Shown here: one piece after another, positions 1-35,265 of the stretch
Position numbering within the stretch: the first letter of the stretch is position 1
How the letters are laid out: each line of letters begins with the position of its first letter
IMG/VR virus record: IMGVR_UViG_3300017971_000548
Span: 1 to 35,265 of that record
Strand: one strand, 5' to 3'
Origin: a virus
Length of the DNA stretch: 35,265 nucleotides
Notes under the pieces: model-generated
Database searches by the model: none
What the model saw: the letters and a program-made list of their open reading frames with translations, nothing else
What the model was told of the DNA's origin: nothing
Translations under genes and position numbers: made by a program

Positions 1-1205
1 ACGATCTGACCGTTCCCAGCAACCTCGGCCTTACCTGTGACCGCGTTGGAAAGAAAGGCGTTCTGGAGGTCCTGGACGATTTCCTCGGCCGTTGTGGCTC
101 CCACGGTAAGAACTGCTGTAAAGGCGGGCTCGCCGTCTAGCGATATTTCGAGCTCGTTGTTCGTTGGAGTTCTGGCTGGGATAGGCCAGACCGCTTTTGA
201 AAGCACGTCCCCCCAGTATCCCCACACCTGACAGGTTGCAAGATCGCCAGCCTTCTCAGATTGCACCTTAAGCGACCCACCTGCCTGGGCCTCGCGTGCC
301 ATAAAATAGCCGTGCTGGACATACTGCTTAAGAATGGTTTCCAGCTCCTCGGCCGTGGCGTTCTGTGGGTCTTCGAAGTAAATATCGAACAGTTGAGCAA
401 ACTGCCCGAAGCCATACTGCTCCCTGGTGCCAAAAAGTAAGGTCGTGTTGGCTGTCCCCCCTTCGATGTCGATATAATTCTCTGTAGCCTGGGCCAGTGT
501 TTTGATCACTGGAACGGAGCCCTCGACAACAGCCACGATCAGATCGTCAACTGATAGCGTCGAAAATTCGGAGTTCAGTCTGTCGACCACCTGCTGAGCC
601 GTAGTTTCTCCGCCGGCAAAAGTTGCCGTAACCTGAGCTTCTCGATTTATCGATATGAATAAAGTCGTCCCAGCACCAAGCGGCGCGATCGGATAAGTCG
701 CCTGGGATGCTATCTCGGCTCCCCACCCGTAATTATCAATATTCAAATACAGGATCGGAGGGATGATCAGGTTTGCCGGCACGCTTGCCAGCACGTCTTC
801 GGTGACATAGATCCTAGTGTTGGCGCCTGTGAATTCTATCGATTCGACTGTCCAGTATCCGTCGAGGTTTGTCTGTCCGAGCACGGTACCCTCTACCAGC
901 ACCGAAGCAGAGGGGGGCAGCAGGCGCAGCACGTCCCCAGCCACTTCGAAATAATTCGAGGGGGAGGTACCGACAGCGACGATCGACAGGCCCAGCGCCT
1001 GATCTAGATCATACGGATCGATCCCGCTCCAGATTTTGGCAAACGAGTCGAACCAGTTGAAACGCTCCGAAAGAACAAAGTCCTGGTATGTCCTGAACTT
1101 TGCCCAGCCTGGAAGCTGCAGGTAAGCCTCGAGTATCCAGTCCTCTGCCTGCCCAGGGCCAAGGCCAGCGATCGAAAAGTCCTTATTTTGGAACTCTGCA
1201 ACCAT
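1..1205 (-). CDS. Baseplate/tail-tip protein (cut by left edge), two beta-modules
   Basis: A frame from an ATG at 1205 stays open for 401 codons to the left edge, so the stop is outside the window. TAATG couples it to the J-like gene, the place of gpI-like wedge proteins. Residues 1-85 fit a wedge (EDWILEAYLQLPGWAKFRTYQDF, WFDSFAKIWSGIDPYDLDQ). From about 180 to 268 comes a beta-module (FISINREAQVTATFAGG, TTAQQVVDRLNSEF, IDIEGGTANTTLLFG), and a second copy starts at about 351 (LEISLDGEPAFTAVLTVG, TTAEEIVQDLQNAF) and is cut off. It may continue as an adsorption or fibre-bearing protein. Confidence 0.75.
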   Translation of the reverse strand, partial: MVAEFQNKDFSIAGLGPGQAEDWILEAYLQLPGWAKFRTYQDFVLSERFNWFDSFAKIWSGIDPYDLDQALGLSIVAVGTSPSNYFEVAGDVLRLLPPSASVLVEGTVLGQTNLDGYWTVESIEFTGANTRIYVTEDVLASVPANLIIPPILYLNIDNYGWGAEIASQATYPIAPLGAGTTLFISINREAQVTATFAGGETTAQQVVDRLNSEFSTLSVDDLIVAVVEGSVPVIKTLAQATENYIDIEGGTANTTLLFGTREQYGFGQFAQLFDIYFEDPQNATAEELETILKQYVQHGYFMAREAQAGGSLKVQSEKAGDLATCQVWGYWGDVLSKAVWPIPARTPTNNELEISLDGEPAFTAVLTVGATTAEEIVQDLQNAFLSNAVTGKAEVAGNGQI

Positions 1206-2779
1206 TAAATCTCTGTCCCTGTGGCTCCGTTAATAAGAGTTAAAGTCCCCATTGCTGGGAACTGATAGTTTGCGATCTGTATGTCTTCATGTTCATCGTT
1301 CAGCTTGAATTCGTCTTCGCTGGTTCCTATTTTTCTGATCCCTGTGGTGTCTCTTACTATGTTGTAAACGTCGCTTAAAGGTATTTCCCCCGCTGGATTG
1401 TCGTCTTCGTCTTTGTAATTCCAGCCGAAATCCACAAAGGGGTTAGCCATGCCGATCCCGAGCTGAATTTCAAGGCCTGAGTCAGTGGTCACATATTCCC
1501 CTATGAACTGGCTCCCAGACGTGATCAGCGGTTCGAAATAATGACTCAATCTCTCTGTTACGCTGGCCTTCACCGTTGTGGCATTGGCGCCCGCTGTCAG
1601 ATAAACCACCGCGTAAACATCGACCGTCAAGTAAGGCGCCGTGTTCACAGCAGTTGTGAAGGAAATTACCTGCGGATAGGTCACCGTGATCCGCGTCTCG
1701 ACAGCGTCAAGCAGCGCCTGGCTGGCTGTTCCTCCTCCATTGGGTACAATGTACAGGCGCCCCTCATTCTCGGGGATCTGGCTGTCTTCGTCGCTTGAGA
1801 GCATTAATGCTCGAGCAACCCCTGCTATCTCGAGCGCCCTGAGCTCGAAGTCCTCCCTGGCGACAGTGCCGGCAGGTAAGCGCCTATTGTTTGGAATGTT
1901 CACGCGCGCCGCTGCGACAGTCTCGCGATCGATACCACCTGAGGCTTTTTCTGGATTGGTAACCGTCAAAACCGCTGTGTTACCAAGAGAGTCGGTGTAT
2001 GTCTTGGCGAATTTCCTTAGTGAATTCTGGGCAACATTGCCAGAATCTCCGCCCCCTATTTCATAATCAATGTCGAATGTGCCCTCTGGAACCTTTCCGT
2101 TTGTGTTGTCTCCGAAATAGATCCAGCCGTAGTTGTCCTCGTCGACTATTACTTTGAAGTGCCTGGATGTCGGCCCGCTGTTCAGGAATGTTTCGACCTC
2201 TTCCCACTCACCGGCCGCCGTCGAGAACGCTGCGGATCCGTCCAAATAAGGAGCATACTGTAGTTTATATCGCTGGTTGTGCTTCCCTGTGCTGGTGTAT
2301 GTATCCTGTTTAGATGTAGAGTGCCTCCATTGCAGCGTGCCCGTTGTATCACCAGACGGGATCACAACCTCGGCTTGAATTTCTCCGACGATAGGAGTGG
2401 GAACTTCCTGAGTTTTCACGACGTCTTTCTGTGCAAAAGTCAGAGTTCCAGGAAGCGGCCCGTTTTCTATGGTTACAGTGAGATCGGCAGTGGCTGCCAC
2501 CTGGCCAGATAACTGGTAACCCTGGCGCCGGCCGTGGTAGATCGCCGAGCGCCGCTCGTCCATGGTCGCCACAAACGACTCGCGCGCAGCCTTCGAAATG
2601 TAGTAATCATTTCGAGACAAAACCCAGGCCATTTCCTTCCTTAGAAGGTTCATCATATTGGGCGAGTCTGGGTCTGTCATATCAGGGAAAGCTGAGTCCT
2701 GCAGGCTCCGAAGTCGGAGATCTGCAGAGTCAAAATCTCTCTCTGTGAAGTCGTATGTCTCCGTAAAAATCGCTGTCAT
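1205..2779 (-). CDS. Baseplate J-like wedge protein (gpJ/gp47-type)
   Basis: The 524-residue protein has the baseplate J signature in the middle: NNRRLPAGTVAREDFELRALEIAGVARALML, a match to the family pattern with T/R-x-E-D-x2 and GVARA. The N-terminal part is an insert-rich beta region (SGQVAATADLTVTIENGPLPGTLTF). It forms wedge triangles around the hub. It is coupled to the preceding gene by ATGA and to the following one by TAATG. It is longer than P2 gpJ because of the N-terminal beta region. Confidence 0.85.
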   Translation of the reverse strand: MTAIFTETYDFTERDFDSADLRLRSLQDSAFPDMTDPDSPNMMNLLRKEMAWVLSRNDYYISKAARESFVATMDERRSAIYHGRRQGYQLSGQVAATADLTVTIENGPLPGTLTFAQKDVVKTQEVPTPIVGEIQAEVVIPSGDTTGTLQWRHSTSKQDTYTSTGKHNQRYKLQYAPYLDGSAAFSTAAGEWEEVETFLNSGPTSRHFKVIVDEDNYGWIYFGDNTNGKVPEGTFDIDYEIGGGDSGNVAQNSLRKFAKTYTDSLGNTAVLTVTNPEKASGGIDRETVAAARVNIPNNRRLPAGTVAREDFELRALEIAGVARALMLSSDEDSQIPENEGRLYIVPNGGGTASQALLDAVETRITVTYPQVISFTTAVNTAPYLTVDVYAVVYLTAGANATTVKASVTERLSHYFEPLITSGSQFIGEYVTTDSGLEIQLGIGMANPFVDFGWNYKDEDDNPAGEIPLSDVYNIVRDTTGIRKIGTSEDEFKLNDEHEDIQIANYQFPAMGTLTLINGATGTEI

Positions 2780-3159
2780 CTCGGTACCTCGACTCTAACA
2801 GTCCTTCGCTCAGGTTCAAGTTTAGCACGTTCCACGTATGTAATAGAAACGCTTGCCAAGTTCTTTTCGAAAGAAACTCCGGCAGTCATCGCTCTGTAGG
2901 CCGGCGCGTACGTGTTGATCTGGTCCGTCGCCTCTCTAAAAGCAATTGCGTTGCTCGTCACCGTGCTGCTGACATGCTCGTGAAGGAGTTCTCGCAGCCT
3001 GGTTCCATATTCTGAATCCCAGGGCAGCTCACCCTTTTCTATGCTCAGCAATAGCATGAGGTCTGCTTTTTCCAGGTCCAGGCCTGACACTGAGGCCAGG
3101 TCCCCTTTCCCGTTTAGCTGCACAGGAAACTTCAGCCCTATTAAATCCTTGCTCAGCAT
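2776..3159 (-). CDS. Baseplate wedge protein (gp25/gpW-like)
   Basis: The start is at 3159 (127 residues); TAGGAG lies 7 nt before it. The motif LLLSIEKGELPWDSEYGTRLRELLHEH corresponds to the GERxxxPxxG segment of gp25/gpW proteins that join wedge to sheath. C-terminal beta strands (VSITYVERA, RRTVRVEVPR) agree. The stop overlaps the next start as ATGA. It initiates sheath assembly in related phages. Confidence 0.85.
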   Translation of the reverse strand: MLSKDLIGLKFPVQLNGKGDLASVSGLDLEKADLMLLLSIEKGELPWDSEYGTRLRELLHEHVSSTVTSNAIAFREATDQINTYAPAYRAMTAGVSFEKNLASVSITYVERAKLEPERRTVRVEVPR

Positions 3160-3941
3160 TTTTGATCTCCTAACGCTACGGTGATCGCCCACTGCGGATC
3201 CACAATAGCAAGGTCGATTTGTTCCAGCAGATCCGCTAAGTCGTCAAGCAGGTCAATAATGGGTTCGAGCTGGTCTGCAAAGACTCCGTCGAGAATCTCG
3301 CCAAAGCACGGTATCTCTGGACCACCAAAGAACCCCATGAAAATATTGACGATCAGAATAATTCGGCCGACTGCCTTCAAAGCAAGCGCAGTCTCGGCAA
3401 GAGAGTCGTTCATGGTGTTCTGAGCGCATGCCAGGAACCCCGCCTTGTTGACGTCCCCCAGGTCGGCCGCCCTGTCGATTTCCTCAGCCATTTCGACCAG
3501 ACGATCCAGCAGGTACCTTAGATCGTCTGCCAGCCCTCGCAGCAAAGCGATCAGCGCCTGAATGATAGCCTTGACCATTCTGGGGATCGATAGCTGTGGG
3601 ATCATCGACAACAACTGGTTAATTTTTGACAGCAGCTCAGGAAAGCATTCGAAGATACCAGAGGGATCAAGGGATGTTGCAAAGTCGGTGAACGCTTCCA
3701 GGCATTTAAAGATCGCCAGGACTGTGTCCAGCACATTCATAAAGGGCTGTAAGAAGGCCGTAGCTGGGCCCAGTTGCCCCATGTAATTAAGAGGTATCTC
3801 TGTCGGACTGGGTACCGAATTGATCGCCGTCAACAGGTTAGACAGGCAGGCGCCCCCAGGGAAGCAAATGTCTCCTATTTCTGCAATCGGTGGGATGTCG
3901 TTGCAGATAAGGTCGGTTGCCACGTTCCAAGAAAAAGCCAT
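3153..3941 (-). CDS. Unrecognised hydrophobic cysteine-containing baseplate protein
   Basis: The 262-residue protein lies between spike and gp25-like genes. It is largely helical and hydrophobic, with amphipathic repeats (ELLSKINQLLSMIPQL, RYLLDRLVEMAEEID, DLLDDLADLLEQIDLAI) and a hydrophobic segment at about 191-207. Eight cysteines are present (13, 26, 32, 80, 99, 172, 212, 262). No family is recognised. It may be a baseplate or membrane-acting component; position supports a tail role, and no lysis gene is near, so holin identity is not supported. It is coupled to the next gene by a 7-nt overlap. Confidence 0.7.
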   Translation of the reverse strand: MAFSWNVATDLICNDIPPIAEIGDICFPGGACLSNLLTAINSVPSPTEIPLNYMGQLGPATAFLQPFMNVLDTVLAIFKCLEAFTDFATSLDPSGIFECFPELLSKINQLLSMIPQLSIPRMVKAIIQALIALLRGLADDLRYLLDRLVEMAEEIDRAADLGDVNKAGFLACAQNTMNDSLAETALALKAVGRIILIVNIFMGFFGGPEIPCFGEILDGVFADQLEPIIDLLDDLADLLEQIDLAIVDPQWAITVALGDQKC

Positions 3942-4532
3942 CTAAATCATGCCCGCTTTCCGAGATAGTTTACGACCTCCGATCTCAATGTCGCCAGTAG
4001 CGTCGATCGATAGCTGCCCCTTGCACTCGATTTTCATGCCTGTCTCAGCGAGGATTCTGACACTGTTGCCCTCGATGTCAAAGCGAAATTCGCAGATCAG
4101 GCTTTCTTCTTCGTTCACCTCTTTAACCACCTGCATGGCTGCGTATTTTTGCCCCTCTCGCCTGTCGTAAATTAGGCGCAAATTCTCATCGCCTCCCACC
4201 ATTACGTCTGGATGCACGAACTCTGGGAAGGTCATACCAAAAGCATGCTGCGCCGGCAGGTATAAGAGCTGCTCCTCGTTGCCGTTGACAACCCAGATAG
4301 ACACCAGGGCCCCCATGGGAGGAACGCGGTTAAAGCCCCACAGCGGAGCTCCACCGAACCCCAGAGGCCAAGCCCAGGCTGACTCTTCCCATTTCCCTGG
4401 GACCTTCGCTTTAATGCGCCCCAAAACTGGCATATCGGCCGCCTCCGGATCGTTTTCCGGATCCAGCTCTCGCTTGACTATTTTTCCATTGTATGGACCG
4501 CTTACAATATTACGGTTTTCATCGCCGAACAT
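3942..4532 (-). CDS. Baseplate spike protein (gpV/gp5 OB-fold type)
   Basis: The 196-residue protein has an OB-fold N-terminal domain (GRIKAKVPGKWEE, WAWPLGFGG, PPMGALVSIWVVNGNEEQLLYLP), the pattern of gp5/gpV spikes, and a beta-rich C-terminal end (SVRILAETGMKIECKGQLSIDATGDIEIGG) as in the spike helix. No lysozyme domain is present. AAGGGGC lies 5 nt before the ATG. It follows the hub gene. Confidence 0.8.
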   Translation of the reverse strand: MFGDENRNIVSGPYNGKIVKRELDPENDPEAADMPVLGRIKAKVPGKWEESAWAWPLGFGGAPLWGFNRVPPMGALVSIWVVNGNEEQLLYLPAQHAFGMTFPEFVHPDVMVGGDENLRLIYDRREGQKYAAMQVVKEVNEEESLICEFRFDIEGNSVRILAETGMKIECKGQLSIDATGDIEIGGRKLSRKAGMI

Positions 4533-4540
4533 GTTGCCCC

Positions 4541-5881
4541 TTACCTCGCGTTTAACGCGTCGACTATATTCTGGTCCTGAATTTCTTCGACTTTAAAAGT
4601 CTTGCCGCCTGGGCTGTTCTTGTTTCTATGGTGCCAGGTCCATTGAGGCGTATTATTGGGCCCCATTTCGAGAATCGCCACCCTGATCAGTTCCTCTGGT
4701 TTTGGTGGTCGCTCGGTGTCCTGGTCGTCCTCAGACGGGTTCTTTTTACCGTTGACTCCCTTCTTTTTGTCTGTGTACAGCTTGCCAAGGGCGTCCCTGA
4801 CTGTTTTGAGTTCGGTGCGATACTTACCACCTGAGATCTGGTGCACTGCGGTTTTGACATAATACAGCCCAGAATATCCCTCAGAGTAATTGCGCAGGCC
4901 GATCAGCGTTTTCGCTCCCACCCTGGGATCGCCCTTTATTGGAAGTGTCATCTTATAGCGCCGGTCGATTACTCTTCTATACATCGCCTCGGCTGCAGCG
5001 TTAACCTCGCTCTGGCTTGCGAACCCCATGTTTAGTTCTTCGGTTCTGGTCAGCCTTTTCTCGCGGTTCCCCTCCAGGTTGTCTGGGTCTCCGATTTCCT
5101 GCTCCTTACCAAGGGATATCGAATAATCCTCTTCAGCGTTGCCCCCCTCTATTCCCTGCTCAGCGACCACCTCCTCGAGGGTGTACGGATCTATCGCTCG
5201 GATCCTGATTTTGGCAACGTCCTTCGCAAAATTTGACTCTGTGTTAGGACCAGGCGCCAGGATCTCCCCGTCCCCTGAATAGTGCCCCCTGTAGGTATAC
5301 CAGCGGTAAGGCTCAAGGTCTTTCTGACGTGGTCGGAAATGCGCGCCGGCCGCATCGATCCACCATTGGAAATGATTGCGCCTTGCCAGCTTTTGAATAA
5401 AGCGCGCGTCTGAGGTGTTCTGGGTGATCGTGGTTCTGTAAACCGGTGTATCAATCACGTCCAGCATTATCCCCGTGAAGCCGTTTTCCTCGAATATTTC
5501 CCTTACAACGTCTGAATCTCGCACGCCGACCCACTGCTGATAAACGCGCCCCTTGTCTAGCTGGGTAGCCTTGCCCTTCATTTTGACCGTCAGATTAAGC
5601 CCTGATTCCTTAGCCGACTTGACGATCATGGTGTAGACTGGCGACATGTTCGAGGTATATCCCCATTGAACTAAGTACTGTTGCCCCTCCTTGAGTCTGG
5701 CTTCGTCTAATAGTGCCTTGTCGTGGTTCCTGAACACCACATCACACTTGTCGAATTTTCCTTCGTTATCGAAAAAAGTGAAGGTCTTCAGCCTGTCTGG
5801 CGCAAAATCTAAAAGGCCGTCCACGCCTTCGTCAGAGTCGACCAGGTTTAAAGCGACCACCGGTGCAGGGGAGCTAGTCAA
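4541..5881 (-). CDS. Baseplate hub protein (gpD/gp27-like)
   Basis: The 446-residue protein fits the late-control gpD/gp27-like hub family: DRLKTFTFFDNEGKFDKCDVVFRN, a Y-x2-Q-WGY segment (YLVQWGY), and later ITQNTSDARFIQKLARRNHFQWWIDAAG, a stretch typical of this fold. It starts with TTG, preceded by GGAGG 7 nt upstream and overlapping the stop of the previous gene, so the start is well supported. It forms the trimeric centre of the baseplate that carries the spike. The last 90 residues are charged and probably flexible. Confidence 0.8.
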   Translation of the reverse strand: MTSSPAPVVALNLVDSDEGVDGLLDFAPDRLKTFTFFDNEGKFDKCDVVFRNHDKALLDEARLKEGQQYLVQWGYTSNMSPVYTMIVKSAKESGLNLTVKMKGKATQLDKGRVYQQWVGVRDSDVVREIFEENGFTGIMLDVIDTPVYRTTITQNTSDARFIQKLARRNHFQWWIDAAGAHFRPRQKDLEPYRWYTYRGHYSGDGEILAPGPNTESNFAKDVAKIRIRAIDPYTLEEVVAEQGIEGGNAEEDYSISLGKEQEIGDPDNLEGNREKRLTRTEELNMGFASQSEVNAAAEAMYRRVIDRRYKMTLPIKGDPRVGAKTLIGLRNYSEGYSGLYYVKTAVHQISGGKYRTELKTVRDALGKLYTDKKKGVNGKKNPSEDDQDTERPPKPEELIRVAILEMGPNNTPQWTWHHRNKNSPGGKTFKVEEIQDQNIVDALNAR

Positions 5882-6218
5882 TTATGAACCTCCGCTCTGG
5901 GTCCAGGATCTTTGTAAAAAGAGTATTTTTCGAAGGAACAACGATTATCTGACCAGCTTTTAATTTAATGAAAGGATCGATCACCGGCTCGGGCTGAAAG
6001 TCTGCGATATATCTCCACAGGGTATTTGCTTGAAAAATAGGAGCATACCAAAAAGCAGCGATGTCCTCCCATTTTTCGCCCTCTTTGACGGTGTGCTCTA
6101 TGTTGTCGTCCAGGTCCTGGTATGGGTAAGGCTCGTATTCTGTGGTGTACAGATACCCCCTGGGATCATACTGCTCTTTGCAGAGCTGGTAAGGGCTGTA
6201 TATCGTCAGTGTTGCCAT
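5874..6218 (-). CDS. LysM-domain baseplate protein
   Basis: The start is at 6218 (114 residues), where AGGAG lies 9 nt upstream. The second half is LysM-like: EHTVKEGEKWEDIAAFWY, LWRYIADFQ, LKAGQIIVVPS. In T4 and related tails LysM proteins (gp53-type) link the hub and wedges. The stop overlaps the next TTG start by 8 nt. Confidence 0.75.
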   Translation of the reverse strand: MATLTIYSPYQLCKEQYDPRGYLYTTEYEPYPYQDLDDNIEHTVKEGEKWEDIAAFWYAPIFQANTLWRYIADFQPEPVIDPFIKLKAGQIIVVPSKNTLFTKILDPERRFIID

Positions 6219-6222
6219 GTGC

Positions 6223-6753
6223 TCAGCTCCTATTGTATCCGACCTCTGCGATATCGTCGGCTGTGTACCTGTATTGAGGCTCCTCGGCAAAGGTGCAGCG
6301 CATTGTGAGCTCCATGATCTGCCCTGTTGCCGGATCCCGCCTGGGTACCTCCCAGTCGATACTTCTCAGGCGCGCATAAACAGCCAGAACTCCAGGAACG
6401 CTCAGAAACAATAAGGGAGTGTCACCGCCGGCAACCTCCACCGCTAGGCGCACAGGGTTAAGAAGGGATCGTATGAACGCTCTCGCCTGATCGATCACGG
6501 CGCTCCCCTGCTCTGTCGTTTTCCCCGTCAACGCCGTCAATGTGATCCTGTTCCAGCGTAGCTCTAAATTAAAAGTCTCGTTGCTAGTATGAGAGAATGT
6601 GGCGTTTTCGTGCGTACCCCCCAGCGCCGGATCGCTGTTGTAATTAGCAGAGGCAGCCCCTCCGATAGTAGGCGGTTCATATTGGAAGTAAATCCCCTTG
6701 CCGCTGTCCAGGTTCAGGACCGTGCTTCTCACCTGGGTCGGTACATCGCTCAT
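6223..6753 (-). CDS. Tube-initiator-like baseplate protein
   Basis: The 176-residue protein follows the tape measure and precedes a LysM protein. Its start KGIYFQYEPPTI, then SHTSNETFNLELRWNRITL, fits the contractile-injection-system tube protein family whose members join the tube to the hub, and the gene pair (this plus LysM) is the usual order. The C-terminal VYARLRSIDWEVPRRDPATGQIMELTMRCTF is conserved in shape. AAGGAGG lies 6 nt upstream. Assignment is by order and motif impression. Confidence 0.65.
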   Translation of the reverse strand: MSDVPTQVRSTVLNLDSGKGIYFQYEPPTIGGAASANYNSDPALGGTHENATFSHTSNETFNLELRWNRITLTALTGKTTEQGSAVIDQARAFIRSLLNPVRLAVEVAGGDTPLLFLSVPGVLAVYARLRSIDWEVPRRDPATGQIMELTMRCTFAEEPQYRYTADDIAEVGYNRS

Positions 6754-6762
6754 TTAGCCTCC

Positions 6763-9309
6763 TTAATAGCCGATCGGAGGAACAGGGGACATGTCAGGAT
6801 TGTCCAAGTTTTCCTCTGAGGCCTCGCCTGCACGCTCTTGAAGCACTGCAAACAGTTGCTGCCCGTCTATCTCGATAACCTGGACACGTTCTTTTTGCAG
6901 CTCGCTTTTAATATCCACTAGGCGCTTGCTGAGCTCGTTGACCAGGGCGCCTTCCATTGGCCTGGGTGCGTGCACACCGGCCGCCGCTGTTTGTTTCTGG
7001 CTCTCGGTGAAGGCCTTAGAAATATTTTTCGCCTGTTCCTTTTTCACATTCGACGCAACGCCGCCGCCTGTTAATTGCTTGACTCCGCGCGCTATTATGT
7101 TCTCGCTCTCGCCTGTGAAACCAAAGAAATCTGTCAGTGAAGACCCCATTTCCTTGGCCCCTGATTTGATCGCGGTAAAGTCGCCTGTAAAAATTCCTTT
7201 GTGAAATTCGACGAACCCCTGGGCAAGCCTCACAAACATTCCGAACATTTCCCCCAGGTAGGTTCCCACCTCTTTGAAGATCTGGCCTATTACTCCCACC
7301 GTGGTGAAGATAACATCCAATAGAACGATCACCTTTTCCAGCGCTCCTATGAAGTCACCAAGGGACACATCTTTGAAGTTTTCGGCAACTGCAGCTCCGA
7401 ACTCGGTGAGCCGTGTCACCGCTGTGAGCAAGGTTTCTGCCAGCATAACAAGCATATCTCCGAACATTTCGCCCTTGGTGGTCCACTCGTCTGTGCTTTT
7501 CGTTGCACCCGCTGCGCCACCTGTGAAGATATTGAAGACACGGCCGATCGTCTCTTTGAATTTTTCCCACGGCTTTTCGAGGCGCCCCAGGGCAGCAGTG
7601 AACCCCATAGAAACGCCCTCGAAAAAGGCCTTGGCCTTTTCCCACATAGCTATGAACCTTCGAAAGAAGCTAGCCAGTCCTGGGGATTTCCCCATTTTTT
7701 CGAAGGCCTTGGTGGTTTCCTCTGTCAGGCCGCCCGTTTTGACAATGTCGACGATCCCACGGAATCCCATTTTTATCGTTTCAAAGAACGATGCACCCTC
7801 GGCCTTGGACTTACCAAAATTGGTAGACACAGCTTTATAAATACCGTACGCACCCAGAGCGATCCCGCCGAACAGCAGGCTTATCGCCCCTCCTATTAGA
7901 AGCATTTTGCCCAGGCCCAGGAAGACATTCGTAAGGCTGAAACCGAACAGCCTGAGCGCCGTGCGAGCGATCAGAATGATTCCCACGAACTTGGTAATAG
8001 TGCCACCGATTAAAAGAAACGAAGTAACCGCTGTTTTGAGTTCCTCTGGGAGTTCTTGGAATACTGACAGGAATGTGTTGAACGTAGCGAGCAGCGCCTT
8101 AACTCCGCCCTTGGTGATTTGAGCGGTTCCCTTGCCGAGCTCCATCATGAATGTCTGAAAAGAACCGGTCAGCAATGTAACTTGCCCGTTCAGGGTGTCG
8201 AGTTTCATGTCGTTCATCGCCTGGGCGAATCCCTCCACGTCCTCTGGGTCCAACTGAGCCTTGTAATATTTCCAGGCCTCGGCGCCCTTCAAAACTTTTC
8301 CGTCGGTTGTTGTTATTCCCTTGTCTAGCTGTTGAAATATCGACAGAATACCTTTCTTGGCGCGCTCACCGAAGGCCTCACCGACCATCATACCGCGCTC
8401 GCCCTCTGTCATTTTCCCCATTTTGTCAGCCATTTCGACAAGCAGGTTTCCAAAGTCTTTATATTTCCCAGTCGCCTGGTCGACGACATCGATCCCCATG
8501 CTTTCCCTGATTACTTTTTGAGTCTTTTTCGATGCCAGGCGCCCTGTCATAATCTGGAAAGCGGATCCTGCCATGGCTGCAGAGGGAATGATATTTTTAA
8601 TGAGCCCCAGAGCTGCCATGGATTCCTGAACGTCCAGGCCAAGAGAGATCGCACCTGCCGAGGCGTTCTGCAGGGATTCGGTCAGCTCATCGATCGCAAG
8701 TCCAGAAACCGTCGTTGTTTTCACTAACTGATCAACCGTGATCCCTGCCTTGTCTGCCTCTAATCCAAAAGCCTTAAGCGTCTGGGTGGTCAATTTGGCT
8801 GCCTCTTCTAAGGGAACCTTACCCCCTGACGCTCCGGCAAGGAACAGTGAAGGCATTAAGGTATTGAGAGATTGCGCAGTTGTGAAGCCCTGCTGGGCCA
8901 GCGCCGTCAAGCCCTGCACCGCCTCGGTGGGAGTGAACTGAGTCTCTATGCCCGCCTTAGATGCAGCATTGGCTAGCCTTTCCATTTGTTCGGCCGTCGC
9001 ACCCGATACCCCCCGCAGGGTGGCGAGTTCGAACTCGAGTTCACCGGCCCCCTTCACCGCCTCACCGACAAACTGCTGCAGGCCGCTCCCTGCTTTGACT
9101 AAACCGGCGCCAATGATACCGCCCGCCATTATGTTGCGCATTTGCTTTTGCATTAGCGCAACGCCTTGATTCATCCCTCCAAGAGTGGTGTTAACCTGCG
9201 CCGCTGCTGCGCGCATTTGTCCGAATGAGCCAGATACCTTATTGAGGACAGGCGTGGCCATGTCTCTGGCGAGCACATCGAATATGGTCTTCATGCTTTT
9301 ACCAGCCAT
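6763..9309 (-). CDS. Tape measure protein (phage-tail minor type)
   Basis: The 848-residue protein has the N-terminal TP901-type tape measure domain (residues 1-360): GSGLQQF, ELEFELATLRGVSGATAEQMERL, TPTEAVQGLTALAQQGF, LTTQTLKAFGLEADKAGI, VSGLAIDELTESLQNAS, ASKKTQKVI and EAFGERAKKGI. Residues about 429-492 hold hydrophobic helices that could insert in a membrane at DNA entry. At the usual 1.5 Angstrom per residue it would specify a tail of about 127 nm. AAAGGG lies about 6 nt before the ATG. It follows the chaperone that binds tape measures in related systems. An ATG at 9293 is also possible but lacks a good site. Confidence 0.9.
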   Translation of the reverse strand: MAGKSMKTIFDVLARDMATPVLNKVSGSFGQMRAAAAQVNTTLGGMNQGVALMQKQMRNIMAGGIIGAGLVKAGSGLQQFVGEAVKGAGELEFELATLRGVSGATAEQMERLANAASKAGIETQFTPTEAVQGLTALAQQGFTTAQSLNTLMPSLFLAGASGGKVPLEEAAKLTTQTLKAFGLEADKAGITVDQLVKTTTVSGLAIDELTESLQNASAGAISLGLDVQESMAALGLIKNIIPSAAMAGSAFQIMTGRLASKKTQKVIRESMGIDVVDQATGKYKDFGNLLVEMADKMGKMTEGERGMMVGEAFGERAKKGILSIFQQLDKGITTTDGKVLKGAEAWKYYKAQLDPEDVEGFAQAMNDMKLDTLNGQVTLLTGSFQTFMMELGKGTAQITKGGVKALLATFNTFLSVFQELPEELKTAVTSFLLIGGTITKFVGIILIARTALRLFGFSLTNVFLGLGKMLLIGGAISLLFGGIALGAYGIYKAVSTNFGKSKAEGASFFETIKMGFRGIVDIVKTGGLTEETTKAFEKMGKSPGLASFFRRFIAMWEKAKAFFEGVSMGFTAALGRLEKPWEKFKETIGRVFNIFTGGAAGATKSTDEWTTKGEMFGDMLVMLAETLLTAVTRLTEFGAAVAENFKDVSLGDFIGALEKVIVLLDVIFTTVGVIGQIFKEVGTYLGEMFGMFVRLAQGFVEFHKGIFTGDFTAIKSGAKEMGSSLTDFFGFTGESENIIARGVKQLTGGGVASNVKKEQAKNISKAFTESQKQTAAAGVHAPRPMEGALVNELSKRLVDIKSELQKERVQVIEIDGQQLFAVLQERAGEASEENLDNPDMSPVPPIGY

Positions 9310-9331
9310 GAATCCCTTTTCCGCCGTTCCC

Positions 9332-9742
9332 CTATTTGTTCTTTATGGCCCTTGCCAGTTCGTCGTTTCTCTTGATCAAAGCCTCTAATATACGAATAGC
9401 ATCTTTTAGAGGTAGTTGGCCAGCGTCCTCCCACCTCATATTTGTAGAAATACCAAAATAAGAGCTGGTACAAAGATCCAGTTGCATTTGAAAAAGGTAC
9501 TCTTCAGAGAAGCAATCGACCAGGTGCTCGACCTCTAGCAAGGGGGACAGGCGTGCCCACTCATCCAGAGTTGAACCGCTTGGATTCGGTTCGAAAGTAT
9601 TGATTATGCGTAATAAATCAGGGCTGACTATACGGCTATAGTGTACTAATTCTTCTCCGCCATCCTGATCAGAGCCGCGTCCTTCCTGCGACGTCGGCGA
9701 TCCCGCTCGGCTGCCACGACTGGGATCCAAAATTCTAAATCG
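9332..9742 (-). CDS. Frameshift extension of tail assembly chaperone
   Basis: This is the -1 frame entered from the heptamer at 9742-9748. It encodes a linker rich in G, S, R and D, then an ordered part: SPDLLRIINTFEP, DEWARLSPLLEVEHLVDCF, DAIRILEALIKRNDELARAIKNK, ending at a TAA. No ATG, GTG or TTG with a ribosome binding site opens the ordered part, so it is best explained as a fusion to the preceding gene (total about 379 residues), like the gpG-T and E-E' chaperones of other phages. The length of overlap with the zero frame is about 100 nt. The alternative that it is a separate gene with an unusual start is weaker. Confidence 0.6.
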   Translation of the reverse strand, partial: RFRILDPSRGSRAGSPTSQEGRGSDQDGGEELVHYSRIVSPDLLRIINTFEPNPSGSTLDEWARLSPLLEVEHLVDCFSEEYLFQMQLDLCTSSYFGISTNMRWEDAGQLPLKDAIRILEALIKRNDELARAIKNK

Positions 9743-10470
9743 AAAGGGATAGTGGCTTCTCCATCCGAGTTGCACCAGGGGCAGCGAGTGTCGACTACCA
9801 GATCCACCCCTGCGCTTGCCTCTGACATTAGATCCGTGAGTGCGATCCTGTCGTCTCCCAGCTTTCGGATCCAAGTCATAACGTCGTTTCTGTGCATCCC
9901 CTCGACTTCGACGATCCTGCAGTTCAGGTTAAGGTCGTCGGTTTCCGCGTTTGGATTGTCCTTGGATAGCTTCTCGATGAGTTCTTCGTCTGTTCCGTAA
10001 GCCATGCGCCACTTGATACCACGTTCCCCGAGCTTGCCCTCGAATGGCAGCCCCTGCTTGAAAGCCTCCCTGTGCTCGTCCTTTTCGAAGCCCCATATTA
10101 CCAGATCGCCTCCGTCCTCTATGGGTCTCAGGTCCGTCCTGCGGGTATAGCTTTTCGGACAGCGATCACACTGCACCTTCATGTTATAGATGGCGCCGTC
10201 CCCATACGAATTAACCCTGGTTCCTATTAGGCCCCAGATACGATCCTCGGTGGTTGCCTGCAGCCAGTTGACCGAATCTTCCGGCCCCAGGATCCTTGAT
10301 TCGGGATAGTCTCCGACGTCCACGAGCTTGGCTGTCGCAGCTTCCAGAGCTGCCGTGTGGGACTGGACTATTGAATTTCTCATTCCTTTCAAGGTGCTGC
10401 GAAATTCTGCCACCGAGCGCCCTTGCATCTCGACCTTCATACGCGTTGGAAAAGTTATTATCTCTGACAT
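9646..10470 (-). CDS. Tail assembly chaperone, zero-frame product, zinc-ribbon type
   Basis: The 274-residue protein lies between tube and tape measure, where tail assembly chaperones are coded. It has two cysteine pairs, C101-x2-C104 (CDRCPKSY) and C230-x2-C233 (CPWC), separated by about 125 residues, which probably form one zinc site; this arrangement resembles T4 gp26-like baseplate/chaperone relatives. It starts with GAAAGGGGC 7 nt before the ATG. Near the end the heptamer C CCT TTC (9742-9748) permits a -1 shift after P242-F243 that would extend it by 136 residues. Without the shift it ends after a basic tail (RDRRRRRKD). Confidence 0.7.
   Translation of the reverse strand: MSEIITFPTRMKVEMQGRSVAEFRSTLKGMRNSIVQSHTAALEAATAKLVDVGDYPESRILGPEDSVNWLQATTEDRIWGLIGTRVNSYGDGAIYNMKVQCDRCPKSYTRRTDLRPIEDGGDLVIWGFEKDEHREAFKQGLPFEGKLGERGIKWRMAYGTDEELIEKLSKDNPNAETDDLNLNCRIVEVEGMHRNDVMTWIRKLGDDRIALTDLMSEASAGVDLVVDTRCPWCNSDGEATIPFDLEFWIPVVAAERDRRRRRKDAALIRMAEKN
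9742..9748 (-). promoter_or_regulatory. Candidate -1 ribosomal slippery heptamer
   Basis: Read on the minus strand the sequence is C CCT TTC in the zero frame, a perfect X XXY YYZ heptamer (X=C, Y=T). After slipping the codons are CCC TTT. Downstream, GATCCC (9722-9727) can pair with GGGATC (9699-9704), a 6-bp stem 14 nt after the heptamer that might stimulate the shift; typical spacers are shorter (5-9 nt). Confidence 0.55.
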
Positions 10471-10497
10471 GTTTTTGCCCCTTTCTGGTCTAAGAAC

Positions 10498-10526
10498 AAA
10501 TTAGCACGGGGATCTCTAGGTTTCAA
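10498..10526 (-). promoter_or_regulatory. Weak promoter candidate in tube-chaperone gap
   Basis: TTGAAA (10521-10526), 17 nt, TAATTT (10498-10503), with TGC directly before the second hexamer (extended -10). The -10 matches only three of six bases. It lies in the 108-nt gap before the chaperone gene, which otherwise holds an A/T-rich stretch and the GAAAGGGGC site. Confidence 0.3.
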
Positions 10527-10578
10527 ATAAATAATAATTGACGGAACCCGAAAAGGTAAGGGGGGAAGAGGTTGCTGT

Positions 10579-11049
10579 TTAGGTAACAGGTTTTTCTTCG
10601 ATTTTGCGAGGTCGCAGGATGAACCCGATCTTCCTTGCACCGTCTGCCTCTGCGTCGAAATCGCCGAACTTACGGCCGCCACAGTAGCACCTGTGAAGAC
10701 GATACTTCACGAGCTGGGTGGTGTTGTCGCGATCGAGCTGTATCAGGTCCGCGTCGAAATAAAGGTCCTCGCCTATTTCCCCGCCTCCCTCTATCACGTT
10801 GATCGTTTTGTTCCACAGATCGCGCACAGTGGGATCAGTGTAAGAAGGCCCCTCCACCTCGACGTCAACTGGCTGATATTCTCCAGGCGCCCTGTTTGGG
10901 TGTGTCTCAGCCGATTGCCGGATCACGTTGTCGGTGACCGTTTCGTCTGGAAGGGTAACACGGGAAAAACGCACCCTCTCGATCCCGTCTATCTCCAGGA
11001 CCCACTTGGGCTGCATGTGAAAATTTCTTGGTTCGCTATGTGCTCCCAT
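10579..11049 (-). CDS. Tail tube protein
   Basis: The 156-residue protein directly follows the sheath, as tube genes do, and has the size of the family. The middle shows IDGIERVRFSRVTLPDETV, a long insert and then VRDLWNKTINVIEGGG, with the YRLHRCYCGG and KIGFILRPRKIEE strands near the end. It forms the inner hexameric tube through which DNA passes. AAGGAG lies 11 nt before the ATG. A gap of about 108 nt with a possible promoter follows. Confidence 0.85.
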   Translation of the reverse strand: MGAHSEPRNFHMQPKWVLEIDGIERVRFSRVTLPDETVTDNVIRQSAETHPNRAPGEYQPVDVEVEGPSYTDPTVRDLWNKTINVIEGGGEIGEDLYFDADLIQLDRDNTTQLVKYRLHRCYCGGRKFGDFDAEADGARKIGFILRPRKIEEKPVT

Positions 11050-11063
11050 TTTTATCAGCTCCT

Positions 11064-13265
11064 TTAACTGCCACTTGCAACCGTACGAGTGACGATTAAT
11101 TCAACATACTTGGCATCGTCCGAGAAACCAAGCCCTAACTTTCCGCGCATGCGCTGCTGAGCTCTAATTTCTGGACCGTTGAGGGCCTCTGACACTTCGA
11201 AAAATGTCGGCCTGGCTGGGTCAAACGCGTCGGCCGGCAGAGTAGCGAGGAACCTATTGCCCGAGCGCTCCCAGTCCCCACGGTTTTTCGCGTTGTTTTT
11301 GGAGTGCTTGACCCAGATCGAATCTGACTTTAGAGAAGCAACGATATAAATGGCTCCGCGCGCGTGCCATTGCCTGGGCCAGTCTCCATTTATTTTCAGG
11401 TTGTCGCCTCCGTCGAAGTGGTAGGCAGTGTTTTTGAACTTGCGGATCGGTTCTATGTTCCTGTCTGCGATCAGGTTCGCTTTTTCCTGGAACTTCAGAT
11501 CCTCGAACTCCACGCCCAGGCAATTTTGAATCACTCCGCGATCGTCCTTCACTCCGGCCGTGCTGACAAAGATCGTGTCTGGGTTGTTCCTGTCGTTGTA
11601 AGCGAACCTTCCCATTTTGGCCATTTCCGATCCGATCGTCACGGTTTCCTCGTCGCCAAAGATAGCGCTCGAGGGATTCGCGATTTTGATCCTGGGCCAT
11701 GCACAGCAGCCGAACTCGATCGTATTATAGAGATAATTCTCGCTCCATGTCTTCATTTGCGTGGCTGTGGAAACGTCGCCAGGTCCTGGCGTGGGATGTA
11801 CAGCGTAAATCTCTCGGTTCCTGTGCGTCGAGTATGTGTTGATCCCCGCGTGCACTGTTGCCGAGGCGTGCCCTGGTACTGAGAAAAGCCGAATGTCTTC
11901 CTCGTCGTCCAGCGCATAGAGCCCTGTGTATCCCGCCAAACTTCCCACGAAGTCTGAGTCCAGCAGCCCTGAGAGCCCGTCGTCTCCGCCGGTCATAGGT
12001 CCCCAGGTGCCATTCGTCGGCCGTGCCTGCAGCGCCGTGTAACCTGAGCCTCCCATGAGATCCGCGTCGACCAGGTTGATCAGGTCGGAACCTGTCAGGG
12101 TGTTATTGACGATTGCCAGCACATAGCGATCGTCTGACTGGTCCATGGTAAGATTCGCCCAGCTTTCCTGGATATCGCCGTCCTTGGTTACGGACAGGTC
12201 AAAGCGCTCGGCGTCTCCGTTGCTCGCGTCTGCAACCACCAGGTAGAGGCTGTTTACATAGGCGCCTGGAGTTTTTCCGTTTACCGTCAACGTGGTGATA
12301 GTGCCGGCCGCTGAGCCAGAGTGGACCGCTCCGTCGAAGCCAAACTTTGTTTGAGCGAGCCCTGTCATCTTTACGCTGGAAAGTGGGCCCGTGGTTCCAC
12401 TGGTTACGGTGAGTTCGCCACCGCTCTCTATCGATATTGTGGCACCGACCAGGGGCAGAGCTTCAATGTGCGCCTTGGCCTCTGCTGCGGTAACGGCTGC
12501 GATGTTGACCACGTCACCGGTTCCAGCCGTCGGAGCAGCCCAGGTGATCGTATTGGTACCCCCTGCGATGATCGCCACCGTGGATCCGGTTCCCTTGGTG
12601 TCGCTCTGAATGTGAACCTCACCAGCGTTGTCATAGGCGTGGCAGCCTGGGATCCCTGCTGCGTTTATTTGATCGACCACCTCTGCAACCGTGGTTGTTG
12701 AGCCCGAGAATGTGACTGTTTTGGTGCTTCCCCCGTCGATCGACAGGTTCAAAGTGAGGCCGTCCTGATCTCCAACTGGCCAGGTGTCGTTTGACTCGAC
12801 ATAGCCAGCCGCAGCGTTAAAGGTAACTGTTTGAGGGCCCCCTCCGTCTATCTCGAAGATCAGGGTGTCGGCCGGTTCCAGCTCAAAAGGCTCTGCGCCG
12901 CTGCTGGTTTCTGTGCCGGCCGTCGGTGTCCCCGAGGTATACGTGGAGAGATCAAGCGTACCTATTACGGCTGTGTAGCTCGTCGGGTTGCTTATGTCCG
13001 TGTAGTGACATGTTCTCACCACGTCGAGGGCTGTTCCTCCGTTGTCGAAGAAAGAATCGACACCGATCGAAATATCCGAGTCGTCGTTGTCGATGTAGCC
13101 CCCGAAAATTTTACGATACTCTTCAGGGCTGAAAACAGTTGTTCGCTCTCCCACTGGGCCCCGCTCAGTGAGTCCGACGACGGCCCCTCTTGAGACATCC
13201 ACGCCGGTGATGTTCTGCTGTCCCTGTTGCCATTTAACATCAATTCTTGAAGCGCCAGTAGGCAT
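11064..13265 (-). CDS. Contractile tail sheath protein
   Basis: The 733-residue protein has the family ends: GVDVSRGAVVGLTERGPVGERTTVFS at the N-terminus, and a conserved C-terminal domain (VTIGSEMAKMGRFAYNDR, IWVKHSKNNAKNRGDWERSGNRF, KYVELIVTRTVASGS). The handle and polymerisation core includes VEFEDLKFQEKANLIADRNIEPIRKF. Residues about 125-315 are an inserted region of tandem beta-modules (residues 132-165, 166-241 and 254-312) shared with other virion proteins; these probably face outward. It contracts to drive the tube through the envelope. GGAGG lies 6 nt before the ATG, and a small hairpin lies upstream. Length exceeds common sheaths because of the insert. Confidence 0.9.
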   Translation of the reverse strand: MPTGASRIDVKWQQGQQNITGVDVSRGAVVGLTERGPVGERTTVFSPEEYRKIFGGYIDNDDSDISIGVDSFFDNGGTALDVVRTCHYTDISNPTSYTAVIGTLDLSTYTSGTPTAGTETSSGAEPFELEPADTLIFEIDGGGPQTVTFNAAAGYVESNDTWPVGDQDGLTLNLSIDGGSTKTVTFSGSTTTVAEVVDQINAAGIPGCHAYDNAGEVHIQSDTKGTGSTVAIIAGGTNTITWAAPTAGTGDVVNIAAVTAAEAKAHIEALPLVGATISIESGGELTVTSGTTGPLSSVKMTGLAQTKFGFDGAVHSGSAAGTITTLTVNGKTPGAYVNSLYLVVADASNGDAERFDLSVTKDGDIQESWANLTMDQSDDRYVLAIVNNTLTGSDLINLVDADLMGGSGYTALQARPTNGTWGPMTGGDDGLSGLLDSDFVGSLAGYTGLYALDDEEDIRLFSVPGHASATVHAGINTYSTHRNREIYAVHPTPGPGDVSTATQMKTWSENYLYNTIEFGCCAWPRIKIANPSSAIFGDEETVTIGSEMAKMGRFAYNDRNNPDTIFVSTAGVKDDRGVIQNCLGVEFEDLKFQEKANLIADRNIEPIRKFKNTAYHFDGGDNLKINGDWPRQWHARGAIYIVASLKSDSIWVKHSKNNAKNRGDWERSGNRFLATLPADAFDPARPTFFEVSEALNGPEIRAQQRMRGKLGLGFSDDAKYVELIVTRTVASGS

Positions 13266-13294
13266 TTGTTACCTCCAAATTGTTTTTTTCTTTT

Positions 13295-13311
13295 TCGACC
13301 TTCTTGGTCGA
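13295..13311 (-). other. Small hairpin upstream of sheath gene
   Basis: TCGACC and GGTCGA pair around AAGAA on the minus strand, 30 nt before the sheath ATG, followed by an A-rich run. There is no U-run after the stem on this strand, so it is not a terminator; an mRNA-stability role for a highly expressed gene is possible. Confidence 0.35.
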
Positions 13312-13324
13312 TGTTATCACATAC

Positions 13325-14290
13325 CTAGCTCGCCGTTAAAATGATTTCCGGCGAGTCCGGATCCTCAACGGTCCAGCCTATATCTGTAAGAGTTCCAGCC
13401 AGAACCGTCAAGTCAACTTCTTCTATGACTAATCCGACGGTGCACATCTTCAGCCCGTCGTTCTCTGGTCCCATGTCAAATGAGGGCATTCCCTCCTTGG
13501 GGATCAGCATGGGATACTCATAATCCTCGGCCGCCTCGGTATCAAACGAAGGCGGCGCGCATTTCAGCTTCGGAACGTCCAGCAACGCGTCAAGGAACGC
13601 CTGAGACATTGCCATAATCTCCCTGGGGTGCTCCTCCCTGGAGTACATTTGAATCGATTCCATGACTATATTAACCACGGTTCCAGGCCTGTACTCGTTA
13701 AAGTCGGTTGCGCTGGTCATGTATTCTTGCACCCCCAGCGCCTGAGCGTCTTCGTCGTATTCTGTATCGACCCCATTGATCCAGATAAGAGGGAGCTCGC
13801 CCTGCAGAATCTGCTCGAGCTGCGCGTCTTCACCCTCAGAATAACTGCGCCCCATGGTGATCGCGATGTTTTTTGTGATGTGCCGGCGCAGGTAAGCAAC
13901 CAGGCGCCCTAGCACGTATTCCAGCGCCTGCTCGTCTGTGAACAAAGGCCGGTTGTAAGTATACGAATTAAAAACGACCACTTCGCCAGGTATCTCGGCG
14001 CCGCTGCTGTCCAGGTTGTACAGGGTGACCGCCACGGGATCGCCGCTGTCTCCCATGTCGTCGCCTTCGTAAGTCGGTACCGTGGCGATCGCCTGGGTGG
14101 GAGTAAGTGCGAAGGCTGCAGGGGACTGCAAACTTCCAAACATAACTTTGATTGACTGGAACGCAGGGCCTGAAGAGTCCAATGGAGGATCGGGGGGCAT
14201 GGAGAAATTAGTGCCCGTTATTTGAATCAAATTGCGGCCGCGCGTCGTGCCCCCTGTCGGTGTTATGCTGCTGATAGTAGGAACTCCCAT
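13325..14290 (-). CDS. TIG/IPT-domain protein at tail-terminator position
   Basis: The start is at 14290, where TAATG overlaps the previous stop and TAGGAG lies 10 nt upstream (321 residues). Residues 1-95 form an IPT/TIG immunoglobulin-like domain: PTISSITPTGGTTRGRNLIQITGTNF is the classic opening. From about 105 a helical-beta part follows (EYVLGRLVAYLRRHI, VNIVMESIQMYSREEH, EIMAMSQAFLDALLD) that fits a neck or tail-terminator protein; it is directly before the sheath gene. A TIG domain here would decorate the neck or bind a surface sugar. The exact role is inference from gene order. Confidence 0.6.
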   Translation of the reverse strand: MGVPTISSITPTGGTTRGRNLIQITGTNFSMPPDPPLDSSGPAFQSIKVMFGSLQSPAAFALTPTQAIATVPTYEGDDMGDSGDPVAVTLYNLDSSGAEIPGEVVVFNSYTYNRPLFTDEQALEYVLGRLVAYLRRHITKNIAITMGRSYSEGEDAQLEQILQGELPLIWINGVDTEYDEDAQALGVQEYMTSATDFNEYRPGTVVNIVMESIQMYSREEHPREIMAMSQAFLDALLDVPKLKCAPPSFDTEAAEDYEYPMLIPKEGMPSFDMGPENDGLKMCTVGLVIEEVDLTVLAGTLTDIGWTVEDPDSPEIILTAS

Positions 14291-14883
14291 TACATTGATA
14301 CTCCTAACATAGCAGCGAGGCCGCTTACAAATCTTTCCTCGCTTCCCTTTATCCACTCATCATGCGCAGGGTTCAACCATGGCCTTGCTGGAATTCTGCG
14401 CCTTAGTTTTTGGCCCACTCTCCACGGCGCCCGTAAAATACCGTATTTCATGAGCACGAAAGAAAACCGGCGCATTTTTTCCGTCACCACGACCGTGTAA
14501 GTTTTGGTTCCCCCTTCGTGGATCGCTGCCAGGTCGGCAAGTTTCTTGCCTTTTTTGCTGCGCGCAGTCCTGTGAACTCCCACGGTGTAATGGTACATAT
14601 TCTCTCTTTTGGGTTTCACCGCGTTGACCATTGCCGCCGTGTCAATGAGAGCTTTGGTGCTGCTTCCTCCACCCGTCCTGATACCCCTTAAAAGAATGGT
14701 CGTCCTGGATATGGGTCTTATTTTCTTGCCGCCTGGGCGCTGCGCTATCAGCCCCCCCTTTATGTTATTAGCCAACATCCAAGCTTCTCGAGATAGCATG
14801 GTCGTGACCGCCTTGTTAAAAGCGCCCACGATCATTCGGTACTCTTCGAGCACTGGGGGGCTGTTGTCTTGAACCCTTATCAT
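14290..14883 (-). CDS. Tail completion protein (HK97 gp10 / P2 gpS-like)
   Basis: The 197-residue basic protein fits the gp10/gpS family of tail completion proteins: a central YTVGVHRTAR, IHEGGTKTYTVVV in the position of the conserved IHE-(F/W)-G, and IPARPWLNPAHDEW, the RP-x-L motif near the end. These proteins cap the tail tube or join it to the head. It overlaps the previous gene by ATGA and the next by TAATG, so all three are translated together. The upstream region is basic, with several arginine and lysine pairs. Confidence 0.7.
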   Translation of the reverse strand: MIRVQDNSPPVLEEYRMIVGAFNKAVTTMLSREAWMLANNIKGGLIAQRPGGKKIRPISRTTILLRGIRTGGGSSTKALIDTAAMVNAVKPKRENMYHYTVGVHRTARSKKGKKLADLAAIHEGGTKTYTVVVTEKMRRFSFVLMKYGILRAPWRVGQKLRRRIPARPWLNPAHDEWIKGSEERFVSGLAAMLGVSM

Positions 14884-15695
14884 TCCGTTTCTATCTCGCG
14901 ATCCTTCCTGCAGTGTATATAAAAAAGATTTATCTCAGGCGTACCGAAAAACGCCAGCCCGTACCCTGCCGGCTCAACATCCTTGATCCACATCCCTGGG
15001 GGGACAGGGAAGTCCATTGCGATCGCGCCGTTTAGCTGCAGGATGCGATCGACCCTATCGCCCACGTGTAACTTTGGGAGGCCGTCTGCTTTCATAAGCC
15101 CTGCTGTTGCCAGGTGGTCTTTCCTGAGAACTATCACTATATCGGCTTTATCCGACTCACCGCCGGCCGTCAGAGTTCGATCCCCCCAGTCATCTCGGTC
15201 TAACTGGCATTTTAAAGTCACACCAGCGAGCTCACGCCGCCTGCCAGCGCCCGTTTGAGTTCCGTCTGCCCTGGGTAGCGGCGCCCTCCAAATGTCATCA
15301 TACGCGCCGTCCTCGACCTCCTGAGCAGGGAAACCCAGCAGGGCGCCGGCAGGTCCTTCGACTAGTACAGACCCACCTTCACCCTCCGTATTTGTGCAAA
15401 TTATGACTTGCCCCTCCGAATCTTCGACAGCGAAGCCATTTGTTATCAGTGCGTTTATCTGATCGACCACCTCCGCCGCAGTCGCATGAACGGGATCCGC
15501 AAAAAGCGAGCTGTCTATCGCTATTGTTTGAAGCCCTCCCACATCGAAGGTTACTTCCAGATTAATGGTGGGATAGGGTGAAAAGTCCCAGGTTTCTGGA
15601 TCTCCGTTTATGTTGGCCTTATTGGTGGTGATCGTGTCCGTGCGATAAAATACCGCCTGGAACTTCTGGATTAATGCTGTGTAAAAACTGGTCAT
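14880..15695 (-). CDS. Neck-region protein containing a shared beta-module
   Basis: The 271-residue protein has a short helix at the N-terminus (FYTALIQKFQAVFYRTD), then residues about 42-122 form the beta-module shared with sheath, decoration and left-edge proteins (INLEVTFDVGGLQTIAI, ATAAEVVDQINALI, GQVIICTNTEGEGGSV, VEGPAGALLGF). A second part follows: GVTLKCQLDRDDWGDRTL, VGDRVDRILQLNGAIAM, and IKDVEPAGYGLAFFG. The order connector, this gene, gp10-like suggests a head-completion or neck function. It is coupled on both sides by ATGA overlaps. No known family is assigned. Confidence 0.65.
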   Translation of the reverse strand: MTSFYTALIQKFQAVFYRTDTITTNKANINGDPETWDFSPYPTINLEVTFDVGGLQTIAIDSSLFADPVHATAAEVVDQINALITNGFAVEDSEGQVIICTNTEGEGGSVLVEGPAGALLGFPAQEVEDGAYDDIWRAPLPRADGTQTGAGRRRELAGVTLKCQLDRDDWGDRTLTAGGESDKADIVIVLRKDHLATAGLMKADGLPKLHVGDRVDRILQLNGAIAMDFPVPPGMWIKDVEPAGYGLAFFGTPEINLFYIHCRKDREIETE

Positions 15696-16705
15696 ACAAA
15701 CTTCATTTGTAGGGGTCTTTTAAATCGCTCAAGTATCTGGTCGATTATGGTGCTATTGGTAAAGCCGTTTGTATTTGTGTTTTCTGAGCTTTCCGGATCT
15801 GCAAATTCGACTTCCTGATCCCTTGTTTTCTGGCGCGTTATACGGTTTTTAAGGATGACCGCGATCGATTCGTCAGAGAGCGCAGGGTAGCACCTGTTGA
15901 CGGTTATCATGCGAGCACACCACTCGATCAGAGCTGGAACCCCTCCATATTCAAGAGGTACCTGGCTATTATTCGCAGTTTCACCGCAGACGGCGCCCCT
16001 TGCCAGCTCGGTGAAGCCAAAAATGCCCCAGATTTTTGTTTCTTGCCTATCCTTCGGAAAGTGTCCCCCGCCCAGGCTGTAGAGGCGCGTTCCTTCGTCG
16101 ACCAGGTAACCGTCTGAATAAGTGATCATTGGGTTTTTCCTGTCGTCTGGGGAGGTCAGGCCGTTGCGAAGGTATCGGTTGTTCACTTCCAAAGTCTCTA
16201 TGTTTTCCTCTTCGTCGTTCATGGTGATTTTCTGCAGGGCAATAATGGGGATATCCAGAAACAGCCTGGGCAGCCCCTCACCGGTGACTTCGAAGCACTG
16301 GTACCTAGGAACGAACCAAGACAGACAGTAATCCTCAATGTACCTTGTAGCGAGCTCTATGTACTCCTCAACCGTGTCGTCGTCGACGTCCGTGGCCAGG
16401 ACCCCCTCTTTTCTAATAGCTGCCAAGGTCGTGTAAGCATCCTTCTCGACGACGTCGGCCGCGTACGGTGTGCCGTATGGAGTGCCGTCTGCCTTTATGA
16501 GCGTGGCCTGATAGCTCCATGCCGTGTCGCCCGTGGGATCCTGGTAGACATACCGCTCAACGACACCTCTTAAAGGGGGTCTGGTGGTAGCGTGGGAAAT
16601 CTCGACGAAGCCACCCCCTGGATCCCGTTCTATTTTTAGCTCGACATAATCCTCATCAATGCGATCTTGCACGTCTGGGATTACAAATTCTAGGCGTATA
16701 GTCAT
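15692..16705 (-). CDS. Head-tail connector (gp6/gp15-like) with N-terminal beta domain
   Basis: The 337-residue protein has two parts. Residues 1-85 are beta-rich (DEDYVELKIERDPGGGFVEI, AWSYQATLIKADGT) and look like an Ig or fibronectin-type domain. From about 88 come IRKEGVLATDVDDDTVEEYIELATRYIEDYC, the helical pattern of connector proteins of the HK97 gp6/SPP1 gp15 type that form a ring below the portal. A longer beta insert follows and then helices (PALIEWCARMITVNRCYP). The C-terminal FTNSTIIDQILERFKR is typical as well. The stop overlaps the next start as ATGA. Confidence 0.75.
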   Translation of the reverse strand: MTIRLEFVIPDVQDRIDEDYVELKIERDPGGGFVEISHATTRPPLRGVVERYVYQDPTGDTAWSYQATLIKADGTPYGTPYAADVVEKDAYTTLAAIRKEGVLATDVDDDTVEEYIELATRYIEDYCLSWFVPRYQCFEVTGEGLPRLFLDIPIIALQKITMNDEEENIETLEVNNRYLRNGLTSPDDRKNPMITYSDGYLVDEGTRLYSLGGGHFPKDRQETKIWGIFGFTELARGAVCGETANNSQVPLEYGGVPALIEWCARMITVNRCYPALSDESIAVILKNRITRQKTRDQEVEFADPESSENTNTNGFTNSTIIDQILERFKRPLQMKFV

Positions 16706-16772
16706 GGCTCACCCTCTAAGGTGATTCTGACACGAGACTATTTTGAAGGTCAAGCGACGGCCGCTTAAATAG

Positions 16773-17204
16773 TTACTCAGCAGGTTCGGCAGGCGTGGGC
16801 GCAGGTGCTGGGGCAACCTGAGCAGGCGCCGCAGCAGGCGCAGGCTCTGCCGTGGCTGGTGCTTCCTCTTTCTGGGGTGGTACTTCCTTCGGTTTTGGTG
16901 GGTCAAGGATGTTCCAGACATAACCGATCACGACAGGGACAAACAGCTTGCCGACAGCGTTCTTGATTGTCGTAATTTCCTTTACGTCAAAGTGAGGATT
17001 GTCCTCCTCGTGGATCCTCTGCGCCAGCATAAACGCCTTGAATTTCTCGTCGCCTGTGGCCTTGGCGTCTGCGTTCATTAGCGCTTGAATACAGGCGGAT
17101 CTGATAGTCATTTCCGTTTTGGGCCCGCCTGGTTCTTTGGGAGGGTCCTTTATTGGTGCCCCTTCCAAATCTAAAACTTTCTGAGTAACGTCGATCGTTG
17201 GCAT
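16773..17204 (-). CDS. Hypothetical protein with Ala-Pro tail
   Basis: The 143-residue protein has a folded N-terminal part with a helix (TIRSACIQALMN) and VKEITTIKNAVGKLFVPVVIGYVWNIL, then a proline/alanine tail of about 35 residues. KAFMLAQRIHEED and IKNAVGK resemble small phage proteins placed between capsid and connector, but I cannot name the family. The ATG is preceded by GAAAGGGGC and by a TTGACG-17-TAAAAT promoter about 40 nt upstream, so it may begin a transcript covering neck and tail genes. Confidence 0.65.
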   Translation of the reverse strand: MPTIDVTQKVLDLEGAPIKDPPKEPGGPKTEMTIRSACIQALMNADAKATGDEKFKAFMLAQRIHEEDNPHFDVKEITTIKNAVGKLFVPVVIGYVWNILDPPKPKEVPPQKEEAPATAEPAPAAAPAQVAPAPAPTPAEPAE

Positions 17205-17243
17205 CGTCTTCGCCCCTTTCTTTTTAGGTTCAAACTGAAATCC

Positions 17244-17272
17244 ATTTTAAACACTGGCTTTGTGTTCGTCAA
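17244..17272 (-). promoter_or_regulatory. Sigma70-like promoter upstream of 143-residue protein gene
   Basis: TTGACG (17267-17272), a 17-nt spacer and TAAAAT (17244-17249) match five of six bases at both hexamers with ideal spacing. Transcription would start near 17237, about 33 nt before the ATG at 17204, leaving room for the GAAAGGGGC site. Confidence 0.6.
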
Positions 17273-17300
17273 TCGATAATGGTAGTAAAAATATGGAGAT

Positions 17301-17921
17301 TTAGCCCAGTTCTGAGCTGTAAATCTGAACCCCTGGATACCTTACGTAAGCAAAGCCTCCGTTGGTTCCCTCTGCGTTTTTGTAGGGTTGATCGTCGGCT
17401 ATTTTGCAAGTCATGGAATCTGGCAGACCATTCTCAACGGAAGACATCGCAGACGGTACCAGGATCACAGGCTTGCCGTCCGCTAAAAAGTCCAGGGTGA
17501 TATCCCACTCGTCACCGGTCTGCCCCGCGTTGGCATCCGAGGCCGGTTCGATTTTTTTCTTTTTCGACCGCTTTGTGAAGTCCTTGCGCGCCTTGTAAAC
17601 AGTCTGCCCCAGCTCTGTCTCACCGCTAGAGTAAGAGACGACCATATCACCACCCTCGTGAATCACTGCAGCCATGAACCGAATATACGCCCTAGGGACC
17701 ACAACGATCCTATTATCTGGAGGATCTGTCTGGCCTGGGTATGCTAACCCCTGGGCTGTCACCTTCCAGGTGCTATCCGAGGGCCCTACTGGCCACGTGG
17801 AAGAGTCGCACCAGTTCGGACTGGTTACCGAATCCCTAGAAAGCCAATCTAGCTTGGCAAGCCCTATAGAGGACAGCCATTTCCTGAGCATGTGTTCTTG
17901 CTCTGTATAGGTTAACTCCAT
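17301..17921 (-). CDS. Hypothetical virion-region protein
   Basis: The 206-residue protein begins TYTEQEHMLRKWLSSIG and has a central beta-rich part (RIVVVPRAYIRFMAAVIHEGG) followed by a lysine stretch (KRSKKKK, about 120-126). No family is recognised. AAGGAGG lies 9 nt before the ATG, a strong site. The gap after its stop contains a good promoter for the next gene. Confidence 0.65.
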   Translation of the reverse strand: MELTYTEQEHMLRKWLSSIGLAKLDWLSRDSVTSPNWCDSSTWPVGPSDSTWKVTAQGLAYPGQTDPPDNRIVVVPRAYIRFMAAVIHEGGDMVVSYSSGETELGQTVYKARKDFTKRSKKKKIEPASDANAGQTGDEWDITLDFLADGKPVILVPSAMSSVENGLPDSMTCKIADDQPYKNAEGTNGGFAYVRYPGVQIYSSELG

Positions 17922-17922
17922 T

Positions 17923-19203
17923 TTAGTAAACCTCCTTACTTATTATCCAGCAATTCAATAACGCTGTTCCAACCGGTCCCTTAGATTCTAGGGTTTCACC
18001 GAATGATCCACTATAGGATCCCGCTGTAGCATATCCCTGCTTGGCTGTGGAATAGGCAAAAATAAAATCTCCGATATTGACTGAGCCCCTCATTAAAACT
18101 TTCCAGGGCAGCCCGTTGACTGCTACGGTGATCCAGTTACCAGCCCCTGAAGGTCCTCCTGTCACCACTGGCCCCATGACATTGTTATCGTCAAGCGTTG
18201 TGGTTGTAACCGCTGCCCTTGAGTTTGCTGAATCATTCGCAACCACGTCCCCCTCTACCAAAGAGCCCCCGCTTCGATTTTCTACTCTTACGACTTCACC
18301 TGGAACGATCCAGCAGTTCCCGTCGTAATAGAACATCTTGCCGAAGGTCGTGCACCAGCAGGAATCTCCCACCCTGGCGCCCGAGATTGCTTCCATGTTC
18401 GCCTTGGTTTGAGAGCCCCAATGTCCTCGGCCTGCGTAGATCAGCGCCGTCTCACCGTCGTTGACCTTCAAAAATTCGTGCTTTTCTCCACTGAATGAAG
18501 AGGGGGCGTCTGGCAGCTCCAAAAAGTCTGTCTGGTGAGGATTTCCAGAGGTTACCTGCGAGTGAGTATAGGCTGCCTTTGCCTGGGCTGCTGTGACCTG
18601 GTTCGCTCCGCCATAGTCAAGCGCCTGGTCGGTGTCCTGGGTGTGGAACTCATCGATCTGGGCCTGGCTAACAAACTTGTGAGTCGTTGCGCTGTCGTCC
18701 AGATCGTCTGGGTCCAGAACAACCACGCCGGTCTGAGTGTTTACGGATTGGACCGAGTCGTCTGCTGGTATTCGCTGCCATACTGATCCATCATAGATCA
18801 GAGTGTCGCCTATTCCCACAGTGATCGACCCAGATCCGAAGTCTCTTGAGCCTGCAGTGCTGCACCTGTAAAAATCGCCGTTTGTCCCTGTACCGTCTGC
18901 CAATGTTGGAGTATTAGTCAGAATGTCATAGGCGCCTTTGTACTCCATAGCCGAAGTGGGCAACTGTCCGAAAGGCAGCCTCGCTGTAGCGTCCAGCGTG
19001 GCGACTCCGTTGGCTGCTCCCTTCTCAGCAATAGGAATGTAGGCACCCGCCCCAATACTGAGAGTTTGCCATGCAGCTCCGTCCCAATAGGTGAACTCGC
19101 CTGTATCTGAATTGTAGATCAGCTTGCCAACTACCGGATCGGTGATCGCCGAAATCTCGGCAGCCGTTAACTGAGGGGCATTAATTCCGCCTGGTGGTCG
19201 CAT
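17923..19203 (-). CDS. Fibre-like protein, probably head fibre
   Basis: The 426-residue protein has fibre motifs: near the N-terminus GKLIYNSDTGEFTYWDGAAW, a repeat common in phage fibres, with related copies (GDTLIYDGSVWQRI, GKMFYYDGNCWIV). The middle has YTHSQVTSGNPHQTDF, also typical of fibre shafts, and the C-terminal 120 residues are beta-rich. It lies in the head block, far from the baseplate, so a capsid-attached fibre that binds a surface is more likely than a tail fibre; this is inference from order. AAGGGGGG lies only 3 nt before the ATG. Confidence 0.7.
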   Translation of the reverse strand: MRPPGGINAPQLTAAEISAITDPVVGKLIYNSDTGEFTYWDGAAWQTLSIGAGAYIPIAEKGAANGVATLDATARLPFGQLPTSAMEYKGAYDILTNTPTLADGTGTNGDFYRCSTAGSRDFGSGSITVGIGDTLIYDGSVWQRIPADDSVQSVNTQTGVVVLDPDDLDDSATTHKFVSQAQIDEFHTQDTDQALDYGGANQVTAAQAKAAYTHSQVTSGNPHQTDFLELPDAPSSFSGEKHEFLKVNDGETALIYAGRGHWGSQTKANMEAISGARVGDSCWCTTFGKMFYYDGNCWIVPGEVVRVENRSGGSLVEGDVVANDSANSRAAVTTTTLDDNNVMGPVVTGGPSGAGNWITVAVNGLPWKVLMRGSVNIGDFIFAYSTAKQGYATAGSYSGSFGETLESKGPVGTALLNCWIISKEVY

Positions 19204-19212
19204 GGTCCCCCC

Positions 19213-19647
19213 TTATGTGTCGTCGCGTCGTATTTTGACGATTAGCTGAGCAGGCGTTCCCGCCGGCGCCGCGTCAAACGACACTACAAACTTGATTTTA
19301 TCAGCGTTCAGGTTGTCGAAATCAAGCCACGCGTTCTCGGCTGTCACCCCTGAAAATTCAACCGTGGGATTGTCAACCATGGCATTTTGATCCAGGCGGT
19401 AAGCTGCCGGTGTGATATTAGTCCAGGCATCGATATCGACGACAGTGTCCCCCTGATCCGTCTGAGCTGGTTTAATGTCCGCAAAAACAGACACGCTCAT
19501 GGTGACGTCGGCCGCGCCGGTGTGTCCTCCCACCGCCTTAATAAGCGCAGAGAAGTCCTTTTTCTGGTCCATAACATCGCCAGCAATGGGGACCTCAAAT
19601 TCGATGTCGTCCCCTGAGGTGATGTTCAGATTGGTATAAAGTTTCAT
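19213..19647 (-). CDS. Small beta-rich virion-like protein
   Basis: The 144-residue protein is rich in beta-forming residues (ITSGDDIEFEVPIAGDV, MSVSVFADIKPAQ, KIKFVVSFDA, AQLIVKIRRDDT) and has no catalytic motif. AAGGAG lies 8 nt before the ATG, so it may be well expressed. It is between capsid-associated genes and the fibre-like gene, which fits a head-surface protein. Family not recognised. Confidence 0.65.
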   Translation of the reverse strand: MKLYTNLNITSGDDIEFEVPIAGDVMDQKKDFSALIKAVGGHTGAADVTMSVSVFADIKPAQTDQGDTVVDIDAWTNITPAAYRLDQNAMVDNPTVEFSGVTAENAWLDFDNLNADKIKFVVSFDAAPAGTPAQLIVKIRRDDT

Positions 19648-19690
19648 AGTCGGCTCCTTAAGGCGATGGAAAAACGGTTCAGGCTACTAT

Positions 19691-20398
<708 letters not shown>

Positions 20399-20410
20399 GA
20401 TCAAAACTCC

Positions 20411-20456
20411 TTGCCCCAAAGTTAAAAACGGGGGGCCAATCAGAGCTTTGGGGCAA
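20411..20456 (-). repeat. 11-bp inverted repeat reaching the ribosome binding site
   Basis: TTGCCCCAAAG (20446-20456) and CTTTGGGGCAA (20411-20421) are perfect reverse complements, 24 nt apart. The second arm ends with the AA of the AAGGAG ribosome binding site (20407-20412) of the gene starting at 20398. The first arm lies in the terminator loop, so this pairing competes with or forms a pseudoknot with the terminator stem. Confidence 0.65.
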
Positions 20457-20478
20457 AGACTTCACTGACCAGCCCCCC
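20422..20478 (-). terminator. Intrinsic terminator after decoration gene
   Basis: On the minus strand GGGGGGCTGGTCAG (20465-20478) pairs with CTGATTGGCCCCCC (20430-20443) in a 14-bp stem (11 Watson-Crick and 3 G-U pairs) with a 21-nt loop, followed by GTTTTTAA (20422-20429). This is a rho-independent terminator pattern 32 nt after the decoration stop. It would lower transcription of downstream genes unless read through. The loop also pairs with a downstream arm (see the overlapping inverted repeat). Confidence 0.7.
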
Positions 20479-20509
20479 ATAGGAGTTAACAAGCCCGAGG
20501 GCTCAGTAA

Positions 20510-21145
20510 CTACTCAGAGAATAGAACTGCTTCAAACGTGTAACCCGAAAGGTCCGTGGACGCTGCGCCGTCACCGACGTCCTCGCCTGTTGCTGGATCA
20601 ACGATCATCAGCTTGGGATCGTCGCTTCCCTCGTTCACTGTCGTGGGGAACAGATAGACCGCGTTTGCAGTTCCTCCGGTGATCTCCAGAGAGGCGTCTG
20701 CACCGTTTCTCTCGGTCTTCACCGTTACCTGGGCGCCGTCGTCGTAGGCATGCAGCCCCGTCTCCGCCTCGATTGAGGCTGCCAACTGGGCCCGCGTGGT
20801 GTGAGTACCTGACAAGGTCAGGGTTTGCTCTGCTCCGCCGTTCAGCTTGTAAATGATCGTTTTTGTGTCCTGGTCTGCGACTGGCCAGCCTGCGGCCGCA
20901 CTCTGCACCGTTGCCGGAGTGTGAACGATCCTCGGGGTGTATTGCGGATTTGCTCCGTAAGTCAACACACCCATGCAGCCGATCGCCGTGACGTTCTTGC
21001 CGATTGCAGCTTGCAAAGCCGCGTTGGCATCCGAGCCTCCGTCTGGGTAGGTCACATCCCCCGTGAATCTTATATAATCCACGAAGGTGGCCTCGGCGCC
21101 ACTGGCACCCATTTCAGCTTTGACTGTTACGTTTCCTATAGTCAT
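20510..21145 (-). CDS. Decoration-like capsid protein with a beta-module
   Basis: The 211-residue, glycine- and threonine-rich, beta-type protein directly follows the capsid gene, the usual place for a decoration or cement protein. Residues 1-75 lack a recognised motif. Residues about 86-165 carry the module shared with the sheath and two other proteins: GWPVADQD, then LNGGAEQTLTLSG, TTRAQLAASIEAETGLHAYDD, VTVKTERNG, ITGGTAN. The sheath has TWPVGDQD at the same point. The C-terminal part (LSGYTFEAVLFSE) closes the fold. AAGGAG lies 8 nt before the ATG. An intrinsic terminator-like structure follows the stop. Confidence 0.65.
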   Translation of the reverse strand: MTIGNVTVKAEMGASGAEATFVDYIRFTGDVTYPDGGSDANAALQAAIGKNVTAIGCMGVLTYGANPQYTPRIVHTPATVQSAAAGWPVADQDTKTIIYKLNGGAEQTLTLSGTHTTRAQLAASIEAETGLHAYDDGAQVTVKTERNGADASLEITGGTANAVYLFPTTVNEGSDDPKLMIVDPATGEDVGDGAASTDLSGYTFEAVLFSE

Positions 21146-21179
21146 TTTTTATCTCCTTGGTAACCTTTTGTTTAGCCTA

Positions 21180-21206
21180 CCCCCCTGACTCTAAGAGTCA
21201 AAGGGG
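21180..21206 (-). other. Stem-loop between capsid and decoration genes
   Basis: TGACTC-TTA-GAGTCA forms a 6-bp stem, extended by CCCC/GGGG with a TT bulge. No U-run follows on either strand, so it is more likely an mRNA-stability or processing hairpin than a terminator. Confidence 0.45.
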
Positions 21207-21224
21207 ATGAAACCACGGCCGCTT

Positions 21225-22154
21225 TTATATGGCGATGTTGTAAACCGTCGCCGCTGCCAGATCCTCTTCGAGTGCGCAACCGACTCTGAGAGAAATAACC
21301 ATGTAGGTCTTTCTCGCCAGTGCTTTGCGCTCGAACTCCACTCGGATATTTCGATGCCAGCCGCCCACGAATTGCTTCGGGTTCAGCAAAGCCTCTGTGG
21401 TTCGGCTGCCTGGGCTTTGATTCGTTGGCCACCTTGGAATGTTGACCATGGGGATCCCCAGAGGGCTGGATCCGGTCTTTTTCTCCAAGAGGAAGTCACC
21501 GAGGTTCGTCTCCCTGTCGGTCAAGCTCTGGCGGTATTTCCGCTCTGTTTTGAAGGCACCGAGCCAGCGGAGCTGAGCCTCGTCGGCCTCGTACCATTCC
21601 TCTGGGATCGCGTCCATGCCCTGCATTGCTAAGGCGGTATCCCAGTCGGCTGCCAGCCCGTCGACGGTGTTGCTGGTGATGAGCCTTAGCAGTCCGTCGA
21701 ACAGTGCGAGATCGGGATCGGCCGAGGTGGTGTCACCGTTCACGAAGTTGTCCTGTACGTCGACAGCTACTTTCTTCCTCATGTAACCCTCGACGGTGTT
21801 CCACAGGGCCTTTCCTTCGACGTTGTCCTCGAGCACAGAGTCGGACAATGGAACCACCGAGATCATTTCTTTGGTGGTCAGGACCACTTCGTCAGTGGTC
21901 GGCGCCACAAAGTCCGCGCTCGGCGGAGCCTCTGACTCAACCGCAGCGTGCAGGACACGACCGGTGATCGTCAGTTTGGGGAACTTCTGCTCTGGTTCTG
22001 TCATCATGACTGTGCGCATGATCCTGAGCAGGGGTGCACTCGACACGGCGCCGACTATGAATTTTCTCGCCACCTTGGGGGGCAGCAAACCTCCATTATC
22101 GAGCTCGTTTGAGAGCATCTCGACCTTTTTCATTATTTCAGCATTTCCTAGCAT
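21225..22154 (-). CDS. Major capsid protein (HK97 fold)
   Basis: The 309-residue protein has features of HK97-fold capsid proteins: an N-terminal helix (NAEIMKKVEMLSNEL), an E-loop-like segment (VLHAAVESEAPPSADFVAPTTDEVVL), a spine-like helix (EGKALWNTVEGYMRKKVAVDVQDNF), and a late P-domain stretch with GIPMVNIPRWP and NPKQFVGGWHRNIRVEFERKA. It forms the icosahedral shell. GGAGG lies 7 nt before the ATG, a strong site fitting high expression. It follows protease and scaffold and precedes a decoration-like gene. No delta domain is attached; scaffolding is probably supplied by the preceding gene. Confidence 0.85.
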   Translation of the reverse strand: MLGNAEIMKKVEMLSNELDNGGLLPPKVARKFIVGAVSSAPLLRIMRTVMMTEPEQKFPKLTITGRVLHAAVESEAPPSADFVAPTTDEVVLTTKEMISVVPLSDSVLEDNVEGKALWNTVEGYMRKKVAVDVQDNFVNGDTTSADPDLALFDGLLRLITSNTVDGLAADWDTALAMQGMDAIPEEWYEADEAQLRWLGAFKTERKYRQSLTDRETNLGDFLLEKKTGSSPLGIPMVNIPRWPTNQSPGSRTTEALLNPKQFVGGWHRNIRVEFERKALARKTYMVISLRVGCALEEDLAAATVYNIAI

Positions 22155-22165
22155 TGAATCCTCCG

Positions 22166-23209
22166 TTAGAGTTCAGGCGATAAATCGATCGACGCGTTGC
22201 GCTCGTCGTCTGGCTCGTGGTCGGTGTCGATATTGATCTCGCCAGGGATCATCGACTGCGTTGAGCCTATGCTGGTGTTCAGTCTGGCGATCTCTGCCTC
22301 CAGTTTGGTGACCGTTTTTTCGAGCTTGTCGATCGTTTTGTCTTTTTGCATGGATTCCTTTTTAAGGGCCTCCATGATTTCCTTGAGTTTGGGGTCGTCC
22401 GATTTGTTGACTGGCTCAGCGACTGGCGCCGGCTCGTCCTCGGTCTGGCCCGTATTTTCTTCGCTGCCTGATTCCTGGTTCCCTGCTGCAGGTTCGAGAG
22501 CTGACTTTGCCATTTCGAGCCATTTGTCGTCGTCGGTGGGTTCGAGGGATTTCTTGATCCCGTCTAGCCACTCGCCGGCCGTCTGCTCGTCCTGGCTGTC
22601 TGCTGCGTCTGAATCCGCGTTTTCAGGATCCGTGCTTGGAACGTCAGCACTTTTTTGAAGTCTGGTTTTCAAATCCCCTGGCAGCTTGCTGTCCACGGGG
22701 TCTTTGGGGTCGAATGTAACTTTTATTCCTGCGCTCAAAGCTGCCCTCACAATTCTCTCGTATACACGCGCCTGGCTGGATCCCTCGCTGTATGCAGAAT
22801 AATTCTGCTTGAATCTAGCGATCGCGTTACGAGTCCTTGCTGGATCGGGCTTTGTATCGCCCTCATATGCCAGCGGATATTTGAGATTGACGGGATCTCC
22901 ATAGAGCCTTTCTGTGGTCGGCGCGCCGGCCGGATAGCTCAGCGCTGATCCCTTGGTGAGTATTTCGATCCCGTACTTTGCAGCACGGGCCTTCTGTGCT
23001 TTTTCCTTGGCTTCCCTGGAAGCGTCTTTGCCTGGGACAGCTTTTTCGGTTTCCTCGACGACGATCTGGCCTATGTCGCCTTCTCCGTCCTCGGACTTCA
23101 CCATTAAGAATTCCTGGTAGCCATTCGCTCCGCGAGTAACGATCGATAGCTCGTCTGTGAACATTTCCACGCAGCGCTTAACCTTTTTGGTTTTCTGTTT
23201 CTTAGCCAT
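22166..23209 (-). CDS. Scaffold-like head assembly protein
   Basis: The 347-residue protein lies between protease and capsid. Its N-terminal part has DELSIVTRGANGYQEFLMVKS, the motif commonly found at the head of XkdF-linked proteins. A middle segment, with YPLAYE then RNAIARFKQN and YERIVRAAL, resembles a small helical domain common in phage head proteins. Residues 190-275 are low-complexity and acidic, and about 275-325 form a coiled coil (DKLEKTVTKLEAEIARLN), as scaffolds often have. It probably guides capsid assembly and is cleaved by the protease. The role is inferred from order and composition. Confidence 0.65.
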   Translation of the reverse strand: MAKKQKTKKVKRCVEMFTDELSIVTRGANGYQEFLMVKSEDGEGDIGQIVVEETEKAVPGKDASREAKEKAQKARAAKYGIEILTKGSALSYPAGAPTTERLYGDPVNLKYPLAYEGDTKPDPARTRNAIARFKQNYSAYSEGSSQARVYERIVRAALSAGIKVTFDPKDPVDSKLPGDLKTRLQKSADVPSTDPENADSDAADSQDEQTAGEWLDGIKKSLEPTDDDKWLEMAKSALEPAAGNQESGSEENTGQTEDEPAPVAEPVNKSDDPKLKEIMEALKKESMQKDKTIDKLEKTVTKLEAEIARLNTSIGSTQSMIPGEINIDTDHEPDDERNASIDLSPEL

Positions 23210-23939
23210 TGACAGGAACCTCCTCGGTGCGTTTTATCGCAGTGCCGCCCACGCTGAACGCGCCGAAATCTCCCTTTTTTATGGCTTCCCATAGCTCGTC
23301 GTTGTAAATGCGCAGGCGCACAAGCCAGGTGCCTTTCCGAATTTTGTGAGATTTTTTCCCGTTTTTAAAGACAAAATCCACGGGGGCCAAATAGCTCTCT
23401 AACACTGCGACATGAGGCGACACGTCGATCCGGTGCATTAGGCCGACGACCCCGCCATTTTCGAGCCACCTGTGCGCCGTTTTCCTGATAGCGTCCGCAG
23501 AATAAATCTCGTCCTGCTTGTCAGGATCCAGGGGGGCCCCGTTCTCACCGTCGTTTGGTTCGAGTGCAACCGAGAAAACCGTGCGTTCTTCCTCGTCTTC
23601 CTCGTCGTCGGTTTCTGCTTTAAGGATGTGCTCTTCAGCCGATTCAGGAATTACTTTTAGGCCGTTTTGAGAGATCAGGTCGTTTATCAGCTCTGCCTCT
23701 TTATTAAGGACCACAGACTCCTCATATTTGAGCACTCTGTCTTCGTCCTTGGGTGGCGATATGACAAGGCCTGATATGTCACCGATCGGGGTAACGGCCG
23801 TTCCCGTCGCAGGCTGTCCAATGGGATCGCCGGTGAACTTCTCCACCGCGTCGATGACCACAGCGTCGACGTCGCCAGCAATAACAGAGACGTTTTTCCC
23901 GTCCCTGTTAATGCCCCTGTATAGTCTGGTAGCGCTCAA
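23202..23939 (-). CDS. XkdF-like prohead serine protease
   Basis: The 245-residue protein fits the XkdF-like putative phage protease family. Its conserved core is in the C-terminal half: GGVVGLMHRID, a likely catalytic H, then VLESYLAPVDF with a candidate serine, IRKGTWLVRLRI, and GDFGAFSVGG. The N-terminal 110 residues are acidic and variable. Enzymes of this family cut scaffold and capsid precursors during head maturation. The next genes are a scaffold-like protein and the major capsid protein, the expected order. The stop region overlaps the next start by 8 nt. Family assignment is good; catalytic residues are inferred from motif position. Confidence 0.75.
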   Translation of the reverse strand: MSATRLYRGINRDGKNVSVIAGDVDAVVIDAVEKFTGDPIGQPATGTAVTPIGDISGLVISPPKDEDRVLKYEESVVLNKEAELINDLISQNGLKVIPESAEEHILKAETDDEEDEEERTVFSVALEPNDGENGAPLDPDKQDEIYSADAIRKTAHRWLENGGVVGLMHRIDVSPHVAVLESYLAPVDFVFKNGKKSHKIRKGTWLVRLRIYNDELWEAIKKGDFGAFSVGGTAIKRTEEVPVNG

Positions 23940-23944
23940 TTTCT

Positions 23945-24790
23945 CTAACCTTCTAGGCCAGGCAGCAGCTCGGCGTCCTCCTCGGTTCCCTCTGGGCGCT
24001 CAAGTGGTGGAGAAAGATCCGTGCTGTTGTCCCCCTCCTCTCCCTCGGCGTCGTCTGAGTCGTCTTCTGTGTTCTCCTCGGCGTCGTCTTCGGTATCGGT
24101 GTCGGTGTCCGCGTCGGTGTCGGCGTCCGCGTCGGTGTCGGCGTCGGTGTCGGCGTCCGCGTCGGTGTCAGTGTCCGTGTCCGTGTCCGTGTCCGTGTCC
24201 GTGTCCGCGTCTGTGTCCGTATCGGCGTCGGTATCCGTATCGGCGTCGGTGTCTTCGTCTCTTTTGTTCAAGAGATCGGTGACCGCTGCGACGGTGTCCT
24301 CGCCAGCTTCCTTGAGTGCCGAATCAAAATCCAGCAGCTTGGCAAAATCCTCTTTGGACATTGCGCCAACCGCTTCGTCCATTTGCGCAAAGTGGATCAC
24401 GTCCAGGGCTTTTTGGCACTGATTCATCCTGTCTCGCAGCTTGTAGATCATTTCCTCTAGGAAATAAGCGACGCGCCCTGGTTCATCCGCCTTGGCGAGT
24501 GGTTTCAGCCCTTCTTTAAGAGCCTGCAGGGCCTTTTTGATTCCAGCGAGTTCGTCCCTGATCGTTTTGTTGACGTCCTCTGGGGTTTCGTCAACCTCGA
24601 TCTCGATCGGGATAACCTGATCCATGGCTATGATCCCGTGCTCGCTGATACCCTTGTACATTTCGATAATCTCGAGATTCTTTGCCAGGGGTTCAGCCAG
24701 CTCTTTGTTGCCAGCCTTTACCGCTGCAGCCGCCTTTTCAATTAGCTCCTTGGCCTCGGAAAACTTGACCAGACGTTTCTCAAACTTCAT
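23945..24790 (-). CDS. Acidic protein with long Asp-Thr/Asp-Ala repeat
   Basis: I start the protein at 24790 (281 residues) because AAGGAG lies 7 nt before that ATG; the open frame continues 15 codons upstream without a better site. Residues 1-175 are helical (FSEAKELIEKAAAAVKAGNKE and similar). Residues about 179-235 are almost only D-T-D-A repeats, followed by an acidic E/D/N tail. No catalytic motif is seen. Long Asp-rich tracts can bind divalent cations or mimic DNA charge; RTX nonapeptides are not present. Position between minor head genes and protease/scaffold suggests an internal head or assembly protein. The repeat is a hexanucleotide array that could change length without changing frame. 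Confidence 0.75.
   Translation of the reverse strand: MKFEKRLVKFSEAKELIEKAAAAVKAGNKELAEPLAKNLEIIEMYKGISEHGIIAMDQVIPIEIEVDETPEDVNKTIRDELAGIKKALQALKEGLKPLAKADEPGRVAYFLEEMIYKLRDRMNQCQKALDVIHFAQMDEAVGAMSKEDFAKLLDFDSALKEAGEDTVAAVTDLLNKRDEDTDADTDTDADTDTDADTDTDTDTDTDTDTDADADTDADTDADADTDADTDTDTEDDAEENTEDDSDDAEGEEGDNSTDLSPPLERPEGTEEDAELLPGLEG
24089..24262 (-). repeat. Hexanucleotide coding repeat (Asp-Thr/Asp-Ala)
   Basis: An array of GAC-ACN/GCN hexamers with slight third-base variation encodes about 57 residues of D-T and D-A. Units are in frame, so changes in copy number would alter length without frameshift. It is interrupted by no other residues until the acidic tail. Confidence 0.8.
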
Positions 24791-24800
24791 TTTTTTCTCC

Positions 24801-25118
24801 TTAGATCGGTTTGTGACCGTCGAGCAGCCGCGCACTCGGCTGATATTCGATCCCGATTAAATGCAATCTGAGAGATGTTGGCAAGTGTCTTTCCACTTCC
24901 TTGAGTGCAAATTCATAGTCGCATATAAACTTTAGCACCTCTTTGAAGCAGAAATCTGTGCGCCTCTCGATCTCCCTGGTTGTCATTTTCTCGCTTCTTT
25001 CCTTAAAACTTTGTTTAACAGAGTTTCCTATCGCTAGTGTAACCCTTTTGATCTGAGTCGTGTCAAGTCCAATCCCCTGCAACATTTCCTGGGGAGACTT
25101 CCTTATAAGTATTTCCAC
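24801..25118 (-). CDS. Hypothetical helical protein
   Basis: The 105-residue, mainly helical, charged protein starts with GTG, supported by CAAAGGGGC 5 nt upstream. It has two cysteines (FCFKEVLKFICDYE) in an amphipathic helix. No family is recognised. It sits between small head-region genes and the Asp-repeat protein, with about 10 nt to the next start. Confidence 0.65.
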   Translation of the reverse strand: MEILIRKSPQEMLQGIGLDTTQIKRVTLAIGNSVKQSFKERSEKMTTREIERRTDFCFKEVLKFICDYEFALKEVERHLPTSLRLHLIGIEYQPSARLLDGHKPI

Positions 25119-25133
25119 GCTTTGCCCCTTTGT

Positions 25134-25433
25134 TTATGGCCAGTCGATTCCGGCCGAATCCATTTCGAACCCTATGCTTGGCAAAACAAGTCTCAGACCT
25201 CCTATCCAGCCCCAGAAACCGCGCCAGATCGGAACGTGTCCCTGGGAAGTATAGACTTGATTGCCTGAAAAATTTTTAAATTTCAAGACTGCATCCCGTA
25301 ATATTTTGAGCTCCTCGTTTGTGCCAGCTTCGATTTTTGAGATTTTCGCTGTGGCTGTAAGAGGTCCCCCTCCGTTGAAAGTAACCTCGGCGATCCTCTG
25401 CTGGTCCGTTGTTCGTCTGATCGGGATCTTCAT
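25134..25433 (-). CDS. Hypothetical small protein
   Basis: This 99-residue protein is coupled to the preceding gene by an ATGA overlap. Its middle (FNGGGPLTATAKISKIEAGTNEELKILRD) suggests an alpha/beta fold, and the tail is rich in W and G (VPIWRGFWGWIGG). I see no known motif. Its place among minor head genes suggests a virion or assembly role, which is inference only. Confidence 0.65.
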   Translation of the reverse strand: MKIPIRRTTDQQRIAEVTFNGGGPLTATAKISKIEAGTNEELKILRDAVLKFKNFSGNQVYTSQGHVPIWRGFWGWIGGLRLVLPSIGFEMDSAGIDWP

Positions 25434-26497
25434 ACAAATTGCCCCTCAATATACGACATCAAAAAAGCCAGGTGTCTGGGTGCGTTTTCCCACAGGAACC
25501 CCAGGTTAAATTCGAACCCGTCTGCGAGCGCCTCGAATGCTGTGGCACTCCATTCGTTTTCTGTCTCATCCTTGTCGACCCCTGACACGTTGCCGGTTGC
25601 CGCGTTGACCTTGATTTTTGGATCTAGCTGTCCATACAGGCGCCCACTGTAAAAGGACGGTGTTGCCGTATCCAGGTAGAGTTCTCCGTTGACGTTGTAA
25701 ACCGTATCGCTCGCCAAGCTCTGGTTTCTGGCAGTGACCGCCGCTTCTCCGTTGTGGGCAAAGCTGTCAAAATACTTCGCAAATACTCTGAGAATTACCG
25801 CCCGCGCCTTAGGGGTGTTCATTTCCGGCAGGTAAAAAACATTTTCTTCCCTGTCCCAGTAACCCGTAGGCCGCCCTTTTGGAGTTCTGTTTAAAACTAT
25901 CCTGGGAAGTTTCCGACGTGCGACCACCTTGAGCAGGCGCTCGGACAGAAAACCGAGGGCGTATTTCCGGATCGCGTAGGCCTGCGCCCTGGGCATGTCC
26001 CCCCGCTCTCGGTCTGCAGCCACCAGGGTGACTTCGCCTTTTTCCAGTTGTGTTTTGAGTTCAGCCTTTAATTCGTTGAGTCGTTTCTGGAATATTCCGC
26101 GCAGCAAAGCCCCCTTTTGTTTAGAAGAGAGATCCAGGCGCCCCCGTTTTCTGAACGCCTCGTTAAGAGCATTCTGGATCCGTTGCATGGAAGCTCCCAC
26201 CCGTTTCTTCACCTGTGAACCGACAGAGAACTCCTCTATAAAGCCTTCGTCTGCCAGGAATCCAGCCTCTAAATCCACTGGATCGCCTATCTTCACCGGC
26301 CGTGAGTCCGTCGGTGTTCTAACTGGTACAGCAGCTCTCTGACTGGAACCGATCGCGCCTACCTGGTTCGCCACGGTCAGCCCCCTCAAAGCATTCGGGG
26401 TTGTCACCGTGGACGCTGCCTTCGGCGCCAAGGGAGTTGTTGCAACTGCCTGCATAAAGGTTCCCGCTGGTGCTGTGAACGTCTTCACCTCCGGCAA
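25430..26497 (-). CDS. Head-region protein, possible degenerate zincin-like fold
   Basis: The 355-residue frame follows the MuF-like gene. Residues 70-190 are helical and charged. In the C-terminal half VFYLPEMN is followed by a helix ARAVILRVFAKYFDSF (221-236), and near the end come WSATAFEALADGFEF and P-R-H-L-A-F-L. This order resembles phage metallopeptidase-like domains found beside MuF proteins, in which the first helix carries HExxH and the second an ExxA motif; here HExxH is absent. The likeness is weak and the family is uncertain. The start is also uncertain: TTG at 26497 has poor spacing to GAGG, and GTG at 26488 fits it better. The stop overlaps the next start as ATGA. Confidence 0.6.
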   Translation of the reverse strand: MPEVKTFTAPAGTFMQAVATTPLAPKAASTVTTPNALRGLTVANQVGAIGSSQRAAVPVRTPTDSRPVKIGDPVDLEAGFLADEGFIEEFSVGSQVKKRVGASMQRIQNALNEAFRKRGRLDLSSKQKGALLRGIFQKRLNELKAELKTQLEKGEVTLVAADRERGDMPRAQAYAIRKYALGFLSERLLKVVARRKLPRIVLNRTPKGRPTGYWDREENVFYLPEMNTPKARAVILRVFAKYFDSFAHNGEAAVTARNQSLASDTVYNVNGELYLDTATPSFYSGRLYGQLDPKIKVNAATGNVSGVDKDETENEWSATAFEALADGFEFNLGFLWENAPRHLAFLMSYIEGQFV

Positions 26498-26509
26498 AGC
26501 CTCGCTACG

Positions 26510-27751
26510 TCAGAAACCGTGCGCAGGTGGCAGGCCCACGCCGAGCTCTTGTATTTCGTCAGGCCCCTTTCTAAGTAGGAACTCGCCACGGTCGTCGAGG
26601 TTTCCCTTGCCGCTGCGGATCACGTCTGCCAGCACGTCACCTTGAGGTGTCTGGATCTGCATCCTGCCGGTTTCCGGATCGCGTCTTTCTCTAAGCCAGG
26701 GCTGCACCTGTTTGATTTCCTCGGGGTTATCAATCTGGAATGAACGGTTAAGGATTTCGACAGCTCCGTTAGTTGTGAAAGTCATTCCATCCATCATTCT
26801 GCAGTAATCTGTTGTTCTTTGATCCAGGACACTCACCCAGGTGTAATAAGAGATTCCGGCCTCTACAAATGATGACACGCTCGCATAAGCTCGAGCACTT
26901 TGCACTCCAGCATTTGCGACCACGTTTGAATAGTTGGTACCATATCGAGCCCACAGCCCTGGGATCTGCTCCCTTAAATTCTTGCCGATCGCACGGTATC
27001 CGAGCCCCTGTCTCATCCCCCTGATAACGATCGCTTTTCCCTGCCTGCTTAGCTGCGTGTTCACGCGCCCCAGGTGATCCCTTAAAAAGAACCCTGGACG
27101 AGCTGCCAGGTGTTTTAATGCAACACGGTCGGCCTTGTTTACAGCAGCCGATATCCTGGGCAGGTAAGAGGTCTTCGCGAATTCCTTAGCCTGGGCAATA
27201 GCTTCGTAAGTATACCGGCCGGCAGTGACCGCCCAGGCTGCGGAAAGCTCTTTTTGTTCGGCCGGTTTCAATAATGTGGCGGCGCCGGCCTTTTCAAATA
27301 CCCTTTCGACGTCTTTAACTTCCTCCCAGTTGACTTCTAGCATTTGAAGGTATGTCTTCAGCTCTTTTTTCGACCACTTCAGATATTTCGCTCGCAATGC
27401 TTCAGAATATTCGTCCGCCAGTTGTTCGATCTGCGCCTGGGGTGTGAGCTTGATCATTAGCTCACCATTGCTTTGAAGGAATCGTCCGCCAGGGTCCTGA
27501 TCGATGTGCTCTAATTTCTCCCAGACCAGTTGATCGACGTCCGCAAAACCGACAGCTCGAGCGATCGTTATGTCTCCGCCGGCAGACATTGCAGCACGGC
27601 GCGCCCTGGCCAGGGATACCTTGCCCAGGTGGCTTATTTGGGTCCCGTCGATCAGGGCGTACCCACTGACCGGCGCCACGTTGACGAGCTCGGTGTCGAT
27701 TTTTCTGAAGGCCTTTTCACGATCGGCGCCCAGGTCCAGCCCAGGGGACAT
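26510..27751 (-). CDS. MuF-like minor head protein (SPP1 gp7/Mu gpF type)
   Basis: The MuF signature lies in the C-terminal third: WVSVLDQRTTDYCRMMDG, the conserved D-x-R-T-x-x-x-C-x-x-x-(D/N)G pattern, preceded by a helical part with YSNVVANAGVQSARAY. Such proteins bind the portal or line the inside of the head and help DNA entry or head assembly. I place the start at 27751 because GAGGGG lies 9 nt before that ATG (413 residues). The same frame is open to an ATG at 27805 (431 residues, adding a CEFC pair), but that ATG has no properly spaced ribosome binding site. It follows a gap of about 200 nt with a strong hairpin and may begin a transcription unit. Confidence 0.85.
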   Translation of the reverse strand: MSPGLDLGADREKAFRKIDTELVNVAPVSGYALIDGTQISHLGKVSLARARRAAMSAGGDITIARAVGFADVDQLVWEKLEHIDQDPGGRFLQSNGELMIKLTPQAQIEQLADEYSEALRAKYLKWSKKELKTYLQMLEVNWEEVKDVERVFEKAGAATLLKPAEQKELSAAWAVTAGRYTYEAIAQAKEFAKTSYLPRISAAVNKADRVALKHLAARPGFFLRDHLGRVNTQLSRQGKAIVIRGMRQGLGYRAIGKNLREQIPGLWARYGTNYSNVVANAGVQSARAYASVSSFVEAGISYYTWVSVLDQRTTDYCRMMDGMTFTTNGAVEILNRSFQIDNPEEIKQVQPWLRERRDPETGRMQIQTPQGDVLADVIRSGKGNLDDRGEFLLRKGPDEIQELGVGLPPAHGF

Positions 27752-27805
27752 GAGGAATAACCCCTCAGACGGCCTTACATGGAATCCTCTGCAAAATTCA
27801 CACAT

Positions 27806-27948
27806 CCTATTTATGTTATAGCTGTTTTATAAAGAACAGACCAGAGCCTTCGTTAAGATAGCGAGGGCCATGGAAGCAGAACCATGGCCCCCTAACAACA
27901 GAAAGGAGAAGTATCGATATTTTTAAGGTAGTATAACTGAGAACTTTG
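27806..27948 (-). promoter_or_regulatory. Non-coding leader with hairpin before MuF-like gene
   Basis: This gap of 143 nt contains a perfect 9-bp inverted repeat GGGCCATGG/CCATGGCCC (27865-27873 and 27882-27890, 8-nt loop) with no U-run on either strand. At its upstream edge TTGACA (27947-27952) overlaps the previous stop codon, but the nearest TATACT is only 11 nt away, too close for a standard promoter. TATAAA and TATAAC lie near 27820-27835. If the 27751 start is used the leader continues another 54 nt. Confidence 0.4.
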
Positions 27949-28323
27949 TCAAGCCCACTGTCTGAGAGCCGCGCAGGCTGCCCAGGGTTCGGACTTGTCC
28001 CTAACCGTGGTCATGGATGCCCAGGGGGTCGAGGCCGGCAAGCGCTCGGTGTGCTTTGCTATGTCGAAATTATTCTCAACGGCCCACGCTTCGACCTGGG
28101 GCTTAATCGGTTCGTCTGGGTTGACTTCCAAGCTACGGAAAGCGACAACAGCCCCGTGCTTGGTTTGTTTCAAGAGAAACACCTGATCGGGCCCCTGCTT
28201 AATGTCGCTTTTAGGTATCGACTTTGCAGCCCTGGACCAGTCCCCTTTGTATTGTGTCGGTATTAATTTGCGTCGTCTGGTTTTCGGTACGGCCGACCGT
28301 TCCCCTAGTAAATCTCGGCTCAT
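27949..28323 (-). CDS. Hypothetical basic protein
   Basis: The 124-residue protein is basic at the N-terminus (TRRRKLIPTQYKGDW) and has no motif I recognise. The start codon overlaps the preceding stop as ATGA, and GAAAGGGGC lies 10 nt upstream, so the start is well supported. It is the last gene before the largest non-coding gap of the window, and its stop codon is part of a TTGACA hexamer that could be a promoter element. Function unknown. Confidence 0.7.
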   Translation of the reverse strand: MSRDLLGERSAVPKTRRRKLIPTQYKGDWSRAAKSIPKSDIKQGPDQVFLLKQTKHGAVVAFRSLEVNPDEPIKPQVEAWAVENNFDIAKHTERLPASTPWASMTTVRDKSEPWAACAALRQWA

Positions 28324-28682
28324 TTTTTCCAGCCCCTTTCTGAAGTGTAGAAAACACCAGCCTCTTTCATTTTCTTACTCAATTCTACTTTTGGAGGTCC
28401 GTCCCCCTGTTTTTCCCTTGTAGCATATCCCGAGCGGATCCGGAAACTTTCGCCGCATTTTACACAGCCACACTTCAAGGGTTTTGGCACCGTCGGCGCA
28501 GAGTCAGGGCCCTCTATGGTTGCGTGCAGGTGCTGCAGCCCGTTGCAAAAAGGACACCTGAGAATAATTGCCCCAGAGGGATCGCCGTTTTTGTATAGGT
28601 GGATCGTTATTTCGCCAGGCCTGGGGAAGGTGCCCTTCATTCGGCCGCGTTTGACTACCTTGAAAGGATATCGCTCAGACAT
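28320..28682 (-). CDS. Small zinc-ribbon protein
   Basis: This 120-residue protein has CPFC (about 43-46) and CGCVKCGESF (about 71-80), two knuckles that together make a probable zinc ribbon. The rest is basic (RGRMKGTF at the start, KKMKEAG and GWKK at the end). I do not recognise a family. It lies between portal and minor head genes, with 2 nt to the portal stop and an ATGA overlap to the next gene, so it is co-expressed with head proteins. It may be a nucleic-acid-binding or structural head factor. The gene is clear; the role is not. Confidence 0.75.
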   Translation of the reverse strand: MSERYPFKVVKRGRMKGTFPRPGEITIHLYKNGDPSGAIILRCPFCNGLQHLHATIEGPDSAPTVPKPLKCGCVKCGESFRIRSGYATREKQGDGPPKVELSKKMKEAGVFYTSERGWKK

Positions 28683-28684
28683 CT

Positions 28685-30628
28685 TTAAAGGTCCCTCATA
28701 CCTGCAGCCATTTCGGCCTCTTCCTGCTGTCTCTTTTCTATGTTCGCCACCAGTTTCTCAATCTGTTTAAGTCTCTCTTCGGTGTTCTCCGCTTCCTGCG
28801 GTTCTGCTGGTGGTGTGCCTTCGTCTTCGTCTGCAGGCGGTTCAGCGTCAAGCGCCAGTTGCGCCAGGGTGGCAGCGAAGGGGACATCGCCCCAGGCCGC
28901 CTCGATTTTCTGAAAGTCTCTGTTCAGCCATGTGGAATAAAGCTCGAGCAGTATGTTCGGCGTGAACGCGCCGCCCTTGATTCCCTGCTCAATAGCCTTT
29001 GACATTTCTTCGATGTTTGTGGCCTCGGGGCTGAGACTCTCGAATTTTATCAGCTTAACTCCTATCGACGGAAGCAATGTGTTATTGACCCACCAGTCAA
29101 ACTTTCTTCTCAGTGGGCCATACACCTGCTTTTCGACAAGAGACATCACAGCGAGCGCCGTTGCCCTGTTCAAATCTGAGGGGATGTATCCGATCAATAG
29201 AAGCGCCTGCCTGAACGTGGAGCTCACCGCCTTTTTGTTGTTCTCGGTGTATTGCTGGAATAGGGCGTCCCCCTGCTGAAAGTCTGACAGGTTGACCCAC
29301 TCCATATCTGGATTGTTTACTTCCTGCCCTGCCTGGCTGGACTTCGCACTCGCCTGGATCACTAGGGTCCTGTGATGATTCCCAGGCCCTTTGGTTTTCG
29401 ACCTGAGAGCTTCCTGGATCCGCTGCACCGAGGGATCGTTGAGCTGTCCTCCTGCTATCAGTAAGGCCGCGTCTGGGATCGCATGGTTCTCAAAATAAGC
29501 AAGGTCGGCCTCAGCCGCCGCTCGGTTCCCTATAACCCCAGTGATTAGGCCAGCCCAGCGAGCCATTCCTGCAGGCGTCTTCGGCGAGTAGATAGGGAAA
29601 AACACGAGCTCGGTTGCAGGCTTCGCCTTGGGTTCGTCCTCTTTCATTTTCTCATAGTCTGGAGTGAGAGCCACGGTGCCCCGCTTTTGCCCCTCCGACG
29701 GAGCAACCTTTTTCATGTATACCTTACCGGTTTTATCTGACACCAGGCGGGGATCGTTCAGGTCCTTAAAATATTTTGTGGTTCCGTTGGCGCGCTGGAC
29801 ATAGCGCCGGAATCGAACCGGCTCAATCACTGTTCTGGTTTCAATTTCTGAGACCCACTCATCCCTCTCCACTTCGAACTCTTCCCCCTTCGAAGTCATG
29901 GGTAAGACTGTGTAACCTGCGACAGGCTGCAGGCGCCTGATCTGCCCGTTGGAATCGCGCCTTACCTCCCAGTAACCACGGCCGATCGCTTCCTGGTCGA
30001 TCCGTTTGCGTTCCCTTAGATCCAGGAAAGAGAGCTCGGGGTGCACGTTTCGGAACCAGGCCTTTGCCGTGTGCATTTCTCGCTTGGTTCTGGTGTCAAT
30101 TTCCTCTATCTGAGCTCTAACCTCTGCGTCGGTGGGTTCCTTGATTTTTATTTTATCTATTTGCGCTTGGCGCTCCCTGGGGGTGTATTTAATCCCCTTG
30201 TCCTTTTCTTCCTTATCTAGCCTGGCGTTTGTCGCTGTTACTGCGTCGGCCCAGTTGGCTGCGTCCATTGCGTTCTTTACTTCCTCGAAAGCCTCTGCTG
30301 GTTTGGATGTATCGATTTTAGGTAAGAGGAGGTGTCCATTTCCTTCGATGTTCGTGGCGTACGCGTCGATATTTTGGCGCAGGCTGTCGCTTATCTCATA
30401 GAGGCTCATCATGGATTCGGGATCCAGGATAGGATCGACGGCGCCGACCCCTTGCCATTCGTCCTCTTGAGCAGTCATCGACTTGAGAGCTGTGGCTTCG
30501 TCTTCGTGCCGGCCGGTAATCACCAGCGCTTTTATGAGCGCTTGCTTGACTGTTCTTATTTCGGCGTCACTGCCGACTTCAGTGACCTTCACGTCTGTCT
30601 CTTTGCTGCCCTTTTTACTGTTTGCCAT
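28685..30628 (-). CDS. Portal protein
   Basis: The 647-residue protein directly follows the terminase and has portal character: the early DSLRQNIDAYATNIEG (83-98), long helical stretches, and the wing/stem-like central part with GMARWAGLITGVIGNRAAAEAD and PDAALLIAGGQL. The last 60 residues are acidic and proline-rich and then a predicted coiled coil (EERLKQIEKLVANIEKRQQEEAE). It forms the dodecameric vertex through which DNA enters and leaves the head and onto which the connector assembles. Length is within the range for large portals. AGGAG lies 10 nt before the ATG. The stop is 2 nt from the next start. Confidence 0.9.
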   Translation of the reverse strand: MANSKKGSKETDVKVTEVGSDAEIRTVKQALIKALVITGRHEDEATALKSMTAQEDEWQGVGAVDPILDPESMMSLYEISDSLRQNIDAYATNIEGNGHLLLPKIDTSKPAEAFEEVKNAMDAANWADAVTATNARLDKEEKDKGIKYTPRERQAQIDKIKIKEPTDAEVRAQIEEIDTRTKREMHTAKAWFRNVHPELSFLDLRERKRIDQEAIGRGYWEVRRDSNGQIRRLQPVAGYTVLPMTSKGEEFEVERDEWVSEIETRTVIEPVRFRRYVQRANGTTKYFKDLNDPRLVSDKTGKVYMKKVAPSEGQKRGTVALTPDYEKMKEDEPKAKPATELVFFPIYSPKTPAGMARWAGLITGVIGNRAAAEADLAYFENHAIPDAALLIAGGQLNDPSVQRIQEALRSKTKGPGNHHRTLVIQASAKSSQAGQEVNNPDMEWVNLSDFQQGDALFQQYTENNKKAVSSTFRQALLLIGYIPSDLNRATALAVMSLVEKQVYGPLRRKFDWWVNNTLLPSIGVKLIKFESLSPEATNIEEMSKAIEQGIKGGAFTPNILLELYSTWLNRDFQKIEAAWGDVPFAATLAQLALDAEPPADEDEGTPPAEPQEAENTEERLKQIEKLVANIEKRQQEEAEMAAGMRDL

Positions 30629-30642
30629 GGTGTTACCTTCTC

Positions 30643-32259
30643 CTAAAAAACGATTACCTCAACTTCTTGATTGTCCTTTTTCCATTGATACTGGTCAAGG
30701 TAATACCTGCGGATCCCGTCCAATAGTTGCGAGAATGAGTCTGCCATATCATCATGATCGGCGGGGAACTCAACGAGCTCATAGACTAGATTGCCTCTGC
30801 GCTCATCGAATTTCTCGTTATCTGCGTCCAGGTGTGCAGCAAATCTTACATGGTCGTTCTCTAAAAAGGGAGTCACTCCGTCGAGGCGCTGATATTTTGA
30901 CCCCCTGGGCGTAACCGGTTCGAGAATCCCCAGCAATTCTGGGTAATCTTCTAAGACTCTCTGATCAAGAGATTCGTTGCCGGCAATCTCCACCAAGACT
31001 CTGAACGGCTTATATCTCTGATATTCCTTGTAAATCATTAAAGCCTGCTGCGCCTTGGTAAGTTTGGCGCGCCAGGCATCGACGACCCTCACCTTTTTCG
31101 ATATTGGATTGACTGCGCCTGTGGTACTAGCAAAGAAATCGTTGGCCTCCTTGAGCCCTGTGGCCACGTCGTACGATGTGAAGAAAACCCAGCCTTCCTC
31201 CATCATGGATCGGATATCGAAAATATCGTATTTGACCCAGGCTTCCTGGATCAGCCTGTCAATATCGGCGATCGGTTCGTTTTTGTATCCACGCGCCCAG
31301 GCGCTGGGGGACATGGTCGTCCTTTTGTCCCTGAGGCTCGCCTCTGAGATTTTGTCTGGCCACATAGAGCCGAACCCGTTGCCCCCCTTTATCTGGTAGA
31401 ATAGCTTTTTGTAGGCGCCGCTTCTCATCACCTTGTGGCTGTTGTCGTCGCGATGGTAAAGCGTACAGATATAAATTATTTGAGAGTCATCATGTACAAG
31501 GTTCATCCAGTCATTTTCCCAAGAGCCGATCACTTTCTGCCGGTGCCCTGGTTTTATGATCGCATTCTGAAGGCTCACGATGTCGTCTGCCAGCAGCAGA
31601 TCGCAACGCGCGCCCGTGATAGATGAACCGATTCCTTTGCCCTCGAGGGAAGGCTCCGGATCGATGATTTCCCTTTGCACAAAAATCGAGTGCATGGCCC
31701 AGCCGGTTTTTTTGTCTGGGCGCAGGTGAGGAAATACCTCTCTGACTTTCTGGTTTTTCTCTATGGTTTTCTTGATTGTTTCCAGGCGTTTGATCGCTGT
31801 GGGGTCGTCGGCGCAGACTATCTTAACTCGAAGGTTCGGATTGCGTCCCAGGCGCCAGACTATATAAGGGAGAATGATCGACGTTTTCCCGTGGCCACGT
31901 GGCGCAATGATTATTATGCGCCGGTTTTCCTCCATGGCCTGGATCCACTCTTCATGATACCACTGAAGCTCGAATCCCTTCCCACTGACTGGGTCGACGT
32001 AGCAATACTCTAGAAAACAAGCGAAGTCATCCCTACATTGCTGCAGGTGAACCTCTTTGATCCGCAGCGCCGCCTCTTTTAAGAAAGCGATGCGTTCCCG
32101 TTCCTCTATGCTGTCGACGTCTTCGAATTCATCCACTGCAACCAGGTGGCGAACCGGTGGCTTGAATCCCTTATGCAGAGCTCCGACTTTTTTTTTGTCG
32201 TAATGCCCAGACGGATAAAGTGGAGTCGGTTCGAAGAACCTATCGACGGCCGCGCTCAT
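30643..32259 (-). CDS. terL: Terminase large subunit
   Basis: This 538-residue packaging motor has an N-terminal ATPase and a C-terminal RNase H-like nuclease, the standard phage arrangement. Walker A is APRGHGKTS (about 119-127), Walker B is LLLADD (221-226), and ICTLYHRDD (274-282) fits the coupling motif. In the nuclease domain, SYDVATG gives D364, EIAGNES lies at 414-420, and DHDDMADSF (511-519) supplies the last acidic metal ligands. It pumps DNA into the prohead through the portal, encoded next, and cuts concatemers. Length is normal for the family. Its ribosome binding site is weak, so translation may depend on coupling to the exonuclease gene 3 nt upstream. No small subunit is recognisable in the window. 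Confidence 0.95.
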   Translation of the reverse strand: MSAAVDRFFEPTPLYPSGHYDKKKVGALHKGFKPPVRHLVAVDEFEDVDSIEERERIAFLKEAALRIKEVHLQQCRDDFACFLEYCYVDPVSGKGFELQWYHEEWIQAMEENRRIIIIAPRGHGKTSIILPYIVWRLGRNPNLRVKIVCADDPTAIKRLETIKKTIEKNQKVREVFPHLRPDKKTGWAMHSIFVQREIIDPEPSLEGKGIGSSITGARCDLLLADDIVSLQNAIIKPGHRQKVIGSWENDWMNLVHDDSQIIYICTLYHRDDNSHKVMRSGAYKKLFYQIKGGNGFGSMWPDKISEASLRDKRTTMSPSAWARGYKNEPIADIDRLIQEAWVKYDIFDIRSMMEEGWVFFTSYDVATGLKEANDFFASTTGAVNPISKKVRVVDAWRAKLTKAQQALMIYKEYQRYKPFRVLVEIAGNESLDQRVLEDYPELLGILEPVTPRGSKYQRLDGVTPFLENDHVRFAAHLDADNEKFDERRGNLVYELVEFPADHDDMADSFSQLLDGIRRYYLDQYQWKKDNQEVEVIVF

Positions 32260-32262
32260 CTA

Positions 32263-33048
32263 TCAAGGGCGCCTGGGGTAATCACCACGCAGAGCTCCAA
32301 TGATCAGGTGCTCGCAGTCTGGTCCTATCACCTTGTTTTTCAGCATCCAAGACAGGTAAGAAGTGTCTAGCTGCTGCAGCGAGGTTCCTTTGTTCTTGCC
32401 AAATGTCAGGACAACCCTGTCCCCCTCCCATTTGAGCTTGCCGGCAAAGTCGACCGCGTCCGGATCTCGCACGTGCGCCCACAGCCCCTCGGGATCCTCA
32501 GGCAAGTCGTCGTATTTCCTGAACTGCCCCTCTAACACTGCCATGGTTGCTTTGACGTCGGCGAGCGCGTCGTGGTGATCCTCGAACTCCTCGCCGGTGT
32601 AATACTTCACGGCCGAGGCCAGGTCCCTGGGCTCATAGTGGAAATATATCTTCATTGCGTCGACGATCTGGAAGTCCAGGCGCATGGCATAGCCAGCCCT
32701 GTCGAATTCGTTGATCAAGAGTGGGATGTCGAACCGCGCCACATTGTAGCCTGCTAGGTCGCAGTTTTTGAAAAACGAAGCGACGTCTGCTGCTGCCTGT
32801 TTGAAGGTCGGCGCGTCCTTAACCATTGCGTCGGTGATCCCGTGAATCTCGATCACCTCCGGCGGTATCGGCCGCTCGGGATTGATCAGCAGGTTTATCT
32901 CGCTAGTGTCCCCCAGCTCAGAGTCTCTGTGTCCCTCGGGATATACCTTCACAGCAGCGATCTGAACTATGCGATCCTCGTCGACTTTGGCGCCCGTGGT
33001 TTCCAGGTCGAAAAACACAAGCGGCCGCTTCAGTTTCAGTCTTTTCAT
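32263..33048 (-). CDS. DnaQ-family 3'-5' exonuclease with ExoX-like C-terminus
   Basis: The protein (261 residues) has the DEDDh exonuclease motifs in order: FFDLETTG with D14 and E16 (Exo I), AGYNVARFDIPLL with D107 (Exo II), and HDALAD with H159 and D164 (Exo III). A C-terminal segment, FGKNKGTSLQQL then YLSWMLKNK (about 217-238), matches the small domain that follows the nuclease in ExoX-like proteins. No polymerase is nearby, so it is probably a stand-alone exonuclease used in DNA repair, recombination or end processing. The ATG has GAAAGGGGC as its ribosome binding site. It sits 12 nt after the radical SAM gene and 3 nt before the terminase gene, in one operon. Confidence 0.9.
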   Translation of the reverse strand: MKRLKLKRPLVFFDLETTGAKVDEDRIVQIAAVKVYPEGHRDSELGDTSEINLLINPERPIPPEVIEIHGITDAMVKDAPTFKQAAADVASFFKNCDLAGYNVARFDIPLLINEFDRAGYAMRLDFQIVDAMKIYFHYEPRDLASAVKYYTGEEFEDHHDALADVKATMAVLEGQFRKYDDLPEDPEGLWAHVRDPDAVDFAGKLKWEGDRVVLTFGKNKGTSLQQLDTSYLSWMLKNKVIGPDCEHLIIGALRGDYPRRP

Positions 33049-33060
33049 GCTTTGCCCCTT

Positions 33061-34305
33061 TCAGATTTTCAGGCCGACTTCGTCGGCGTACTTCAGCGCC
33101 TTTGCCCTTAGCTGGGCAGGCGTTAATAAATATTGAACCCTCCAGTTTGGATTGTCATCCTTTAACCACCCTTTCCTTAATTGTTCTGGAGTGGCGCACA
33201 TTGCTTTACAAGAGTTTTTCAGCCTGGTTTTATACATCGCCGGCGCCACGATCTGCACGTGTTTCGTGAAGCCAGGACCACCAAAGAACCAGTCCTTAAA
33301 CCTAGAGAACCGTTCCCAGTATTCGTCTTTGAGTGGCAGCACTCCGAGGGGGTGCGCAGGTCCTGGAATGAACCCGTGAAGGTTCATCATAATGACCCCC
33401 TTGTCCAGGGTGACTTTTATCATATCGATCAGCCCTTGGAATTCTGCCCAGTCGGCGTCTGTCTCGCCTGGCAATCCGACGACATAGAAAAGCCTCACTC
33501 CCACCCCTGCGTCGGCCGCTCGTTTGCAGAGCTCGACCAGCCCCTGGTTATCTACCCGCTTTCTTACCGCCCGTCTAAGGCGTTCTGAGACCCCTTCGAC
33601 ACCGACACGAATCGACTTCATTATTTTTCTATCCATGTTCATTTTTTTCAGAGCAGAATAAGAGGCTGAGACAAATTGCTGCTGTCCTGAAAATTCGAAA
33701 TTGTCTGCGGCGCCGTCGTTTGTTATCACCGCGATCCGTCGGTTTCTTTTTTCCAAGTCGAAGATCTGGCGCTGGACCCTTGCTGGGTTCGGATTCGGTA
33801 AGTATTTCTGCTGCCAGCCAGTCTGACAAAAAAGACATTTTTTCTTGCACCCCCTGGATCCCCACACCCTCACCGTTCCGTCTGGGTGATTAAGAGGAGG
33901 GCAATCCCAGGGGAACGACTGCGAAGGAATAACCAGCTTTTCTTCGCCACGTCGCCACACCTCAGGAAGAGACTCTGCAGCTTCCAGCCCCTCGGTCAGT
34001 AGGGTCCTCATAAAATTCTGCCCCTCACCGACGCAGATCAGGTCGACCACTTTCTCGAATACCGCAGGGGACCAGGCGCCACCCCCTCCCAGGATAACTC
34101 TGGATCGGCCGTTCCAGTATTTCTTAAGCTGGGTTCTAAGACCAGGCACCCCCTCAGGCGCCGACACGGTGCACAGCAGAACGTCAGCCACTTCGGGAGG
34201 GCATTCCTTCACACCAGCTCTTTCGAGCTCCCACTGCAGCCAGGTCGCAGCGAGCCCCCTGTGCTCTCTTTTGGAGTAGTTTGAATCTATTATCCCGATC
34301 CTCAT
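33061..34305 (-). CDS. Radical SAM enzyme with B12-binding-like N-terminal domain
   Basis: The protein has 414 residues. The radical SAM cluster motif is C153-x3-C157-x2-C160 (RGCKKKCLFC), and later motifs fit the partial TIM barrel, including VVGLPGET at 264-271. Upstream, VILGGGGAWSP (70-80) and VGEGQNF (92-98) match the end of the cobalamin-binding-like domain that precedes the barrel in class B enzymes, but the DxHxxG cobalamin ligand motif is not seen, so B12 binding is doubtful. C376 and C380 form a further pair that might bind metal. The start overlaps the ParB-like stop by 4 nt. The substrate is unknown. A nucleic-acid or virion-protein modification is an inference from context only. 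QueE-type queuosine synthesis looks unlikely. Confidence 0.85.
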   Translation of the reverse strand: MRIGIIDSNYSKREHRGLAATWLQWELERAGVKECPPEVADVLLCTVSAPEGVPGLRTQLKKYWNGRSRVILGGGGAWSPAVFEKVVDLICVGEGQNFMRTLLTEGLEAAESLPEVWRRGEEKLVIPSQSFPWDCPPLNHPDGTVRVWGSRGCKKKCLFCQTGWQQKYLPNPNPARVQRQIFDLEKRNRRIAVITNDGAADNFEFSGQQQFVSASYSALKKMNMDRKIMKSIRVGVEGVSERLRRAVRKRVDNQGLVELCKRAADAGVGVRLFYVVGLPGETDADWAEFQGLIDMIKVTLDKGVIMMNLHGFIPGPAHPLGVLPLKDEYWERFSRFKDWFFGGPGFTKHVQIVAPAMYKTRLKNSCKAMCATPEQLRKGWLKDDNPNWRVQYLLTPAQLRAKALKYADEVGLKI

Positions 34306-35060
34306 TCGATGCCCTTCAAAAATACCTGTTCGATGCTGTCGGCGTAATCCGTGCCGGCCTCGAATTCTTTTTGTAAATGCTCGAGCACTTTCTGCCCCGT
34401 GTCGCTGGTCACCCTTGTCTCAATGCTGCCTATTCTTATCGGCATATTGCTTGAGTTTTTGACACCTTCCCAGGTGCTGCTCACCCCCTGCCCTTTTTTC
34501 TCTGTGGACGTGTCACCAAAGGCGCCGTCTGCTGGTGGCGCCGCTGTCATTAAGTCCTCAATAGAGGGCCCGTCAAAACCGGTGAGATCCATGTCCTGCA
34601 GGACCCCAGAGTCAAGGTGTCCCAGTTCCTCTTTGACAAGGCCCCTGTCCCACTCTGAGAGTTCTGTGATCGCATTGTCTGCCAGCCTGTCGGCGCGCTC
34701 CATTTCCTCGCTCTCATAGTCTTGGAAATCGACTGGGACCTCTTTTGCTTGCATGAGCACCGCCGCTGCGTGCCGGCCGTGTCCGCGTACCACGAACCCA
34801 GACTGGTTCGAGATAGTGATCGGACCCCGCCAGCCGTGCCCGTTGATCAGCTTGGCGAGAATAAAAATTTGATTGTCTGGGTGCTTGTTTGCGTTCCTGG
34901 GGTACAGCTTCACTTTGTCGAGTGGTATGATCGCGTCGTGCGCACAATGCACTCGCACCCCGTCGGCGTATACTGGGGCCCCCGTCTGTGGTTTCTTTTT
35001 CGCTGCCGGTTTCTTTTTCGCTGCCGGCTTCTTTTTGGTTTTCTTTTTGGCTGTTGCCAT
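34302..35060 (-). CDS. ParB/sulfiredoxin-fold protein with lysine-rich N-terminal tail
   Basis: This 252-residue protein has a ParB-N-like domain at about residues 40-135. PLDKVKLYPRNANKHP (46-61) matches the usual opening and RGHGRH (92-97) matches the GHxR nucleotide-binding signature. Residues 1-24 are almost only K, A, P and T, coded by two near-identical DNA repeats, and look like a histone-H1-type DNA-binding tail. The fold is known in CTP-binding partition proteins, nucleases and phage proteins near terminase genes; which activity applies here cannot be seen. AAAGG lies 9 nt before the ATG. The stop overlaps the next start as ATGA, coupling it to the radical SAM gene. No small terminase subunit is visible, so a role in packaging initiation is possible but unproven. 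Confidence 0.8.
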   Translation of the reverse strand: MATAKKKTKKKPAAKKKPAAKKKPQTGAPVYADGVRVHCAHDAIIPLDKVKLYPRNANKHPDNQIFILAKLINGHGWRGPITISNQSGFVVRGHGRHAAAVLMQAKEVPVDFQDYESEEMERADRLADNAITELSEWDRGLVKEELGHLDSGVLQDMDLTGFDGPSIEDLMTAAPPADGAFGDTSTEKKGQGVSSTWEGVKNSSNMPIRIGSIETRVTSDTGQKVLEHLQKEFEAGTDYADSIEQVFLKGIE

Positions 35061-35064
35061 GGTG

Positions 35065-35265
35065 TCAACCTTTCAATGGTAACGCGTGCAGGGGCAAGCA
35101 GTTGTCCCTATTGCAGCTAACATGGAGCCTTTTCCCCATGCTCCCATTTTCAAAATAATAATATAGAGTTCCCTCGTTGCAAACAGGGCAGATCATGTGC
35201 CCCGTTTTCTCTGTTGTTGAGCTGCGGTTCTGGTCCACTATGCGGATCAGATACTCAGGCGATAT
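35065..35265 (-). CDS. Zinc-ribbon protein, C-terminal part (cut by right edge)
   Basis: A frame open from the right edge to a TGA at 35065-35067 encodes at least 66 residues of a protein whose start lies outside the window. It contains a CPVC pair and, about 25 residues later, a CNRDNC pair (C-x2-C then C-x4-C), a layout typical of a small structural zinc ribbon. A tyrosine run (YYY) lies between the pairs. The stop is 4 nt before the ATG of the ParB-like gene, so the two are probably co-transcribed. Function is unknown; small zinc ribbons of this kind are common in phage genomes. That it is a real gene is inferred from the open frame, the paired cysteines and the tight spacing. Confidence 0.6.
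   Translation of the reverse strand: MSPEYLIRIVDQNRSSTTEKTGHMICPVCNEGTLYYYFENGSMGKRLHVSCNRDNCLPLHALPLKG

What the first reader, a model, noticed from the sequence alone, without database searches (positions are those of the whole stretch)
32263..35060. ParB-like, radical SAM and DnaQ-like genes coupled upstream of the terminase
The ParB-like and radical SAM genes overlap by ATGA, and the exonuclease and terminase follow with gaps of 12 and 3 nt. A radical SAM enzyme with B12-binding-like N-terminal region in the packaging operon is unexpected. Radical SAM enzymes are known in phage DNA hypermodification, so the set could modify or check DNA before packaging; no substrate is visible.
Basis: partly seen in the sequence, partly recalled or inferred. 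Interest (0 to 1): 0.6.

Follow-up and report, generated by a model that had tools for sequence, protein, structure and literature searches.

The report
Radical-SAM gene in phage DNA-modification slot
Next to its DNA-packaging motor gene, an uncultured environmental phage carries a radical-chemistry enzyme in the spot where distantly related phages keep interchangeable sets of genes for chemically disguising their DNA, so it probably helps make a DNA modification that is still unidentified.

Summary
On the minus strand, ParB-like, radical SAM, DnaQ-like exonuclease and terminase (TerL) genes are packed with a 4-nt ATGA overlap and 12- and 3-nt gaps, and two other contigs show the same order. 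The exact trio is found only in this virus population. ParB plus radical SAM beside TerL does recur. Among 35 IMG/VR contigs of the broader TerL lineage (about 37-43% identical to the window's TerL), 22 hold a radical SAM gene. Fourteen of 23 distinct TerL clusters have one within 7 kb upstream of TerL; none has one just downstream. The slot carries exchangeable DNA-modification sets: FolE-QueD-QueC-QueE-DpdA; amino acid:DNA transferase plus kinase plus radical SAM; C5-methylase; TAGT glycosyltransferase. ParB is usually beside them. The window enzyme is divergent (no database relative above about 25%) but models as a B12-type radical SAM (MgmA, Z 19.2). Most likely it makes or finishes a base modification, with ParB as DNA-handling partner. 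Substrate, chemistry, cobalamin use and the role of the exonuclease are not shown. I rate it a new variant of a known kind: phage DNA-modification islands.

The parts
34302..35060 (-). ParB/sulfiredoxin-superfamily protein, 252 aa, standalone (no methylase domain), K/A-rich N-terminal tail, GHGR box at residue 93; proposed DNA-handling partner
   Evidence: PHROGs ParB families; profile match to Noc/Spo0J/ParB structures; Foldseek ParB/Noc/PadC/Srx; GHGR box
33061..34305 (-). Radical SAM enzyme, 414 aa, B12-type Rossmann-like N-terminal domain plus radical SAM barrel; CKKKCLFC at 153-160; GGGG...GEG signature at about 73-95; proposed modification enzyme
   Evidence: PF04055 4e-12; NCBIfam B12-rSAM matches below cut-off; AF2 pLDDT 66.8; MgmA 9ccb Z 19.2, rmsd 5.2, 343 residues
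32263..33048 (-). DnaQ/ExoX-like DEDDh 3'-5' exonuclease, 261 aa, catalytic residues intact
   Evidence: PF00929 1e-29, phrog_192 1e-52; motifs; PDB DnaQ matches
30643..32259 (-). Terminase large subunit (TerL), downstream neighbour that defines the slot
   Evidence: phrog_38 2e-76; about 37-43% identical to the 35-contig lineage
28685..30628 (-). Portal protein; conserved order TerL-portal with the lineage
   Evidence: PF04860 4e-11; about 30-37% identity to lineage portals
35065..35265 (-). Small Cys-rich ORF upstream of ParB (complete as L004:976-1191, 71 aa); function unknown, may belong to the operon

Best explanation
The ParB-radical SAM pair is this phage's version of a DNA-modification cassette that sits upstream of the terminase gene. 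The radical SAM enzyme, of the B12-binding type, most likely modifies a base (or a group already attached to a base) in phage DNA or in a nucleotide precursor before packaging, protecting the genome from host nucleases. The ParB-like protein most likely gives the enzyme access to DNA, as the ParB-like ATPase DpdB is reported to do for DpdA. Shown: the gene order, the radical SAM, ParB and DEDDh motifs, and the recurrence of radical SAM and known DNA-modification genes in this slot in distant relatives. Inferred: that this enzyme acts on DNA or nucleotides, the type of chemistry, cobalamin use, the ParB partnership and the protective effect. The exonuclease is probably an ordinary replication or DNA-turnover gene that landed in the operon.
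For: TerL lineage of 35 contigs: radical SAM in 22 of 35 records, within 7 kb upstream of TerL in 14 of 23 distinct TerL clusters and just downstream in none, against 2 of 46 other ParB contigs. Slot contents: L193 QueD 6e-26, FolE 3e-64, QueC 3e-49, QueE (PF04055 2e-14; NCBIfam 1e-30), DpdA-like phrog_887 2e-41, then ParB and TerL; L028 GATase, AADT 4e-23, GNAT, kinase 1e-24, radical SAM, TerL; L027 B12-like radical SAM, ParB, C5-methylase 1e-70; L008, L066, L200 TAGT. ParB contigs outside the lineage also hold TAGT (L009/L031, L033, L034) or TET/JBP genes (L014, L051) between ParB and TerL. Fold of the window enzyme: MgmA Z 19.2, AprD4 16.6, TsrM 14.6, spanning residues 1-366. Literature: DpdB, a ParB-like ATPase, is described as driving dPreQ0 insertion (PMC12839542; the same text notes it can be dispensable); FolE-QueD-QueE-QueC-DpdA put dPreQ0 into phage DNA (PMC6884629); ParB-domain genes lie beside CmoX DNA-modification genes (PMC12783734).
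Against: The window's TerL is an outlying member (about 37-43% identity; long branch), so the analogy crosses a large distance. No known DNA-modification family lies elsewhere in the 35 kb window or the extra 1 kb upstream, and the other part of the genome is not seen. The radical SAM is not orthologous to those in the relatives (no hits to the window enzyme). Several lineage members show no recognised modification gene in the slot (L207, L209, L216, L219). Radical SAM enzymes act on many substrates.
Confidence: 0.55

Rival explanations
1. Auxiliary metabolic or host-takeover gene: the radical SAM serves host metabolism or modifies tRNA, a peptide or a cofactor, and sits beside the terminase by chance insertion.
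For: B12-type and MTTase-type radical SAM enzymes act on many substrates (MgmA protein, AprD4 sugar, TsrM tryptophan, MiaB tRNA all share the fold). Nearest cellular relatives are TIGR03960-like proteins of unknown function at about 16-21% identity. The best phage relative (MaAM05, 25%) lies among metabolic genes ispG, mqnC and ispH, with no terminase annotated nearby.
Against: Strong positional bias of radical SAM genes to the slot upstream of TerL in the wider lineage, together with known DNA-modification genes; ATGA coupling to ParB, a family repeatedly found beside DNA-modification genes.
Confidence: 0.27
2. The three genes act together: the radical SAM modifies DNA or nucleotides, and the exonuclease supplies nucleotides or removes unmodified ends before packaging.
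For: 12- and 3-nt gaps place the exonuclease between radical SAM and TerL; its DEDDh residues are intact.
Against: No homologue of the exonuclease in the slot of any relative outside this population; its two IMG/VR relatives have no ParB, TerL or modification neighbours of these kinds.
Confidence: 0.08
3. The operon is not about modification: the ParB-like protein is a partition or regulatory factor and the radical SAM is decayed or neutral cargo.
For: ParB-like proteins can be CTP-dependent DNA clamps (general knowledge); no DNA substrate is visible.
Against: All three catalytic or binding signatures are intact; the order is kept in three contigs with only a few substitutions. Nearly identical populations are too few to measure selection.
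Confidence: 0.1

Closest known systems
Phage thymidine hypermodification clusters (5hmdU kinase, amino acid:DNA transferase AADT, radical SAM isomerase, as in Pseudomonas phage M6; from general knowledge, core papers not held)
   Same: Phage-encoded radical SAM enzyme acting on a DNA base; a full AADT-kinase-radical SAM set occupies the same slot in lineage member L028
   Different: The window shows no AADT, kinase or PLP gene; its radical SAM is B12-type, not the type in L028 (PA0069/Rv2578c-like)
7-deazaguanine DNA modification (FolE-QueD-QueE-QueC-DpdA), PMC6884629
   Same: Uses a radical SAM enzyme (QueE); the whole set sits directly before ParB-TerL in L193; the cellular Dpd system has a ParB-like partner, DpdB (PMC12839542)
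   Different: The window's enzyme is not QueE (414 aa with an N-terminal Rossmann-like domain; its NCBIfam hits are B12-rSAM and MiaB/RimO types); no QueC/QueD/FolE/DpdA seen
TET/JBP-TAGT phage base hypermodification clusters
   Same: ParB-TET-TAGT or ParB-TAGT-TerL order in relatives (L014, L008, L066)
   Different: No TET or TAGT gene in the window
CmoX/CmoY carboxymethylcytosine pathway (PMC12783734)
   Same: ParB-domain gene beside phage DNA-modification genes, ParB role unknown
   Different: Carboxy-SAM methyltransferase chemistry, not radical SAM
B12-binding radical SAM enzymes (MgmA, TsrM, AprD4, OxsB, CysS) and TIGR03960/TIGR04013 families
   Same: Domain order and fold, GG...GEG signature, CxxxCxxC
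   Different: About 16-21% identity to cellular homologues; known members act on proteins, sugars or small molecules, none on DNA to my knowledge

Membership tests
Radical SAM superfamily | CxxxCxxC [4Fe-4S] motif in a partial TIM barrel | tested here: met
   CKKKCLFC 153-160; PF04055 4e-12 (47 bits, cut-off 29.5); fold matches
B12-binding-type radical SAM (fold class) | N-terminal Rossmann-like B12-binding-type domain fused to the radical SAM core | tested here: met
   MgmA 9ccb Z 19.2 over 343 residues, model residues 2-366. Caveats: AF2 model mean pLDDT 66.8, and its alignment was itself made of B12-type homologues; the related MiaB/RimO fold scores Z about 15; PF02310 not matched
B12-binding-type radical SAM (cobalamin-dependent enzyme) | Binds and uses cobalamin | not testable with these tools
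   Needs spectroscopy or structure; the shared fold with MiaB/RimO and AprD4 shows that fold alone does not fix cofactor or chemistry
Known NCBIfam B12-rSAM models (TIGR04013, TIGR03960, MgmA TIGR04014) | Score above curated cut-off | tested here: not met
   37.1, 34.8 and 34.8 bits against cut-offs of 251, 462.3 and 360
Phage DNA-modification islands | Presence of at least one enzyme with established action on DNA bases in the same cluster | tested here: inconclusive
   Not found in the window or 1 kb upstream, but the contig ends there; present in the equivalent slot of distant relatives
ParB/Srx superfamily | ParB N-terminal fold with GxxR-type box | tested here: met
   GHGR residue 93; profile match to Noc/Spo0J; Foldseek ParB, PadC, Srx
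ParB/Srx superfamily | NTP (CTP/ATP) binding and hydrolysis | not testable with these tools
   Needs a biochemical assay
DnaQ/ExoX DEDDh exonucleases | ExoI/II/III motifs with DEDD and His | tested here: met
   D14, E16, D107, H159, D163; PF00929 1e-29
QueE | Match to a QueE family model | tested here: not met
   No QueE model among the window protein's NCBIfam matches up to E 1; the same library finds QueE in L193 at 1e-30

The most novel reading that the evidence does not exclude
A cobalamin-dependent (B12-type) radical SAM enzyme that, with a ParB-like partner, modifies bases of phage DNA before packaging: a DNA-modification chemistry not known so far.
Probability: 0.2. Interest if true: 0.8.

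Novelty: new variant of a known kind. Interest (0 to 1): 0.55.

Why it matters
If right, this phage adds an unexplored radical chemistry to the known ways phages disguise DNA. The wider lineage shows that the place beside the packaging genes is an exchange slot: unrelated modification pathways (7-deazaguanine, AADT-type thymidine hypermodification, C5-methylation, TAGT glycosylation) alternate there while ParB is usually kept. That makes 'which chemistry?' and 'what does the phage ParB do?' directly testable, and gives a way to find new DNA-modification enzymes by reading what lies beside ParB and TerL. The radical SAM genes in the slot (QueE, PA0069-like, SPASM-like and several B12-like types) are candidates for unknown base chemistries.

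Tried and rejected
Close relatives of the radical SAM: none in IMG/VR besides the two twin contigs, none in plasmids, one weak phage hit, MaAM05 25%, none by single-sequence scan of genomes; distant ones only through an alignment. Known DNA-modification families elsewhere in the window: none. Contigs extending upstream of L004: none. Orthology with the B12-like radical SAM of L008/L027: not supported. Linkage of the exonuclease to ParB/TerL in relatives: not found. Selection on the trio from the twin contigs: too few differences. Core papers on thymidine hypermodification, the TET/JBP-TAGT systems and phage TET are not in the library, so what I say of them is from general knowledge. QueE and TET/TAGT identities for the window gene were considered and dropped. 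Failed calls from input limits: 26, 43-46, 56, 112.

Full report
What is there. The window is a 35,265-bp IMG/VR fragment that holds virion genes of a myovirus-like phage (portal, Mu F-like head protein, XkdF-like protease, capsid, tape measure, Baseplate_J). At its right end, on the minus strand, lie ParB-like (34302-35060), radical SAM (33061-34305), DnaQ-like exonuclease (32263-33048) and TerL (30643-32259), with an ATGA overlap and gaps of 12 and 3 nt. Two contigs from two samples show the same order at 99.7-99.9% identity, so the arrangement is real.

The proteins. The ParB-like protein matches PHROGs ParB families, its family profile matches Noc/Spo0J/ParB sequences, and its AF2 model matches ParB, Noc, PadC and sulfiredoxin. 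The exonuclease has all DEDDh residues. The radical SAM has CKKKCLFC at 153-160 and PF04055 at 4e-12. It matches NCBIfam B12-binding radical SAM models well below their cut-offs, and cellular homologues found through an alignment are about 16-21% identical. An AF2 model from that alignment (mean pLDDT 66.8) fits MgmA, a B12-type radical SAM methylase, at Z 19.2 (rmsd 5.2, 343 residues), then AprD4 (16.6), RimO/MiaB (about 15), TsrM (14.6) and OxsB (14.1).

Neighbourhood in relatives. ParB relatives in IMG/VR often lie beside DNA-modification genes between ParB and TerL: TAGT (PF20691) in L008, L009/L031, L033, L034, L066; TET/JBP plus TAGT in L014; TET/JBP in L051. Contigs of the TerL lineage were then collected with L028's TerL: 35 contigs, 23 clusters at 85% TerL identity, about 37-43% identical to the window's TerL with matching portals. 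PF04055 is found in 22 of these 35 records, against 2 of 46 ParB contigs outside the lineage (Fisher p = 7e-9 by record, 5e-7 by cluster against those contigs; neither corrected for phylogeny or contig length). By cluster, 14 of 23 have a radical SAM gene in the stretch upstream of TerL, two of them only as fragments (L189, L208), and none in the stretch just downstream. A few records carry a further radical SAM gene tens of kilobases away.

What else the slot carries. L193, L196 and L192: QueD, FolE, QueC, QueE and a DpdA-like TGT, then ParB, then TerL. L198 and L204: QueD, QueE, FolE, DpdA-like, ParB, TerL. L028/L187: ParB, GATase, AADT, an unknown, GNAT, P-loop nucleotide kinase, radical SAM, TerL. 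L027/L188: B12-like radical SAM, ParB, C5-methylase, TerL. L008/L194: B12-like radical SAM, SPASM radical SAM, FkbM methylase, ParB, TAGT, TerL. L200: B12-like radical SAM, ParB, SPASM-like radical SAM, TAGT. L206: PA0069-like and B12-type radical SAM, a TAGT-like enzyme, two ParBs. L066/L211: ParB, TAGT. L215: a C5-methylase-like gene and ParB. Some members (L207, L209, L216, L219) show nothing recognised. The slot is thus an exchange site for DNA-modification pathways, with radical SAM enzymes of several unrelated types.

Interpretation. By position and coupling to ParB, the window's radical SAM is most likely this phage's modification enzyme. A ParB-like partner has precedent: DpdB, described as a ParB-like ATPase that drives insertion of dPreQ0 by DpdA, though dispensable in some clusters (PMC12839542), and ParB-domain genes beside CmoX, role unknown (PMC12783734). 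The phage set FolE-QueD-QueE-QueC-DpdA is known to put 7-deazaguanines into phage DNA and protect it (PMC6884629). The B12-type fold would fit C-methylation or another radical step on a base or on its side chain, but nothing here fixes the substrate. The exonuclease has no counterpart in the relatives and its two viral relatives lie elsewhere; I treat it as a passenger or an ordinary replication gene.

Limits. The window phage is an outlier of the lineage, so the argument is by analogy across about 40% TerL identity. No established modification gene is seen in the window, and the contig ends 205 bp past ParB; its twin adds about 990 bp with none. Lineage contigs are metagenomic fragments and partly non-independent. 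The AF2 alignment consisted of B12-type homologues, which biases the fold call.

Verdict. Observation confirmed; interpretation partly supported. New variant of a known kind (phage DNA-modification island), with an unproven but testable chance of a new B12-type radical chemistry on DNA.

Noticed in passing
L193:4135-7987 (also L192, L196; IMGVR_UViG_3300018080_000595): Complete 7-deazaguanine DNA-modification set (QueD, FolE, QueC, QueE, DpdA-like) directly followed by ParB and TerL, in a contig whose sample number (3300018080) matches one of the window's twin contigs.
   Followed up: yes
L028:6618-11399: GATase, AADT, an unknown 306-aa protein, GNAT, P-loop kinase and radical SAM between ParB and TerL: a probable thymidine hypermodification cluster with an unplaced enzyme.
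   Followed up: partly
L206:6135-7909: A second ParB and an ATPase-GNAT-like fusion protein (phrog_11143, unknown function) next to TerL; could be another DNA-modifying activity.
   Followed up: partly
L187, L189, L190, L191, L202, L206: A PA0069/Rv2578c-like radical SAM (phrog_13321 in L028/L187) recurs upstream of TerL in several clusters, immediately upstream in some; function unknown.
   Followed up: partly
window 34986-35060: The ParB-like protein starts with a lysine/alanine repeat tail (AKKKTKKKPAAKKKPAAKKK), possibly a DNA-binding extension.
   Followed up: no
window 19666-20142 (+): A 158-aa ORF on the plus strand among genes that otherwise run on the minus strand; nothing assignable in the Pfam tally.
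   Followed up: no
L017:1984-2838: A PAPS-reductase-like gene directly after ParB, another possible DNA-modification pairing.
   Followed up: no
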